Below are positions 1-51,432 of a stretch of 51,432 bases of DNA, in pieces. The notes beneath the pieces were generated by a model. That model had not been told where the DNA came from. It worked only from the letters and a program-made list of their open reading frames with translations, and did no database searches. The stretch's first letter is position 1; the number at the start of each line of letters is the position of its first letter. Origin of the DNA: Bacteroidaceae bacterium. GTDB taxonomy: Bacteria > Bacteroidota > Bacteroidia > Bacteroidales > Bacteroidaceae. The position numbers and the translations under genes are program-made. The DNA lies in contig JAFUYT010000010.1 in assembly GCA_017470425.1 (NCBI GenBank), forward strand, positions 1-51,432, given 5' to 3'.

Positions 1-22
1 AAAGCATAAGCCCTTAAAAAAT

Positions 23-53
23 TTTGATTTCATATCAAAATGCAGTACTTTTG
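23..53 (+). promoter_or_regulatory. Bacteroidetes-type promoter of the 1142-residue surface protein
   Basis: TTTG at 23-26, 19 bases, then TACTTTTG at 46-53. This is an exact match to the Bacteroidetes primary sigma factor form (TTTG, about 19-21 bases, TAnnTTTG). The start codon at 125 leaves a leader of about 65 bases. Confidence 0.75.
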
Positions 54-124
54 CGCCCGATTTCAATCAGGGCGCTCTACGCTTTCATCATAAAAACTCA
101 AATATCAACCAAATTCTTACTCTT

Positions 125-3100
125 ATGACAAAACAACTACTTTCAAACTTCAGGCTACGGGCCGTCATGCTCGTAGCTCTTATGTGCGCGGCGTTCTCAG
201 GGACGGCGTGGGCGGACACGGTGACCTTGAAGTACTCGGGCTCCACGACTACTAACATGACAGGCGATGGCAACGAAGCTGCCACTGTGGGACTGGATGC
301 AGACGAATGGTCTGTTGTAGCGGCCAAGAACAGTGCGAGCAATAACGTTGGCTTGAATTCGGCAGGTGACATCCGTCTGTATTACAATGCAAGTGGAAGC
401 AATACACTTTCCGTTTCATCTCTCACAGGTGCAACTATTAATTCCATCAAGATCACTTTCACGGGTTCCACTTATAGCAATGCCAGCGTAACAGTCGGTG
501 GTAATGCCGTAACGGGAACCGATGGCGTTTATGAAATCAACGGCACGTCATTTGTCATAGGAAATGGTAACAGCTCAAACGTACAGGTACGTATTTCCCA
601 GATTGTTATCGACTATAGTACTGGCGGTGAGACACCGGCTCAGCTTGAAGAGAGCGACTTCGCACTCACTGGTGCTCCTGTTGCTCTTACCTTCGACCTC
701 TATGACAATGCCGAGGCTCAGGTCATCAACTACACGACCAGCAGCAATGGCGAAGTGACCGTCAGCGCAAGCGAATATGTCAGCACTGTGGTTGGTGATG
801 GCACCATCACCGTTACTCCTTTGAAGAAAACCAACGGTGCAGTTGAGATTACCGTCAATCAGGCTAAGGACGACAGCTACAAGGCAGGTTCTGCCACCTT
901 CACTGTTACTATTGATGACAGCACGCCTAAGACGGGCGGTTGGTACGCTACCGCTCTCGCTGACATTGCAGCCGATGATGTATTTGTCATCGTGGGCAAC
1001 AACGGCAGCGATTATGCCATGACTAATAGCAATGGTACAGGTAGTGCCCCCAGTGCATCTGCAGTCACTGTTGACGGCGATGAGCTGACCAGCGATGTGA
1101 ACGACAATATGAAGTGGAACCTCAGCGGCAATGCCACCGACGGCTATACATTCTATCCTGACGGCACGACAGAGACTTGGCTGTATTGCACCAACAATAA
1201 CAATGGTCTTCGTGTCGGAACTGGAGATGACAAGACTTTTGCAATCAACGATGACTATCTCTATAATAAAGGACAGAGCCGTTACGTAGGTGTCTATAAT
1301 AGCAGTGACTGGCGTAGCTATACGAGCATCAACAACAATATCAAGGACCAGAGCTTTAAATTCTATAAGTATGTCGATGCTTCAGACACTCGCGCAGCTA
1401 CCGAAGTGGCTATTGATGCTACAGGTATCACTAACACCAACGTATTCATTGGCACAGCTGCTGGACAGCTCACCGCTACCGTCAGTGTGAAGGACGGCGA
1501 TGCTATTGAAGGTGCTACCGTTGTCTGGAGCGGAAACAACGACGAAGTCGCTACCATCGACGCCACCACTGGCACTGTCACCCTCGTGGCTGCTGGTGAG
1601 GTGACATTCACAGCAACCTACGCTGGCGACGAAGAGAACTATAAGGGTAATGTTGCTACATACCAGCTCACCGTCGTCGACGAGGATCCCAACGTTCCCG
1701 GCGCCTCCGCAGAGAATCCCTACACTGTGGCTCAGGCCATCGACGCTATTGACAATGGCGGCACAGTGACGGGCGTTTATGTGACTGGTATCGTATCACA
1801 GGTTGACAGCTACAGCAGCAGTTATCATTCCATCACCTACTGGATTTCTGAGGACGGTACTACTGACAATCAGTTCGAGGTTTACAGCGGCAAGGGCATC
1901 GACGGAGCAAACTTCTCCAGCATCGATGACATTCAGGTTGGTGACGTTGTAGTTGTCAAGGGTGACATTAAGTTGTACAACAATTCTGTTTATGAATTCA
2001 GCCAGAATAGTGAGCTCGTCAGCCTCAGCCGCAAGGAAGCTGCTACCATCACCGTCACTGGCGGCACGGAGTTCACCATCGACCGCACGAAGAACGAGGA
2101 AGAGCTGACCATCGTGGCCGAAGCCAACAGCGGTGCCACCGTCACCTTCACAGTAGATACAGAGAATACGACCATCGAGGCCGATAACTATGAGTTTGAG
2201 GACGGCCTGCTGGTCGTGAGCGGCAACAAGGGTGGTGTCATCGTCATCAAGGCCAACGCCGAGGCTGCTGGTGACTACAAGGCTGCTGAGGAAGTGACCA
2301 TCACCGTGACCGTCATCGGCGTGAAGGAGGATGCTATCATCGTTGTTACCGACAGCGAAGTTACCTACGGCTCCACTTTCACCGTTGATGACAGCGTGAT
2401 TAAGGGTGGCGACATCACTGTCAGCAGCAGCAACACTGCCGTAGCTACCGTAGAGGGTCTTGTTATCACCCCCGCAGCCGTCGGAACAACCACCATCACC
2501 GTGGCAACAGCTGAGGACGACACCTACAAGACTGGCTCCGAGACCTTCACCCTCACAGTGACTGCTCCCGAAGGCCAGACAGTGGCTAAGCCCGGCCAGG
2601 TCACGACGACCTTCAACGACAAGAACCTCAACATTGAGGAAGGTGGCATGGCTTGGAAATCTTCTATTGATGCCTTCTCCTTCGATACCTCTAACGACCG
2701 TGGCGTGCAGTTCGGCGCAGCAAAGGGTGAGTTCACGCTGACCGCAGAGAACAGCTCCGCTGTAACCAAGGTGACACTCGTCATGAGCACCAATGGCACA
2801 GGCAACACCGTAGCCGTCAGCGTAGGCGAAGAAGTATTCACCATTGATAGCAAAAAGAGTCTGACACTCACCAGCGGCATGAAGAACGATGCTGTGGTAT
2901 TCGAGGGTACAGGCACGGGCGACATCGTCGTCAGCATCAACGATGCCAACAAAAGTGTATATGTGAAGAGCATCACCGTCGAGGGCGGCGCTGGCACTGT
3001 CACGACCACCCTCAACGCCTCCGGCTACGCCACCTTCTGCTCCGAGTATCCGCTCGACTTCTCCGAGGCTGAGGGTTACACATCCTGGCAGATTACGGAC

Positions 3101-3553
3101 ATCAGCGATGCCAACGTCATCACTTTCGATAAGATTACAGGTGACATCAAGGGCGGCCAGGGCGTCCTGCTGAAGGGTACGGCAGGTGCTACCGTGACAA
3201 TTGTTAGCAAGAACAGCAGCAATGAGCTCAGTAGCAACCTCCTTGAAGGTACGCTGGCTCCCACCTATGTGGCAGCAGGCGAGTATTACGGCCTCAGCGG
3301 CGACAACTTCGTGAAGGCCAACGCCGGTACCGTGAAGGCCGGTAAGGCCATCCTCAATGCCGACTGGATCAACGAAAGCGCAGGTGCCAAGGCCTTCACC
3401 TTCGTGTTCAACGACACAGCCACTGGCGTGCGCACGGTAGAGACCGTGAGCGCCGAGCAAGCCGCCGAGATCTTCAACCTCGCCGGTCAGCGTATCAATA
3501 AGATGCAGCGCGGCGTGAATATCGTGAACGGCCGTAAAGTCCTTGTGAAGTAA
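125..3553 (+). CDS. Large secreted surface protein with repeated Ig-like domains and a short C-terminal sorting-type tail
   Basis: This 1142-residue protein begins with a signal peptide (about residues 1-31, hydrophobic core then GTAWA). An N-terminal beta-sandwich-like region (about 32-170) is followed by several bacterial Ig-like repeats rich in Thr, Val and Asp. Typical repeat text is 'ATIDATTGTVTLVAAGEVT' and 'TITVATAEDDTYKTGSETF'. Residues 530-632 resemble an OB-fold module of the DUF6359/DUF5689 type, with 'GTVTGVYVTGIVSQ' and 'VGDVVVVKGDI'. The tail, 'FNLAGQRINKMQRG' then 'VNGRKVLVK', is the compact C-terminal form common on Prevotella surface proteins and probably directs secretion or anchoring. 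No catalytic motif is visible, so an adhesin or glycan-binding role is inferred only. It has its own promoter at 23-53, and two tiny ORFs follow it. Confidence 0.85.
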   Translation: MTKQLLSNFRLRAVMLVALMCAAFSGTAWADTVTLKYSGSTTTNMTGDGNEAATVGLDADEWSVVAAKNSASNNVGLNSAGDIRLYYNASGSNTLSVSSLTGATINSIKITFTGSTYSNASVTVGGNAVTGTDGVYEINGTSFVIGNGNSSNVQVRISQIVIDYSTGGETPAQLEESDFALTGAPVALTFDLYDNAEAQVINYTTSSNGEVTVSASEYVSTVVGDGTITVTPLKKTNGAVEITVNQAKDDSYKAGSATFTVTIDDSTPKTGGWYATALADIAADDVFVIVGNNGSDYAMTNSNGTGSAPSASAVTVDGDELTSDVNDNMKWNLSGNATDGYTFYPDGTTETWLYCTNNNNGLRVGTGDDKTFAINDDYLYNKGQSRYVGVYNSSDWRSYTSINNNIKDQSFKFYKYVDASDTRAATEVAIDATGITNTNVFIGTAAGQLTATVSVKDGDAIEGATVVWSGNNDEVATIDATTGTVTLVAAGEVTFTATYAGDEENYKGNVATYQLTVVDEDPNVPGASAENPYTVAQAIDAIDNGGTVTGVYVTGIVSQVDSYSSSYHSITYWISEDGTTDNQFEVYSGKGIDGANFSSIDDIQVGDVVVVKGDIKLYNNSVYEFSQNSELVSLSRKEAATITVTGGTEFTIDRTKNEEELTIVAEANSGATVTFTVDTENTTIEADNYEFEDGLLVVSGNKGGVIVIKANAEAAGDYKAAEEVTITVTVIGVKEDAIIVVTDSEVTYGSTFTVDDSVIKGGDITVSSSNTAVATVEGLVITPAAVGTTTITVATAEDDTYKTGSETFTLTVTAPEGQTVAKPGQVTTTFNDKNLNIEEGGMAWKSSIDAFSFDTSNDRGVQFGAAKGEFTLTAENSSAVTKVTLVMSTNGTGNTVAVSVGEEVFTIDSKKSLTLTSGMKNDAVVFEGTGTGDIVVSINDANKSVYVKSITVEGGAGTVTTTLNASGYATFCSEYPLDFSEAEGYTSWQITDISDANVITFDKITGDIKGGQGVLLKGTAGATVTIVSKNSSNELSSNLLEGTLAPTYVAAGEYYGLSGDNFVKANAGTVKAGKAILNADWINESAGAKAFTFVFNDTATGVRTVETVSAEQAAEIFNLAGQRINKMQRGVNIVNGRKVLVK

Positions 3554-3580
3554 TAAAGAATTCGTGAAAAATTTATGAGA

Positions 3581-3654
3581 TAATTTATGGTTAATTCATG
3601 TAAGAAAGAGACAATAAATACCTGTGTATTTTTACATGAATTAACCATGAATTA
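3581..3654. repeat. Long AT-rich inverted repeat after the surface-protein gene
   Basis: Arms at 3581-3603 and 3632-3654 are complementary at 22 of 23 positions and enclose 28 bases. The arms contain GGTTAATTCATGTAA and its complement. The sequence can form a strong stem in the transcript, but no T-run follows directly. It may protect or terminate the upstream mRNA, or be a small palindromic insertion. Further partial copies of the AATT(C)ATG motif surround it (3566-3680). Confidence 0.7.
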
Positions 3655-3697
3655 GATCACGAATTAATCATAAATTATTTAAATGTATTCGACAACA

Positions 3698-3859
3698 ATG
3701 AAAAAGATATATATACAACCGCAGACGGCGGTCGTCAAAACAACGCCTGCCACTATCATCGCCAGCAGTGACCCCGTGGTCGGCGTCAACACGAGTGGAA
3801 GCATAAATGCAGCCGAGCTCGACACGAAGTACGACGACTGGAACATCTGGAACGAATAA
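3698..3859 (+). CDS. Small hypothetical protein, 53 residues
   Basis: ATG at 3698 opens 'MKKIYIQPQTAVVKTTPATI' and the ORF ends in 'DDWNIWNE' before TAA at 3857. Short proteins beginning MKKIYxQP that contain a Ser/Gly/Asp-rich middle and end with acidic or Trp residues are often seen next to Prevotella surface-protein genes (remembered pattern, not searched). It has no clear signal peptide or transmembrane helix. It lies about 145 bases behind the 1142-residue gene and 11 bases ahead of another micro-ORF, so the two may be one small unit. Function unknown. Confidence 0.55.
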   Translation: MKKIYIQPQTAVVKTTPATIIASSDPVVGVNTSGSINAAELDTKYDDWNIWNE

Positions 3860-3870
3860 AGCTCTGCGCT

Positions 3871-3984
3871 ATGAGTAAGCACAACAATGATGACCCGGTC
3901 TTGACTCCTGAAGAGGAGGAAGAGATCCTTCGCACGATGTTCTCAGACCCCGAGGACGAGGAGTCCTATCGTAGTGGTCTCTAA
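3871..3984 (+). CDS. Very small acidic ORF, 37 residues
   Basis: ATG at 3871 gives a highly acidic peptide with the block 'LTPEEEEEILRTMFSDPEDE' and TAA at 3982. It begins 11 bases after the stop of the 53-residue ORF. The EEEEEIL stretch could be helical. No family was recognised. Its length makes chance coding possible, but the tight spacing after another small ORF supports a real gene. Confidence 0.4.
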   Translation: MSKHNNDDPVLTPEEEEEILRTMFSDPEDEESYRSGL

Positions 3985-4010
3985 GGCTAAACCTTCTTAT
4001 ACACAAGTTC

Positions 4011-4046
4011 GCGCCCCGCAGCTCCGAAAGAGAGCCTGCGGGGCGC
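4011..4046. repeat. GC-rich 36-base hairpin, copy 1
   Basis: GCGCCCCGCAGCTC at 4011-4024 can pair with GAGCCTGCGGGGCGC at 4032-4046, apart from one bulge. A near-identical unit recurs at 4198-4233 in the same orientation, and the match extends into the flanking TTCG. Both lie in the gap between the micro-ORFs and the convergent lipoprotein gene. No T-run follows, so it is a repeat or mRNA-end structure rather than a clear terminator. Confidence 0.65.
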
Positions 4047-4122
4047 GGTGGGTTGAGGGGGATTTTCGCCGCATCACTCGCACTCTTGCCGCGTTGTTCA
4101 AGAAAGCGTATGAACGCTAAAA

Positions 4123-4145
4123 CCATCCCCGAAGGGATGGCTTTT
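4123..4145. terminator. Probable bidirectional terminator
   Basis: CCATCCC (4123-4129), loop CGAA, GGGATGG (4134-4140). The stem is flanked by CTAAAA upstream and CTTTTAAAA downstream, so a short T-run exists on both strands. It lies between the plus-strand micro-ORFs and the minus-strand lipoprotein gene, where a shared terminator is expected. Confidence 0.5.
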
Positions 4146-4197
4146 AAAATGGAGTAGGGCGGTGATGTCTTGCTCCTGCACGCTCCTTAACACGTTC

Positions 4198-4233
4198 GCG
4201 CCCCGCAGCTCAGGAAGAGAGCGTGCGGGGCGC
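4198..4233. repeat. GC-rich 36-base hairpin, copy 2
   Basis: Second copy of the unit at 4011-4046, with the same GCGCCCCGCAGCTC left arm and TGCGGGGCGC right arm and a few changes in the loop. It lies 30 bases beyond the stop of the minus-strand lipoprotein gene. Confidence 0.65.
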
Positions 4234-4263
4234 GGGGGTTAAACTTGTAGGGATTTCAGCTTC

Positions 4264-4695
4264 TTATGCCTTGGCTGCACCGCCGGAGTGCTGAGACTCG
4301 AGGGTGGTGTTCAGGGTAACGGTGACGGGTTTGGTGGTGTCACCAGGAACATCCACTGTGAAGGTTGTGCTGCCGCCGGGCTGAGGAGTGGTGAAGGTAG
4401 CGGCCTCACCCTGTTTGGGCTGGCCACCGTCGTTGGGAGTAGCTACAACGTAGATCTCGTTGGTGGTGCCTGCAGGGAGGTCGTTGATGGCATCTTGCAC
4501 AGCTCCGAGGCTGGTGTAGGTCTGGCCGTTGAGGACATAGGTGTAGGTGTAGCCTGCATCCTGGGCAGCAGCGATGACGCTTGCGATGTTGGTGTTGACA
4601 CGTGTTGCCAATTCATCGTCATCCTTGCAGGAGGTCATGAGAACGCATACGCCGGCAACGGCAAGTACGCAGAGAGAAAGAAGAAACTTTTTCAT
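4264..4695 (-). CDS. Small lipoprotein with an acidic surface-export signal
   Basis: The start at 4695 gives 143 residues, beginning 'MKKFLLSLCVLAVAGVCVLM' and then TSCKDDDE. A longer frame to 4839 would run into the upstream gene and bury the signal peptide, so it is rejected. The modified cysteine is Cys23 and is followed by KDDDE. Lys or Ser plus acidic residues straight after the cysteine is the known Bacteroidetes lipoprotein export signal, so surface exposure is inferred. The mature part is Thr/Gly-rich with no recognised domain and ends in 'HSGGAAKA'. It starts 46 bases after the YjbH-like gene with no promoter visible between, which suggests co-transcription. Confidence 0.7.
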   Translation of the reverse strand: MKKFLLSLCVLAVAGVCVLMTSCKDDDELATRVNTNIASVIAAAQDAGYTYTYVLNGQTYTSLGAVQDAINDLPAGTTNEIYVVATPNDGGQPKQGEAATFTTPQPGGSTTFTVDVPGDTTKPVTVTLNTTLESQHSGGAAKA

Positions 4696-4741
4696 TGTGT
4701 GTAAAGTTTTTAATAATGATTGATTGTTACTTTGTTTGATT

Positions 4742-5968
4742 CTACTTAAAGGTGCCGTTGAGCATCTTGCGGATGTACTCTTCGACATAGGCTGGTTCCC
4801 AATGGTGTGCGGCACGGTTCTGGTCGGGTTGTGTGACATACTCTTGTCCCATCTTCTCTTCCCAGTAGCGGAAGAAGGATTGCATGCTGTACTCTGCTGC
4901 GAAGTATTCCGGCAGTCGGAGCCGCAGGAATGTGCTGCGCTTCTGTCGCTTGCCTCCCATGGGGATGGCGAAATGGAATCCGGCGTTGTGCTCTCCTGCG
5001 GTGAGGATGCCGTAGAGGCCGATGGCGTATTCTCCGAAATGGCGTGTCACGTCGAGTCGTCCGCCGTAGTCGCCGTAGAGGAAGCGCCCGCCCTGGAGCT
5101 GGATCTGGAGCCGTGTGTGGGGCTCGTAGTAGGAGGCGCGTGCCATGAAGTTGACCTGTTGCGATTCCCGGATGAAGCCGAAGCCTTTCTGGCGGGTGTA
5201 GTTGACACCGTAGGTGTAGCCTGCATCGACGCTGAGGTCGAGTCCGGGGAGGGCGTGGAAGGTCACTTGTGCCTGCAGTCCTGCGCGCTCTGCGTGGAAG
5301 AAACCGGCGGTGGCCGATGCCTGCCAGCGGGCTGTGGAGAGAAACTCCTGTCGCAGGTTGAGGTTGCCGATCTGAATGTAGCGCGTGGATTCGTCCTCGT
5401 CCAGATTATGGAGAATCGGGAAGATGGGCTGGATGGTGATCCGTGCGCCTTTCCAGAGTGTGGCGGCGAAGGCGGGAGCGATGCGCACGCAGTAGTCAAA
5501 GAGATGGTCGAGCTTGTTGTTGACGAGGCTGACCATGGGGAAGACTGTGATGTCGATTTTTCCCGTCGAGGGAGCCGTGGGCGTCGCACCTTGTAGCTCC
5601 CGGAGTGCCTGTTCCATTTTGCGGTCCACGCTGACGTCCCATGTGCCTTCACGCTTGGAGGCGTGGACGATGAGCTGTGGGCTCTTATAGTCTGTGAGCA
5701 CCATTTCGACGGCTTGTATGTCGTTGTGGTACTCGCCGATTCGCTGTAGGGCTACGGCAGCTCCCCGGAATGTTCCGCGGTGTGCCCTGTCCTCGATAGC
5801 GAGGTAGAGGGTGTCGCGTGCCGTGGTGGCCCTGATGTCTTCGAATCCCTCTGTGCACAGCGTCTCCGTGACGGAAACGTGCTGTTGTCCAAAGATTCCC
5901 GCAGCAGGGAACAGCCCAATGCAACATAGGATTATCTTCCTTATTATAAGTTGCTTACGAGCTTTCAT
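4742..5968 (-). CDS. Probable YjbH-like outer-membrane protein
   Basis: This 408-residue protein has a signal peptide (about 1-27, ending AAGIFGQ). From about residue 140 on, alternating hydrophobic strands suggest a beta-barrel, for example 'ITIQPIFPILHN' and 'TRLQIQLQGGRFLYGDYGGR'. The late segment 'GRFLYGDYGGRLDVTRHFGE' with 'GFHFAIPMGG' resembles the YjbH exopolysaccharide-export family, which is outer-membrane and capsule-linked. This identification is from memory and only moderately sure. The first 130 residues hold a small alpha/beta region. A promoter (6006-6013) and the terminator of the preceding gene lie upstream, so this gene begins a two-gene unit with the small lipoprotein. Confidence 0.6.
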   Translation of the reverse strand: MKARKQLIIRKIILCCIGLFPAAGIFGQQHVSVTETLCTEGFEDIRATTARDTLYLAIEDRAHRGTFRGAAVALQRIGEYHNDIQAVEMVLTDYKSPQLIVHASKREGTWDVSVDRKMEQALRELQGATPTAPSTGKIDITVFPMVSLVNNKLDHLFDYCVRIAPAFAATLWKGARITIQPIFPILHNLDEDESTRYIQIGNLNLRQEFLSTARWQASATAGFFHAERAGLQAQVTFHALPGLDLSVDAGYTYGVNYTRQKGFGFIRESQQVNFMARASYYEPHTRLQIQLQGGRFLYGDYGGRLDVTRHFGEYAIGLYGILTAGEHNAGFHFAIPMGGKRQKRSTFLRLRLPEYFAAEYSMQSFFRYWEEKMGQEYVTQPDQNRAAHHWEPAYVEEYIRKMLNGTFK

Positions 5969-6005
5969 CTTCTCTTACAGCGGTTCTTGACATCGTTAAT
6001 CGGCG

Positions 6006-6013
6006 CAAAGATA
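6006..6013 (-). promoter_or_regulatory. Promoter -7 element of the YjbH-like gene
   Basis: Reads TATCTTTG on the minus strand, an exact TAnnTTTG match 38 bases from the start codon. No good TTTG box is seen at the -33 distance. Confidence 0.55.
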
Positions 6014-6026
6014 CTTTATTTCCATG

Positions 6027-6066
6027 AAAAAAGGCGTGTGTTAATATTATTTAACACACACCTTTT
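6027..6066 (-). terminator. Terminator of the CotH-family gene
   Basis: On the minus strand GGTGTGTGTTAA, a six-base loop, TTAACACACGCC and then TTTTTT. The T-run and position 24 bases after the stop of the 2112-residue gene make this a strong intrinsic terminator. The other strand also has a T-run, so it may work both ways. Confidence 0.8.
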
Positions 6067-6089
6067 TCGAAATAATGATGAATCGGCTG

Positions 6090-9000
6090 TTATTGCAGGT
6101 GGAACTTCAGCGTCGTCTGGTCGTCGTCGGTCTTGGCGGTTGCTACGTAGATGCCGTGGGGCAGTGCGGCGAGGCTGAGGGCTGCGCCGGCGTTAGCACG
6201 GGCGGTCATGACGAGCTGTCCGGCCGCATTGTAGATATCCACGCGGGCGTAGGGTGCGCCGGTGAGGGTGAGCGTCCGGTTCTTGTAGAGGAGTGCGAGG
6301 TCGCTGTCGTCGCTGATGTCATCGATGGCCACCACCGGCGTGGGCGTGATCTTCGGCTCCTCGTAGGCGAGGGCGGTGGTGGTGAGGACGTTGGTCTGTC
6401 CGATGGTGGGACGTTCCATGATGTAGAGGTCGGAGCCGCCGTCGGGGAAGAGGCCTACGCTCTGATAGCCGTTGTGGGCGCAGTAGGTGAGGGTGTCGGC
6501 CCATGACTTATCCTCGGCCGTCAGGAGCACGCTGCAGCTGTCGGTGTTGGAGAGCTTGAAGCTGGCGTGGAGCTGGCTGACGCCCTCGAGCTTGTCGCAC
6601 CAGATGACGAGGTGCCCGTGGGCGGGGATGACGGTGGAGGCGGTGCCGTCGTCGATGATCTGGAACTTATCGGGCTTGGCGAGGTTGTCGGAGAGGTACA
6701 TGCCGTTGACGTTGTAGGGCTGGTCGGTGGTGTTGTAGAGCTCGATCCAGTCGTTCTTCTTGAAGAGGTCGTTGACGTAGATCTCGTTGCCGGCGCTGAC
6801 CTCGTTGATCTTGACGGGATGTGCGTCCCAGGCATCGTCGGCATTGTCATTGAGGCGCTCATAGACGGCGCGGTAGGTGACGGCCGACGTGGTGACGGGC
6901 AGCTGGAAGGTCTCCTCGGTGGAGGCGTAGTTGCCATCGGAGTCGCGGGTGTAGAGGAGGGCGGCATCCCAATAGACATCGGTCGAGTTGGCGCTGTTGT
7001 TGTGGAGCTCCACGGCGATGATGTTGTTGCCTCTCTTGAAGAGGGAGGCGTCGAGGGTCATCTGTCCGGATTCGGGGTTGGCATTGGCGTAGGTGTCGGC
7101 GAAGCTGCTGAAGGTCGGGTTGGGGGTGTTGTTCATGAGGAATCGCCCGGCCTCGGTGCCGTTGACATAGACGACGAAGCCGTCATCGGCTATCCAGTCG
7201 AGGGTGAATGTCTCGGAGCTCTTGGGGGCAGCGCTGAGGTTCACCTGCTTGCGGAAGTAGTAGGTGGGGTACTTGTTGCTGGAGCTGCCGCCGTAGCTGA
7301 GCGTGGTGTTGTAGGCCGCAGCCTTGCTGGCATTGCCGGTGTCGTAGCCGAGGGGTGCGTTGCCGTTGTCCCAGGAGGCGTTGTAGGCGGCGTCCTTCCA
7401 GTTCTCGCCGTCGAGGGAGCCTTGGTCGTAGTAGTTCCAGGCGGAGCCTTTGGCGAAGAGGGTGGTGGCGCTGGTGCTCTGGTTGGTCTGCCATCCCACG
7501 AACTGATAGCCCGCGGGCGCGGAGGCTTTCAGGGTGATGGGGGCGAAGAGGCGTCCGGCGAACTTGTTCGTGGGCACCTGGAGGTCATTGACGAGGAGGC
7601 GTGCCTCGTCGATGTTCGCGGAGAGGGTCACCTGCATGGGGGTGTCCAAGCCAAGATAGGAGCGCATATTGCTGACGGAATTGCTCTGGCGCGAGCTGCC
7701 GAAGTTGCTGATGACGCTGTTGGCGGAGCTGGGAGAGATTCCTTCGAGGCGCATGGCGGGGGTCACGTAGCTGATCATCCCGTTGATGACGGCGGCAGAG
7801 CGCGAGGGCTCGAAGACGCTGCCTGCGACGAGGCAGAACTGGTCGATGAACTGCTTCCGGAACTCTGCATTGTTGAGCATATTGCGGAAGATGGTGACAA
7901 ATTCAATTTCCGCGTAGATCCTGTTGCCGTATTTCTCCAGCACTTGCTGGCCATAGAGCTGGTCGAAGTTCCACCAGTTGGTGCTATCGAACCAAGAGAA
8001 GGAATTGTTGGTGGCAAAGGCGCCGTCGGTGTCGAAGAGGACGAAGCGGAAGCGGCCGTTGGACGTCTCGGCATTGACGCGGTCACGGAAGGCCTTGATG
8101 TTGTTCTTGGGCCAGTCGGTGCCGGCGATGTAGAGCTCGATGGCCATGTAGTTGATGTACTCCTCGATATCCACGAGTTCCTTGATGCGCTCATAGGAGA
8201 GAGCATCGGAGGCGTTCTGCGCGAGGGAGTACCACTCGTCCCATGCTTCGCGGGTGCCGGCCTGCTGCACGTAGCCGCTGTCGGGCGACATCTTCCACTG
8301 ATCCTGGTCGTCGGTGTCGATGCCGTAGTTGGCGTAGCCGTAGTTCTTGTTGTTGGGTTCGCGGAGGTTCTCCACGCCGATGTACTGTCCGTTGTGGAAG
8401 ACGTGTACGGGCTGGTAGCTCTGTGTCTCGGCGTAGAGGCCGGAGGTGGTGACGACCTGCTGGATGGCGGCATCCTTGATGCGCCCGCCGTTGTAGTCGT
8501 TGCCACCGTTGCGGACCTTGAGAGCCTTGTGGCGCAGGTAGGGTTTGTTGCTGAAGAACTGGTAATCCATGCGGTTCTGGCCCTCGTAGATCTTGTTGGC
8601 CTTGATGTTGAAGGAGTGGGGCGCCCATGCGCGGCTCCAGCCGCCGGAGGCTTCGATGCCTACTTCCTGGCTGATGACCGCCTGGCCTTCCTTAGTGAAG
8701 AACTCGATGTTGGCGGGGCGATCCCATTCCATGTTCCAGTTGCAGGCCGAGGACTGTCCGTTGCCGGGACGTCCGTTGCCGTTGCCGCGGACGAAGATGC
8801 CGAGGTCGTCGCCATAGATGTTGGCGTTGTCGGAGACGAGGGAGAGGACGGGCAGCGAGTAGTCGCGATCCTTATATATATAGGAACGCGTGACGACGGC
8901 GCTGGAGAGGTAGCCATCCTGGAAGTAGCGGAGGCGCAGGATGGTGGTCTGGTCGAAGGAGAAGAGGCCGTCGGTGCTGGTCTGGCCGTTCTCGAGGGTC

Positions 9001-12000
9001 GGCGTGCTGCCGTCGAGGGTGTAGCGCAGCGTGGCGCCAGCGGGGATGTTGGTGACCTGTGCCAGGAGGGTGCCGGTGAAGAGCTGTCCTTCGGTGTCGA
9101 TTTCGGGGGCTTCCAGGCGCGTCAGGGCAAACGACGAGGTGGCGTTGCTGGCGCCGGGCGTGGGCTGGTCAGTGTAGCTCCATTCGCTGCCGCCGTTGGT
9201 GGTGCGGGCGAAGGAGGTGCGGGTGATGGCGGGGGCGTAGTCGCACTCGGTGATGATCGTGCCGGCCTCGTTGGAGATGTAGAGGCTTCCACCGTCGCAG
9301 TCGAGCTTGAAGTCGATCATCTTGGGAGCCCACCAGGAGTAGTGATCGAACCACAGGGTGGCGAAGCCCTTGGCGGGCACGGCGCCGTGGCGCACGGCGT
9401 TGAGGGCGAACTTCTTCAGGTTGGCGGGATCGTCGGAGATGTAGAGGCCGTCGAGGCTGACGCTGGTGTTGGTGGTGTTATAGAGCTCCACCCAGCCGCC
9501 GTAGTTGAAGGAGGGATCCACGAACATATCGACGTTGGACTGCTGGACTTCGTTGATGAGGATGGCTCCGGCCATGACTTCGTTGGCCGTGACGGTGACG
9601 ATGCAGGTGGCCGTGACGGCGGCGTTGGCCTGGAGGCGTACGGTGATGGTGCTCATGCCGGGCTTCACCGCCGTGACGAGACCGCTGGCATCCACGGTGG
9701 CGCAGGCGGTGTTGCTGCTCTCGAAGGTGCAGGACGGGAAGGTGGTGTTGGCGGGGCTGACGGTGGGCGTGAGCTGGAGGGTCTCGCCCTGTACGAGCGT
9801 CTGCTTGGTGGTGTTGAGGGTGATGGCGGTGCCCTTGACTTCGGTGCCGTACCAGTAGAGCTTCACGTTGTCGAAGGCGAGCCAGTTGGCGAAGGTCTCG
9901 ACGGTGCGTGCTCCGATGGTGACGGCGCTGCCGTCGGTGTCGTAGGTGACGGTGAAGTGCTCGGGAGCGCCATTGTCGGTGGCCAGTGCGGTGACGTTCT
10001 CGCCGCTGGCATCAGACATGAAGAGCTTCACGCCCGTGACGGGGTTGTTGCCTCCGTTCTGATCGACCGCGATGACGTCGGCCTCTAAGCGGTACTTGCC
10101 TGCGGGAAGGCCCTCAATGACCTGGTAGATGGAGCCGTCGCCGAGGTGGCTCCAAACAAAGCCTCCCAGATCAGCATCGTAGTATCGGTTCTGATTCCTC
10201 CAAGTCTCCACAAACTGACTGATACGGACGCTGCCGTTGCTGTAGTTGGCGTTCTGATAGCCGTAGTTGGTGGCGGTGCTGCCGTCGTAATCGACCACCC
10301 AGCCGTCTGCACTGCCGTTGAAGTTGGGGTTGACGATATACTCGCTGGTCATGTCGAGCCACTCCTGCACGATGTCATCCTGCTTGAAGACGGAGATCTC
10401 GCAGGTGGCGGTGAGCTCGGTGTTGGCCTTGAGGGTGGCGGTGATGACCGCTGTGCCGGCAGCCTTGGCCGTGACGACGCCAGCTGTGCTGACGGAGGCC
10501 ACGCTGGTGTTGCTGCTCTTCCAGGTGACGGCCGGGTCATCGGTGCTGTCTTCGGGTTGGAGAGAAGCAGTCAGGGTGAGGGTCTCGCCGACCTTCACGC
10601 TCGCGGTGGTGCGGTTGAGGGTGATGGCGGTGGCCGGGATGACTGCCGGGGTGACAGTGACGGGAACGACAGTCTTGATGGAGGGATTAGACTTCAGAGC
10701 GAAGGTGATGTTGGTGGTGCCTTCTGCGAGACCCTGGATATAGACGTAGTCGCTATAGACACTGAAATAGACGATGTCGGGATTGCTGGCGGTGATGGTG
10801 AGCTCCTTGTCTGTGGCGTTCTCGGGCTGCACGCTGTAGTCAATCCAACTGTACTTGCCGACTTCGAGGGTCAGCTCTTCGGGATAGACATAGATGTAAT
10901 CTGCATCGATAATGACCTCCTCGCCGCCGTACTGTTCCAGCGTCCAGTCATCCATGATGATCCAGTTGCCAGAGAGGGCATTCGCGTTGCGGATGCCGAC
11001 GGTGAGCTCACAGTCGTCGCCGACCTCCACGATGAGGTAGTTCTGGTACTTCCCTTCTGCAAAGAAGGCGTTGACGGCAGAGTACATACTGTTGGGGAAG
11101 TAGCGGGTGCCGTCGGAGAGGTAGAGGGCTTTCAGGCCAGACCATGTTTCCCCATCCAGGGATTCGGAGTAGGCGCTCTTCAGTGGCGTCTGGTAGTCGT
11201 TCGCATAGAGGAAGGCGGTGATGTCCTCGGTGCCATTATTGTAGGCGTTCCAGCCTGCATTGGAATAATCGCCTGTACGGTAGAACGCTTTCACGCCGAC
11301 GCGGTAGAGGCCGGGCGCGGGCACAGTGAATGTCTGGTAGATGTCGGAGGTACCGTTGAAGAACTCCTGGGCACCGTAGTTGTAGGTGTTGTTCTGGCAG
11401 GTGGTCTCTATGGTCCAGTCACCACTCCATTGCGGGTTGCTGTCGAACTTGGAGTTCATGATGGTGGTCGCAGTCACGTTGGCCCACTGGCTCTCGTCGA
11501 GGCCGTCGGCGATGTTGTTGGCGGTGACGGTGACGCGGCAGGTCTTGGTCACTGTGCTCTTGGCGTTTGACCGCACGGTGATGGTGGCCGAGCCGACACC
11601 CTTGGCGTAGATGCGGCCGTCGTTGGAGACGGTGGCGACAGCGGTGTTGCTGCTCGACCAGCTCACGGCCTTGTTGGTGGCGTTCGAGGGCACTACGGTG
11701 GCAGTGAGCTGTGCTAACTGCCCTTGCTTGAGGGTGAGGGTGGTCTTGTTGAGGGAGATGCTGGTGGGCATGACTTCTGTGCCCCACATCTCCAGCTTCC
11801 AGTTGTCGATGATGAGCCAGTTGCCGCTGACATCCTCGTAGTTACGTACGCCAATCTGAATCTCGTCACCGGCGTTGCCTTCGAACTCGAGGACGTTCGT
11901 GTACTTCCCGTTCTCGAACTGATAGACGGCGTTCTCCATGTCGTTGCAGAAGTAGGTGCCGTCGGGGGATGTCCAATAGGGATTGCTACCATTGTACATC

Positions 12001-12428
12001 CATTCGCTCTGCTTTGACTTGTCGAGGGTGGCAGAATAGTAGCTGGCCATTGGTATCTCCATGTCATCGGCATAGAGGAAGGCGGTCATCTCCTCGGAGT
12101 CTTCCTGATAGGCATAGTAGGCGTCGGTGGTGCCCGTATCGACACGGAAGAAGCCGTTGACACTCAGCCGATACCTGCCGGTTTGCGGCAAAGTGATAAT
12201 CTGATAGATGTCAGCCGCTCCCCACCACGACTCCTGTGCTCCGCAGCGGGTGTCAAGGGAAGAGGTGGTGGAGTAGCCATTGCGGGTCTTCTCAATTGTC
12301 CAGCCCACTTTGCTATCGTTGTCGTAGCTGGGATTGGTGATGGTGGAGCTGGTGATGTCCACCCATCCTTGTGCCATCAGTGCCGTCGTGAGGACGAGGG
12401 TGATGGCAGTCAATGAAATGCGTTTCAT
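6090..12428 (-). CDS. Giant secreted CotH-kinase protein with Ig-like, lamin-tail and C-terminal sorting domains
   Basis: This 2112-residue protein starts with a signal peptide ending ALMAQG. Three related beta-sandwich modules (about 20-215, 310-510, 690-865; 'DNWKLEMWGTE', 'DDWTLEQYGGE', 'DNVKLYWYGTE') alternate with Ig-like Big_2 repeats. A lamin-tail domain lies at about 955-1100 ('INEVQQ...GGWVELYNTT'). A chitobiase-like C-terminal domain follows at about 1105-1185 ('ATLRYTLDGSTP'). The CotH kinase-like core spans about 1190-1580, with 'HNGQYIGVENLREPNN' and 'FRFVLFDTDGAF'. After a discoidin/PA14-like stretch (1665-1850) comes a second lamin-tail domain (1870-1980, 'NDWIELYNTT'). The last 70 residues ('ARVDIYNAAGQLV...LPHGIYVA') form a type IX-like secretion tail. 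CotH proteins are atypical kinases in spore coats and on cell surfaces. The substrate here is unknown. Confidence 0.85.
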   Translation of the reverse strand: MKRISLTAITLVLTTALMAQGWVDITSSTITNPSYDNDSKVGWTIEKTRNGYSTTSSLDTRCGAQESWWGAADIYQIITLPQTGRYRLSVNGFFRVDTGTTDAYYAYQEDSEEMTAFLYADDMEIPMASYYSATLDKSKQSEWMYNGSNPYWTSPDGTYFCNDMENAVYQFENGKYTNVLEFEGNAGDEIQIGVRNYEDVSGNWLIIDNWKLEMWGTEVMPTSISLNKTTLTLKQGQLAQLTATVVPSNATNKAVSWSSSNTAVATVSNDGRIYAKGVGSATITVRSNAKSTVTKTCRVTVTANNIADGLDESQWANVTATTIMNSKFDSNPQWSGDWTIETTCQNNTYNYGAQEFFNGTSDIYQTFTVPAPGLYRVGVKAFYRTGDYSNAGWNAYNNGTEDITAFLYANDYQTPLKSAYSESLDGETWSGLKALYLSDGTRYFPNSMYSAVNAFFAEGKYQNYLIVEVGDDCELTVGIRNANALSGNWIIMDDWTLEQYGGEEVIIDADYIYVYPEELTLEVGKYSWIDYSVQPENATDKELTITASNPDIVYFSVYSDYVYIQGLAEGTTNITFALKSNPSIKTVVPVTVTPAVIPATAITLNRTTASVKVGETLTLTASLQPEDSTDDPAVTWKSSNTSVASVSTAGVVTAKAAGTAVITATLKANTELTATCEISVFKQDDIVQEWLDMTSEYIVNPNFNGSADGWVVDYDGSTATNYGYQNANYSNGSVRISQFVETWRNQNRYYDADLGGFVWSHLGDGSIYQVIEGLPAGKYRLEADVIAVDQNGGNNPVTGVKLFMSDASGENVTALATDNGAPEHFTVTYDTDGSAVTIGARTVETFANWLAFDNVKLYWYGTEVKGTAITLNTTKQTLVQGETLQLTPTVSPANTTFPSCTFESSNTACATVDASGLVTAVKPGMSTITVRLQANAAVTATCIVTVTANEVMAGAILINEVQQSNVDMFVDPSFNYGGWVELYNTTNTSVSLDGLYISDDPANLKKFALNAVRHGAVPAKGFATLWFDHYSWWAPKMIDFKLDCDGGSLYISNEAGTIITECDYAPAITRTSFARTTNGGSEWSYTDQPTPGASNATSSFALTRLEAPEIDTEGQLFTGTLLAQVTNIPAGATLRYTLDGSTPTLENGQTSTDGLFSFDQTTILRLRYFQDGYLSSAVVTRSYIYKDRDYSLPVLSLVSDNANIYGDDLGIFVRGNGNGRPGNGQSSACNWNMEWDRPANIEFFTKEGQAVISQEVGIEASGGWSRAWAPHSFNIKANKIYEGQNRMDYQFFSNKPYLRHKALKVRNGGNDYNGGRIKDAAIQQVVTTSGLYAETQSYQPVHVFHNGQYIGVENLREPNNKNYGYANYGIDTDDQDQWKMSPDSGYVQQAGTREAWDEWYSLAQNASDALSYERIKELVDIEEYINYMAIELYIAGTDWPKNNIKAFRDRVNAETSNGRFRFVLFDTDGAFATNNSFSWFDSTNWWNFDQLYGQQVLEKYGNRIYAEIEFVTIFRNMLNNAEFRKQFIDQFCLVAGSVFEPSRSAAVINGMISYVTPAMRLEGISPSSANSVISNFGSSRQSNSVSNMRSYLGLDTPMQVTLSANIDEARLLVNDLQVPTNKFAGRLFAPITLKASAPAGYQFVGWQTNQSTSATTLFAKGSAWNYYDQGSLDGENWKDAAYNASWDNGNAPLGYDTGNASKAAAYNTTLSYGGSSSNKYPTYYFRKQVNLSAAPKSSETFTLDWIADDGFVVYVNGTEAGRFLMNNTPNPTFSSFADTYANANPESGQMTLDASLFKRGNNIIAVELHNNSANSTDVYWDAALLYTRDSDGNYASTEETFQLPVTTSAVTYRAVYERLNDNADDAWDAHPVKINEVSAGNEIYVNDLFKKNDWIELYNTTDQPYNVNGMYLSDNLAKPDKFQIIDDGTASTVIPAHGHLVIWCDKLEGVSQLHASFKLSNTDSCSVLLTAEDKSWADTLTYCAHNGYQSVGLFPDGGSDLYIMERPTIGQTNVLTTTALAYEEPKITPTPVVAIDDISDDSDLALLYKNRTLTLTGAPYARVDIYNAAGQLVMTARANAGAALSLAALPHGIYVATAKTDDDQTTLKFHLQ

Positions 12429-12484
12429 ATTGAGTTAGTTGAGTTGATAAACGAGTTGCGACGCAGGGTACATTCCCTGCGCCG

Positions 12485-12492
12485 CAAAAATA
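12485..12492 (-). promoter_or_regulatory. Promoter -7 element of the CotH-family gene
   Basis: Reads TATTTTTG on the minus strand, matching TAnnTTTG, 57 bases before the start codon. No clear -33 TTTG was found. Confidence 0.45.
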
Positions 12493-12547
12493 CGCTTAAT
12501 TTCTGAATGAAACGCAATATGTAGTGTTAAATTTACAATTCCTGCGA

Positions 12548-14158
12548 TTATTCCTTGATATTAGGCTCTTCGAGGCCTAATCCCTTCTTCTTATCAACGA
12601 CTTTCAGCACCAACCCGAGCACGAGGGCTGCGACGCCCAAGGAGGCGAGCATGACGAGGGGGGCGGTGTAGTTGAGCTGGGTGGGATCGGTGACACCTTC
12701 ATTGGTGCTGTCGAGCACCTTGCCGATGAGCAGGGGGAAGAGCCAGAGGCCGATGTTCTGGATCCAGAAGATGAGGGCATAGGCGGAGCCGATGACCTTG
12801 GCATCAACGAGCTTGGGAACGCTGGGCCACAGGCTGGCGGGCACGAGCGAGAAGGAGGAACCCAGAACGAGGATGGTCAGATAGGCGATGACGACGCCAC
12901 CGACGGCATTGCCCTTGAAGGCGGGCAGCACGAAGGCGAAGGTCAGGTGGCAGGCGATGAGCAGCAGTGAGCCCAGGACGAGCATCGTGGCGGCCTTGCC
13001 CTTGTGATCTACGTAGGAACCGAGGATGGGCGTGATGAGCACGGCCAGCAGGGGGAAGACGGCGAAGATCGACTCTGCCGACTGGCGCATGAAGCCCATG
13101 TAGCAGTAGGTGATGAGTGACAGGATGCTCACGGCGAGGAGGCCGTACTTCGCGGCTGCTTTCTTCTGGAAGTTGCTGGCGAAGCCGGTGGCGGCCACGA
13201 GGAGCATGATGATGTACTGGACGTAGGTGATGCTCTCACTGGCCCAGAAGGAGTCGGCGTCAGGAGGTGTCAGCGTGAGGTTGCACTGGAGCATATTCAC
13301 GGCATACTTCTGGAAGGGGAAGATGGCCGAGTAGTAGAGCACACAGAGCAGGGCGACGAGCCAGAAGCCGCTGTCGGTGAGGATCTTGCCGAGGTCGCTG
13401 ATCTTGAAGGGGTCGTCCTTCTCTTCGGCTTCGCCGGTCTGCTCGTCGAGTTTCTTGTCCATGAAGAAATAGACGATGGTCATGATGAGGGCGATGCACA
13501 TCAGCACGACGCCGAAGGCTACGGAGCGGCTGACGCTCACCACGCCGCCGAGGCGGGCGAAGAAGGGAGAGAAGATCATCACGGTGGCTACGCCCAGGCG
13601 GGCGAGGGCCATCTCGGAGCCCATGGCGAGGGCCATCTCACGGCCCTTGAACCACTTGACGATTCCGCGGGAGACGGTGATGCCGGCCATCTCACAGCCG
13701 CAGCCGAAGATCATGAAACCGCAGGCAGCGAACTTGGCGGAGGCGGGCATACCTTCGTAGAAGGGCGAGACGCCGAGCTCGTCGAAGACGGGGATGTAGT
13801 TGAGGTTGTTCGTGAACCAGGTCTCCAGCGAGCTACCGATGAAGGCGTCGCTGACGGCGTACCACTTGATGAGGGCGCCCACGAGCATCACGGCTGCGGA
13901 GAGGACGGCGGTGAAGCGGACACCCATCTTGTCGAGGATGATGCCGGCGAAGATTAGGAAGAAAGCGAAGACGTTGAGGAAGACCTCGCTGCCTTGCATA
14001 GTGCCGAAGGCAAGGGAGTCCCACCCGCGGGTCTCCTGCATCAGGTCCTTGATGGGTGAGAGGATGTCCATGAAGATGTAGCTGCAGAACATGGCGAGTG
14101 CCAGGAGCAGCAAGGCGGTCCAGCGCATGGCAGCGCTGTCGCGAAGAGAAGTTGCCAT
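12548..14158 (-). CDS. Major facilitator superfamily transporter
   Basis: This 536-residue protein has about 12 hydrophobic segments in the usual 6+6 arrangement. A charged cytoplasmic loop separates the halves ('MDKKLDEQTGEAEEKDDPFK', about residues 230-249). The motif between segments 2 and 3 is 'GIILDKMGVRFT', the MFS motif A position. The later repeat carries 'GSYVDHKGKAATMLVLG'. It ends in a Lys/Glu-rich cytoplasmic tail ('DKKKGLGLEEPNIKE'). The substrate cannot be told from sequence. It lies 77 bases downstream of the DPP5-like peptidase, which would fit uptake of peptides or breakdown products, but this is only context. No promoter was found just upstream, so read-through from the peptidase gene is possible. 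Confidence 0.85.
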   Translation of the reverse strand: MATSLRDSAAMRWTALLLLALAMFCSYIFMDILSPIKDLMQETRGWDSLAFGTMQGSEVFLNVFAFFLIFAGIILDKMGVRFTAVLSAAVMLVGALIKWYAVSDAFIGSSLETWFTNNLNYIPVFDELGVSPFYEGMPASAKFAACGFMIFGCGCEMAGITVSRGIVKWFKGREMALAMGSEMALARLGVATVMIFSPFFARLGGVVSVSRSVAFGVVLMCIALIMTIVYFFMDKKLDEQTGEAEEKDDPFKISDLGKILTDSGFWLVALLCVLYYSAIFPFQKYAVNMLQCNLTLTPPDADSFWASESITYVQYIIMLLVAATGFASNFQKKAAAKYGLLAVSILSLITYCYMGFMRQSAESIFAVFPLLAVLITPILGSYVDHKGKAATMLVLGSLLLIACHLTFAFVLPAFKGNAVGGVVIAYLTILVLGSSFSLVPASLWPSVPKLVDAKVIGSAYALIFWIQNIGLWLFPLLIGKVLDSTNEGVTDPTQLNYTAPLVMLASLGVAALVLGLVLKVVDKKKGLGLEEPNIKE

Positions 14159-14235
14159 TGAGATTTTATTTTGGGGTTATTAAGTTATTTCGATATTTCG
14201 ATATGACGACATTCCGCAAAAGGACTAATATGCTT

Positions 14236-16806
14236 TTATTTGAGCCAGCGGGCGAGCCAGTCGAAGTAGGTGCGCTGCCAGAGGATGCCGTTCTGGGGCT
14301 TGAGCACCCAGTGGTTCTCGTCGGGGTAGAGGAGCAGTTCGGCAGGAATGCCGCGCATACGGGCAGCGTTGAAGGCGGACATGCCCTGGGTGGCATTGAT
14401 GCGGTAGTCCTTTTCGCCGTGGATGCAGAGGATGGGCGTGTCCCACTGATCGACAAACTGATGAGGGGAGTTCTTGTAGGTGCGGTCGGCATTGGCGCTG
14501 CGGTCGCGGTTCCAGTAGGCATCCTCGTACTCCCAGTTGGAGAACCAGTTCTCCTCGGTCTCGGTGTACATAGCTTCGAGGTTGAAGGCGCCGTCGTGGG
14601 CGATGAAGCATTTGAAGCGCTTGTCGTGGTGCCCGGCGAGGTAATAGACACTGAAGCCACCGAAGGAGGCACCGACAGCGCCGAGGCGGTCGCGATCGAC
14701 AAACGGAAGGTTGTCGCAGGCATCGTCGATGGCGGAGAGGTAGTCCTTCATGCACTGGCCTGTCCAGTCGCCGGAGATTTCTTCAAGCCACTCCTGACCG
14801 AAGCCGGGAAGGCCGCGACGGTTGGGGGCGATGATGACGTACCCCTGCGAGGCCATGATGTAGAAATTCCAGCGGTAACTCCAGAACTGCGAGACGGGCG
14901 ACTGGGGGCCGCCCTCGCAGAAGAGGAGGGTGGGGTATTTCTTCGAGGGGTCGAAGTGCGGGGGCTTGATGACCCAGTAGAGGAGGTCTTGGTTGTCGGT
15001 GGTCTTGCACCAGCGGGGCTCGGAGCTGCCGGGGGCGAGCTGGGAGAGGATGTGGTCGTTCTCGTGGGTGAGGCGGGAGACCTCGGCGATAGAATCGCCG
15101 AGCGCTGTCACCAGGTAGAGGTCGGCGGGGTGGAAGTAGTCGTGGCGCTCCATGAGGAGGGTGGTGGCCTCGCCCCCCCCTACGGCCCCCGAGGGGGCTT
15201 CTGTTGATGCGCTATTGGAGGACTTTACATCCGTCTCCCCCTCGGGGGACGACAGGGGGGGCACCACTAACTGCAGGTTGCCCCAGTCGGCTTGGTCGGC
15301 GGTGAGCTGTGTGACCTGACCTTCGAGGTTGGTGCGGTAGAGGTTGACGGTGGCGTGCCATACACCTATATAATATAAGGTGCGGCTGTCGGCTCCCCAG
15401 ACGAAGTCATCGACGCTGCTGTCGAAGTCCTCGGTGACGAAGAAACGGTGGCGACCGGCGCCGGTTTCGGGGTCGGGGGACTGGAGGTCACAGACGCAGA
15501 GACGCTGGCGGTCGCTCTCGTAGCCATCGCGTGCCATCGAGAGCCAGGCAATGTAGCGGCCGTCAGGCGAGAACTTGGGGTTCTGGTCGTAGCCGGGAAA
15601 GAGGGTAAGGAACTCGGGGGCGTTGACGGGCTGCTCCTTTAGGGACTTGGTGGGGTTGAGGGGGAGGGCGTCAGAGGGGGAGGGACCCTCGGCTGACGCC
15701 GAGGGCACGGCGGCTGCGGCGGCGGTAGCGGCGGCGGTGGCGGCCGTGGTGGCGGCAGCGGCAGAGGTGGAGGCAGCGGAGGTGGCTGCGGCGGGGGAGG
15801 CCGCGGAGGTGGCAGGGGAGACGATGGGGAGGAGGTCGCTGCCATCGGTGAGCTCGCTGTAGGTGAGGTCTTCCTTGCAGAGGTTGATGGCGGCGGCGAG
15901 GGCTTCCTGTGGGGAGGTCGTGGTGGCGGCTTCGACATCGTAGAGGAAGATGTCGGAGTCGGTGGAGATGCTGTAGGCGAGGCCTTTCTTGGTGCGGCAG
16001 GTGAAGGCGATGAGTTTTGAATCTGGCGACCATGCGAGCTGCTCGATGCCTCCGAAGGGTTCCATCGGGCACTCGAAGGGCTGGCCTTCGAGGATGTCAA
16101 ACTCCTTGCCGCTGTCGATGTCGAGGAGGAAGGGATGGGGGATGGCATCGACGTAGTGATCCCAGTGGCGGTACATCAGGTCGGTGATGACCATGCCGGT
16201 GCTCTTGGGGAGGTCGGCGGGGCGCTCCTGGATGATGTCGTGGAAGGGCACGTGCTTGACGAGGATGACCTTCTGCTGGTCGGGCGAGAAGAGGAAGTCC
16301 TCGACGGCGCCGTCGGTCTTGGTGAGCTGCTTGCGGGCACTGCCGTCGGGGCGCATCGTCCAGATGTCGCCTTCGCAGAGGAAGGCGAGCTGGTCGTCAC
16401 CGAGCCAGGCGGGAGAGCTTCCGAGGCCGAGGGGGGAAGGGGATGCCCCGCCGGGCAAACCGCCGGGCACACTTCCTGCAACTGTTTCTGAGGGGGCGGG
16501 ATTGGTGTTTGCACTTCCTGCAGCGGTTTCTGAGGGTGCGGAACTGCTTTCAGGGCTGGGGAGGTCCTGAACGTAGAGGAGGGTGTTGCTGCGGTTTTCC
16601 TCGACGCTGTAGTAGGTGACTTGGTTGGCGACGCGGGTGCCGTCGGGGGAGACGGCGTAGGTGCCGATGCGGCCCATAGCCCAAAGGGCTTCGGGGGTGA
16701 GGGTGTCGGAGGCGAGGGTGATGTCGCTGCGGGTGATGAGTGTCTTCTGTTCTTTCTGGCAGGCAGTCATGGTGACGATGACTAAGAGGAGGGCAAGCTT
16801 TCTCAT
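14236..16806 (-). CDS. Dipeptidyl-peptidase 5-like serine peptidase (S9 family), lipoprotein, with inserted low-complexity segments
   Basis: Residues 1-16 form a lipoprotein signal (MTAC, Cys16). A beta-propeller region with PDG repeats precedes the C-terminal alpha/beta-hydrolase domain. Catalytic residues are Ser714 (GASFGG), Asp800 (HGEKDYRIN) and His832 (DENHW). The stretch 'GPQSPVSQFWSYRWNFYIMA' and the C-terminus closely recall Porphyromonas DPP5, which releases dipeptides in the periplasm. That enzyme is about 680 residues, whereas this one is 856. The surplus is explained by low-complexity inserts: an APSET/GGLPGG repeat (86-120), an Ala-rich run with PSASAEG (about 327-382) and a palindromic pair (515-545). 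All are in frame and probably lie in propeller loops. The start is 2 bases after the yidC stop, so translation is probably coupled. Inserts could instead be tolerated damage, but the catalytic domain is intact. Confidence 0.88.
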   Translation of the reverse strand: MRKLALLLVIVTMTACQKEQKTLITRSDITLASDTLTPEALWAMGRIGTYAVSPDGTRVANQVTYYSVEENRSNTLLYVQDLPSPESSSAPSETAAGSANTNPAPSETVAGSVPGGLPGGASPSPLGLGSSPAWLGDDQLAFLCEGDIWTMRPDGSARKQLTKTDGAVEDFLFSPDQQKVILVKHVPFHDIIQERPADLPKSTGMVITDLMYRHWDHYVDAIPHPFLLDIDSGKEFDILEGQPFECPMEPFGGIEQLAWSPDSKLIAFTCRTKKGLAYSISTDSDIFLYDVEAATTTSPQEALAAAINLCKEDLTYSELTDGSDLLPIVSPATSAASPAAATSAASTSAAAATTAATAAATAAAAAVPSASAEGPSPSDALPLNPTKSLKEQPVNAPEFLTLFPGYDQNPKFSPDGRYIAWLSMARDGYESDRQRLCVCDLQSPDPETGAGRHRFFVTEDFDSSVDDFVWGADSRTLYYIGVWHATVNLYRTNLEGQVTQLTADQADWGNLQLVVPPLSSPEGETDVKSSNSASTEAPSGAVGGGEATTLLMERHDYFHPADLYLVTALGDSIAEVSRLTHENDHILSQLAPGSSEPRWCKTTDNQDLLYWVIKPPHFDPSKKYPTLLFCEGGPQSPVSQFWSYRWNFYIMASQGYVIIAPNRRGLPGFGQEWLEEISGDWTGQCMKDYLSAIDDACDNLPFVDRDRLGAVGASFGGFSVYYLAGHHDKRFKCFIAHDGAFNLEAMYTETEENWFSNWEYEDAYWNRDRSANADRTYKNSPHQFVDQWDTPILCIHGEKDYRINATQGMSAFNAARMRGIPAELLLYPDENHWVLKPQNGILWQRTYFDWLARWLK
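15172..15262. repeat. Palindromic inverted-pair element A, inside the peptidase gene
   Basis: Left unit (15171-15201) contains GGCCCCCGAGGGGGC. Right unit (15232-15262) contains CTCCCCCTCGGGGGA and ends in a G-run, so it is roughly the reverse complement of the left. About 30 bases separate them. The element is read in frame and adds a Ser/Gly/Glu-rich loop at residues 515-545. Confidence 0.7.
15686..15705. repeat. Palindrome family 2, copy 1 (encodes PSASAEG)
   Basis: CCCTCGGCTGACGCCGAGGG. The 8-base arms are perfectly complementary. The same 20-mer with one change is at 24432-24451 in the GH92 gene. Both are read in the same frame and give PSASAEG. Confidence 0.7.
16446..16540. repeat. Palindrome family 3 copy plus a 54-base tandem repeat in the peptidase gene
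   Basis: The GCAAACCGCCGGGCACACTT core at 16454-16473 matches the family found at 18492, 24890 and 25584, though the left arm is degenerate. Next to it, GCACTTCCTGCA...TTTCTGAGGG occurs twice about 54 bases apart. On the coding strand this gives two APSET[AV]AGS units followed by GGLPGGASP (residues 86-120). Confidence 0.55.
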
Positions 16807-16808
16807 AG

Positions 16809-18695
16809 TTATTTCTTTTGTTGACGCTGTTGTTCTTCCATTTGCTTCTGGAGGGCTTCGAGGCGGGCGGCCATGCCGGATTGCTTCTTGGGGTTGCTGG
16901 CGTTCTTGGCTTTGTAGGCTTCGAGCTGGGCCAGGAGGCGGCTGTCATTGGTGGTCTTGCGCAGGAACCACATGATCAGGATGCTGGTGAGGCCGGAGAG
17001 GAAGTAGTAGTAGTTGAGGCCGGAAGAGTAGGTGTTGAACATGAAGAAGAACATGATGGGCATGAGGTACATCATCCACTTCATCATCTTCATGGACTGC
17101 TCCTGCTCGGGGGACATGGCGGCTTGCTGTTGCTGTTTCATGCTGATCCATGTGTTGGCGATCTGCATGACGCAGAAGAGGACGCAGAAGATGCTGATGT
17201 GGTCGCCGATGAGCCAGAGGTCCTTGCTCCAATGGATGACATCGTCGTAGGCGGAGAGGTCATCGGCCCAGAGGAAGCTCTGGCCGCGGAGCTCAATGGC
17301 GTTAGGCACGAAGTTGAAGAGGGCGATCCAGATAGGCATCTGGATGAGCATCGGCAGACAGCCACCCATGGGCGAGACGCCGTACTGGGAGTAGATCTGC
17401 ATCATCTCCTGCTGTTTCTTCATGGCATCCTCGGGCTTGGGGTATTTGGCATTGAGAGCGTCGATTTTGGGCTTGAGGACGCGCATACGTGCGCTGGCGA
17501 GGTAGCTCTTCTTGGTAGCGGGATAGACGAGCGCCTTGACGATGAGGGTCAGGAGCAGAAGGACGAGTCCCATGTGGAGACCGAAGCCCTTGAGCCAGTC
17601 GAAGAGGTAGATGATGAACCAGCGGTTGATCCAGCGCACGATAGGCCATCCGAGATAGACGAGGTCTTCGAGTTCGAGATCCTTGGAGGGGTTGAGGCTG
17701 AGGCCGTTGTGGGCTTTCAGAGAGTGGAAGTCGTTGGGACCGAGATAGAGCTGGAGCTGCGTGGGCTGCGCGCCGGTGGGGTCGAAGGCGGTCTGGAGGG
17801 CAGCCTCGTAGTTCTTGAGGTAGCCTTGGCCTTTCTTGAAGATCTGGGATTTGAGATGGGCGTTGGTGAGCTCTTGCTGGCTAATGAGGACGGCGGAGAA
17901 GAACTGGTTCTTGAAGGCTACCCAGTCGAGAGTTTCCTCGATGTCTTCCTCGTCGTCGGAGGTCTCGCTGAGGTTCTTGGTCTTCCCGTCGGCGCGATGG
18001 TAGCGGATGCAGGCATAGCGGTTCTCGAAGTCGAAGCCTTTCTCGAGCTGGCGTGCGCGGTCGTTCCACTGGATGTCGAGGGCTTTCATCGAGGGAGCGA
18101 AGAGGTTGGCGATGCCGTGCGCTGTGACCACCATATCGAGCATATATGCGTCGGGACGGAGACGGTAGTCGATGTCAAGCGTTCCTTCAGCGATGGGAGC
18201 ACGCATGGTGACAGAGGAGTCCGTGGCGTTGACAGCTTCGAAGTAAAGCTGGTCGGAGATGATGTTGTCGGCTTTTCCGGCCAACATGAGGCTAAGGCGT
18301 GCATCCTGCTTGGTGAGTAGGCGGACGGGCTGCTTCTGCTGGTCGAGGTGGCCTTTGATGACGGCTTCTTCAATCATGCCACCGTGGGTGTTGAGCGTCA
18401 GCTTCACGAGGCCGTTCTCGAGGGTGATGAGCTGCTCGGTGCCTTGGCTGGCGGCGAAGAGGGCGCTGGTGGAGTCGGGGAGGGACTGGTTCTCAGCGGG
18501 TGAACCGCTGAGCGCACTGCCCTTGGAGGCTTGTGCTGCGAGCCCTGCGGCCTGTGCTTCGGCTTGCTGGACGGCTGCGATGGAGTCGCGCTCGTGGGCG
18601 GCGCGGAGTTGTTCTTCACTGGGGCGGCTGTACCATGAAAAGAGGATGAGCACGAGGGCCATGAGGATGAATCCTGTGATGGTGTTCTTGTCCAT
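16809..18695 (-). CDS. yidC: Membrane protein insertase YidC
   Basis: YidC places membrane proteins in the inner membrane, alone or with SecYEG. This 628-residue protein has the N-terminal transmembrane anchor ('TGFILMALVLILFSWYS'), a large periplasmic domain (about 70-350) and the Oxa1-type core from about 365. Conserved core text includes 'PATKKSYLASARMRVLKPKI', 'MGGCLPMLIQMPIWIALFN' and 'YYFLSGLTSILIMW'. The C-terminus is Gln/Lys-rich ('QMEEQQRQQKK'), typical for ribosome contact. The Ala/Ser-rich linker behind the anchor (residues 40-75) contains a family 3 palindrome (18492-18512). The DPP5-like gene begins 2 bases after the stop. engB lies 100 bases upstream. Confidence 0.97.
   Translation of the reverse strand: MDKNTITGFILMALVLILFSWYSRPSEEQLRAAHERDSIAAVQQAEAQAAGLAAQASKGSALSGSPAENQSLPDSTSALFAASQGTEQLITLENGLVKLTLNTHGGMIEEAVIKGHLDQQKQPVRLLTKQDARLSLMLAGKADNIISDQLYFEAVNATDSSVTMRAPIAEGTLDIDYRLRPDAYMLDMVVTAHGIANLFAPSMKALDIQWNDRARQLEKGFDFENRYACIRYHRADGKTKNLSETSDDEEDIEETLDWVAFKNQFFSAVLISQQELTNAHLKSQIFKKGQGYLKNYEAALQTAFDPTGAQPTQLQLYLGPNDFHSLKAHNGLSLNPSKDLELEDLVYLGWPIVRWINRWFIIYLFDWLKGFGLHMGLVLLLLTLIVKALVYPATKKSYLASARMRVLKPKIDALNAKYPKPEDAMKKQQEMMQIYSQYGVSPMGGCLPMLIQMPIWIALFNFVPNAIELRGQSFLWADDLSAYDDVIHWSKDLWLIGDHISIFCVLFCVMQIANTWISMKQQQQAAMSPEQEQSMKMMKWMMYLMPIMFFFMFNTYSSGLNYYYFLSGLTSILIMWFLRKTTNDSRLLAQLEAYKAKNASNPKKQSGMAARLEALQKQMEEQQRQQKK
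18492..18512. repeat. Palindrome family 3, copy in yidC
   Basis: CTCAGCGG (18492-18499), GTGAA, CCGCTGAG (18505-18512), followed by CGCACTGCC. Arms are perfect 8-base complements. It lies in the linker between the yidC membrane anchor and periplasmic domain and encodes part of SALSGSPAEN. Confidence 0.6.
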
Positions 18696-18721
18696 ATCTT
18701 GATTTTATGATTTTACGATTT

Positions 18722-18786
18722 ACAATTATTTATTCCGATATTCTGATATTCCGATGATTCGATGATTCTATATTTCGATGATTCGG
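18722..18786. repeat. AT-rich simple repeat between engB and yidC
   Basis: Degenerate direct repeats of TTCCGAT(A/G)ATTC with units such as GATATTCTGATATTCCGATG and GATTCGATGATTC. A shorter stretch of the same character (TTTCGATATTTCGATATGAC) occurs at 14187-14206, between the peptidase and MFS genes. No promoter was recognised inside. Confidence 0.5.
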
Positions 18787-18795
18787 CGCAGTGAT

Positions 18796-19404
18796 TTAGG
18801 ATTGGGATATTTCTTTATTGATGGAGTCGATGTATGCGAGGAGTTCGTCGCGCCCTTGGCGGGTTTCAGCGGAGGTGATGAAGTGGGGAGGGAGGGGATC
18901 CCAGTCCTGGGCGAGGCGGTTGAGGTAAGCATCAATGGATTTCTGGAGAGCCTGCCGGCTGAGCTTGTCGGCTTTGGTGAAGACGATGCTGAAGGGGATG
19001 CCGCTCTCGCCGAGCCACTGCATGAACTCAAGGTCGATCTGCTGGGGCGCATGACGGCAGTCGATGAGGACGAAGAGGTTGGTCAGGGTCTCGCGCTGGA
19101 GAATGTAGCCGGAGATCATCTGCTCGAGCTTGGTGCGCTCGGTCTTGCTGCGCTTGGCGAAGCCGTAGCCGGGAAGGTCCACGAGATACCACTTCCCTCC
19201 ATTGATCTCGAAGTGGTTGATGAGGAGGGTCTTGCCGGGGGTGGCAGAGGTCTTGGCGAGCTTCCTGTTGCCGGTGAGCATGTTGATGAGGCTGGATTTG
19301 CCTACGTTGGAGCGGCCTATGAAGGCGTACTCGGGGCAGTGGTGCTCAGGACATTGGGAGATGAGGGCACTGCTCTTGAGGTATGTGGCTTGCTTGATAT
19401 CCAT
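18796..19404 (-). CDS. engB: Ribosome biogenesis GTPase EngB (YihA/YsxC)
   Basis: The 202-residue length is normal for this GTPase, which acts in 50S subunit assembly. Motifs are in order: G1 'GRSNVGKSS' (about 29-37), the switch I threonine in 'SATPGKT', G3 '[12 protein letters not shown]', G4 'TKADK' and G5 'ITSAETRQG'. The start codon at 19404 is 3 bases after the DUF3078 stop, so the two are surely co-transcribed. No insertion or truncation is seen. Confidence 0.96.
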
Positions 19405-19407
19405 GAC

Positions 19408-20748
19408 TTAGAAGTCGTAGTTGAGGCCGAGGGAGAACCATTCCTTGAACATGAGGAAAGTACCGTCGTGGTCTTCGCCGGCGCGGTATTTGTCGTTGCT
19501 GTCGTCGAAGCGGGGATAGAGGAAGAGCTTGGTGGAGAGGTACTTGTTGATGGTGAAGTTGATGGTATTCTCCCATTCGATGCGGGTGAGGTGGAAGTTG
19601 GAGAACCAGTAGAGGCGTGATGCCCACGAGATGTTCTTCCACATGCGGTAGGTGAAGTTGAACTCGATGTTGGGGCCCCACTCGTGCTTGGAGTTGTGGC
19701 CAGGATCGATGCCATAGCGCTCGATGAGCTCGTCGCGATCCACGTAGGTGATGACGTAGGAGAGAGGGGCGAGGTGTAGTTTACCCTCGAAGCGCTTCTT
19801 CTTGATGTTGTAGTCCATACCGATGGAGGAGCGGACGTAGAGCGGTGATATGAAGGCGGCGGTGATCTCGTCGGAGTTGGCCTTATAGTTCTTGTAGGGC
19901 TGCGTCTCGAGCTGCAGCTGGGCGGAGTAGTTCCAGTGGCCTACGGCCTTGATGCCGAGGTTCGAGGTGAGGCGGAGCAGGTTATTGGTGGCTTTGAACT
20001 TGTGGTACTGATCTGTCTCGGAGGTCTGGAATCCGAGCTGCGCCTCGAACTTGTTGTCCCACTGCACGCGGCGCTGGTTGTTGTAGTTGGCTTCTGCGGT
20101 GAGCTGGCTGAGCATGGCGTAGTTCTTCTCGCCGCCTTGGTACCAGTTCAGTGAGTAGTAGCTCTGGGTGAACTGGAGAGAGCCGTTGCCTTTGAATGTC
20201 CAGAAGTTGGGCTTCTTGACTTCGGGCTCGGCGGCTTCAATGGCCACGTCGGGCAGCACGAGCACCGTTGGCGCTTCCTCGATGAGCGTGGGCTCCTGCT
20301 TGGGTGTCTCGAGGTCTGTGCGGATGCGTCCTCCGTCGGAGAGGCGCTGCTGAGTAGTGGCGAAGAGCTGGGGATAGCTGACGTAGGCGTTGTTCAGCCG
20401 GTCGTTGATGGCCGCATCGAGCTGTAGCTGCCGGTCTTCGGTGGAGCCGAGGGAGGGCAGGTTGGGCCATGTGGGTGCATCGTCATCGGATGTGCCCATG
20501 TTCTGCAGGAGAGCACTGGTATAGACGGTGCCGGGGGCGAAGAGGCGGAAGAGGTAGGGCGAAGGTGCCGTGCCGCTGGCTGGCTGGCTGCCGATGCGCT
20601 GTGCGAGGCGGGCCAGGGAGTCGGCGTAGGCCGTGACGATGGTGGTGTCAGGTCTGCTATGTATGGCGGTGGCGCGCGGTCGTTTCTTTTGAGCCGACGC
20701 GGCAGTTGTCGTGAGTAGGAGGATGAGTATGAGGATATGTTTTTTCAT
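19408..20748 (-). CDS. DUF3078 family exported protein, probable outer-membrane beta-barrel
   Basis: The chosen start at 20748 gives 446 residues, starting 'MKKHILILILLLTTTAASAQ', a normal signal peptide. An ATG at 20757 (MPFMKK) is the alternative. The open frame extends to 20820 but would pass the promoter at 20768-20775, so it is rejected. The C-terminal half (from about residue 190) holds repeated amphipathic strands ('NGSLQFTQSYYSLNWYQGGE', 'VQWDNKFEAQLGFQTSE') typical of DUF3078. It ends in 'WFSLGLNYDF', an aromatic final residue expected of an outer-membrane barrel. Residues 25-165 form a Pro/Thr-rich N-terminal domain. The function of DUF3078 is unknown. engB follows after 3 bases. 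Confidence 0.8.
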   Translation of the reverse strand: MKKHILILILLLTTTAASAQKKRPRATAIHSRPDTTIVTAYADSLARLAQRIGSQPASGTAPSPYLFRLFAPGTVYTSALLQNMGTSDDDAPTWPNLPSLGSTEDRQLQLDAAINDRLNNAYVSYPQLFATTQQRLSDGGRIRTDLETPKQEPTLIEEAPTVLVLPDVAIEAAEPEVKKPNFWTFKGNGSLQFTQSYYSLNWYQGGEKNYAMLSQLTAEANYNNQRRVQWDNKFEAQLGFQTSETDQYHKFKATNNLLRLTSNLGIKAVGHWNYSAQLQLETQPYKNYKANSDEITAAFISPLYVRSSIGMDYNIKKKRFEGKLHLAPLSYVITYVDRDELIERYGIDPGHNSKHEWGPNIEFNFTYRMWKNISWASRLYWFSNFHLTRIEWENTINFTINKYLSTKLFLYPRFDDSNDKYRAGEDHDGTFLMFKEWFSLGLNYDF

Positions 20749-20767
20749 AAAGGGCATAATTTTGAGG

Positions 20768-20775
20768 CAAAGGTA
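20768..20775 (-). promoter_or_regulatory. Promoter -7 element for DUF3078-engB
   Basis: Reads TACCTTTG on the minus strand. A CTTG box lies 20 bases further upstream (20796-20799), three of four matches to TTTG. The position sets the gene start at 20748 or 20757 and excludes 20820. Confidence 0.6.
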
Positions 20776-20882
20776 CGCAAAATGTCTGGAATGGCCAAGT
20801 AATTTAGTGGTTAAAAGCATTCTTTAATATAATAAGGTGTAGTTTCTTGTCTTTTCGTAGTGGCGGATTGGATTATTTTGTG

Positions 20883-20890
20883 TACTTTTG
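20883..20890 (+). promoter_or_regulatory. Promoter -7 element for the BadF-type kinase gene
   Basis: TACTTTTG, an exact TAnnTTTG, 23 bases before the ATG at 20914. It diverges from the DUF3078 promoter. Confidence 0.55.
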
Positions 20891-20913
20891 GGGCGTCATA
20901 AAAACTTGAAAGG

Positions 20914-21795
20914 ATGAAACTCATTGTCGATAGCGGTTCTACGAAGACAGCCTGGCGCTTGTGGCTGGGCGGTACGCGTTTCCACGATGTGGAGACGGTG
21001 GGTATCAATCCCGTTCGCGACGACTTGGCGAGCATCCAGCGCGTCGTCGGATTGGTAGCCCGTGGCTTCGAGAGCGACCTCTTGCTGCCTTCCGGTGCGC
21101 CCTTTTCGACGGCTGCCGTGGATGAGGTGTTTTTCTATGGTGCGGGTTGCATCGCACCTTATTCGGAGTCGGTGTGGTGCTGCCTGTCAGATGCTTTCCC
21201 GCAGGCGAAGGTCTCGGTGGAGAGTGATCTGCTGGGTGCTGCGCGCGCACTGTGCGGTCGGGAGGAGGGCATCGCCTGTATTCTGGGCACGGGGTCCAAT
21301 TCGTGCCTCTATGACGGCGAACGAATCGTGGAGAATGTCTCGCCGTTGGGGTGGATCCTGGGCGACGAGGGCAGTGGGGCAGTGCTGGGCCGTTTGTTCG
21401 TGGGGAATGTCCTGAAGCGGCAGTTTCACCCTGCGCTGTGCCGTAGCTTCCTGAAATACCACCGTTTGACGCTGGAGGAGATTATCGAGCGCGTCTATCG
21501 TCAGCCGCAGGCTAACCGCTTCCTGGCTTCGTTCGTGCCGTTCATCGCGAATGTGCAGGACGACCACGATGTGCGCAAGTTCCTCCTTCGCGAGTTCCGC
21601 AGTTTCTTCAAGCGTAACGTGGCTGGCTATAAGCGTCCTGACCTTCCCGTGAATTTCGTAGGAGGCGTGGCTGGCGCTTTCGAGAAAATACTGAAGGAAG
21701 CGGCTGAGCGCGAGCGATTTATATTCGGCATTGTCGAACGCTCACCCATCGAGCGGATTTGCAGCTATCACATCGATTTGCCAGCTGCGGAGTGA
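20914..21795 (+). CDS. BadF/BadG/BcrA-type ATPase, N-acetylglucosamine kinase-like
   Basis: This 293-residue protein belongs to the ASKHA fold. It has the phosphate-1 loop 'DSGSTKTAWRLW' (about 5-16), the phosphate-2 segment 'GTGSNSCLYDGERI' (about 129-142) and 'GWILGDEGSGAVLGR' (about 146-160). The adenosine region is near 'NFVGGVAGAFEKIL'. Proteins of this size with these loops resemble eukaryotic-type GlcNAc kinases and are widespread in Bacteroidales. Phosphorylation of an amino sugar is inferred, not shown. It is a single-gene unit with its own promoter, and convergent or coupled neighbours are absent. Confidence 0.8.
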   Translation: MKLIVDSGSTKTAWRLWLGGTRFHDVETVGINPVRDDLASIQRVVGLVARGFESDLLLPSGAPFSTAAVDEVFFYGAGCIAPYSESVWCCLSDAFPQAKVSVESDLLGAARALCGREEGIACILGTGSNSCLYDGERIVENVSPLGWILGDEGSGAVLGRLFVGNVLKRQFHPALCRSFLKYHRLTLEEIIERVYRQPQANRFLASFVPFIANVQDDHDVRKFLLREFRSFFKRNVAGYKRPDLPVNFVGGVAGAFEKILKEAAERERFIFGIVERSPIERICSYHIDLPAAE

Positions 21796-21935
21796 TGCCT
21801 TTTGCAAAGCGGAGATGGCAAAACGGTTGTTTTGTGCTGTCGCTTGCAGGCAAGAAACCTTTGCGAAATGGCAAATTTGTTTGAATTTATGTTGCATAGC
21901 ATAACTTTCGAAGCACAACGGATTCCGTTTCCCGC

Positions 21936-22034
21936 TATCTTTGCTGCCGTTATCCTGAAAACAATCTTTTTACCTTAAACGGACTAATACCTAAAGACTG
22001 AAGCAATAGGGTCGCTGCGAAGCGGCCCTTTTGT
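21936..22034 (+). ncRNA. Possible small RNA or leader: promoter followed by a terminator hairpin
   Basis: The 363-base gap between the kinase and DUF1846 genes contains TATCTTTG at 21936-21943 (exact -7 form). About 65 bases later comes the hairpin GGGTCGCT-GCGA-AGCGGCCC (22009-22028) followed by TTTTGTTG. No ORF of note lies between. This would make a transcript of about 85 bases ending in a terminator, separate from the DUF1846 promoter at 22080-22110. The segment ACGGACTAATACCTAAAGAC before the hairpin may be the conserved part. It could instead be only a terminator of the upstream gene. No -33 TTTG was found. Confidence 0.4.
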
Positions 22035-22079
22035 TGTCCCTCTTGTTGTATGTTTTTTGCACATTCGCACCCATTTCTT

Positions 22080-22110
22080 TTTGCTTTTTCGCTGAAAAGA
22101 TGTACCTTTG
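22080..22110 (+). promoter_or_regulatory. Promoter of the DUF1846 gene
   Basis: TTTG at 22080-22083, 19 bases, TACCTTTG at 22103-22110: a full match to the Bacteroidetes form, 49 bases before the ATG at 22159. Confidence 0.75.
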
Positions 22111-22158
22111 CAGCGAAATTTTTGACAGTCACGATTCTTCACATTACAACGCACAACT

Positions 22159-23625
22159 ATGAAAATCGGTTTCGACAACGATAAATATCTCCGCATACAA
22201 TCGGAGCATATCAAGGAGCGCATCGCGCAGTTTGGTGATAAGCTCTATATGGAGTTCGGCGGAAAACTCTACGATGACTACCACGCTTCACGTGTCCTGC
22301 CAGGCTTCCAGCCCGACTCGAAGCTGCGGATGCTGATGCAGCTGAAGGACGACGCGGAGATCATCATTGTCATCTCGGCCGAGGACATTGAGCGCAACAA
22401 GGTGCGCGGTGACATCGGCATCACCTACGATCAGGATGTGCTGCGCTTGCGTGATGTCTTCACGCAGCGCGGATTGCTGGTGAGTTCCGTCGTTATTACT
22501 CACTACAACGGCCAGGCTTCCGCGAAGGCTTTCCGCGAGCGACTGGAGCGCCTCGGTGGCGTGCGCGTGTATTACCATTATCTGATTGAGGGGTACCCCA
22601 CGAATGTGGAGCTGATCGACTCCGAAGAGGGCTTCGGCAAGAACGACTTCGTGGAGACCTCGCGACCGCTGGTGGTCGTGACGGCACCGGGTCCTGGCAG
22701 CGGCAAGATGGCGGTGTGCCTCTCGCAGCTCTGGGGAGAGAACCGCCGAGGAGTGAAGGCTGGCTATGCCAAGTTCGAGACCTTCCCCATCTGGTCGATA
22801 CCCTTGAAGCATCCCGTGAATGTGGCTTACGAGGCTGCCACGGCCGACCTCAACGATGTGAACATGATCGACCACTTCCACCTCGAAGCCTACGGCAAGA
22901 CGACGGTCAACTACAATCGCGACATCGAGATATTCCCCGTTCTGAACGCCATTTTCGAGTCGATTTACGGCGAAAGTCCCTATAAGTCGCCTACAGACAT
23001 GGGCGTAAACATGGCAGGTTTCTGCATCTCGGACGATGAGGTGTGCTCGGAGGCATCGAAGCAGGAGATTATTCGTCGTTACTACACCGCCCTGGGCGAG
23101 ATGGTGGATGGCCGCAAGGGCAACGAAGAAGTGAACAAGATTGCGCTGCTGATGAAGCAGATGAAGCTCACCACGGCCAACCGTCCGACGACCGTGGCGG
23201 CCTACGAGCGGCGGCTGCAGAGCGGCAATCCGTCGGCGGCCATCGAGCTGGAGGACGGCACCATCATCACCGCCGATACCAGCGATCTCTTGGGCCCCTG
23301 CGCGGCACTGCTGCTCAACGCCACCAAGTATCTGGCGGGCATCGACCACGCGCTGAAGCTGATTCCGCAGGACATGATTGTACCCATTCAGCGCATGAAG
23401 ACCTCGATGCTTCATGGCAATAACCCGCGCCTGCACACCGACGAGGTGCTCGTGGCGCTGGCAGTACTCTCGCAGCATGATGAGAATTGTCGCCGTGCGC
23501 TCGACACACTGCCGCTCCTGGATGGTTGTCAGGTGCACGCTACCGTGATGCTCAGCGAGGTTGACCGCAAGATTTTCAAGAAGCTTGGGTGCGGGCTGAC
23601 ATGTGATCCAGTGCGGAAAGTGTAA
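22159..23625 (+). CDS. DUF1846 family protein
   Basis: The 488-residue length fits this conserved family (about 490-500 residues). Typical sequence includes 'MKIGFDNDKYLRIQSEHIKE' at the start and 'GDIGITYDQDVLRLRD'. A P-loop-like stretch 'VVVTAPGPGSGKMAVCLSQL' lies near residues 173-192, with 'HPVNVAYEAATADLNDVNMI' and 'NYNRDIEIFPVLNAI' behind it. Solved structures exist for the family, but its function is not established. The glycine-rich loop suggests nucleotide binding. The gene is monocistronic with a strong promoter. Only 13 bases separate its stop from the convergent GH92 stop, and no terminator is visible there. Confidence 0.9.
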   Translation: MKIGFDNDKYLRIQSEHIKERIAQFGDKLYMEFGGKLYDDYHASRVLPGFQPDSKLRMLMQLKDDAEIIIVISAEDIERNKVRGDIGITYDQDVLRLRDVFTQRGLLVSSVVITHYNGQASAKAFRERLERLGGVRVYYHYLIEGYPTNVELIDSEEGFGKNDFVETSRPLVVVTAPGPGSGKMAVCLSQLWGENRRGVKAGYAKFETFPIWSIPLKHPVNVAYEAATADLNDVNMIDHFHLEAYGKTTVNYNRDIEIFPVLNAIFESIYGESPYKSPTDMGVNMAGFCISDDEVCSEASKQEIIRRYYTALGEMVDGRKGNEEVNKIALLMKQMKLTTANRPTTVAAYERRLQSGNPSAAIELEDGTIITADTSDLLGPCAALLLNATKYLAGIDHALKLIPQDMIVPIQRMKTSMLHGNNPRLHTDEVLVALAVLSQHDENCRRALDTLPLLDGCQVHATVMLSEVDRKIFKKLGCGLTCDPVRKV

Positions 23626-23638
23626 TGGACTGGCTTTC

Positions 23639-26098
23639 TTATTTTGTCATGTAGATGTCGAGGGTGCCTCCGCACATGATGTCTGCATGATTGAGGATGA
23701 AGGCTCCTTCCTCACCCCGGCGTGGGTGGGCAAGGGGCTTTCTTTGTAGGGGTTGTCCGTTGAGGAGCACGCGCTTGACGTAGATGGCCTGCTCTGAGAG
23801 GCCGTGGGTGCGGATGGTGAAGGTCTTGCCGCCTCCTACGTGGAGGGTGGCTTCCTTGGCGAGGGGCGAGCCGATGACGTAGCGGCCGCCGCAGGGTTCC
23901 ACCTGATAGAAACCGAGGGCGGAGAGGATGTACCAGGCCGACATCTGGCCGACGTCCTCGTTGCCGCAGAGGCCTGCGGGCTGGTCGGTGTAGAGTTCGC
24001 GCTGGATCTGGTGGACGAGGGCCGCAGTCTTACGGGGTTGTCCCATGAGGGCGTAGAGGTAGGCGATGTGGTGGCTGGGCTCATTGCCGTGGGCATACTG
24101 CCCGATGAGGCCGCTGATGTCGGGGTTGGCATCGGCGTTGAGCTGGCTGTCGGCGGCGAAGAGGCTGTCGAGGCGTTGCAGGGCGCGCTCGCGGCCGCCG
24201 AGGAGCTGGGTGAGGCCTTCGACGTCGTGCGGCACGAGCCAGAGGTACTGCCAGGGGTTGCCCTCGGTGTAGTCGCTGGTCTGATGGGCGGGGTTGAAGC
24301 CTTCGATGCTATTGAATTCGCCGTGGGAGTTCTTGGAGCGGAGGTAGCCCACGCGTGGGTCGTAGAGCGCCTTGTAGCCGCGGGAACGGTGGTCGAGGTA
24401 GTCGGTGGCGCGGCGGACCTCGGCAGATAGGCCCTCGGCTGATGCCGAGGGAACTACAGCGGTGGCTTTGGCTGCGAGGATGGCCTTGCCGGCTTGTGCG
24501 GCAGCCCAGTCGGCAAGCATGTATTCGAGGGACATAGATAGGGAACCGCCGTGGTGGTCGTTGGCGACGTAGCCGAGGCGCTTCATGTCATCGAGGCCGC
24601 GCTCGTCCATAAGGAGGGAGGAGGTCATGGCCTGCCAGGCGAGGGTGGTGTCGCGGACATAGCCTTTCAACAGCAGGTCGGAGAGCACGGGCACAGCTGG
24701 GCAGCCCACCATGCAGTTGGTCTCCTGCGACATCAGGTGCCACACGGGCAGCTTTCCCTGTTCGCGGAAGATGCGCAGGTAGGTCTCGGCGACAGAGGGC
24801 ATCATCTCGGGCAGGATGATGGTCGAGAGGGGGGCGGCAGCGCGGTAGGTGTCCCAGAGGGAGAGGGTGGTCAGGTAGTGGAGGGGAGCCTCGGCGGGGA
24901 AACCGCCGAGCACACTGCCTGTGGGAGATAGGGCAACGGTGGAGGGGACAGCGTGGATGGGAAGGGGGGTGGAGGGGCGATGGAAATGGATGTATTGGTT
25001 GTCTTGCGGCCAGCCGCCTCCAGCACGCTTCACGCGGTTGTCTGCGCCGCGCCAATCGCCGTTGGCATCATCCCAGATCTGGGGTGCGACCATGAAGTGA
25101 TACATGGCGGTGTAGAAGATACGGCGGTCGCGGTCGTTCTGGAAGGTGGCATTGATGCGGCCGAGCTCGCGGTTCCATGCGGCATCGGCTTCGCGGCGCA
25201 TCTCATCGAAGGTCACTCCGTCATCTACCATATTCATTTGTGCATTGAACTCCGAGACGGGACTGAGCGAGATGGTCACGATAAGGGGCTCGTCGCTCGG
25301 TTCGAAAGAGAACTCCTGATAGTGCTGTTGCGAGTCATCGAAGTCAGTAAATTCGCGCGAGAAGCGCATGGCGAAGTAGCAGTGCTGCTCGTTGGCCCAG
25401 CCGTGGCTGATGCGGTAGCCCACGACTTCCTTGCGGCTGGTGAAGACGATGCTGGAGTGTTGCACGCGGTCGCCTACGCCATTCTCCAAGTCAACGACGA
25501 GGCTGTTGGATTGTGCGCCCTTGGGGAAGGTGATGCGGTACATGGCATTGCGCGGGTTCGCGGTGATCTCAACGAGGGTGGTTCCGGCGGGCAAACCGCC
25601 GGAGGCGGGCGAAGAGGCGGGCGAAGGGGCGAGTGAAGAGGCGGGTGAAGAGGCGGGCGAAGGGGCGAGTGAAGGGGCGGGTGAGGCGGTGAGCGAGGGG
25701 ACTTTCTTATCGGTGCCCAGGAGCACGCTGTAGTAGCCAGGGCGCACGATCTCATTGTCGTGGCAGTAGGGGGTGGCGAGGCTGTTGCGGGAGAGGGAGT
25801 GTCTGCCGTCTGCAAAAGGCATAATCGCGATATCGCCGAGGTCGGAGCAGCCGGTGCCGCTGAGGTGTGTTTGCGCGAAGCCTACGATCTTAGTGCCGCT
25901 TTCGTGGTAGCCGGAGCACCAGTCCCAGCCTGTTTCGAGCTGCGTGGGGCCGGCATTGACCATGCCGAAGGGCACGTTGGCACCTACGAAGACGTGGCCG
26001 TGGTCGCCGGTGCCGATGCGGGGATCGACGTATTGGGTCAAATCTTGCGCCATCAAAGTGGCTGGTAACAGGAAGAGGGACAGGAATAGTATTCTCAT
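23639..26098 (-). CDS. GH92 family alpha-mannosidase with in-frame repeat inserts
   Basis: The 819-residue protein has a signal peptide (about 1-17, ATLMAQ) and the GH92 N-terminal signature 'YVDPRIGTGDHGHVFVGANV', followed by 'QTHLSGTGCSDLGD'. The catalytic (alpha/alpha)6 part has 'DYTEGNPWQYLWLVPHD', whose Glu matches the general acid of the family, and 'GNEDVGQMSAWYILSALGFY' with conserved acidic residues. GH92 enzymes are calcium-dependent exo-alpha-mannosidases acting on N-glycans and mannans. Four inserts are unusual: a Pro/Ala/Ser repeat (about 133-165), palindrome family 3 at 165-171 and 396-403, and family 2 at 549-555. All are in frame in probable surface loops. The gene starts 1 base after the stop of the GT2/DUF4922/SpoIID gene, so the two form an operon. 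Confidence 0.92.
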   Translation of the reverse strand: MRILFLSLFLLPATLMAQDLTQYVDPRIGTGDHGHVFVGANVPFGMVNAGPTQLETGWDWCSGYHESGTKIVGFAQTHLSGTGCSDLGDIAIMPFADGRHSLSRNSLATPYCHDNEIVRPGYYSVLLGTDKKVPSLTASPAPSLAPSPASSPASSLAPSPASSPASGGLPAGTTLVEITANPRNAMYRITFPKGAQSNSLVVDLENGVGDRVQHSSIVFTSRKEVVGYRISHGWANEQHCYFAMRFSREFTDFDDSQQHYQEFSFEPSDEPLIVTISLSPVSEFNAQMNMVDDGVTFDEMRREADAAWNRELGRINATFQNDRDRRIFYTAMYHFMVAPQIWDDANGDWRGADNRVKRAGGGWPQDNQYIHFHRPSTPLPIHAVPSTVALSPTGSVLGGFPAEAPLHYLTTLSLWDTYRAAAPLSTIILPEMMPSVAETYLRIFREQGKLPVWHLMSQETNCMVGCPAVPVLSDLLLKGYVRDTTLAWQAMTSSLLMDERGLDDMKRLGYVANDHHGGSLSMSLEYMLADWAAAQAGKAILAAKATAVVPSASAEGLSAEVRRATDYLDHRSRGYKALYDPRVGYLRSKNSHGEFNSIEGFNPAHQTSDYTEGNPWQYLWLVPHDVEGLTQLLGGRERALQRLDSLFAADSQLNADANPDISGLIGQYAHGNEPSHHIAYLYALMGQPRKTAALVHQIQRELYTDQPAGLCGNEDVGQMSAWYILSALGFYQVEPCGGRYVIGSPLAKEATLHVGGGKTFTIRTHGLSEQAIYVKRVLLNGQPLQRKPLAHPRRGEEGAFILNHADIMCGGTLDIYMTK
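24432..24451. repeat. Palindrome family 2, copy 2 (encodes PSASAEG)
   Basis: CCCTCGGCTGATGCCGAGGG, identical to 15686-15705 except one base in the centre, and read in the same frame (PSASAEG) in the GH92 gene. In both genes it follows an Ala/Val-rich codon run. Confidence 0.7.
24890..24910. repeat. Palindrome family 3, copy in the GH92 gene
   Basis: CTCGGCGG, GGAAA, CCGCCGAG, followed by CACACTGCC. Perfect 8-base arms. It encodes part of GSVLGGFPAEAP. Confidence 0.65.
25584..25700. repeat. Palindrome family 3 copy joined to a Pro/Ala/Ser tandem repeat in the GH92 gene
   Basis: CCGGCGG, GCAAA, CCGCCGG at 25584-25602, then about 95 bases of GGCGGGCGAAGAGGCGGGCG-like direct repeats with 12- to 30-base sub-periods. 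On the coding strand this reads as SPASSLAP-type repeats leading to SGGLPAG (residues 133-171). Confidence 0.65.
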
Positions 26099-26099
26099 A

Positions 26100-29000
26100 T
26101 CAATAGAGGCTTTGGATTTCGACGTGATGATAGTAATGCTTGAGGATCTGGTCGTAGGTGTAGCCTTGCTCGCCCATGACGGCGGCGCCGATCTGGCAGA
26201 GGCCTACGCCGTGGCCCCAGCCCTTGCCGTGGAGGATGAAACGGGCGGGGACGCCGTGGGCGTCGATGTCCTTGCGCTCCACGGTGAAGGCGGAGCTCTT
26301 CAGGTGTGTGGCGCTGAGGGCACGGCGGATCTCCAGCTCCTTGCCGATGGTGAAGGAGCGCTGGCTACCCACAATCTGCAGCTTGATGATGCGCTCACTG
26401 GGGCCGCGCTCTATGGGGATGAGGTCGATGATGTCGCCCAGGTCGTCCATCTTCAGGTGTGCAGAGATGTAGCGCTGCGCCTCGGCTTGTGTGAGCGTGA
26501 CGGTCCAGCGGTAGAAGTCGGTGGTCTCCAGGTCGTAGTCGTTGAGGACCTGTCTGATGACCTTGGGGTCGCTGGTGTTGCAGAAGGGGTCTTCGATGCT
26601 CTCGAGATAGGGGTGGTGCTTGTCCTCCCAGCAGCTCTCGAAGTTCTCCGTGTGGCCGCCGCAGCACTTTGAGAAGCGGGCATCGCACACCTCGCCCCCG
26701 CTCACGAGCACCTGCCCTGCGGTGGCTTTCACGGCAGCTTCCACCTGCGGGTTCGTCTGGCGTGTGATACCTTGATAGCGTTGGCAGTGGTCGTCGGCGC
26801 AGACGTCGAAGGTCGTGTGGGCCTCGCGGTCGGTCCATCGGATGAGCTCCGTGTCGGTCTTGGTGAAGGCAAAGAAGTCGTGGCTGCCCTGTGCCCGTGC
26901 CTGGCGCCGCTGCATCTGTGCGTAGAGCCAGCTGCGGCTGATGACGGCCGATGCTTTCAGGAACTCCATCGAGCAGTTGGGGCTCATCTCGCTGCTGATG
27001 ACGCTGCAGAGATAGTCTTCGACGGGGAGCTCGTTGATGCACAGGATCTGATCCTCCTCCACCATCAGCCGTAGCGTGCCGCGGAAGGTCTGTGCCTCGT
27101 TGCGCTCCCAGTGGAAGTTCTTGCCGATGGTGATGTCCTCGAGTGTGAAGCTCGCCTCGTCGGTCTCCGGGGTGAAGGTCAGCTGTCGATATACCTGTCC
27201 GTTCCAGAGCAGTCCACCATCGCTCAGCGACACCTCCTGCGGCCCCGTCAGCGTGGAGCCTTTGGCTGTGTAGTGGCTGTTGAGGGTGAAGCGGATGGCC
27301 GTAGCGGAGAGGAGGCCGACGGATAATGAAGACTCTCCCCCCGCCCTCCCTATAAGGGAGGGAGTGGTCACTTTTCCAGACTTGCCACGATTCTCTTTCT
27401 CAGAGGTATCTGCTCCCTCCCTTGTAGGGAGGGCGGGGGGAGAGTCCGTCACTTTCTCAATGACCTCCTTCAGCTCCTCTTCCGTCATCGTCACCTCCTG
27501 TAGGATCTCTGCCGCCCATTCGGGTGTCAGTTTCAGGTAGTCCTCCTCGCGGGGTGTGATGATGAGGCCGCCCATGTCGAGCGCGCCAGGGGAGACCATG
27601 AGAGCCCCTCTCCCCGCTCCCCCCGTGGGGGGGAGAGCCGCCAAGCCGATGTCATCTTTTCTTCCAGAGGAAAGGGAGTCCTCCCCCCCACGGGGGGAGT
27701 TAGAGAGGGGCTTATAGCAATCGGGCCGGTGCTTCTTCCTCGGGAAGATCAGGGTGATGATTTCATCGCTACGGCTCTCGTCGCCAGCCTCGCGCCAGCA
27801 GATGATATTCATGCGCGGCTCGGCCTCGTCGCCGTGGATGGGCAGGGCGCGGTAGAGGCGCTGGCAGAGCAGGCTGTCCGTCTCCTCGGGCAGTGAACGG
27901 ATGACGAAGACGGGGCAGACGTAGTTCTTCAGCAGGAACAGTCCGCAGCGTGCGCTGTCGTTGCCCGCGTCCTCCATCTGCTGTGTCTCGTTCTCGGTCA
28001 GTGGATAGAGCTTCTGGAGCTGCGTCTCGTACATCTTCCAGTCGCGCTCGATGGGCACAATGCCGCGTGAGCCAGCCTGTAGGTGCATGTGGTCGGGGCA
28101 GGAGGCTCCGCACATGGGGCCGTTATAGAACACGATGTGGCTGGGCATCGACCATGCCAACTGGCGCAGCGTCGTGAAGTGCTCCCAGATGCTCTGCGGC
28201 TTGTGGCGGCGCGTAGGAATCGTGAAGTGGCGCGGCAGGATAGGGTAGGGATTGACCAGCACCTGGTAATGATGGCGGATCATCAGCGCGTGCTGTTCTG
28301 GTGGGCGGTTTTCGTCGCAGAGGAAGCAGGGGCGTGCCTCGATGCTCGCCTTGTCAATCTTCGCAGCGGTCGAGACGATGCGCGCCGGGTTCCACTGCAC
28401 GGTCAGCGTCCCCTCCCAGTCGGCTGCCAGCTCGCGTTGCTGCACATTGGCCTCGAGTGCGTCGTAGTTGCGCTGTGCCAACTCCCACTGTGCCAGCTCC
28501 TTGTCGAAGAAGCGCAGGACATCTTCCTCGCTTGCCTCCTGGCGCCATGTGGCGTTCAGCGCCTGGCGTGCCCGGATCTCCGTCGTGCGCAGCTGGTCCT
28601 TGTAGAGGTTGTTCTTGTTGACCTTCTCCACAGAGAGCGCAGCGTCGCTGTTGCCCTCCCATCGCCGGCAGAGATAGAGCTCGTCGAAGATGCGCCCGAT
28701 GCGGTAGCGGCGCCCGATCATCAGGCCCAGGGCGTAGTCCTCGCCGTAGCTGGTGTTGGGAATCTGTATCTTGCGCAGCACAGGCGTATAGAAGGCTCTT
28801 GGGGCGCCCAATCCGTTGATGCGCAGCGCGTTGTTACGCCCGTTCTGGGGCGTCCATTCGCGGTGGTCGATGAGTCCCGGCGGCAGGGTATTCAGCTGGA
28901 AATCCGTCATGCGGTAAGAACCAATCACCATCGCAGCCTTCTGTTCGCGGAAGGCATCCACGATGCGCTGCAGCGTGTCCTCGCCGCTGTAGAGGTCGTC

Positions 29001-30047
29001 GGAGTCGAGCTGCACCACGAAGCGGCCGCACTGCGGATGATGCACAGCCAGGTTCCAGCAGCCGCCGATGCCCAGGTCGTCGCGGGAGGGCATGAGGTGA
29101 ATCAATTCACAATTCATAATGCATAATTCACAATTGGCTGTGCTTTGGTGTTTATTATCAGGCTCTGCGCCAGCTTCATTATGAATTATGAATTGTGAAT
29201 TGTGAATTAAGCCGTCTATGACGGCCGTAGTCCCGTCCGTGCTGTGGTTATCCACCACGATGAGGTTGAACGGGAACGTCGTCTTCTGGCGTAGTACGCT
29301 GCGGATGGCATCCTCGATGGTGCGGACGCGGTTGCGGACGGGGATTACGACCGTTGCCTCGACGGGGAACTCCTCGTCGTCGAACTTGATCTCGTCGAAC
29401 TCGTCGGGAGCCAGCAGCGCGCCGATGGCTTTCAGATGTCGCGTACACGCGCGTTCCATTTCTATCTGTCGGCGCCGGTTGCGCGGATCGACATAGTCGA
29501 ACTGCTTCTGTCCCGAGAGGCGGGTGTCCGTCTCGATCTCCGTGTAGAGCGTTTCGGAGACGTGCACGGGCAGCTGTCGGCGTGAGAGGAACAGGCGGAG
29601 GTCATACAGCCCGGCAAACTCATATTCGCGCACGCGCTCCTGAGCGAAATACTCCTTCACGTCGGCCGTCCGCATCAGCGTCAGCGAGCCGAAGGCGAAG
29701 TCATCGCGCACGCTACCCAGCTGGTAATCAATCAGCGGGTGCGCCTCTACGGTGCCGTCGGGCAGCTGGATGCGGTGGTCGGCATAGACCATTGTGGCGC
29801 CCGTGTCCTCGGCGATGGTCACGAGGCGCGTGAGGGCGTAGTACCCCAGCTGCAGTTCAAACTGCTTGGTGTAGAGCAGGATATAGGGTGCGTCGGCCTC
29901 GGCAGCCATTTGTCGCAGCGAACTCGTCTGGAATGGATTCTCGATACCGTGCACGCTGCTGATATTTTCGTCGTGGCGGAGGATTTCGAGCGTGTGAACC
30001 CCGTTTTGAGTGTCAATTAGGGGCAGGAAACAACAGATTTTGGGCAT
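26100..30047 (-). CDS. Three-part fusion: family 2 glycosyltransferase, DUF4922 nucleotidyltransferase-like, SpoIID/LytB domain
   Basis: This 1315-residue protein has no signal peptide. The GT2 domain (about 232-480) has '[20 protein letters not shown]' and '[12 protein letters not shown]', an extended DXD-type motif. DUF4922 (about 535-770) has '[18 protein letters not shown]' and '[11 protein letters not shown]'. Its HxHxQ motif is like the HIT/GalT/Ap4A-phosphorylase nucleotidyltransferases. The C-terminal SpoIID domain (about 920-1315) has '[16 protein letters not shown]', '[15 protein letters not shown]' and '[20 protein letters not shown]'. Joining sugar transfer, nucleotide chemistry and a wall-acting domain is unusual, and the cell location of the last is unclear. 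Three palindromic elements are read through in frame: D within GT2 (279-314), and C (778-815) and B (867-905) in the linker before SpoIID. A -7 element lies at 30078-30085. GH92 follows after 1 base. Confidence 0.85.
27331..27446. repeat. Palindromic inverted-pair element B
   Basis: Left unit begins GACTCTCCCCCCGCCCTCCC, then TATAAGGGAGGGAGTG (27331-27366). Right unit (27413-27446) is its reverse complement and ends in GGGGGGAGAGTC. Each unit also folds on itself (CCCTCCCT / AGGGAGGG). The 46-base spacer is unrelated. Read in frame in the SpoIID fusion gene, giving the peptide [15 protein letters not shown]. Confidence 0.85.
27603..27712. repeat. Palindromic inverted-pair element C
   Basis: AGCCCCTCT at 27603 and AGAGGGGCT ending at 27712 are the outer ends. 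Internal palindromes CTCCCCCCGTGGGGGGGAG (left) and CTCCCCCCCACGGGGGGAG (right) flank a spacer of about 40 bases. In frame in the same gene as element B, 155 bases away from it. Confidence 0.8.
29104..29210. repeat. AT-rich inverted repeat pair D inside the glycosyltransferase domain
   Basis: Left arm (29104-29135) is made of AATTCACAATTCATAAT units. Right arm (29177-29210) is the reverse complement made of ATTATGAATTGTGAATT units. The spacer is about 40 bases. The same unit forms the tandem array at 49203-49316. It is translated as [10 protein letters not shown] and [10 protein letters not shown] around residues 279-314, within the GT2 domain between the 'DGTTAVIDG' and '[11 protein letters not shown]' segments. 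Confidence 0.8.
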
Positions 30048-30077
30048 TTTTCGTGCAGTTTTCTAAAAAATCTGCGA

Positions 30078-30085
30078 CAAAGATA
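30078..30085 (-). promoter_or_regulatory. Promoter -7 element of the SpoIID-fusion/GH92 operon
   Basis: Reads TATCTTTG on the minus strand, 31 bases before the start codon at 30047. It lies back to back with the promoter at 30108-30115. Confidence 0.55.
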
Positions 30086-30107
30086 CGCAAATTTCAGCTT
30101 TTGGTGT

Positions 30108-30115
30108 TATCTTTG
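30108..30115 (+). promoter_or_regulatory. Promoter -7 element of the GH109-like gene
   Basis: TATCTTTG, an exact TAnnTTTG, 42 bases before the ATG at 30157. It supports that start over an upstream in-frame ATG at 30115, which overlaps the element itself. Confidence 0.6.
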
Positions 30116-30156
30116 TGCCGAAAATCATCAATCTTTTTCAACTAACTACTATTTAC

Positions 30157-31803
30157 ATGAAAAAACTACTCACCCTCGTTGCCCTGGCCTGCCTCTCGAT
30201 GGCAGCCGGCGCACAGTCTCTCTCCGTGACCGACAAGGATTGGCACTGGGAGAAAGGAACCATCGTTGTGAACACCCCTGCGCGCCCTGCTGGACAGACA
30301 GATGTCCTGCAGCTGACCGCTCCGAAGCTGGAGACCGTCCGCGTGGCCTTCGTAGGTCTCGGTATGCGCGGCCCCGGTGCCGTGGAGCGCTTCACCTACA
30401 TTCCCGGCGTGCAGATCGTGGCTCTCTGCGACTACGTGGAGTCGCGCGCTGAGCGTATGCAGGAAGCCCTTCGCAAGGCCGGCCTTCCCCCTGCCGCCAT
30501 CTACAGCGGCGAGAAAGGCTATGAGGAGCTCTGCAAGCGCGCAGACATTGACCTCGTCTATGTCGCCACGGACTGGGATCACCACTTCCCCGTCGCCAAG
30601 TGCGCCCTCGAGAACGGCAAGCACACCGCCATCGAAGTGCCCTCGGCCATGAACCTCGCACAGTGCTGGGAGCTCATCGAGCTCAGCGAGCGCACCCGCA
30701 AGCACTGCATGATCCTCGAGAACTGCTGCTACGACTGGTATGAGCTCAATGCGCTGAACATGGCACAGCACGGCGTCTTCGGCGAGGTGCTGCGCGGCGA
30801 AGGAGCCTACATCCACAACCTCGACGACTTCTGGGACTACTACTGGAAGAACCCCGCCGATCCCGACCAGGCACAGCTCGGATGGCGCATGAAGTACAAC
30901 CGTGACAACCGCGGCGACGTCTATGCCACCCACGGCCTCGGCCCCGTGGCACTTGCCATGAACATCCACCGCGGCGACCGCTTCACCACGCTCGTGGCGA
31001 TGGACACCAAGAGCGCCCACGGTCGCGAATGGGTGGAGAAGAAGACTGGCAAGGACTGTCCCAACTTCCGCAACGGCGACCAGACAACCACCCTCATGCG
31101 CACCGCCGAAGGTAAGGTCGTGGAGATCCAGCACAACGTCATGAACCCGCAGCCCTACAACCGCCTGTTCAAGCTCACCGGCACCAAGGGCTACGCCACG
31201 AAGTACCCCGAACAGCACTTCGCCCTCGACAAGAGCCAGCTCAGCGCCAGCGGCGTCGCCCCCAAGGTCGATGACCTCAGCGCCCACGGCTTCCTGCCCC
31301 AGGCCGAGCACGATGCCCTCGTTGCCAAATACACGCACCCCATCATCAAGAAGTACGGCGAGATGGCACAGAAGGTCGGTGGCCACGGCGGTATGGACTT
31401 CTTCATGGACGCCCGCCTCGTCTATTGCCTGCAGAACGGTCTGCCCCTCGACATGGACGTCTATGACCTCGCCGAGTGGTGCTGCCTCGCTGAGCTCGGT
31501 GCCCTCTCGATGGACAACAACTGCGCCAGCGTAGCCTTCCCCGACTTCACGCGCGGTGCCTGGAACAAGATCCAGGGCTTCCAGTTCGCATGGGCCAAGC
31601 CCGAGGCAGAGGCCGCTACCGAGGCTGCCGCACAGGCCAGCACGGAACAGCAGAAGCAGCTCTGCGAGAAGTACCAGCTCTGGGCAAAGTACGACGCCAT
31701 GCGCAAGGCTACTGCCGAGAAGGACGTGAAGAAGGCCACTGCCGACTACACGAAGGCCTGCGCCAAGATGGCCAAGGAAGCTGCCAAGAAGGCCAAGAAG
31801 TAA
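30157..31803 (+). CDS. GH109-like NAD-dependent glycosidase (Gfo/Idh/MocA family)
   Basis: The chosen start at 30157 gives 548 residues beginning 'MKKLLTLVALACLSMAAGAQ', a signal peptide. The Rossmann loop is 'VAFVGLGMRGPGAVERF' (about 61-77), followed by 'LCDYVESRAERMQ'. The text 'DVYATHGLGPVALAMNIHRG', 'LVAMDTKSAHGREWVEKKTG' and 'FRNGDQTTTLMRTAEGKVVE' is characteristic of GH109 alpha-N-acetylgalactosaminidases, which use tightly bound NAD to cleave by transient oxidation. The substrate may differ. It is about 90 residues longer than usual because of an Ala/Lys-rich helical C-terminal tail ('KACAKMAKEAAKKAKK'). A strong terminator follows at 31831. The neighbouring divergent GH92 operon suggests a shared glycan-degradation theme. 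Confidence 0.88.
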   Translation: MKKLLTLVALACLSMAAGAQSLSVTDKDWHWEKGTIVVNTPARPAGQTDVLQLTAPKLETVRVAFVGLGMRGPGAVERFTYIPGVQIVALCDYVESRAERMQEALRKAGLPPAAIYSGEKGYEELCKRADIDLVYVATDWDHHFPVAKCALENGKHTAIEVPSAMNLAQCWELIELSERTRKHCMILENCCYDWYELNALNMAQHGVFGEVLRGEGAYIHNLDDFWDYYWKNPADPDQAQLGWRMKYNRDNRGDVYATHGLGPVALAMNIHRGDRFTTLVAMDTKSAHGREWVEKKTGKDCPNFRNGDQTTTLMRTAEGKVVEIQHNVMNPQPYNRLFKLTGTKGYATKYPEQHFALDKSQLSASGVAPKVDDLSAHGFLPQAEHDALVAKYTHPIIKKYGEMAQKVGGHGGMDFFMDARLVYCLQNGLPLDMDVYDLAEWCCLAELGALSMDNNCASVAFPDFTRGAWNKIQGFQFAWAKPEAEAATEAAAQASTEQQKQLCEKYQLWAKYDAMRKATAEKDVKKATADYTKACAKMAKEAAKKAKK

Positions 31804-31830
31804 TCCTTGGACGATTCCCGTCTCATCTAC

Positions 31831-31862
31831 AGCTTCTCCGAACCCTCGGAGAAGCTTTTTTT
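31831..31862 (+). terminator. Terminator of the GH109-like gene
   Basis: AGCTTCTCCGA (31831-31841), ACCC, TCGGAGAAGCT (31846-31856) with a T-run of seven. A perfect 11-base stem 27 bases after the stop. Confidence 0.9.
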
Positions 31863-31962
31863 ATGGTCTATACGGGAAAAGGACATCAAACAGATGCATG
31901 GTCGGTTGTGTTTCAAAAAACTTTTGTGAAAAACTATACGAACATTGCGAAGGTTTCTAATC

Positions 31963-32138
31963 ATCACCCTGCGTCGTTGCCACCACCATCCTGTGTCTTG
32001 TCTTCCATCACTACGCATCTTGTCTTCCATCACTCCGGGACGTGTTTGCTTTCACCTCGCGTCGTGTTTGCCATTACTACGCGTGGTGTCTGCTATCACT
32101 CCGGGACGTGTCGGCCGTCGCCCTGCATCGTGTGAGGT
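31963..32138. repeat. Degenerate tandem array with an exact 22-base period, eight units
   Basis: Units start at 31963, 31985, 32007, 32029, 32051, 32073, 32095 and 32117 with no change of spacing. The core is ATCACTNCGCGNCGTGT followed by a T/G/C-rich end. Bases vary between units but the phase does not. A period of 22 is not a multiple of three, so the array is not a coding repeat. It occupies the convergent gap (31804-32393) between the GH109-like and AraC-type genes. There are no unique spacers, so it is not CRISPR. Confidence 0.75.
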
Positions 32139-32159
32139 GGATCACCTTGGTGATCCACC
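32136..32159. repeat. Perfect palindrome at the end of the 22-base array, copy 1
   Basis: GGTGGATCACC, TT, GGTGATCCACC: 11-base arms with a 2-base centre. A second copy with AA in the centre lies at 32203-32224. Such symmetry suits a dimeric DNA-binding protein or a transcript hairpin. Confidence 0.7.
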
Positions 32160-32202
32160 CTAAACGTTGCGTCCTTCAGCCCGGAACCTTGCGTCCTTTC
32201 GG

Positions 32203-32224
32203 GTGGATCACCAAGGTGATCCAC
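32203..32224. repeat. Perfect palindrome, copy 2
   Basis: GTGGATCACC, AA, GGTGATCCAC, 10-base arms. Between the two palindromes, TTGCGTCCTT occurs twice exactly 22 bases apart (32167 and 32189), so the 22-base phase continues. Confidence 0.7.
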
Positions 32225-32278
32225 TCTGCACCTCGTAGCCTTCGCTCCTTCTTGCTATGACGTGATGCTCTTCCTCTC

Positions 32279-32396
32279 GCGTCCTTCAGCCTTTTCTCTC
32301 GCGTCCTTCAGCCTTTCCTCCCGCGTCCTTCGGCTTCTCCTCCCGTGTCTTTCGGTCTTTCTTCCCGTGTCCTTCCGCTCTTTCTCTCCCGCGTCA
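32279..32396. repeat. Second 22-base tandem array at the AraC gene 3' end
   Basis: GCGTCC/GTGTCC cores at 32279, 32301, 32323, 32345 and 32367 are exactly 22 bases apart. A last one at 32391 is 24 bases on and runs into the AraC stop codon. The unit is GCGTCCTTCAGCCTTT-like and differs in sequence from the first array but shares its period. Confidence 0.75.
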
Positions 32397-33449
32397 TTCC
32401 CCGAACTGGCTGGGCGTCTGGCCGGTGAGCTTGATGAAGGCGCGGCGGAAGGTGGAGACGGAGGCGAAGCCGCTTTCCCGTGCGACGTATTCCAACTTGT
32501 ATTCCGGATGCTCACGCATCAGGGGCAGACTCTTGCGCTCGATGCGCAACTGGTTGATGTAGTCGTAGAACGTCTGGCCGCGCACCTGGCTCAGGTAGTT
32601 GCTCACGTAGGTTCGGTTGGTGTGCAGTGCCTGCGCGAGGTCGGTGAGCGTCAGGTCCTTGTTCAGATACAGTTGCTGCCCTTCGACGAGCGCTTCGAGC
32701 TGTCCCTCGGAAATATGCGGGGGCGCAGGGGATGTCTTGGGAGCGTCGGCTTGCTCGTCGGTCTGCTCATCGGTCTGCTCGTCGTCCTTGGTCATCGTGA
32801 TGGGGCGGAAGTCCCAGCTGTAGTAGAGCACCATCAGCCAGAGCCCCATCACGGAGATGTAGTAGATGATATCGGCGCTGATCGTGGCCGAGAGCGAGGT
32901 GAAGAGCCACGCCAGCTGGCTGACGATGGCGAAGAGGAACACCGGCTTCAGCCACGAGACATCGATCTGGTCTATATTAGAGTAGTTCGCGCGCACGTAC
33001 GCAAGATGCCGCCTAACCTCGACATAGCCCACGATGACCACCGTCCAGGCAAAGCACCAGAGGAAGCCCACGTAGGCATAGATGACCCACTCCGTAGGCC
33101 ACACCGCGTATGCCACGGTGAAGGCGGCGAAGGGCAGCGAAAGGAGCAGGAGGCGCTTCCTACTGACCCAGCCGGGACGGACTGTCTCGGCCACGAACAC
33201 CAGGTACGTCAGTGCCGACCAACTGTCAATCACCATAATCCAGCGGAGCACCTCTGGGCGGTACATACCCGGGAAGGTCGTCACGAGGTCTTTTGCGTTC
33301 CATACGGCCCAGACGGCCATGATGCAGCCCAGCACCGTCTGAAAGCGCGTGCGCGCCTTGCGCCAGAACAGGATGTGGAGGGCGAAGATGGTGAAGAAGG
33401 CCGTGGAGACCCCGATGAGGAAGGTGGAGATGTTGAGATAGCTTTCCAT
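32394..33449 (-). CDS. Membrane-anchored AraC-family transcription regulator
   Basis: This 351-residue protein has about seven predicted transmembrane segments in residues 1-220 (for example 'IGVSTAFFTIFALHILFW', 'YISVMGLWLMVLYYSW'). An acidic Gln/Asp-rich linker ('DDEQTDEQTDEQADAP') follows. The C-terminal AraC double helix-turn-helix (about 253-351) has 'LTLTDLAQALHTNRTYVSNY' and 'ARESGFASVSTFRRAF'. Seven-helix AraC proteins are common in Bacteroidales and probably sense a signal at the membrane. Targets are unknown. The adjacent GH109-like gene or the LRR gene, which is divergently transcribed, are possible candidates. The 22-base repeat array ends at its stop codon. A -7 element lies very close to the start (33458-33465), leaving almost no leader. 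Confidence 0.88.
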   Translation of the reverse strand: MESYLNISTFLIGVSTAFFTIFALHILFWRKARTRFQTVLGCIMAVWAVWNAKDLVTTFPGMYRPEVLRWIMVIDSWSALTYLVFVAETVRPGWVSRKRLLLLSLPFAAFTVAYAVWPTEWVIYAYVGFLWCFAWTVVIVGYVEVRRHLAYVRANYSNIDQIDVSWLKPVFLFAIVSQLAWLFTSLSATISADIIYYISVMGLWLMVLYYSWDFRPITMTKDDEQTDEQTDEQADAPKTSPAPPHISEGQLEALVEGQQLYLNKDLTLTDLAQALHTNRTYVSNYLSQVRGQTFYDYINQLRIERKSLPLMREHPEYKLEYVARESGFASVSTFRRAFIKLTGQTPSQFGE

Positions 33450-33457
33450 TGCGCTGG

Positions 33458-33465
33458 CAAAGATA
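33458..33465 (-). promoter_or_regulatory. Possible -7 element of the AraC-type gene
   Basis: Reads TATCTTTG on the minus strand only 9 bases before the start codon, which would give a nearly leaderless mRNA. A later start codon is the alternative. Confidence 0.4.
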
Positions 33466-33571
33466 CAGGTTTTATGGGAATCGCGTGCAGTGCGGGAGGT
33501 GTCAAAGCGTAAAATTTTACGCTTTGACGCATCATTTTGTCGGAATGACTCATCTCGGGCAGGTGAAACAG

Positions 33572-33602
33572 GTTGTTCAAGACGATAAAACCGCTACCTT
33601 TG
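33572..33602 (+). promoter_or_regulatory. Promoter of the leucine-rich-repeat gene
   Basis: GTTG at 33572-33575 (three of four matches), 19 bases, TACCTTTG at 33595-33602. The ATG at 33652 is 50 bases on. Confidence 0.65.
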
Positions 33603-33651
33603 CCAGCAAAACCCGTGCAACGGAATCCATCTAAACTATACTTGAAATACT

Positions 33652-36369
33652 ATGAAACGTTTACATTTTCTTTTCCTCATGGCCCTCGCGACCAGCGTCG
33701 CATGGGCTGGCGACGTGCTCATCAACGAGACGAACTTCCCCGATGCGAACTTCCGCGCCTGGGCACTCAGTCAGGACTTCGGCGCCGACGGCGTGCTGAC
33801 GGATGCCGAGGTCTTGGATGTCACGAGCATGAATGTCTTTAAGAAAGGCATCAGCAGCCTGAAGGGCCTTGAGCATTTCTCCTTTCTGGAAGTGCTCAAC
33901 TGCGCCGACAACAAGCTCCAGGAGCTGGATGTGTCCAAGAACTATTATCTGAAAGAGCTGCGCTGCGACAGCAATGAACTGACCGCGCTCGACGTGTCCA
34001 AGCAGCTTGACCTCAGGCGGCTGTCATGTTTCAAGAATCACTTCAAGGGCGCCGGCCTGAACGTGCTCGTGCAGTCGCTGCCCGAGCTGCCGGAGACCGA
34101 GGTGGGGTGGTTCTACCTCATCTGGAAGACCGACGATAACACCATCAACACGCAGCAGGCTGCCGTCGCAAAGGCGAAAGGCTGGAAGCCGCGCATCTAC
34201 CACGAGGAATTTGTCTTCGTGGGAAATATGCCGACGATAGAAATCGGGTTCGTGGAGTACTTAGGCCAAGATCCTGATCCCGTGCCCTTCGACCACCTGT
34301 ATTTTGCCGACGAGGCGTTCTACGATGCCATCTACCAGACCTACGTCAACCTCGTCACCGACGGTTCATGGACGGCCGAGGAGCGTGCCCATGTCCTCAG
34401 CCTGAACGTGTCTGGCCGCGGCATCAAGCGCCTGGACGGTGTCGAATACTTCACGTCGCTGACCGACCTCGACTGCTCCCGCAACCAGCTCGACCGCTCG
34501 TCGATGGAATCCCTCGTCAGTTTCCTGCCCACTGTCAGCAATGGCCGGCTGAGGGTCATCAATGGGACCGACGACCAGAATGTGATGACGACCGCTCAGG
34601 CTGCCGCCGCCAAGGCCAAGGGCTGGACACCGCTCATCAACAATGGCGGCAGCTGGCAGGAGTATGGCGGCAGCGAACCCGCCCCCGAGGGCATCGCCAT
34701 CGATGCAGCCCACTTCCCCGACGAGAACTTCCGCAGCTACCTGCTTGGTCAGGAGTATGGCGCCGACGGGTACCTGACGGATTTCGAGATCGGGCGCATC
34801 CTCGATTTCTACATCTCGGAGAAGGAAATCGCTTCGGTGCAGGGAATCGAGTTCTTCCCGGAGCTGAGGAACCTCTACTGTAGCCACAACCCTCTGACGG
34901 AGATCGACGCCTCGAAGAACTTGAAGCTCACGAAGATAAACTGTCAGAACTGTCAGATCGCGTCCCTCAACGTGAAGGGGCTGGCGCATCTGGCGACGCT
35001 CGTATGCTATGACAATCAGCTCACTACCCTCGACGTGGCGGACTGCGCAGCGCTGACAGCCATAGAATGTAACCAAAACCAGCTGACCGCGCTCGACGTG
35101 TCGCAGAACAAGCAGCTCACCGCGCTGACCATTTACCTGAACCGCATCAAGGGCGCAGCGATGGATGCGCTCATCGCAGGCCTGCCCACTGTGGCGAGAG
35201 GCAGCTTGTTTGCCATCTGGTCCGTGGGCGAGCAGAACGTGGTGACCACCGTCCAGGTGGCTGCCGCCAAGACCAAGGGCTGGATTGTCTATGCGCATGG
35301 CTACAATGGAATGGAGGAGTACGAAGGCAGTAGCCCCGCAGCCGTGGATGTGGACATCAACGAGGTGAACTTCCCCGACGAGGCCTTCCGTAACTTCCTC
35401 CTCGCCCAGACCTACGGCGCCGACGGCATCCTGACCGCCGAGGAAGCCAAGAAGATCACCTATCTGCAGGTGAACGGATTGGGCATCCAGCGCCTGAAGG
35501 GTATCGAGCACTTCACCGCTGTGACCACCATCTATTGCTACAACAACCAGATCAGTGGGGCGAACATGACGGAGCTCGTCGAGTGCCTGCCCGTCGTCAG
35601 CGTCGGCAATCTGAACGTCATGAATCTGTCCACGGAGGAGAACGTCATCGACACCGACCAGGTGGCAGCCGCCAAGGCCAAGGGCTGGACGCCCCGCAAG
35701 ATGCAGCGGAACGGCTCCTGGAATGCCTACATTGGCAGCGAACCGGTTGACAATACCCCCGTGGTCGTAACCCGGGAACAAGTTGGCAATCTCGGATTCT
35801 GGGGTTGGGTGTGGACTCTGGAGTGCGGCGCTGATGGCCAGCTGACGGAAAGGGAAATCTCGAAAGTCACGCGAATGAACGTGTCCAACCGTTACTTCCA
35901 AGATCTGAATGGCATCGAGTACTTCACCGCTCTGACGGAGCTCATCTGTTACAATAATCTCTTGAGCACGCTCGATCTGTCGAAGAACACGGCGCTGACG
36001 AAGCTGGAGTGCTATGATAACCGAATCAACAGTGAGGGCGCCTATGCCTTCGTGAGAGACCTGCCCACCGTGACCGACGGCATCATCCAATTTACCATGG
36101 GCTCGAGCGACAAGAACTCGATGACGCCTGCTTTGGTAGCAGTGGCCAAGGCCAAAGGCTGGACGGTACAGTACTTCGACACAGACTTGTGGGAATGGAA
36201 AGATTATGCAGGTATCGTGGATGGCATCGGAGGAATTGCCGATGGACAATTGACAAAGGACAATGTCGGGGTCTATGATCCCAGCGGTCGCCAGCTCCCG
36301 CAGCCTCGCCGCGGCGTGAACATCCTCCGCAAGGCCGACGGCACCACGCAGAAGGTCATCGTGAAATAG
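33652..36369 (+). CDS. Secreted leucine-rich-repeat surface protein
   Basis: This 905-residue protein has a signal peptide ('MKRLHFLFLMALATSVAWAG'). Four or five modules follow, each with the pattern 'NFPDENFR..LL.Q.YGADG.LT..E' and then LRR units such as 'LTALDVSQNKQLTALTIYLN' and 'LDCSRNQL'. The repeated D/GADGxLTxxE segments (for example 'GADGYLTDFEIG', 'GADGILTAEEAK') resemble a calcium-binding EF-hand-like loop, though this is an inference. Each module ends in a 'VAAAKAKGWTP' linker. The C-terminus ('VGVYDPSGRQLPQPRRGVNI' then 'QKVIVK') is the compact surface-sorting tail also seen on the first gene of the window. Likely a binding or adhesion protein with no enzyme motif. It has its own promoter and stands alone. 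Confidence 0.88.
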   Translation: MKRLHFLFLMALATSVAWAGDVLINETNFPDANFRAWALSQDFGADGVLTDAEVLDVTSMNVFKKGISSLKGLEHFSFLEVLNCADNKLQELDVSKNYYLKELRCDSNELTALDVSKQLDLRRLSCFKNHFKGAGLNVLVQSLPELPETEVGWFYLIWKTDDNTINTQQAAVAKAKGWKPRIYHEEFVFVGNMPTIEIGFVEYLGQDPDPVPFDHLYFADEAFYDAIYQTYVNLVTDGSWTAEERAHVLSLNVSGRGIKRLDGVEYFTSLTDLDCSRNQLDRSSMESLVSFLPTVSNGRLRVINGTDDQNVMTTAQAAAAKAKGWTPLINNGGSWQEYGGSEPAPEGIAIDAAHFPDENFRSYLLGQEYGADGYLTDFEIGRILDFYISEKEIASVQGIEFFPELRNLYCSHNPLTEIDASKNLKLTKINCQNCQIASLNVKGLAHLATLVCYDNQLTTLDVADCAALTAIECNQNQLTALDVSQNKQLTALTIYLNRIKGAAMDALIAGLPTVARGSLFAIWSVGEQNVVTTVQVAAAKTKGWIVYAHGYNGMEEYEGSSPAAVDVDINEVNFPDEAFRNFLLAQTYGADGILTAEEAKKITYLQVNGLGIQRLKGIEHFTAVTTIYCYNNQISGANMTELVECLPVVSVGNLNVMNLSTEENVIDTDQVAAAKAKGWTPRKMQRNGSWNAYIGSEPVDNTPVVVTREQVGNLGFWGWVWTLECGADGQLTEREISKVTRMNVSNRYFQDLNGIEYFTALTELICYNNLLSTLDLSKNTALTKLECYDNRINSEGAYAFVRDLPTVTDGIIQFTMGSSDKNSMTPALVAVAKAKGWTVQYFDTDLWEWKDYAGIVDGIGGIADGQLTKDNVGVYDPSGRQLPQPRRGVNILRKADGTTQKVIVK

Positions 36370-36451
36370 GGGCGTGTGGCGGATGTGTTAAGGTTCGTGA
36401 AAGTGAAACGAATTTCGATGTGAAGATGAGGCGTCGTCCGTATTTTGGCAT

Positions 36452-36459
36452 TACCTTTG
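36452..36459 (+). promoter_or_regulatory. Promoter -7 element of the Bax-inhibitor-1-like gene
   Basis: TACCTTTG, an exact -7 form, 58 bases before the ATG at 36517. No TTTG at the -33 distance. Confidence 0.5.
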
Positions 36460-36516
36460 CAAAACCTAACGTGAACGCCCATTGAAGCATCTATTCATTT
36501 CATAAACTTGACAACA

Positions 36517-37281
36517 ATGAACAACAACGACTACATCGAAATTCAGGACAGCTATGACCGCGGAGCTTACGTCAGTTCTACGGCAGGCAGCGTCGCCACC
36601 GCCTTCTCCGGCATCATGTCGCGCGTCTATCTCTGGATGTCCGCAGCCCTGCTGCTCACCGCCGGCACGGCCTACGTCACCGCCTCCTCGCCCGCCCTCC
36701 TGCAGCTCATCTTCGGCAACAGCATCGCCGTCTGGGGGCTCTTCATCCTGGAGCTCGGCCTCGTCATGGGCGTCACCGCAGGCATCAACCGCCTGTCGCC
36801 CACGGCCGCTACGGCGCTCTTCCTGCTCTACTCCGTGGTGAACGGCCTGACGCTCTCCGTCATCTTCTTCGCCTATGAGCTCGGCACCATCTACCAGGCC
36901 TTCGCCGCCTCGGCTCTCACCTTTGGTGCCATGAGCCTCGTGGGCTACACGACCAAGCGTGATCTCAGCGGTCTCGGTGGCATCCTCATCATGGGACTCA
37001 TCGGCCTCATCATCGCCTCTGTCGTCAACATCTTCTGGGGCAACAGCGTGATGGATGCCATCATCACCTACATCGGCGTCTTCATCTTCGTCGGTCTCAC
37101 CGCCTACGACACGCAGCAGATCAAGAATTTGGCCGCCGCCGTAGAGACCGGTTCCCAGATGGGCTACACCGATGCCGCAGCACCCCGCCGCATCGCCATC
37201 ATCGGAGCTCTCACCCTCTATCTCGACTTCATCAACCTCTTCCTCTACCTCCTCCGCCTCTTCGGGCGCAGCAGAGATTAG
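36517..37281 (+). CDS. Bax inhibitor-1 / YccA family membrane protein
   Basis: The start at ATG 36517 ('MNNNDYIEIQDSYDRG') gives 254 residues. An upstream in-frame TTG at 36508 is less likely. There are seven predicted transmembrane helices with the family text 'SRVYLWMSAALLLTAGTAYV' and 'FILELGLVMGVTAGINRLSP'. The C-terminal 'IYIGVFIFVGLTAYDTQQIK'-like segment carries the conserved D of TAYDTQ, part of the pH-sensitive di-aspartyl sensor in bacterial homologues. These are calcium-leak channels or quality-control partners of the membrane protease FtsH. The last helix, 'LTLYLDFINLFLYLLRLFGR', is typical. Monocistronic, with its promoter at 36452. Confidence 0.92.
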   Translation: MNNNDYIEIQDSYDRGAYVSSTAGSVATAFSGIMSRVYLWMSAALLLTAGTAYVTASSPALLQLIFGNSIAVWGLFILELGLVMGVTAGINRLSPTAATALFLLYSVVNGLTLSVIFFAYELGTIYQAFAASALTFGAMSLVGYTTKRDLSGLGGILIMGLIGLIIASVVNIFWGNSVMDAIITYIGVFIFVGLTAYDTQQIKNLAAAVETGSQMGYTDAAAPRRIAIIGALTLYLDFINLFLYLLRLFGRSRD

Positions 37282-37413
37282 GAAAATACTGACATTTTGG
37301 CATAAAAAAGCTTAAATGCTTGCTTATATGGGCGGCTTTGCGTACCTTCGCGGCGCAAAGTCGCCTTCTCATATAGTAGGCGATATAATAATGTTCGCGC
37401 GCGAAGACCCATC

Positions 37414-38652
37414 ATGATTCAGACAGAGCCACAGATAGAACCACAGACAGCACCGCAGGCCGTTCCGCAGGCTGCAGCGCAGAAGACACCCCTCCTCGGC
37501 ATGACGCCCGAGGAACTGAAGGGCGTGGCCGCAGAGGTGGGGATGCCCGCGTATGCTGCCAAGCAGATGGCGCAGTGGCTCTATCAGAAGGGCGTCGCGA
37601 GCATCGACGAGATGACGAACCTGAGCAAGCCGGCCCGCGAACGACTCTCCGAGCGCTACGAGATCGGGCGGATGGCGCCGCTGGCCGAGCAGCACAGCAA
37701 GGACGGCACCGCCAAGTACCTGTTCCCGACGCGCGAGGGTGGGAGAGTGGAGACCGTCTTCATCCCCGACGATGACCGCGGCACCATCTGCGTCAGCTGT
37801 CAGGTGGGCTGCAAGATGGCGTGCCGCTTCTGCGCCACCGGTCAGCAGGGCTTCCAGGGCCAGCTCTCCACCGCAGACATCCTCAACCAGATCTACAGCC
37901 TCCCCGAGCGCGACCGACTGACGAACATCGTGTTCATGGGTCAGGGCGAGCCGATGGACAACCTCGACGCCGTGCTGCGCACCACGCAGCTCCTGATGGC
38001 CGACTACGGCTGGGCGTGGAGCCCGCGGCGCATCACCGTCTCCACCGTGGGGCTGCGCAAGGGTCTGAAGCGCTTCCTCGACGAGAGCCCCTGCCACCTC
38101 GCCATCAGCCTCCACAACCCCTTCCCCGAGGAGCGCGCGGCCATCATCCCTGCCGAGCGCAGCTACAGCCTCACAGAGATGCTCGACCTCCTGCGCCAAT
38201 ACGATTGGACAGGCCAGCGCCGCCTCTCCTTCGAATACACCGTCTTCGGAGGCTTGAACGACTCCAACCGCCACGCCCGCGAGCTGGTGCGGCTGTTGCA
38301 GGGGCTCGAGTGCCGCGTGAATATGATACGGTGGCATAGGATAGCCCCCCTCCCGGCCTCCCCGATGGGAGGAGATGGGGCGAGCGGTAGGCAAGAGGAA
38401 ACGCAAGTCCCCCCTCGGGGGGATTTAGAGGGGGGCTTGTCCTTCCATGAGGCGAATGAGACGCGCATGGCCGCCTTCCGCGACTACCTCACGCACCGCG
38501 GCATCCGCTGCACCATCCGTGCGTCCCGCGGACAGGATATTGATGCGGCGTGCGGGTTGCTGAATACAAAGACCCCCCGCTCGGCCCAACGGGACGCTCG
38601 ACCCTTCGAGAACCCCTCCCGTGGGGAAGGGAGTATATACTTTACAAGATAG
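37414..38652 (+). CDS. rlmN: 23S rRNA (adenine-2503-C2) methyltransferase RlmN, carrying repeat inserts
   Basis: RlmN is a radical-SAM enzyme that methylates A2503 of 23S rRNA. The radical-SAM cluster motif is 'CKMACRFC' (about 134-141), with 'MGQGEPMDN' and 'SPRRITVSTVGL' behind it, and the C-terminal 'TIRASRGQDIDAACGLLNTK', whose Cys is the methyl-carrying residue. Two repeat elements change it. Element E adds about 32 residues (310-341) between 'RVNMIRWHRI' and 'HEANETRMAAFRDYL', where relatives have a short loop. Element F-G replaces the end after LLNTK with a 26-residue tail rich in Arg and Pro. The core is intact, so activity is plausible. An N-terminal Gln/Pro/Ala stretch (1-26) precedes the normal start 'LLGMTPEELK'. 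Confidence 0.95.
   Translation: MIQTEPQIEPQTAPQAVPQAAAQKTPLLGMTPEELKGVAAEVGMPAYAAKQMAQWLYQKGVASIDEMTNLSKPARERLSERYEIGRMAPLAEQHSKDGTAKYLFPTREGGRVETVFIPDDDRGTICVSCQVGCKMACRFCATGQQGFQGQLSTADILNQIYSLPERDRLTNIVFMGQGEPMDNLDAVLRTTQLLMADYGWAWSPRRITVSTVGLRKGLKRFLDESPCHLAISLHNPFPEERAAIIPAERSYSLTEMLDLLRQYDWTGQRRLSFEYTVFGGLNDSNRHARELVRLLQGLECRVNMIRWHRIAPLPASPMGGDGASGRQEETQVPPRGDLEGGLSFHEANETRMAAFRDYLTHRGIRCTIRASRGQDIDAACGLLNTKTPRSAQRDARPFENPSRGEGSIYFTR
38343..38437. repeat. Palindromic inverted-pair element E, inside rlmN
   Basis: AGCCCCCCTC at 38343 and GAGGGGGGCT ending at 38437 are the complementary outer ends. Inner stems are CTCCCCGATGGGAGG (left) and CCCCCCTCGGGGGG (right). The spacer is about 30 bases. 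Read in frame. Confidence 0.8.
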
Positions 38653-38754
38653 GTAAACGAAGAACGTCATATGCAATCACTCAAATCATTATATAGAATC
38701 TGCCTCGCAAAGGTGACCACTCCCTCCCTTATAGGGAGGGCGGGGGGAGAGTCT
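38570..38754. repeat. Palindromic inverted-pair element F-G spanning the rlmN end and DUF4837 start
   Basis: The left end is AGACCCCCCGC, followed by a GCTCGGCCCAACGGGACGCT block shared with element H. The right unit (38713-38754) contains the stem CCCTCCCT-TAT-AGGGAGGG and ends GGGGGGAGAGTCT. The left unit supplies the rlmN C-terminal codons and stop. The right unit lies in the DUF4837 signal sequence. Confidence 0.75.
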
Positions 38755-39849
38755 GTTCTTTTTCTTGTTGCTCTTTTCTTTCTTTCCTCTTGCAAGAAGG
38801 AAATGGTCATTCCCCGCGCCAGCGGACGTCCCTATGAGGTGATGGTGGTGATGAGCGACCAGGCATGGCAGGCCAAGGAGGGCCGCGCGCTGTTCACGGT
38901 CCTCGACACCGACATCCCCGGTCTGCCGCAGCCCGAGCGCTCGTTCCATATCTCGCAGGTCGATCCGAAGCGCTTCGACCAGATCCTGAACATCTTCCGC
39001 AACATCATCATCGTAGATATCAACTCGCAAATCTACACGAAGACGTCGATGAAGTTCACGCGCGACAAGTACGCCATCGACCAGATCGTGCTGACCATCC
39101 AGAGCCCCTCGGCCAATGAGTTTGCCGACTTCTGCTTCGACCACGGGCAGGACATCATCGACTTCCTCACGAAGATGGAGATGAACCGTCTCATCAAGGA
39201 ACTCAAGGACAAGTACTCCAAGAAGACCGCCGAGCTGGCCAAGGAGATCTTCGACTGCGAGCTCCACGCCCCCGACGAGATCAAGAGCTACAAGCGGGGC
39301 GAGAACTTCTTCTGGACAAGTTCCAACGGCGCCTCGGCGCTGGTGAACATCTGCATGTACAGCTACCCCTACGAAGGTCCCCAGACCTTCAACAAGCAAT
39401 ACGTCCTGGCCAAGCGCGACAGCGTGATGGCCGTGAACATCCCCGGCACGCTGCCCTCGATGCACATGGCCACCGATACGCTCTGCACCTCGGTCAAGCC
39501 CATCGTCGTCCACAACCAGTACGCCCTCGAGGCGCGCGGCCTCTGGTACATGGAGAACGACGGCATGGGCGGTCCCTTCGTCAGCCACTCCCGCGTGGAT
39601 ACGACCCGCAACCTCGTCATCGTCGTCGAGGGCTTCGTCTTCGCGCCGGAGAAGATGAAGCGCGGCCTCATGCGCCGCCTCGAAGGCTCCCTCTACACCC
39701 TCAACCTGCCCGACGAGCAGACATCGCCCATCGTGACCACGATGGAGGAGGTGGCCGTCACGGCGGAGGACAGGAGGGAAATGCGAGAAAAGACCCACTC
39801 CCCGCTCGGCCCAACGGGACGCTCGACCCTTCGAGAACCCCTCCCGTGA
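38671..39849 (+). CDS. DUF4837 family lipoprotein with repeat-derived ends
   Basis: This 392-residue protein belongs to DUF4837, a Bacteroidetes lipoprotein family of unknown role. Characteristic text is 'RPYEVMVVMSDQAWQAKEGR', 'QILNIFRNIIIVDIN' and 'EGFVFAPEKMKRGLMRRLEG'. The signal is odd: MQSLKSLYRICLAK, then 14 residues from repeat F-G ([14 protein letters not shown]), then the hydrophobic core VLFLVALFFLSSC with lipobox cysteine 41. A GTG in frame at 38713 could be an alternative start. The C-terminus also runs into element H, adding 'EKTHSPLGPTGRSTLREPLP'. Genes before (rlmN) and after (pdxA) are in the same direction. The two repeat-bearing ends could reduce export, although the core is unbroken. 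Confidence 0.85.
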   Translation: MQSLKSLYRICLAKVTTPSLIGRAGGESVLFLVALFFLSSCKKEMVIPRASGRPYEVMVVMSDQAWQAKEGRALFTVLDTDIPGLPQPERSFHISQVDPKRFDQILNIFRNIIIVDINSQIYTKTSMKFTRDKYAIDQIVLTIQSPSANEFADFCFDHGQDIIDFLTKMEMNRLIKELKDKYSKKTAELAKEIFDCELHAPDEIKSYKRGENFFWTSSNGASALVNICMYSYPYEGPQTFNKQYVLAKRDSVMAVNIPGTLPSMHMATDTLCTSVKPIVVHNQYALEARGLWYMENDGMGGPFVSHSRVDTTRNLVIVVEGFVFAPEKMKRGLMRRLEGSLYTLNLPDEQTSPIVTTMEEVAVTAEDRREMREKTHSPLGPTGRSTLREPLP

Positions 39850-40012
39850 GGGAGGGGAGTGCCTGCGGGATGTGGGCATATCGGATGAGAGAAAGGAGGC
39901 GGTAAACAATTTAAGAAATGTTAGATAAGAAATAACCTATAGCAATGTCCCCGCAATAACTTCTAAGCGCCAGCCGCTCCCCTCCCTTACGGGAGGGGTT
40001 GGGGGTGGGTCT
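39791..40012. repeat. Palindromic inverted-pair element H, between DUF4837 and pdxA
   Basis: The left unit starts AGACCCACTCCCC and contains the GCTCGGCCCAACGGGACGCT block plus CCCCTCCCGTGAGGGAGGGG. The right unit (39967-40012) is 42 of 46 identical to the right end of the DUF559 element. About 110 bases of AT-rich spacer lie between. The DUF4837 stop lies in the left unit. Confidence 0.8.
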
Positions 40013-40032
40013 GCTGGGGGCTTTCTTAAACT

Positions 40033-41097
40033 ATGAAAATAAGAGTAGGAATCACACATGGCGACACCAACGGCGTCGGCTATGAGATCATCTTCAAGGC
40101 GTTCGAGGATCCCGCGATGCTGGAGCTCTGCACGCCCATCGTCTATGGCTCGCCCAAGGTGGCCAGCTACCACCGCAAGGGCATGGAGCTGACGACCAAC
40201 TTCACATCCATCGACTCCGCCACGGAAGCGAATGAGAACGCCCTCAACATCCTGCACTGCACGGCCGACGAGGTCAAGGTGGAGCTGGGACAGGGCACGG
40301 CGGAGAGCGGTGCCGCGGCACTGGCCGCCCTCGAGCGTGCGCTGAAGGACTGGCGCGAGGGCCTCATCGATGTCCTCGTGACAGCGCCCATCAACAAGCA
40401 CGCCATTCAGAGCGAGACCTTCCACTTCCCCGGCCACACGGAGTACATCCAGGACCGCGTGGGCGGTGAGGGACAGCAGGCGCTGATGATCCTGATGAAC
40501 GACCGCATCCGCATCGCCCTGGCGACCACCCACGTGCCCGTCAGCGAAATAGCCAAGGCCATCACCCAGGAGGGCATCCTCCAGAAGCTGCGCATCCTGA
40601 ACCACTCCCTGCAGCGCGACTTCAGCGTCAGCACACCCCGCATCGCTGTCCTGGCGCTGAACCCCCACGCGGGCGACGACGGCCTGTTGGGCAAGGAGGA
40701 GGAGGAGATCATCCGGCCCGCCATGCAGCAGGCTGAGGAGGAGGGGATGAACCTCTATGGTCCCTTCGCCGCCGACGGCTTCTTCGGCACCCGCGCCTAC
40801 GAGAGCTTCGATGCCGTGCTGGCCATGTACCACGACCAAGGTCTCGCGCCCTTCAAGCTCCTGGCGATGGACGACGGCGTCAACTACACGGCAGGCCTCG
40901 ACATCGTGCGCACCAGCCCCGACCACGGCACCGCCTATGACATCGCCGGCAAGGGCGTGGCCAACGAGAATTCTCTCCGTCAGGCCATCTTCGCCGCCAC
41001 CGACATCTTCCGCAACCGTCAGGCATGGGACGAGGCGCGACAGAATCCGCTCCCGAAGCTTTATATAGATAAGCGCGACCGTGCGGAACGCGGCTAA
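40033..41097 (+). CDS. pdxA: 4-hydroxythreonine-4-phosphate dehydrogenase
   Basis: PdxA oxidises 4-phosphohydroxy-L-threonine in the DXP-dependent vitamin B6 (pyridoxal phosphate) pathway. The 354-residue length is normal. Motifs: 'GITHGDTNGVGYEIIFKAFE' (about 5-24), 'TAPINKHAIQSETFHFPGHT' with the metal-binding His, and 'MYHDQGLAPFKLLAMDDGVN'. The ATG at 40033 follows 20 bases after repeat H. The sigma-54 activator starts 5 bases after the stop, so the two are co-transcribed. Confidence 0.96.
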   Translation: MKIRVGITHGDTNGVGYEIIFKAFEDPAMLELCTPIVYGSPKVASYHRKGMELTTNFTSIDSATEANENALNILHCTADEVKVELGQGTAESGAAALAALERALKDWREGLIDVLVTAPINKHAIQSETFHFPGHTEYIQDRVGGEGQQALMILMNDRIRIALATTHVPVSEIAKAITQEGILQKLRILNHSLQRDFSVSTPRIAVLALNPHAGDDGLLGKEEEEIIRPAMQQAEEEGMNLYGPFAADGFFGTRAYESFDAVLAMYHDQGLAPFKLLAMDDGVNYTAGLDIVRTSPDHGTAYDIAGKGVANENSLRQAIFAATDIFRNRQAWDEARQNPLPKLYIDKRDRAERG

Positions 41098-41102
41098 CTC
41101 CT

Positions 41103-42389
41103 ATGGACGCTAAAGAACTACAACCCATCAAGCAGCGCTACGGCATCGTCGGCAACTGCGAGGCGCTGAACCACGCGCTGGACACGGCCCTGCAGGTGGC
41201 GAAGACCGACCTCTCGGTGCTCATCACGGGCGAGAGCGGCGTCGGCAAGGAGATCATCCCCCGCCTCATCCACGACAACAGCCTGCGCCGCACCCGCAAG
41301 TACTTCGCCATCAACTGCGGCAGCATCCCCGAGGGTACCATTGACAGCGAGCTCTTCGGCCATGAGAAAGGTGCCTTCACGGGTGCTATCGGCGAGCATG
41401 AAGGCTACTTCGGCGCTGCCGATGGCGGCACGCTCTTCCTCGATGAGGTGGGCGAGCTCCCGCTGAGCACACAGGCTCGTCTGCTGCGTGTCCTGGAGAC
41501 GGGCGAGTACATCCGCGTGGGCAGCAGCGAGGTGCGCAAGACGAACGTCCGCATCGTCGCCGCCACCAACGTCAACATCCAGCATGCCATCCGCGACGGC
41601 AAGTTCCGCGAGGACCTGTTCTACCGCCTGAACACCATCCCCATCAAGATGCCGCCCCTGCGCGAGCGTGGCGAGGACATCCTCCTGCTGTTCAAGAAGT
41701 TCGCGATGGAGATTGCCGCCAAATACCAGATGCCGGAGCGCATCACCCTCTCGCCCGATGCCGAGGAGGTGATGAAGCGCTATAAATGGCCGGGTAACAT
41801 CCGCCAGCTGAAGAACGTCACCGAGCAGATGTCCATCCTGATGCGCGACACGCGCGTCGTCACCCCCGACGTCCTCTCCGACTACGAGATATGGCCCACC
41901 ATCGAAGAGCAAGGAGGCCTCGTCAGGGTGGGGCAGGGCGCTGCCGACGCGCATAGCTATCAGGCCGAGCGCGAGATGCTCTTCCAGATGATCAACGCCC
42001 TCCACCGTGAGGTCAGCGAGCTGAAGCAGCAGGTGGCCGGGAAAACGATCACCCCTGGCGGCCTCACCCCCGACCCCTCTCCCAGAGAGAGGGGAGTGGT
42101 TACTGTGGTGGATGGCTATCCTGTCAATAACAAAAGCGTTTACTCCCCTCTCTCTGGGAGAGAGGTTCTCGATGGGGCGAGCGGCCCGATGGGTCGGACG
42201 GGGGGAGAAGCCCCCTATGCCGAGGAATATGTCGAAGAGTCCCTCTCCATCGACGAGCAGGAGAAGCGCCTCATCGTCAAGGCACTGGAGAAGTATCGCG
42301 GACGCCGCAAGAAGGCTGCCGAGGAGCTGCACATCAGCGAGCGTACCCTGTACCGTAAGATCAAGGAGTATGGTCTGGACGAACTGTAG
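41103..42389 (+). CDS. Sigma-54-dependent transcription activator without receiver domain, with in-frame repeat insert
   Basis: The AAA+ domain starts almost at once (about residue 15). Walker A is 'GESGVGKE' (about 44-51), GAFTGA loop 'EKGAFTGAIGEHEG', Walker B 'GGTLFLDEVGELPLS' and the R-finger region 'KWPGNIRQLKNV'. The C-terminal Fis-type helix-turn-helix is 'GRRKKAAEELHISERTLYRK'. No N-terminal sensor exists, so activity must be set by another protein or by expression level. Between the AAA+ and DNA-binding domains, residues 320-371 come from palindromic element I. Length 428. The lptE start overlaps its last 20 bases. In Bacteroidales this regulator commonly sits in this gene cluster (memory, not searched). 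Confidence 0.92.
   Translation: MDAKELQPIKQRYGIVGNCEALNHALDTALQVAKTDLSVLITGESGVGKEIIPRLIHDNSLRRTRKYFAINCGSIPEGTIDSELFGHEKGAFTGAIGEHEGYFGAADGGTLFLDEVGELPLSTQARLLRVLETGEYIRVGSSEVRKTNVRIVAATNVNIQHAIRDGKFREDLFYRLNTIPIKMPPLRERGEDILLLFKKFAMEIAAKYQMPERITLSPDAEEVMKRYKWPGNIRQLKNVTEQMSILMRDTRVVTPDVLSDYEIWPTIEEQGGLVRVGQGAADAHSYQAEREMLFQMINALHREVSELKQQVAGKTITPGGLTPDPSPRERGVVTVVDGYPVNNKSVYSPLSGREVLDGASGPMGRTGGEAPYAEEYVEESLSIDEQEKRLIVKALEKYRGRRKKAAEELHISERTLYRKIKEYGLDEL
42062..42215. repeat. Palindromic inverted-pair element I, inside the sigma-54 activator
   Basis: The left unit (42062-42098) has CCCCTCTCCCAGAGAGAGGGG. The right unit (42141-42215) has CCCCTCTCTCTGGGAGAGAGG, then a GATGGGGCGAGCGG block and GGGGGGAGAAGCC. 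The GCTCG(G)CCC / TTCGAGAA motif is shared, in opposite orientation, with elements F-G and H. In frame, it adds about 50 residues in a domain linker. Confidence 0.8.
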
Positions 42390-42888
42390 AAAGCTGGTCG
42401 TTGCCGTCGTGGTCACGATGGCAATGGCAAGTTGCGCCATCAGCTACAAGTTCAATGGCGCCAGCATCGACTATGCGGTTACGAAGACCATCCAGATCGA
42501 CCCGTTCCCCATCCGCTCGGCCTACGTATGGGCTCCCATGCAGTCCATCTTCAACAACCGCCTCACCGACATCTTCGCCCAGCAGACCAAGCTGCGGCAG
42601 GTGCGCCGCGGCGGCGACCTGGTGCTGGCGGGTGAGATCGTGGGCTTCGATCAATATAATAAAGGTGTGGGTAGCGACGGCTACAGCGCGCAGGTGCAGC
42701 TGAAGATGACCGTCAACGTGCGCTTCACCAACAACAAGAACCACACCGAGGATTTCGAGCGGCAGTTCTCGGCGACGACAGAGTACGACGCCACGCAGCA
42801 GCTCATCAACGTCCAGGAAGAACTCGTCACGCAGATGACCAAGGATATCACCGATCAGATCTTTAACGCCACCGTGGCGAACTGGTAA
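42370..42888 (+). CDS. lptE: LptE-like outer-membrane LPS-assembly lipoprotein
   Basis: The start at 42370 overlaps the activator by 20 bases and gives 172 residues. The signal peptide ends 'TMAMASC' with lipid-modified Cys (about residue 22). LptE plugs the LptD barrel that places LPS in the outer leaflet. Family text includes 'YKFNGASIDYAVTKTIQIDP' and 'AQVQLKMTVNVRFTNNKNHT', plus the C-terminal 'EELVTQMTKDITDQIFNATV'. A longer frame begins at 42112 but is out of step with the lipoprotein signal and inside the activator, so it is rejected. Confidence 0.85.
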   Translation: MVWTNCRKLVVAVVVTMAMASCAISYKFNGASIDYAVTKTIQIDPFPIRSAYVWAPMQSIFNNRLTDIFAQQTKLRQVRRGGDLVLAGEIVGFDQYNKGVGSDGYSAQVQLKMTVNVRFTNNKNHTEDFERQFSATTEYDATQQLINVQEELVTQMTKDITDQIFNATVANW

Positions 42889-42906
42889 AGAGAAAACAGC
42901 TATTTC

Positions 42907-43659
42907 ATGGAATCGCTTACCACATACATCAAATCCCCTGAGCTGCTGACTGCCGACGTCGTCGAGGAGTTGGCGGACATGGTGGAGCGCAATCCCTCGT
43001 TCCAGGTGGCGCGCATCCTCTACCTGCGGGGACTCTATGAGCTGCAGGACGCCCGCTTCGGCGCAGAGCTGCGCAAGGCCGCCCTCCTCGTCCCCGACCG
43101 CACGACGCTCTTCCGCCTCTTCGAGGAGGAGAGGATGTCGCCCGTGACCGCTGCCGTGCCTGCCGCCGAACCCCAGCACATCTCCCATGCCGCTGACCGC
43201 ACGCAGTCCCTCATCGAGTCCTTCCTGGAGCAGCAGCCCGACCCGATGGCCTCGCGCAAGCCCCATCCCGTCGATGCCAGCGTTGATTACATGGCCTACC
43301 TCATGCAGCAGCCCGATGCCCTCCCCGAGGGCCTCCCCGATGCAGAACCCGAGGAGGAGCTCACCGACGAGGACGACGATGACTTCTTCGACGATGAGGA
43401 GACACTGCTCACCGAGACACCCGCACAGCCTGCGGTGCAACCTGCGGACGTCAAAAATAACACCAATGACCTCTATTTTACCGAAACTTTGGCCCATATT
43501 TACATCAAACAGGGCAAATATAGCAAGGCAATTGAAATTATTCGGCGTTTAAGTTTGAATGTTCCAGAAAAAAACCGTTACTTTGCAGACCAAATCCGAT
43601 TCCTCGAGAAATTAATCCTCAACGAACGGGCCTCAAACAACGAAAATCAACAAAAATAA
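42907..43659 (+). CDS. Tetratricopeptide-like protein of unknown function
   Basis: This 250-residue cytoplasmic protein has no signal peptide. The C-terminal part contains a TPR-like helix pair, 'TLAHIYIKQGKYSKAIEIIR' and 'NRYFADQIRFLEKLILNERA'. The N-terminal helical part has 'SPELLTADVVEELADMVERN'. A highly acidic stretch ('EEELTDEDDDDFFDDEE', about 146-162) lies between. It sits between lptE (18-base gap) and secG (12-base gap), so a shared transcript is likely. A link to envelope biogenesis is inferred from the neighbours only. Confidence 0.75.
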   Translation: MESLTTYIKSPELLTADVVEELADMVERNPSFQVARILYLRGLYELQDARFGAELRKAALLVPDRTTLFRLFEEERMSPVTAAVPAAEPQHISHAADRTQSLIESFLEQQPDPMASRKPHPVDASVDYMAYLMQQPDALPEGLPDAEPEEELTDEDDDDFFDDEETLLTETPAQPAVQPADVKNNTNDLYFTETLAHIYIKQGKYSKAIEIIRRLSLNVPEKNRYFADQIRFLEKLILNERASNNENQQK

Positions 43660-43671
43660 ATACTCAAAATC

Positions 43672-44034
43672 ATGTACACACTACTTGTAATTCTTGTGGT
43701 CATCGCGTCCATCTTCATGTCCCTCATTGTGCTCATCCAGGAGTCCAAGGGCGGCGGTCTCGCCAGCGGCTTCGCCAGCGGCAACCAGATGATGGGTGTG
43801 CGCAAGACCACCGATGTCATCGAGAAACTCACCTGGGGACTTGCTGCCGCAATGGTTGTCTTCAGCGTGGCATCTGTCTATTTCATCCCCTCTGCAGCTG
43901 CCGACAGCTCTGTGATGGAGGGCATCGCCATCGAGCAGCAGGCTACGGCTCCCACCAACCTGCCCGGCATCCCTGCCACCGACGTGCAGGAAGCACCTGC
44001 TGCTGAGGCTCCTGCTGAGGCTCCCGCTCAGTAA
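43672..44034 (+). CDS. secG: Protein translocase subunit SecG
   Basis: SecG helps the SecYEG channel move proteins across the inner membrane. The protein has two transmembrane helices ('YTLLVILVVIASIFMSLIV', residues 2-20; 'GLAAAMVVFSVASVYFIP', about 56-73). The conserved loop 'QESKGGGLASGFASGNQMMG' lies between them. The Ala/Pro-rich tail ('EAPAAEAPAEAPAQ') is normal for Bacteroidetes. The family is usually about 110-130 residues, so 120 fits. GH115 starts 9 bases downstream. Confidence 0.96.
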   Translation: MYTLLVILVVIASIFMSLIVLIQESKGGGLASGFASGNQMMGVRKTTDVIEKLTWGLAAAMVVFSVASVYFIPSAAADSSVMEGIAIEQQATAPTNLPGIPATDVQEAPAAEAPAEAPAQ

Positions 44035-44043
44035 TAGCGCATC

Positions 44044-46461
44044 ATGCTCAGCAGTATCCGCAGAACTGCCTTGACATTTGTCTTGGCCATGATAGCGCTG
44101 ACCTCGCAGGCCAGCGCTTTCGTTTTACCGGCACAGCGGCCGGTCACCCTGTCGGTCGCCGACAAGGAGAAGGCGGTCGTGCACACGGCCGTGGGCATCC
44201 TGCAGGGAGACCTCCAGCGGGTTCTCGCCGCGGAGGTGAAGCACACGCCCTCCAAGGCGCAGATCATCGTGGGCACGTGGCGCGGCGAGGGACGTCAGCT
44301 CCTGGCCGCCACGGGGCTCGACTTCTCGTGGCTCGAGGACCAGGCGCAGGCGTTCATCCTTCAGGTGACACCCGACGGGCGCCTCGTCATCGCGGGCAGC
44401 GACGTCTATGGCACCGCCTACGGCGTCATGGAGCTCTCGCGACAGCTCGGCGTCTCGCCGTGGGAGTGGTGGGCCGATGCCGAGCCCGAGGCGCGGAGCG
44501 AGTTCCGCCTCGCCGACGACTACGTCACCCGCCAGGCACCCGGCGTCGCCTTCCGCGGTATCTTCGTCAACGATGAGGACTGGGGACTGATGCCGTGGTC
44601 GGCCACCAACTATGAACCCGCCTCCCGCGGGCAGGTGGGCCCCAAGACCACACAGCGTATCTTCGAGCTCCTGCTCCGCCTGCGCGCCAACCTCTACTGG
44701 CCACCCATGCACGAGTGCACCCATCCCTTCTTCCTCACCGAGGGCTGCGCGGAGCTGGCTGCGAAGTACGGTATCTTCATCGGCACCAGCCACTGCGAGC
44801 CGATGGGCTGCAACGCCGCCGGTGAGTGGGGCGTCCGCGGCAAGGGCGACTACAACTGGGACACCAACCGCACGGAGGTGCTCCGCTTCTGGGAGCAGCG
44901 TGTGAAGGAGGCTGCCCGCGTGCCGCAGATCTACACGCTCGGGATGCGGGGACTCCACGACGGCGCCATGCAGGGCATCCACACCCTCGACGCCCACAAG
45001 AAGGCGCTCACCGAGATCTTCCAGGCGCAGCGCGACCTCCTGGCAAAGTACGTCACGCCGCAGGTCACCCGTCTGCCGCAGGTCTTCATCCCCTACAAGG
45101 AAGTGCAGGAGGCCTACGATGCCGGCTTGCAGGTGCCCGATGATGTCACCCTCGTCTGGTGCGACGACAACTACGGCTACATCCGCCATTTCCCCACCGA
45201 CGCCGAGCAGCGCCGCAGTGGCGGCAACGGCATCTACTACCACGCCTCCTACTGGGGCCGTCCCCACGACTACCTATGGCTGGGCACGGCGAGCCCCTTC
45301 CTGATGTTCCAGCAGCTCTATGAAGCCTACTACCACGGTGCCTCGCGCCTGTGGGTGCTCAACGTCGGCGACATCAAGCCGCTCGAATACCAGATTGCCC
45401 TCTTCATGGATATGGCGTGGGATGTGGAGCGTGTGCGGCAGACGACCGTCGCCACCCACCTCGAGGAGTTCTGCGCCGAGAACATCGGGCGCGACGTGGC
45501 CCGCCTCTCGTCCATCTACCTGAAGGAACACTACCACCTCGCCTTCCAGTGCAAGCCCGAGCACCTCGCTGGCACGCGTGTGGAGGAGCCCAAGGGAGGT
45601 GATATAGACTGGTCGCATGTGCGCGACCTCCCGTGGAGCGAGCAGAAGATCCGCCACCGCCTCGGGCGCTACGACAAGCTGCAGCGCAATGTGCGCTGGA
45701 TTGCCGACTCCGTGCGCCGCACGCATCCCCGCCGCTACGATGCCTTCTACCAGCTCGTCGAATACCCTATCCTGGCGGCCGCCGCGCAGAACGAGAAGTA
45801 TCTCTGTGCGCAGCTCGCCCGCCACGGCCTCACCTATCTCTCGCGTGACAACGTGGATTCCACGTGGATGCGCAGCGACATGGCTCATAACCGCGTGCAG
45901 GAGCTCACCGTCCGCTACAACGAGCAGCGCGACGGCAAGTGGCGTGGCATCATGAGTTCCAACCCGCGCAACCTGCCGGTCTTCCAGCCCGTGCCCCATG
46001 AGCAGCACACCGAACCGCTGCCCGTCGAGGAGCCTGCTGTGGCCACCTTCTACGGCGCCAGCTACGATGCCGCCACCTTCGCCGGTGGGGAGATCCTGGC
46101 ACCTGTCCTGGGCCTCGGCGCCAGCATCCGTGCCATCCCCCTGCCGCAGGGGCACAGCCTGACGTACAACTTCAAGCATAACTTCCTTCGCCAGCGCTTC
46201 TCCGTGATAGAGATCCACTTGCTGCCCACGCATCCCATCGATGCGCAGCAGCGCTTCACCGTCTCCCTCGACGGCTCCGCGCCCCTCACCTACACCTACA
46301 ACACCGAGGGACGCAGCGAGGAGTGGAAGCAGAACGTGCTCCGCGGCTATGCCGTCGTCATGGCACGGCCGCAGGTCTTCAAGCCCACTGGTGAACATTC
46401 CCTCGTCATCACCGCCCTCGACGACGGTGTGGTCATTGATGAGGTGATTGTCAGGAAGTAA
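44044..46461 (+). CDS. GH115 family alpha-glucuronidase
   Basis: GH115 enzymes remove (4-O-methyl-)glucuronic acid from xylan side chains. This 805-residue protein has a signal peptide ('MLSSIRRTALTFVLAMIALT', then SQASA). The N-terminal carbohydrate-binding region contains 'GSDVYGTAYGVMELSRQLGV'. The catalytic TIM-barrel has 'FRGIFVNDEDWGLMPW', 'YWPPMHECTHPFFL', 'IGTSHCEPMGCNAAGEW' and 'YTLGMRGLHDGAM', all typical. A C-terminal beta-sandwich ends the protein. It is placed between secG and ffh, 9 and 36 bases from them, an unusual location for a polysaccharide enzyme. Length is at the short end of the family. Confidence 0.9.
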   Translation: MLSSIRRTALTFVLAMIALTSQASAFVLPAQRPVTLSVADKEKAVVHTAVGILQGDLQRVLAAEVKHTPSKAQIIVGTWRGEGRQLLAATGLDFSWLEDQAQAFILQVTPDGRLVIAGSDVYGTAYGVMELSRQLGVSPWEWWADAEPEARSEFRLADDYVTRQAPGVAFRGIFVNDEDWGLMPWSATNYEPASRGQVGPKTTQRIFELLLRLRANLYWPPMHECTHPFFLTEGCAELAAKYGIFIGTSHCEPMGCNAAGEWGVRGKGDYNWDTNRTEVLRFWEQRVKEAARVPQIYTLGMRGLHDGAMQGIHTLDAHKKALTEIFQAQRDLLAKYVTPQVTRLPQVFIPYKEVQEAYDAGLQVPDDVTLVWCDDNYGYIRHFPTDAEQRRSGGNGIYYHASYWGRPHDYLWLGTASPFLMFQQLYEAYYHGASRLWVLNVGDIKPLEYQIALFMDMAWDVERVRQTTVATHLEEFCAENIGRDVARLSSIYLKEHYHLAFQCKPEHLAGTRVEEPKGGDIDWSHVRDLPWSEQKIRHRLGRYDKLQRNVRWIADSVRRTHPRRYDAFYQLVEYPILAAAAQNEKYLCAQLARHGLTYLSRDNVDSTWMRSDMAHNRVQELTVRYNEQRDGKWRGIMSSNPRNLPVFQPVPHEQHTEPLPVEEPAVATFYGASYDAATFAGGEILAPVLGLGASIRAIPLPQGHSLTYNFKHNFLRQRFSVIEIHLLPTHPIDAQQRFTVSLDGSAPLTYTYNTEGRSEEWKQNVLRGYAVVMARPQVFKPTGEHSLVITALDDGVVIDEVIVRK

Positions 46462-46497
46462 ATCGAAACAACGAAATAACGCCAACTCAATAAGAAA

Positions 46498-47823
46498 ATG
46501 TTCGAAAATCTATCTGAACGCCTGGAACGCTCCTTCAAGATCCTGAAGGGCGAAGGCAAAATCACAGAAATCAATGTCGCCGAGACACTGAAGGATGTGC
46601 GCCGCGCACTCCTCGATGCCGACGTGAACTATAAGGTGGCCAAGTCGTTCACCGACACGGTCAAGCAGAAAGCCCTCGGGCAGAACGTCCTTACAGCCGT
46701 GAAGCCGCAGCAGATGATGGTGAAGATCGTCCACGACGAACTCGCCCTCCTCATGGGCGGCGAGACGGCGGAGCTCAACCTGAAGAGCCATCCCGCCGTC
46801 ATCCTCATGGCAGGTCTCAATGGTGCGGGTAAGACCACCTTCGCTGGCAAGCTCGCCAATATGCTCAAGAGCAAGCGGAGCCGTAACCCCTTACTCGCTG
46901 CCTGCGACGTCTATCGTCCGGCTGCTGTCGAGCAGCTCCGTGTGCTCGGCGAGCAGATCGGTGTGCCCGTGTATATGGAACTGGACAACCAGGATCCCGT
47001 GAAGATCGCGCAGAACGCCATCATCGAGGCGCGCTCGAAGGGCTACGACACCGTCATCGTCGATACCGCCGGTCGTCTGGCCATCGACGAGAAGCTGATG
47101 CAGGAGATTGCGGCCATCAAGGCTGCCATCAACCCCGACGAGACGCTCTTCGTGGTCGATGCCATGACGGGTCAGGATGCCGTGAACACCGCCAAGGAGT
47201 TCAACGACCGCCTCGACTACACGGGCGTCGTACTCACCAAGCTCGACGGTGACACCCGTGGTGGTGCCGCCCTCTCCATCCGCACCGTCGTGGATAAGCC
47301 CATCAAGTTCGTGGGCACAGGCGAGAAGATGGAAGCCATCGACCCGTTCCACCCCGCACGTATGGCCGACCGCATCCTCGGCATGGGCGACATCGTCAGC
47401 CTCGTAGAGCGTGCCCAGGAGCAGTACGATGAGGAGGAGGCACGTCGCCTGGAGAAGAAGATCCGCAAGAACCAGTTCGACTTCAACGACTTCTACGCCC
47501 AGATCCAGCAGATCAAGAAGATGGGTAACATCAAGGACCTCGCCTCGATGATTCCCGGTGTGGGCAAGGCCCTGAAGGATGTTGATATCGACGACAACGC
47601 CTTCAAGAGCATCGAGGCCATCATCCTCTCCATGACTCCCAAGGAGCGCACCCACCCCGAATGTCTCAACACCAGCCGCCGCCGTCGCATCGCCGTCGGC
47701 TCCGGCACCGACATCGCCGCCGTCAACCGCCTCATCAAGCAGTTCGACCAGACCCGCAAGATGATGAAGATGGTCACCGACCCCAAGATGGCCGCCATGA
47801 TGGCAAAGATGCCGAGGAGATAA
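46498..47823 (+). CDS. ffh: Signal recognition particle protein Ffh
   Basis: Ffh with 4.5S RNA delivers ribosomes making membrane proteins to the Sec/YidC system. Motifs: G1 'GLNGAGKTTFAGKLA' (about 106-120), 'ACDVYRPAAVEQLRVLGEQI', 'VDTAGRLAIDE' and 'TKLDGDTRGGAAL'. The methionine-rich M domain follows, with 'KMGNIKDLASMIPGVGK' and the C-terminal 'MMKMVTDPKMAAMMAKMPRR'. The 441-residue length is normal. The stop codon lies at the very edge of the DUF559 element, which begins within TAAAGACCC. Ffh itself is complete. Confidence 0.97.
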   Translation: MFENLSERLERSFKILKGEGKITEINVAETLKDVRRALLDADVNYKVAKSFTDTVKQKALGQNVLTAVKPQQMMVKIVHDELALLMGGETAELNLKSHPAVILMAGLNGAGKTTFAGKLANMLKSKRSRNPLLAACDVYRPAAVEQLRVLGEQIGVPVYMELDNQDPVKIAQNAIIEARSKGYDTVIVDTAGRLAIDEKLMQEIAAIKAAINPDETLFVVDAMTGQDAVNTAKEFNDRLDYTGVVLTKLDGDTRGGAALSIRTVVDKPIKFVGTGEKMEAIDPFHPARMADRILGMGDIVSLVERAQEQYDEEEARRLEKKIRKNQFDFNDFYAQIQQIKKMGNIKDLASMIPGVGKALKDVDIDDNAFKSIEAIILSMTPKERTHPECLNTSRRRRIAVGSGTDIAAVNRLIKQFDQTRKMMKMVTDPKMAAMMAKMPRR

Positions 47824-47870
47824 AGACCCACCCCCGACCCCTCCCGTGAGGGAGGGGAGGGGCTGGCGCG
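47822..47870. repeat. Left inverted end of element J
   Basis: Starts AAAGACCCACCCCCGACC at the ffh stop codon, continues through the palindrome CCCCTCCCGTGAGGGAGGGG and ends GGCTGGCGCG. It can also act as a stem after ffh. Confidence 0.85.
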
Positions 47871-47897
47871 ATGTGTGGAAATTGATAGATTAATAGA

Positions 47898-48269
47898 ATG
47901 AACGACGAACTGAAGTGGGCCGCTAGCGATCGATATCCTTTATTAAAGGATTATGCTCGCAAGAACAGGATGAATCCAACGGATGCAGAGCTGTTGTTGT
48001 GGCGGCAACTAAGAGATCGGGCATTGGGAACGAAGTTCTTTCGACAATATATCATAGCTGACTACATCGTTGATTTTGTCTCTCTGGAATATATGTTGAT
48101 CATCGAAGTAGATGGTGCTTATCATTCTGAACTTGAGCAAAAAGAGAATGGTGAAGGGCGTTCTACTCGTTTGAAGAGTCTTGGCTTCAAAGTGATCCGA
48201 ATTTCCAATGAGGAAGTATGTAATTCAATAGAACAAGTAATAGAAACCATAAAACTCCATCTTTTATGA
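47898..48269 (+). CDS. DUF559 Vsr-like endonuclease-fold protein
   Basis: The 123-residue protein has '[20 protein letters not shown]', then '[20 protein letters not shown]' and '[10 protein letters not shown]', followed by '[19 protein letters not shown]'. The D...ExD pattern and Arg in the last part match the PD-(D/E)XK-like DUF559 family, relatives of very-short-patch-repair nucleases. A catalytic role in moving the element is an inference. The codons are AT-rich (by eye near 42 percent GC) against the GC-rich ffh and folD, which suggests a foreign origin. Its TGA stop (48267-48269) overlaps the folD ATG (48266), so the two may be translationally coupled. Start at 47898 is 27 bases after the left repeat. 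Confidence 0.85.
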
Positions 48270-49204
48270 GTACAAATAGTGATACTACGCGCCAGCCTCT
48301 CCCCTCCCTCACGGGAGGGGCCGGGGGTGGGTCTTTTATCGACGGAAAAGCGACGGCGGCGGCTATCAAGGCTGAGATTGCCGAGGAAGTGAAGAAGATT
48401 GTAGCGGCAGGCGGCAAGCGGCCTCATCTCGCCGCCATCCTCGTGGGCCACGACGGTGGCTCCGAGACCTATGTAAGTAATAAGGTACGCGCGTGCGAGG
48501 AGTGTGGCTTCCAGAGCACACTCATCCGCTTCGAGGACGACATCACCGAGGAGGAGCTCCTGTCCTGTGTGTCGCGGTTGAATCGCGACGACAGCGTCGA
48601 TGGCTTCATCGTGCAGCTGCCCCTGCCGCGTCACATCGACGAGCAGAAGGTCATCGAGGCCATTGACTACCGCAAGGATGTCGATGGCTTCCATCCCATC
48701 AATGTCGGGCGCATGGCCATCGGCCTGCCCGCCTTCGTCAGTGCCACGCCCAAGGGCATCCTGGAGCTCCTGCGCCGCTACGGCGTGGAGACCAGCGGCA
48801 AGAAGTGCGTCATCCTGGGCCGCTCCAACATCGTAGGCAAGCCCATGTCGCAGCTGATGATGCAGAAGGGCGTCGATGCCACCGTCACCGTCTGCCACTC
48901 CCGCTCGAAGACCTTGAAGGAGGAGTGCCTGCAGGCCGACATCATCATCGCTGCCATCGGACAGCCCGCCTTCCTGAAAGGCGATATGGTGAAGCCCGGC
49001 GTGGTGGTCATCGACGTGGGCACCACCCGCGTGCCCGATGCCTCGCGCAAGAGCGGCTTCCGCCTCCAGGGCGATGTCGATTTCGATTCCGTCGCGCCTC
49101 TCGCTTCCAAGATCACGCCCGTGCCCGGTGGGGTAGGGCCCATGACCATCTGTATGCTGATGCAGAACACGCTTGCGGCGGGCAAGAAGGAATACTATGA
49201 TTAA
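48266..49204 (+). CDS. folD: Methylenetetrahydrofolate dehydrogenase/cyclohydrolase FolD
   Basis: FolD converts 5,10-methylene-THF to 10-formyl-THF (one-carbon pathway). Conserved text: '[20 protein letters not shown]' with the 'YVSNK' active lysine, '[20 protein letters not shown]', '[14 protein letters not shown]', the NADP motif '[13 protein letters not shown]' and '[19 protein letters not shown]'. The first 23 residues ([20 protein letters not shown] and on to GGS) are not FolD-like and come from the right end of element J. Normal homology begins at [12 protein letters not shown]. The length of 312 is about 20 more than usual. The ATG overlaps the DUF559 stop. An array of AT-rich repeats follows the stop. 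Confidence 0.95.
48288..48336. repeat. Right inverted end of element J, inside the folD coding sequence
   Basis: Begins CGCGCCAGCCTCTCCCCTCC, holds the stem CCCTCCC...GGGAGGG and ends GGGGGTGGGTCTTT. It is codons 8-23 of folD and encodes [11 protein letters not shown], similar to [11 protein letters not shown] from elements B and F-G. Confidence 0.85.
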
Positions 49205-49316
49205 TTCATAATTCACAATTCATAATTCACAATTCATAATTCACAATTCATAATTCATAATTCACAATTCATAATTCACAATTCATAAATCATAAGTCAT
49301 AATTCATAATTCATAG
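49203..49316. repeat. AATTCATAATTCAC tandem array after folD
   Basis: About eight units of AATTCA[TC]AATTCA directly follow the folD stop and degrade into AATCATAAGTCATAATTC. The unit is the same as the arms of element D (29104-29210). There is no ORF in it. It is best read as an intergenic simple repeat that expanded by slippage. Confidence 0.85.
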
Positions 49317-49354
49317 TCGATTATAGGGCGCAAATGAAAATAATCTTGTAAAAG

Positions 49355-49386
49355 TTTGGTGGTTTCGTCGGAAACCACTACCTTTG
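49355..49386 (+). promoter_or_regulatory. Promoter of the tRNA-His gene
   Basis: TTTG at 49355-49358, 20 bases, TACCTTTG at 49379-49386: a full Bacteroidetes match. tRNA begins 42 bases later. Confidence 0.75.
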
Positions 49387-49428
49387 CACCCGCAAAAGCC
49401 GATAAGGCCAGAGCATCTTTCCAACATG

Positions 49429-49502
49429 GTGCCTATAGTTCAGTTGGTTAGAGCGTCAGATTGTGGTTCTGAATGTCGTCGGTTCGAGTCCGACTAGGCA
49501 CC
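49429..49502 (+). tRNA. tRNA-His (anticodon GTG)
   Basis: Acceptor stem GTGCCTA pairs with TAGGCAC. The D-arm is TAGTTCAGTTGGTTAGAGC and the T-arm GTCGGTTCGAGTCCGAC. The seven-base anticodon loop TTGTGGT places GTG at positions 34-36, so histidine. The base before position 1 is G and the discriminator is C, as expected for the G-1:C73 pair of tRNA-His. CCA is not encoded (the bases after the discriminator are CAA). Confidence 0.95.
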
Positions 49503-49511
49503 CAACGAGAG

Positions 49512-49549
49512 CATCCCCTGCAATACCTTGCAGGGGGATGTTTCGTTTG
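49512..49549 (+). terminator. Terminator of the tRNA-His gene
   Basis: CATCCCCTGCAA, loop, TTGCAGGGGGATG (one extra G), then TTTCGTTTG. The strong stem begins 9 bases after the tRNA. Confidence 0.8.
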
Positions 49550-49634
49550 TGCTGGTGAGAACAAGGTTGTTACAATCTTGCTTCTTTCACATCTTTTAAC
49601 GCTCTTAATGAACCGCTGAAAACGATTTTCTTCT

Positions 49635-49642
49635 TATCTTTG
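49635..49642 (+). promoter_or_regulatory. Promoter -7 element of the DUF3868/DUF3575 gene
   Basis: TATCTTTG, an exact match, 27 bases before the GTG start at 49669. No TTTG at -33. Confidence 0.5.
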
Positions 49643-49668
49643 CAGTCGAAAAGTGCAAGTGAACTGAT

Positions 49669-51345
49669 GTGAATCACGTTAGAACTTTGATTTTAACCCT
49701 TTTGCTAATCTTCTCTGCAGCCTCTTCTGCAGAGGATTCGGTGTCTGTGGACAACGTGAGATTAGTACATGCCTCGGACAGTGTCCAGTTGCGGATGACC
49801 CTCCGCCTCTCGGATTTGACCGTAGGCAAACGTGATGTGTGGTTACTTGTACCCCGCCTCGTCAACGGCGCCGACAGCATCGAGATGCCCTCCGTGGGCA
49901 TCTACGGTCGCATACCTTATTATTATGCTGTGCGGTCCGGTTTGCACCTCTATCAGGACGAGTGCGATATCATGCTACGCGCCAAGGAAGTCCGCGGCCG
50001 CAAGGGCGCCGCTTTTTCTTACGCGCGTACACTGCGTCATCGCGCGTGGCTCGAGGGCGCGGAGGTGAAGCTCTTCCTCACCCATATCGCCTGCTGCGGC
50101 GACGTGATGGACTCCCGTTCGTGGCGCGTGCTGGAGACGCGTTTGGTGCAGCTGCCGGACAGCATCGTCTATCGCCGCTTCACAAAGGAGGCCCACGGTA
50201 CGGCCCACGTGGATTTCGTGCTTGACAGCATCTGGATCGATCCCGCCTACCACGACAACCGCCATGAGCTCGGCAAGATCAGCCGCCTGCTCGACTCCCT
50301 GCAGGCCGATCCCCGTATCCATATCGACTCCGTCACCTTCCACGGCTACGCCTCGCCGGAAGGTCCTTATCGCCACAACGTATGGCTGGCCAAGAACCGT
50401 GTGAAGGCGCTGGCCGACTACATCATCGAGAAGCACCGCCTCGACCCAGCCATCGTCAGCCAGCAATACACGCCGGAGGACTGGGTAGGCCTGCGCCGCT
50501 ATGTCGAGGCCTCGTCGCTGCCGCACCGCGCGGAGATCCTGGCCGTCATCGACGACACCGTCAGGCGTCCCGACCCCGACGTGCGGCTGCGCTATATCCG
50601 CCGCACCTACGTGGAGGACTTCGCCGACATCTTCGACAACAGCCTCCCCTTCCTGCGCCACACCGACTACACCATCCTCTACACCACCGACGGCACGCGC
50701 GAGGAGCGCATCCCCGGCCGCATCGTGCCCCGCATAGAGGAGGATGTGCTGGTGCCCGATACGCCCTTCCACACGATACCGCCCCTGCCACCCCTGTTTG
50801 CCGTGAAAACCAACCTGCTGCTCGATGCCATCGCGTGGCCGAATGTAGAGGTGGAGGTGCCCTTCGGCAAGAATGCCCAGTGGAGCTTGATGGCGGAGTG
50901 GGGTAGCCCCTGGTATGTCTGGCACCACAACTCCCGTGCCTACGAGATCCTGAACGTGGGTCTCGAGCTGCGCCGCTGGTTGGGCAAGTGCCCCGACTGC
51001 CGTCCCGTGCTGACGGGCGGCTTCGTGGGGCTCTATGCCGCTGTCGGCAAGTACGACATCGAATGGAACTCCATCGGCGACCAGGGCGAATACCTCAGCT
51101 TCGGCGCTTCCGCGGGCTACAGCTGGCTGCTGCGCAAGTGTCTGAACCTGGAGGTCTCCGGCTCCCTCGGCGTCCTCTTCGGCCCCCAGCGCCACTACCA
51201 CGGCGAGTTCAGCGACACCCACCTCATCTGGAAGAGCTTCGACGACCTCTTCTACGTGGGCCCCACGCAGCTCAAGGTCTCCATCGTATGGCTCATCCCG
51301 CGGAAGTGGTTCGGGCTGGATAAGAAGAAAGGAGGTGAGCAATGA
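49669..51345 (+). CDS. DUF3868/DUF3575 outer-membrane protein with an OmpA-like middle domain
   Basis: Translation appears to start at GTG 49669 ('MNHVRTLILTLLLIFSAASS' signal). The ATG at 49667 is in another frame. The 558-residue product has an N-terminal beta region (about 30-160, DUF3868-like), an OmpA-like region (about 180-300, 'VTFHGYASPEGPYRHNVWLA' then 'NRVKALADYII') and a C-terminal DUF3575 barrel (about 375-550, 'FAVKTNLLLDAIAWPNVEVE', 'GFVGLYAAVGKYDIEWNS'). In Bacteroidales these proteins are often encoded beside fimbrial (type V pilus) genes, so a role in pilus assembly or anchoring is possible. Such genes may lie beyond the window. The stop overlaps the next ATG. Confidence 0.85.
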   Translation: MNHVRTLILTLLLIFSAASSAEDSVSVDNVRLVHASDSVQLRMTLRLSDLTVGKRDVWLLVPRLVNGADSIEMPSVGIYGRIPYYYAVRSGLHLYQDECDIMLRAKEVRGRKGAAFSYARTLRHRAWLEGAEVKLFLTHIACCGDVMDSRSWRVLETRLVQLPDSIVYRRFTKEAHGTAHVDFVLDSIWIDPAYHDNRHELGKISRLLDSLQADPRIHIDSVTFHGYASPEGPYRHNVWLAKNRVKALADYIIEKHRLDPAIVSQQYTPEDWVGLRRYVEASSLPHRAEILAVIDDTVRRPDPDVRLRYIRRTYVEDFADIFDNSLPFLRHTDYTILYTTDGTREERIPGRIVPRIEEDVLVPDTPFHTIPPLPPLFAVKTNLLLDAIAWPNVEVEVPFGKNAQWSLMAEWGSPWYVWHHNSRAYEILNVGLELRRWLGKCPDCRPVLTGGFVGLYAAVGKYDIEWNSIGDQGEYLSFGASAGYSWLLRKCLNLEVSGSLGVLFGPQRHYHGEFSDTHLIWKSFDDLFYVGPTQLKVSIVWLIPRKWFGLDKKKGGEQ

Positions 51346-51432
51346 GAAGGTTACTCTCTGCGCAGCACAGCTGCACAGCACCCGACACACACCGCCCACA
51401 GACAGCCCCCCGCCCCGCCGCTGCCCGCCCCG
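51342..51432 (+). CDS. Partial ORF at the window edge
   Basis: ATG at 51342 overlaps the stop of the DUF3868/DUF3575 gene (ATGA) and is preceded by AGGAGGTGAGC, an unusually strong ribosome site for this phylum. Thirty codons are visible ('MRRLLSAQHSCTAPDTHRPQ' and on), Pro/Ala-rich, and the frame is open to the window end. It may be the next gene of the same operon, but the start of a normal signal peptide is not evident, so the real coding region could differ. Confidence 0.4.
   Translation, partial: MRRLLSAQHSCTAPDTHRPQTAPRPAAARP

What the first reader, a model, noticed from the sequence alone, without database searches (positions are those of the whole stretch)
47822..48336. A DUF559 nuclease gene framed by near-perfect 49-base inverted palindromes, inserted between ffh and folD
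Seen: the ends match as reverse complements at 47 of 49 positions, each end has its own stem-loop, and the enclosed 123-residue gene is AT-rich in a GC-rich neighbourhood. The left end begins in the ffh stop codon and the right end is inside folD. Known: DUF559 is Vsr-like and PD-(D/E)XK-type nucleases are used by homing elements. Inferred: this is a self-moving element and the source of the shorter pairs nearby.
Basis: partly seen in the sequence, partly recalled or inferred. Interest (0 to 1): 0.9.

Follow-up and report, generated by a model that had tools for sequence, protein, structure and literature searches.

The report
Nuclease gene between triplex-forming DNA repeats
A small DNA-cutting enzyme gene sits between two mirror-image, triplex-forming DNA repeats in the window, the same pairing recurs in many groups of bacteria, and this points to an unrecognised family of tiny mobile elements behind a widespread repeat whose origin was unexplained.

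Summary
In detail: a DUF559 gene (47898-48269) lies between 49-nt ends matching at 47 of 49 positions. Both ends fit the intrastrand triplex motif (BoxC/PIT/TM) without a fault. All 5 DUF559 genes found in the genome lie between such ends. Over three samples 147 of 179 DUF559 genes have a triplex motif on both sides, against 3 of 677 shifted and 0 of 358 shuffled controls. Congeners show occupied, nuclease-less and empty ffh-folD junctions. Elements also lie in frame inside host enzymes such as MetH, with empty MetH linkers in relatives. In the genus, many give the downstream gene an in-frame start. Best reading: a mobile element class with the nuclease as likely mobiliser. Insertion is shown by comparison; catalysis is inferred. 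Against: G018 has the most repeat heads but no DUF559 found; 4 of 37 genomes with DUF559 have none of the two head types; E. coli ycjD has motifs on one side only; no target duplication was seen; the one structure model is of low confidence. A 2015 study calls the motif's origin unclear (passages).

The parts
47822..47870 (+). Left end: head GACCCACCCCC (complement of the third strand of a triplex motif), stem 47838-47845 / loop 47846-47849 / stem 47850-47857, tail ending GGCTGGCGCG
   Evidence: 47/49 to the right end; triplex-motif fit without a fault, 8/8 pairs and 8/8 triads; DNA fold
47898..48269 (+). DUF559 nuclease gene, 123 aa (Vsr-like / EDxHD group, PD-(D/E)XK type: group names recalled, supported by the sequence hits)
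   Evidence: PF04480 E 7.9e-29; PDB relatives 3HRL E 5.6e-13 and 3R3P E 0.0053; residues invariant over 28 sequences present, but the at-least-90% positions D85 and F102 are G and I here
48288..48336 (-). Right end, inverted copy of the left end; also codes part of the FolD N-terminal extension
48266..48337 (+). New start codon and 24-residue N-terminal extension of FolD, read through the right end; its ATG overlaps the DUF559 stop (ATGA)
   Evidence: same layout in G041 and in other elements of the genus
46498..47823 (+). ffh, upstream host gene; its stop codon overlaps the first bases of the left end (gene name by eye)
48338..49204 (+). folD body, downstream host gene without its own start codon
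   Evidence: Pfam PF00763 and PF02882; empty junctions with native ATG, for example G018 and G040
39788..40013 (.). Nuclease-less inverted pair of the same repeat family (left copy interrupted between head and stem)
   Evidence: right copy as L135

Best explanation
47822-48336 is one copy of a mobile element class that carries a single gene, a DUF559 nuclease related by sequence to Vsr-like and homing nucleases, between two inverted intrastrand triplex motifs (BoxC/PIT/TM). Proposed working: the nuclease recognises its cognate triplex or hairpin end (likely when one strand is unpaired), nicks or cuts a target, and repair copies the element in, a homing-like replicative insertion. Pairs without the gene are carried in trans and make up the repeat population of the genome. 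Insertions persist mainly where the host can still be translated: at stop-start junctions of gene strings, where in this genus the element's end often supplies a start codon, or in protein linkers, where both ends and the nuclease are read through in frame. Shown by comparison: a discrete unit, insertion at sites that are empty in relatives, nuclease-less pairs, in-frame layout, association of gene and ends in many groups of bacteria. Inferred: that DUF559 is the mobilising enzyme, recognition of the triplex, and the cut-and-copy step.
For: Triplex motif on both sides of 66/73 (genus), 24/29 (phylum) and 57/77 (many phyla) DUF559 genes against 2/285, 1/106, 0/286 shifted and 0/146, 0/58, 0/154 shuffled controls. 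Inverted-repeat test, score >=15: 59/69, 10/24 and 53/77 against 2/552, 0/192, 0/423 shifted and 0/690, 0/240, 0/385 shuffled. In the genus 64 of 66 pairs point the third strands outward. Occupied, nuclease-less and empty ffh-folD junctions; MetH linker 3 occupied, 1 of 44 aa, 15 of 29-31 aa, of 19 parsed. A nuclease-less pair (L160) is absent in G041 and G019, the 2 of 12 fetched loci that could be read across. Homology between elements at different sites can stop at the ends: L005-L054 aligns over 1376-1890, within a base of the end-to-end span. In-frame internal cases, 32 of 184 loci by a mechanical rule; in 9 of 10 proteins scanned Pfam places host domains on both sides of DUF559 or reports the host domain in two stretches. 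ATG read-through to the downstream gene in 36 of 54 elements, upper-bound expectation 21.2; 14 of 16 ATGA overlaps open. Neighbouring heads within 600 nt in four genomes: 35 head-out, 1 head-in, 1 tandem; 33 of the 35 are at most 194 nt apart, too short for the gene. DUF559 number against two head types over 61 genomes: Spearman 0.58.
Against: No catalysis or movement was observed. G018 has the most heads (93) but no DUF559 found (80% complete); 12 of 24 genomes without DUF559 have some heads and 4 of 37 with DUF559 have none of the two types. In the phylum sample 10 of 51 genomes with the stem pattern lack DUF559, one of them with 24 stems, and 181 of 344 without the pattern have DUF559. In the many-phyla set orientation varies: 30 inward, 9 outward, 18 same direction of 57. 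18 of 63 genus elements have the DUF559 stop before the right end and no ATG read-through. No target duplication was recognised, and host bases with the folD start are missing at the occupied ffh-folD junctions (by eye). E. coli ycjD has motifs on one side only. A PD-(D/E)XK nuclease alone is not known to do strand transfer (recalled). The window copy has D85G and may be weak. Correlations are not corrected for phylogeny. The only structure model, made without an alignment, has mean pLDDT 55.5 and settles nothing.
Confidence: 0.7

Rival explanations
1. DUF559 is cargo: the triplex-motif pairs are moved by another enzyme (for example a RAYT/HuH transposase or host repair) and the nuclease gene only rides between two ends.
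For: Most close pairs seen are too short to hold the gene; G018 has 93 heads and no DUF559 found; the six genomes with a strong Y1_Tnp match have a higher median of heads (12.5 against 3.0); a lone nuclease is not known to do strand transfer.
Against: Y1_Tnp is not found in the own genome (72% complete) nor in the repeat-rich G015, G018, G019, G029 and G033; 22 of 61 genomes have a match, 17 over the cut-off, and the correlation with heads is not significant (Spearman 0.20, p 0.12). The pairing with one nuclease family recurs in many phyla. I did not search for other genes between motif pairs.
Confidence: 0.17
2. DUF559 nucleases home into pre-existing triplex motifs: the motifs arise by another route and are the target, and the gene is copied into them by break repair.
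For: A motif pair without nuclease at ffh-folD in G048 and a longer MetH linker in L251 beside occupied ones; L027 and L071, at what looks like the same gene end, have both ends changed together; similarity to 3R3P, named a mobile intron protein.
Against: Nuclease-less pairs can equally be deletion derivatives; a motif pair itself is absent at the orthologous site in relatives. This overlaps with the best explanation and is hard to separate by sequence.
Confidence: 0.3
3. DUF559 is a resident host gene (Vsr-like repair) and the motifs are fixed features such as terminators or regulators near it; nothing is mobile.
For: The Caulobacter DUF559 protein VsrA is responsible for an SOS response in cells without a cytosine methyltransferase (PMC12907096, passages); many elements are shared at one site between species.
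Against: The five own copies are at five sites, relatives have them at many sites with empty counterparts, and they occur in frame inside unrelated enzymes.
Confidence: 0.05
4. Artefact: GC-rich repeats are so common, or assemblies so poor, that any gene seems framed.
For: Many genomes used are metagenome assemblies; the repeats are abundant in some.
Against: Shifted windows in the same loci give 3 of 677; folD as control gene 1 of 25, Y1_Tnp 0 of 4; named isolates such as Luteimonas show inverted ends too.
Confidence: 0.01

Closest known systems
BoxC / PIT / TM intrastrand triplex repeats (Holder et al. 2015, PMC4666352; outline, section 15 and passages seen)
   Same: Same rule: pyrimidine stem, loop, purine stem, short gap, mirrored third strand; five inverted pairs in E. 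coli K-12
   Different: Described in E. coli as always intergenic and without mobility genes nearby; here they are the paired ends of a nuclease gene and are also found inside genes
REPtrons (RAYT transposase with REP palindromes; REPINs)
   Same: One small gene between inverted palindromes, with a population of gene-less inverted pairs (RAYT side from search listings, passages of PMC3733652 and recall)
   Different: Enzyme is a DUF559 nuclease, not a Y1/HuH transposase; ends are triplex motifs without GTAG or CGTC in the window copy
EDxHD / Vsr-like homing endonucleases (PDB 3R3P; the name I-Bth0305I is recalled)
   Same: Detectable sequence similarity (PADLOC homing-endonuclease model E 5.7e-5)
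   Different: No intron or intein seen; carries its own inverted ends; several sites per genome
Rickettsia palindromic elements (RPE)
   Same: In-frame insertion of palindromic DNA in unrelated protein genes (review PMC10969869, passages)
   Different: RPEs are about 150 bp, here a nuclease gene is enclosed; sequence kinship not tested
DUF559 proteins taken as Vsr-like host enzymes (Caulobacter VsrA; E. coli YcjD)
   Same: Same protein family
   Different: A link with triplex repeats does not appear in the passages seen

Membership tests
DUF559 (PF04480) | Match above the gathering score | tested here: met
   100.2 bits against 20.6
BoxC/PIT/TM triplex repeat | Stem, loop, stem, gap and third strand that fit an antiparallel purine triplex | tested here: met
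   8/8 pairs and 8/8 triads at both window ends
BoxC/PIT/TM triplex repeat | Physical triplex formation | not testable with these tools
   Sequence rule only
REPtron (RAYT) | Y1_Tnp (HuH) transposase between the palindromes | tested here: not met
   The gene is DUF559; no Y1_Tnp match in G000 (assembly 72% complete)
REPtron (RAYT) | GTAG or CGTC tag (definition from PMC3733652, abstract listing and passages) | tested here: not met
   Neither tetranucleotide on either strand of the two 49-nt arms; some other elements have GTAG in the tail
Homing endonuclease (EDxHD group) | Vsr-like nuclease domain | tested here: met
   By sequence only: 3R3P E 0.0053, 3HRL E 5.6e-13; structure model too weak to use
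Homing endonuclease (EDxHD group) | Cuts the empty allele and copies itself in | not testable with these tools
   Occupied and empty sites exist but cutting was not tested
MITE / non-autonomous element | Gene-less copies with the same inverted ends as a gene-bearing copy | tested here: met
   L160/L161 shares the end and tail with the window element; absent in G041 and G019
MITE / DDE transposon | Target-site duplication | tested here: inconclusive
   None recognised by eye at ffh-folD or L160; the nearest empties are not close enough to be sure
Rickettsia palindromic element | Membership of a named RPE sequence family | not tested
   No RPE sequences were compared

The most novel reading that the evidence does not exclude
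DUF559 nucleases are the missing mobilising enzymes of the BoxC/PIT/triplex-motif repeats reported from more than 260 bacterial genomes: a class of minimal elements, possibly among the smallest autonomous ones, that use a Vsr-like nuclease and triplex-forming ends and stay tolerable by being translatable in frame and by re-supplying start codons.
Probability: 0.5. Interest if true: 0.95.

Novelty: categorically new. Interest (0 to 1): 0.9.

Why it matters
Triplex-forming BoxC/PIT repeats have been known since the 1990s (passage); the 2015 study says their origin is unclear and that no mobility gene was found around the E. coli copies (passages). Linking them to one nuclease family makes the question testable in ordinary laboratory strains, gives a function hypothesis to a domain of unknown function found in many bacteria, offers an explanation for odd peptides rich in P, S, G, R and E inserted in bacterial enzymes (examples), and presents elements that keep their host genes translatable.

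Tried and rejected
RAYT/HuH as the enzyme: no Y1_Tnp in the own genome and no significant correlation over 61 genomes, though six genomes with strong matches have somewhat more heads. Rfam family: none at gathering threshold over 47500-48700. Phage or plasmid origin: one weak phage record for the protein (34% identity), no megablast match of the element in plasmids, no viral contig with the exact peptide patterns of the window protein. Defence system: only a weak homing-endonuclease model for the window protein. E. coli ycjD as a clean case: motifs on one side only; in the one ycjD-less interval viewed in full an efflux operon lies there instead, so it is no clean empty site. Strict tie of repeat type to cognate nuclease: only partial. 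The tail GGCTGGCGC has at least 3 copies in 4 of 4 genomes with the window-type nuclease (G000, G015, G033, G041) and in 6 of 57 others; G013, whose related nuclease L071 has other ends and which has no tails, was counted with the others, a choice made after seeing the data. The test that an element's own partner end is its best match (33 of 44; among the five own copies 3 of 5) is partly circular, because elements were chosen for matching ends; the correlation of nuclease and end similarity (Mantel r 0.51, 0 of 5000 permutations) is expected from joint inheritance. Recent transfer by high identity: L083, L089 and L090 are embedded in arrays of motifs, so boundaries are unclear.

Rows dropped before counts: 11 of 104 loci with cut flanks; 3 of 80; loci with under 150 nt on a side (1 of 74, 1 of 30, 3 of 80); 11 of 30 MetH loci that my motif did not parse and 1 of 30 folD loci. 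In one search a few cut loci were scored at wrong positions; no count uses that call. Phylum loci L075-L104 are among the best-scoring matches, not random; the 80 loci are the best of 561. The triplex rule was written after seeing the elements and the paper. Open frames in GC-rich genomes can be chance, so 32 of 184 is a mechanical count; host domains were checked for 10 proteins. The LeuRS case L079 is not among the 32, because its ends score low as an inverted repeat.
Full report
1. What is there. The 49-nt ends at 47822-47870 and 48288-48336 match at 47 of 49 positions and enclose a 123-aa DUF559 ORF. The interior is AT-rich (39% GC; flanking genes 60-62%). The ffh stop codon overlaps the left end. 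The DUF559 stop overlaps an ATG (ATGA) that opens a frame through the right end into folD, giving FolD a 24-residue extension, [24 protein letters not shown].

2. Same layout elsewhere in the genome. G000 (36 contigs, 72% complete) has five DUF559 matches. All five lie between inverted palindromes, between genes that by eye read as cysD and cysC, mutA and mutB, leuD and a leuA relative, argG and an acetyltransferase, and ffh and folD; all five pass the triplex rule on both sides.

3. Genus and beyond. DUF559 occurs in 37 of 61 genomes of the genus and 222 of 395 of the phylum sample, weak matches included. Best inverted repeat between the flanks, score >=15: genus 59 of 69 (shifted 2 of 552, shuffled 0 of 690); phylum 10 of 24 (0 of 192, 0 of 240); 80 loci from many phyla, 53 of 77 usable (0 of 423, 0 of 385). 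Record titles there include Proteobacteria, Chloroflexi, Nitrospirae, Desulfobacterales, Phycisphaerales, Patescibacteria, Gastranaerophilales and Rickettsiales.

4. The ends are triplex motifs. A literature search for the core CCCTCTCCC...GGGAGAGGG led to Holder et al. 2015 (PMC4666352; outline, section 15 and passages seen). The BoxC/PIT/TM motif is a hairpin whose purine strand is followed by a mirrored third strand. A script with this rule (stem 7-9, loop 2-7, gap 1-5, score -2 or better) finds it on both sides of 66 of 73, 24 of 29 and 57 of 77 DUF559 genes, against 2/285, 1/106, 0/286 shifted and 0/146, 0/58, 0/154 shuffled. Both window ends fit without a fault. In the genus, 64 of 66 pairs point the third strands outward; elsewhere 18 outward, 34 inward and 29 in the same direction of 81.

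5. Insertion. Of 29 parsed ffh-folD junctions in the genus (30 fetched), two hold the DUF559 element (G000, G041), one a motif pair without the gene (G048), two partial remnants (G019, G003), and 24 none of these, among them one with a short palindrome (L122) and one with another small gene (L115); G018 has a 10-nt gap with a native ATG. G059 has a DUF559 element of another clade at the same junction. In MetH, 3 of 19 parsed relatives (30 fetched) hold a DUF559 domain in frame in a linker (segment of 172-184 aa), one has 44 aa with a motif-like peptide, 15 have 29-31 aa. A nuclease-less pair near the start of another gene (L160) is absent in G041 and G019, the 2 of 12 fetched loci that could be read across; where it is present, the gene's first codons are gone and an ATG inside the element can take over (reading by eye).

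6. Staying translatable. In the genus, of 54 elements whose DUF559 stop lies before the right end, 36 have an ATG whose frame runs through the right end and at least 30 codons on; the upper-bound expectation is 21.2. Of 16 ATGA overlaps, 14 are open. In 7 more of the 63 the nuclease frame itself runs into the downstream sequence; 18 show no read-through and 2 stop inside the end. An upstream ORF of at least 100 aa ends between 150 nt before and 60 nt after the outer edge of the left end in 56 of 63. Internal in-frame cases: 32 of 184 loci by rule. Of 10 proteins scanned, Pfam puts different host domains on both sides of DUF559 for MetH, HsdR, LeuRS, Mfd and PriA; for a BioA-type aminotransferase, EarP, a RibE-type protein and HsdM it reports one host domain in two stretches; for the IspE-like protein only the N-terminal side is covered.

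7. Gene-less copies. The head pattern GACCCACCCCCNNCCCCTCCC (up to 1 mismatch) occurs 40 times in G000 and in 35 of 61 genomes, the reversed control never. For GCCTCACCCCCNNCCCCTCTCC, neighbouring hits within 600 nt in the four genomes that I transcribed are 35 head-out, 1 head-in, 1 tandem, with spacing often 105 nt; two of the 35 are wide (420 and 496 nt), and the 496-nt one is the DUF559 element L018. Many of the 30 G000 loci read show the GGCTGGCGC tail of the window element.

8. Enzyme. The window protein resembles 3HRL and 3R3P, the latter named a mobile intron protein, and keeps the residues invariant in my alignments (T28, E31, Q50, D59, F60, E70, D72, G73, H76, R88 among them), but has G and I at the at-least-90%-conserved D85 and F102. 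One model without an alignment gave mean pLDDT 55.5 and is not used.

9. Limits. Movement and cutting were not observed. Genomes rich in motifs without DUF559 exist (G018; 10 of 51 in the phylum sample), and 4 of 37 genus genomes with DUF559 have none of the two head types. DUF559 and motif counts correlate (Spearman 0.58 in the genus; odds ratio 3.7, p 1e-4 for one stem pattern in the phylum), uncorrected for kinship. E. coli K-12 ycjD (b1289) lies beside a full motif and a decayed one, both at its 3' side, so it does not show the pair. DNA of that interval is in 3360 of 5426 complete E. coli genomes.

10. Literature. 14 papers in the library mention DUF559; none combines it with 'inverted repeat'; the two with REP and palindromic look unrelated from the listing; among the three papers holding two of the terms none holds DUF559 or ycjD. 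Most subscription journals are not in the library, so a report there cannot be excluded.

Noticed in passing
L115 (G051), ffh-folD junction: A different small gene, by eye like the 23S intervening-sequence four-helix-bundle family, lies between runs of GGTTAGC and their inverse GCTAACC at the same junction: perhaps another minimal element.
   Followed up: no
window 39788-40013: Nuclease-less pair of the same repeat family, left copy interrupted between head and stem.
   Followed up: partly
window 42061-42082: A head of the other type (GCCTCACCCCCGACCCCTCTCC), from the genus pattern search.
   Followed up: no
window 49205-49316: AT-rich run of ATTCATA/ATTCACA-like repeats after folD, before tRNA-His.
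   Followed up: no
E. coli fabI-sapF interval (L291-L297): DNA of the ycjD interval in 3360 of 5426 complete genomes; four ycjD-less strains viewed start a TetR/RND efflux operon there, the one viewed in full has it up to sapF.
   Followed up: partly
L146/L156 and L157/L163: Identical stretches of 68 printed bases on different contigs of G000, perhaps duplicated contig ends in the assembly.
   Followed up: no
L027 (G033) and L071 (G013): Related elements at what looks like the same gene end, but both ends of one have changed to another motif type together.
   Followed up: partly

What the first reader, a model, noticed from the sequence alone, without database searches (positions are those of the whole stretch)
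47822..48336. A DUF559 nuclease gene framed by near-perfect 49-base inverted palindromes, inserted between ffh and folD
Seen: the ends match as reverse complements at 47 of 49 positions, each end has its own stem-loop, and the enclosed 123-residue gene is AT-rich in a GC-rich neighbourhood. The left end begins in the ffh stop codon and the right end is inside folD. Known: DUF559 is Vsr-like and PD-(D/E)XK-type nucleases are used by homing elements. Inferred: this is a self-moving element and the source of the shorter pairs nearby.
Basis: partly seen in the sequence, partly recalled or inferred. Interest (0 to 1): 0.9.

Follow-up and report, generated by a model that had tools for sequence, protein, structure and literature searches.

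The report
Mobile nuclease gene that lends start codons
In a rumen bacterium a small gene for a DNA-cutting enzyme sits between two matching hairpin repeats, and comparison with its relatives indicates that this whole unit moves around genomes, settling at the very start of ordinary genes and lending them a new start signal so that they can still be read.

Summary
A 49-nt inverted pair (47/49) encloses a 123-aa DUF559 gene between ffh and folD. All five DUF559 genes found in this MAG are framed by such pairs, as are 60 of 74 genus loci at my threshold. The unit behaves as a mobile element. Two copies in one genome (89%, 489 nt) sit at two sites, and homology ends at the outer repeat ends. One clade occupies at least seven gene starts. 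The ffh-folD and fmt junctions include empty alleles. Palindrome number rises with DUF559 number (Spearman 0.64), and none of 23 tyrosine-transposase loci has these palindromes as its flanking pair.
New here: the right end carries a start codon, in 17 of 67 loci ATGA overlapping the DUF559 stop. It is read through the palindrome in frame into the downstream gene (29 of 38 loci, against 4 and 1 in the other frames), giving folD, fmt, argB, fucP and others a borrowed N-terminus.
Most likely this is a nuclease-encoding, palindrome-ended selfish element that hands ribosomes to the next gene. The nuclease's role in movement is inferred.

The parts
47822..47870 (+). left terminal palindrome (arm of the inverted pair)
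   Evidence: 47/49 reverse-complementary to 48288-48336; own hairpin
47898..48269 (+). DUF559 PD-(D/E)XK / Vsr-like nuclease gene, 123 aa
   Evidence: PF04480 E 7.9e-29; AF2 pLDDT 82.9; Foldseek best 3hrl and I-Bth0305I 3r3p
48266..48337 (+). element-borne start (ATG overlapping the DUF559 stop as ATGA) and leader [24 protein letters not shown] read through the right palindrome into folD
   Evidence: ORF 48266-49204, translation; in-frame leader recurrent at other sites
48288..48336 (+). right terminal palindrome, read as part of the leader
46498..47823 (+). ffh, upstream host gene; its stop codon abuts the left end
48266..49204 (+). folD, downstream host gene, with element-derived N-terminus
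   Evidence: PF00763/PF02882; in element-free G018 folD begins ATGACTATT-ATTGAC
38605..38760 (+). DUF559-less palindromes (approximate limits) between rlmN and a DUF4837 gene, whose N-terminus is again leader-like ([15 protein letters not shown])
39830..40012 (+). DUF559-less palindrome pair (approximate limits) between the DUF4837 gene and pdxA
27330..27447 (.). DUF559-less palindrome pair, read in frame inside a long minus-strand ORF (26100-30047)

Best explanation
The 515-nt stretch is one copy of a mobile element. Its only gene is a small DUF559 (Vsr/EDxHD-like) nuclease, and its ends are a matched pair of GC-rich palindromes. SHOWN by sequence comparison: the unit has sharp boundaries at the outer palindrome ends; closely related copies occupy unrelated sites; empty and internally deleted alleles exist; the nuclease gene is under purifying selection; and in this genus most copies lie between codirectional genes, at the start of the downstream one, with an element-borne ATG whose frame runs through the right palindrome into that gene. 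INFERRED: the element has no promoter of its own and is read on the host transcript; ribosomes end DUF559 at TGA, restart at the overlapping ATG and continue into the host gene, so an insertion on a start codon is nearly neutral; the nuclease drives spread by nicking or cutting at the palindrome ends and/or the target, with host repair copying the element in; loss of the nuclease gene leaves short palindrome pairs and single palindromes.
For: Framing: 5 of 5 own-genome DUF559 genes; 60 of 74 genus loci at IR score >=16. Against that, 1 of 66 shifted controls and 35 of 490 mismatched flank pairs; at >=25 it is 42 of 74 against 10 of 490. Mobility: L264 and L265 in one genome, 89% over 489 nt, homology ending within 1 nt of the IR ends. 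In 49 of 51 different-site rows the right edge of homology lies 0-8 nt from the element end. Full copies lie at uxaB-like, fucP, argB, fmt and cimA-like starts, left-diverged ones at amidohydrolase and thioesterase starts. A supported 15-row clade (96/97) spans these sites. Empty alleles: ffh-TAA-TATGACTATT-ATTGAC in G018; TAA T ATG at fmt in G018, G539, G524. Deleted derivatives at one site: L316, L325. Dose: Spearman 0.636 over 101 genomes, median 45.5 palindromes with and 5 without DUF559. Frame: 29/4/1 of 38 loci, 21/3/1 of 27 distinct downstream genes. Orientation: downstream gene codirectional in 68 of 78, upstream in 64 of 82 (genus loci plus nine close relatives). dN/dS median 0.064 in the 14 of 91 pairs with usable dS<2. 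Nuclease fold.
Against: No movement was observed, and no cleavage site is known. No target-site duplication was found: 0 nt in 7 and 1 nt in 1 of 8 copies. G018 has 139 palindromes and no DUF559 detected, though that MAG is 80% complete. The dose correlation is not corrected for kinship. Loss of the native fmt start is only a tendency: ATG at that codon in 1 of 8 element-bearing loci but also only in 10 of 15 element-free ones (Fisher p 0.027). One matched palindrome pair in the own genome spans 2.8 kb with a phosphoglucomutase-like ORF, probably two elements. In the L039 (Proteobacteria) phylum sample only 17 of the 32 loci examined reach the IR threshold, and the gene-start placement is absent: codirectional 16 of 31 upstream and 13 of 29 downstream. 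A DUF559 protein in Caulobacter is argued to be a Vsr repair enzyme (PMC12907096, passages only).
Confidence: 0.72

Rival explanations
1. The palindromes are the mobile thing, moved by another enzyme such as a REP-associated tyrosine transposase (RAYT/TIRYT), and DUF559 is a frequent passenger.
For: Most of the 68 hairpins found in 436 kb of the own genome have no DUF559 beside them. G018 has 139 and no DUF559. Di Nocera 2013 (PMC3733652, passages) gives GGGGWSAS for repeats flanking some tyrosine transposases in other species, which fits the outer CTCACCCC motif here. Some arms (L001, L002) have GTAG at the inner foot.
Against: No Y1_Tnp match in the own genome. Of 16 strong Y1_Tnp loci in the genus 13 have matched inverted repeats of other sequence; none of 23 inspected has these palindromes as its flanking pair, though three (L215, L221, L223) hold a loosely matching palindrome elsewhere in the locus. 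Palindrome number follows DUF559 number. Matched pairs with a 400-540 nt interior contained DUF559 in 3 of 3 cases. DUF559 is under strong purifying selection.
Confidence: 0.17
2. DUF559 is a resident Vsr-type repair gene, and the palindromes are terminators or mRNA hairpins around it.
For: DUF559/VsrA repair role argued in Caulobacter (PMC12907096, passages); Vsr-like fold.
Against: Unit at many unrelated sites with sharp edges; several copies per genome, up to 8; occupied and empty alleles; no terminator-like site found in 47500-48700; arms are pair-specific and read in frame.
Confidence: 0.04
3. An element spread only by allelic homing and lateral exchange between the same junctions, as for free-standing homing endonucleases, not by transposition to new sites.
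For: Nearest characterised relative is homing endonuclease I-Bth0305I. Some junctions (fmt, argB, gmk-like, leuC-like, folD) are occupied in several genomes.
Against: The same clade occupies at least seven unrelated starts, two of them in one genome. One start can hold different clades: fmt, thioesterase, folD.
Confidence: 0.2
4. Concerning placement only, and compatible with the best explanation: the in-frame start position is survivorship; insertion is random and selection keeps the harmless ones.
For: Compatible with all placement data; the other palindromes in the window also sit at or near gene edges, except the pair inside the ORF 26100-30047.
Against: Different clades land on the same few codons of the same genes, which hints at a preferred target but does not prove one.
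Confidence: 0.5

Closest known systems
REPtrons / RAYT transposases with REP and REPIN repeats
   Same: One small gene framed by inverted palindromes, many solitary or paired copies of the palindromes, short non-autonomous pairs
   Different: Enzyme is a PD-(D/E)XK DUF559 nuclease, not an HUH tyrosine transposase; in this genus the Y1_Tnp genes inspected have other hairpins
EDxHD homing endonucleases (I-Bth0305I) and Vsr
   Same: Catalytic fold: PDB 3r3p E 0.0053 by sequence, rank 2 in Foldseek; 1vsr rank 10. A DUF559 gene has been assigned to the EDxHD family in Thermosynechococcus (PMC9403480, passages)
   Different: Single domain of about 120 aa, no intron or intein seen, ends are palindromes, many unrelated sites
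Rickettsia palindromic elements (RPE)
   Same: Palindromic elements translated in frame as part of host proteins (PMC10969869, passages)
   Different: Those passages describe ~150-bp RPEs encoding a conserved peptide inserted within ORFs and mention no nuclease; here the element carries a nuclease gene and supplies the start
CGTC-tagged REPs lacking a dedicated transposase (Di Nocera 2013)
   Same: Abundant palindromes, often as inverted dimers, without a tyrosine transposase beside them
   Different: Different sequence; no CGTC tag seen in the arms here
MITEs
   Same: Short inverted-repeat derivatives without a gene
   Different: Parent has no known transposase class; no target-site duplication seen

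Membership tests
RAYT/REPtron | Encodes an HUH Y1 tyrosine transposase (PF01797) | tested here: not met
   The element encodes only DUF559; no PF01797 match in the own genome
RAYT/REPtron | Gene framed by inverted palindromes that also occur dispersed | tested here: met
RAYT/REPtron | Palindrome tagged GTAG (or CGTC) at one foot | tested here: inconclusive
   The window arms have neither tag; some other arms (L001, L002, L061) have GTAG at the inner foot
Homing endonuclease gene | Homing-endonuclease-type catalytic fold | tested here: met
   3r3p in sequence and fold searches; PADLOC HEase profile E 5.7e-5
Homing endonuclease gene | Cuts the element-less allele at one cognate site | not testable with these tools
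   needs biochemistry
Homing endonuclease gene | Confined to one homing site per subfamily | tested here: not met
   One clade at seven or more starts
Group I or II intron | Self-splicing RNA around the ORF | tested here: not met
   In 46400-49700 only a tRNA reached its Rfam gathering score
DDE-type insertion sequence or its MITE | Target-site duplication | tested here: not met
   0-1 nt in 8 copies
Rickettsia palindromic element | Palindromic element in frame with a host ORF | tested here: met
Rickettsia palindromic element | RPE family sequence | not tested
   no RPE sequence was fetched
DUF559 (PF04480) | Profile score above cut-off | tested here: met
   100.2 bits against 20.6

The most novel reading that the evidence does not exclude
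A class of mobile element not described in the papers searched, whose only protein is a stand-alone DUF559 nuclease acting on its own palindromic ends, and which targets translation starts and carries a portable start codon and leader so that insertions are translationally silent. Across phyla, DUF559 nucleases would be the missing enzyme behind many CT/GA-type palindrome families that lack a transposase.
Probability: 0.35. Interest if true: 0.92.

Novelty: new variant of a known kind. Interest (0 to 1): 0.82.

Why it matters
It gives a widespread protein of unknown function, DUF559, a concrete biology to test, and it offers an enzyme for abundant palindromic repeats that have no transposase. 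It also shows a way for selfish DNA to live between genes that cells need: lend the next gene a start codon. It predicts that many core proteins (FolD, Fmt, ArgB, ArgG, Gmk, LeuC and others, recognised here by my reading of the sequence) carry short palindrome-coded N-terminal tails in some of these bacteria, which proteomics can check directly. It also warns annotators about start sites.

Tried and rejected
A first pattern with the wrong spacer length undercounted the palindromes and was replaced. Rfam gave no structured RNA over the element at gathering scores. PADLOC gave only weak nuclease profiles. The terminator scan was empty and its one promoter-like site is at chance level. The tyrosine-transposase rival was tested. 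Target-site duplication was looked for and not found. Generalising the gene-start placement beyond this genus failed in the Proteobacteria-side sample.

Weak points of my own tests. In one search the coordinates of contig-edge loci (L044, L045, L052, L065, L066) were mis-set; supersede it. The 74 genus loci include one exact duplicate (L262/L263) and orthologous insertions. The orientation rule mislabelled the window's own left arm, so its pair-orientation counts are not used here. The cargo scan missed the DUF559 pair of L002, whose palindrome is of another type. One search kept 38 of 83 loci (74 genus plus nine close relatives), those with IR >=16 and a clear codirectional downstream ORF; the looser one search had 43 of 47 downstream frames open through the right arm, an easier test. 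Script errors; one search ignored minus-strand loci; one search is the corrected run.

Literature: ten searches, listings only; none listed a DUF559 mobile element of this kind, but subscription journals are mostly not held. Passages only were read in PMC10969869, PMC12907096, PMC9403480 and PMC3943268; in PMC3733652 the outline, passages, part 1 of the Results and the CGTC section. The I-Bth0305I paper (PMC3239194) is not held and is cited only through those papers.

On recheck I softened the claim that the native start is 'usually' replaced, and added the element-free fmt loci without ATG, the GTAG feet, the three Y1 loci with a stray palindrome and the 2.8-kb pair.
Full report
1. What is there. 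The arms 47822-47870 and 48288-48336 are reverse complements at 47 of 49 positions. They enclose a 123-aa gene that scores 100 bits against DUF559. The gene is 40% GC between ffh (60%) and folD (62%). Each arm is itself a hairpin with an 8-bp CCCCTCCC/GGGAGGGG stem, and outer bases (CCA.CCCC in the left arm) pair with inner ones (GGGG.TGG). The left arm begins in the ffh stop codon. The folD frame opens at an ATG at 48266, overlapping the DUF559 stop as ATGA, and runs through the right arm into [11 protein letters not shown].

2. Not one curiosity. The MAG (2.4 Mb, 72% complete) has five detected DUF559 genes, and all five are framed by inverted pairs that match within the pair and differ between pairs. 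In the genus 68 of 101 genomes have DUF559. Of 74 genus loci examined, 60 have a flanking inverted repeat at score >=16. Controls reached that in 1 of 66 shifted positions and 35 of 490 pairs of flanks mixed between genomes; at >=25 the figures are 42 of 74 against 10 of 490. A second set of 66 shifted positions had 3 at >=13, the highest 22. Palindromes of the type CCTCCCN2-9GGGAGG number 210 in this genome against 2 for the reversed pattern. Across 101 genomes they rise with DUF559 number (Spearman 0.636; median 45.5 with, 5 without, not corrected for kinship). G018 is an outlier with 139 palindromes and no DUF559 found.

3. It moves. An all-against-all comparison found two copies in genome G094, on the same contig about 4.6 kb apart, 89% identical over 489 nt, with homology ending within 1 nt of the outer palindrome ends. 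A search with one copy in 139 genus genomes hit 27, some only in part. Full-length copies lie at uxaB-like, fucP, argB, fmt and cimA-like genes, and copies with a diverged left part at amidohydrolase and thioesterase genes (gene names are my reading of the sequence). Of 51 different-site rows, 49 have the right edge of homology 0-8 nt from the element end; one row is 14 nt and one is a match between host genes. The left edge lies 0-8 nt outside the end where the left part is conserved, inside the element where it is diverged, and further out (up to 46 nt) in three rows with L310, whose left end I extrapolated. A tree places these copies in a clade of 15 rows (support 96/97), while other clades occupy the same fmt, thioesterase and folD starts. 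With few columns (106) many forks are open.

4. Empty and decayed alleles. Of 90 ffh-folD junctions fetched, 86 were readable (one without a folD hit, three without ffh upstream). Three hold DUF559: G000 and G041 (the genome of L030) share the insertion, and G059 has another. Six hold a palindrome pair without DUF559, in gaps of 155-168 nt (G099, G088, G048, G076, G061, G079). By my reading about eight hold single or worn palindromes, and I saw none in the rest; in G018 only 10 nt lie between the ffh stop and the conserved IDGK. L031 and L035 also share the window insertion. At fmt I read the 30 best-scoring of the loci listed for 137 genomes with a match; 26 were readable: five with DUF559 (G077, G043, G016, G518, G010), three with palindromes but no DUF559 (G541, G019, G525), three with left-end remnants (G075, G003, G530), six with the genes 1-5 nt apart (G523, G539, G018, G524, G041, G510), and nine with longer gaps without them. 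L316 and L325 are internally deleted forms at the amidohydrolase site.

5. The portable start. Among the 74 genus loci plus nine close relatives the upstream gene is codirectional in 64 of 82 and the downstream gene in 68 of 78. For 38 loci with a clear codirectional downstream gene, a leader (an ATG near the end of DUF559, or the DUF559 frame itself) runs open through the right palindrome into the gene frame in 29; the other two frames do so in 4 and 1. By distinct downstream gene it is 21, 3 and 1 of 27 (binomial p about 3e-7 for 21 of 25 against 1/3, treating genes as independent). In 17 of 67 loci the start overlaps the DUF559 stop exactly as ATGA. Not every copy does this: L002 leaves the next gene its own ATG. 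The leader is conserved within a clade (for example MNTSSQNHSAPSLTGRAGGES) and fused to different host proteins. At fmt the codon at the native start is TTG, CTC, CTC and CTA in four of five DUF559-occupied loci and ATG in G043. ATG stands there in 1 of 8 element-bearing and 10 of 15 element-free loci (p 0.027), so loss of the native start is a tendency, not a rule.

6. The enzyme. PDB sequence search gives 3hrl (E 5.6e-13) and the homing endonuclease I-Bth0305I, 3r3p (E 0.0053). The AlphaFold2 model (pLDDT 82.9) matches the same two best, and Vsr 1vsr at rank 10. D59, E70, D72, H76 and R88 are invariant in 29 sequences. dN/dS is 0.064 (median of the 14 of 91 pairs with usable dS<2). No tyrosine transposase was found in the own genome. 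In the genus, 40 of 101 genomes match PF01797, many weakly. Of 23 loci inspected, the 16 strong ones have matched inverted repeats of other sequence in 13 cases; none of the 23 has the DUF559 palindromes as its flanking pair, and three hold a loosely matching palindrome elsewhere. In 436 kb of the own genome 11 matched pairs were found: three with a 407-528 nt interior, each holding DUF559; seven with 44-112 nt and no ORF of 60 aa; and one spanning 2.8 kb with a phosphoglucomutase-like ORF.

7. How far it reaches. In 398 genomes of the phylum of G101 (the genome of L039, titled Proteobacteria) 145 have DUF559. Of 32 loci examined (the best-scoring ones and others of G101), 17 have flanking inverted repeats at >=16, with the highest of 62 shifted controls at 15; 10 of the 17 contain CCTCTCCC or GGGAGAGG. 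There the neighbours are codirectional in only about half (16 of 31, 13 of 29). So the framing seems general, while the gene-start placement is a feature of this genus as far as tested.

8. Mechanism. Shown: unit, boundaries, sites, decay, frame. Inferred: expression from the host transcript, ribosome restart, nuclease-driven spread. No target-site duplication was seen, which argues against a classical cut-and-paste transposase. The insertion could be a repair-mediated copy at nuclease breaks, or a single-strand route through the hairpins; the data do not decide. Whether start codons are targeted or merely tolerated is open.

9. Place among known things. It works like a REPtron with a different enzyme, and like Rickettsia palindromic elements in being translated in host proteins; it lacks the transposase that defines the first, and RPE sequence membership was not tested. 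Ten literature searches listed no DUF559 mobile element of this kind.

Noticed in passing
window 26100-30047 (minus): One 1315-aa ORF seems to join a glycosyltransferase-like, a second and a SpoIID-like part through in-frame palindromes ([14 protein letters not shown]); a second palindrome pair lies at 27617-27699. Part names are my reading of the sequence.
   Followed up: partly
window 38605-38760 and 39830-40012: Two more palindrome sites flank a DUF4837 gene; its N-terminus contains the leader-like [15 protein letters not shown] and its C-terminus reads into the next palindrome.
   Followed up: partly
window 49203-49310: AT-rich tandem repeat (AATTCATAATTCACAATTCATAA) between folD and a tRNA; similar TTCATAGTT-type repeats fill ffh-folD gaps in several relatives.
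   Followed up: no
L210-L225: Tyrosine-transposase genes in the genus mostly have their own matched hairpins (TAGCCGCGGG..., GTAGCCAGCC...), so two palindrome systems coexist in some genomes.
   Followed up: partly
G018: 139 palindromes but no DUF559 and no Y1_Tnp match: either the MAG lacks the copy or the enzyme was lost after spread.
   Followed up: no
PDB 3hrl: Best solved relative is annotated as a Neisseria gonorrhoeae protein; Di Nocera 2013 says Neisseriae carry CGTC-type palindromes (dRS3) and that CGTC repeats lack a dedicated transposase. Whether its gene is framed by them was not checked.
   Followed up: no
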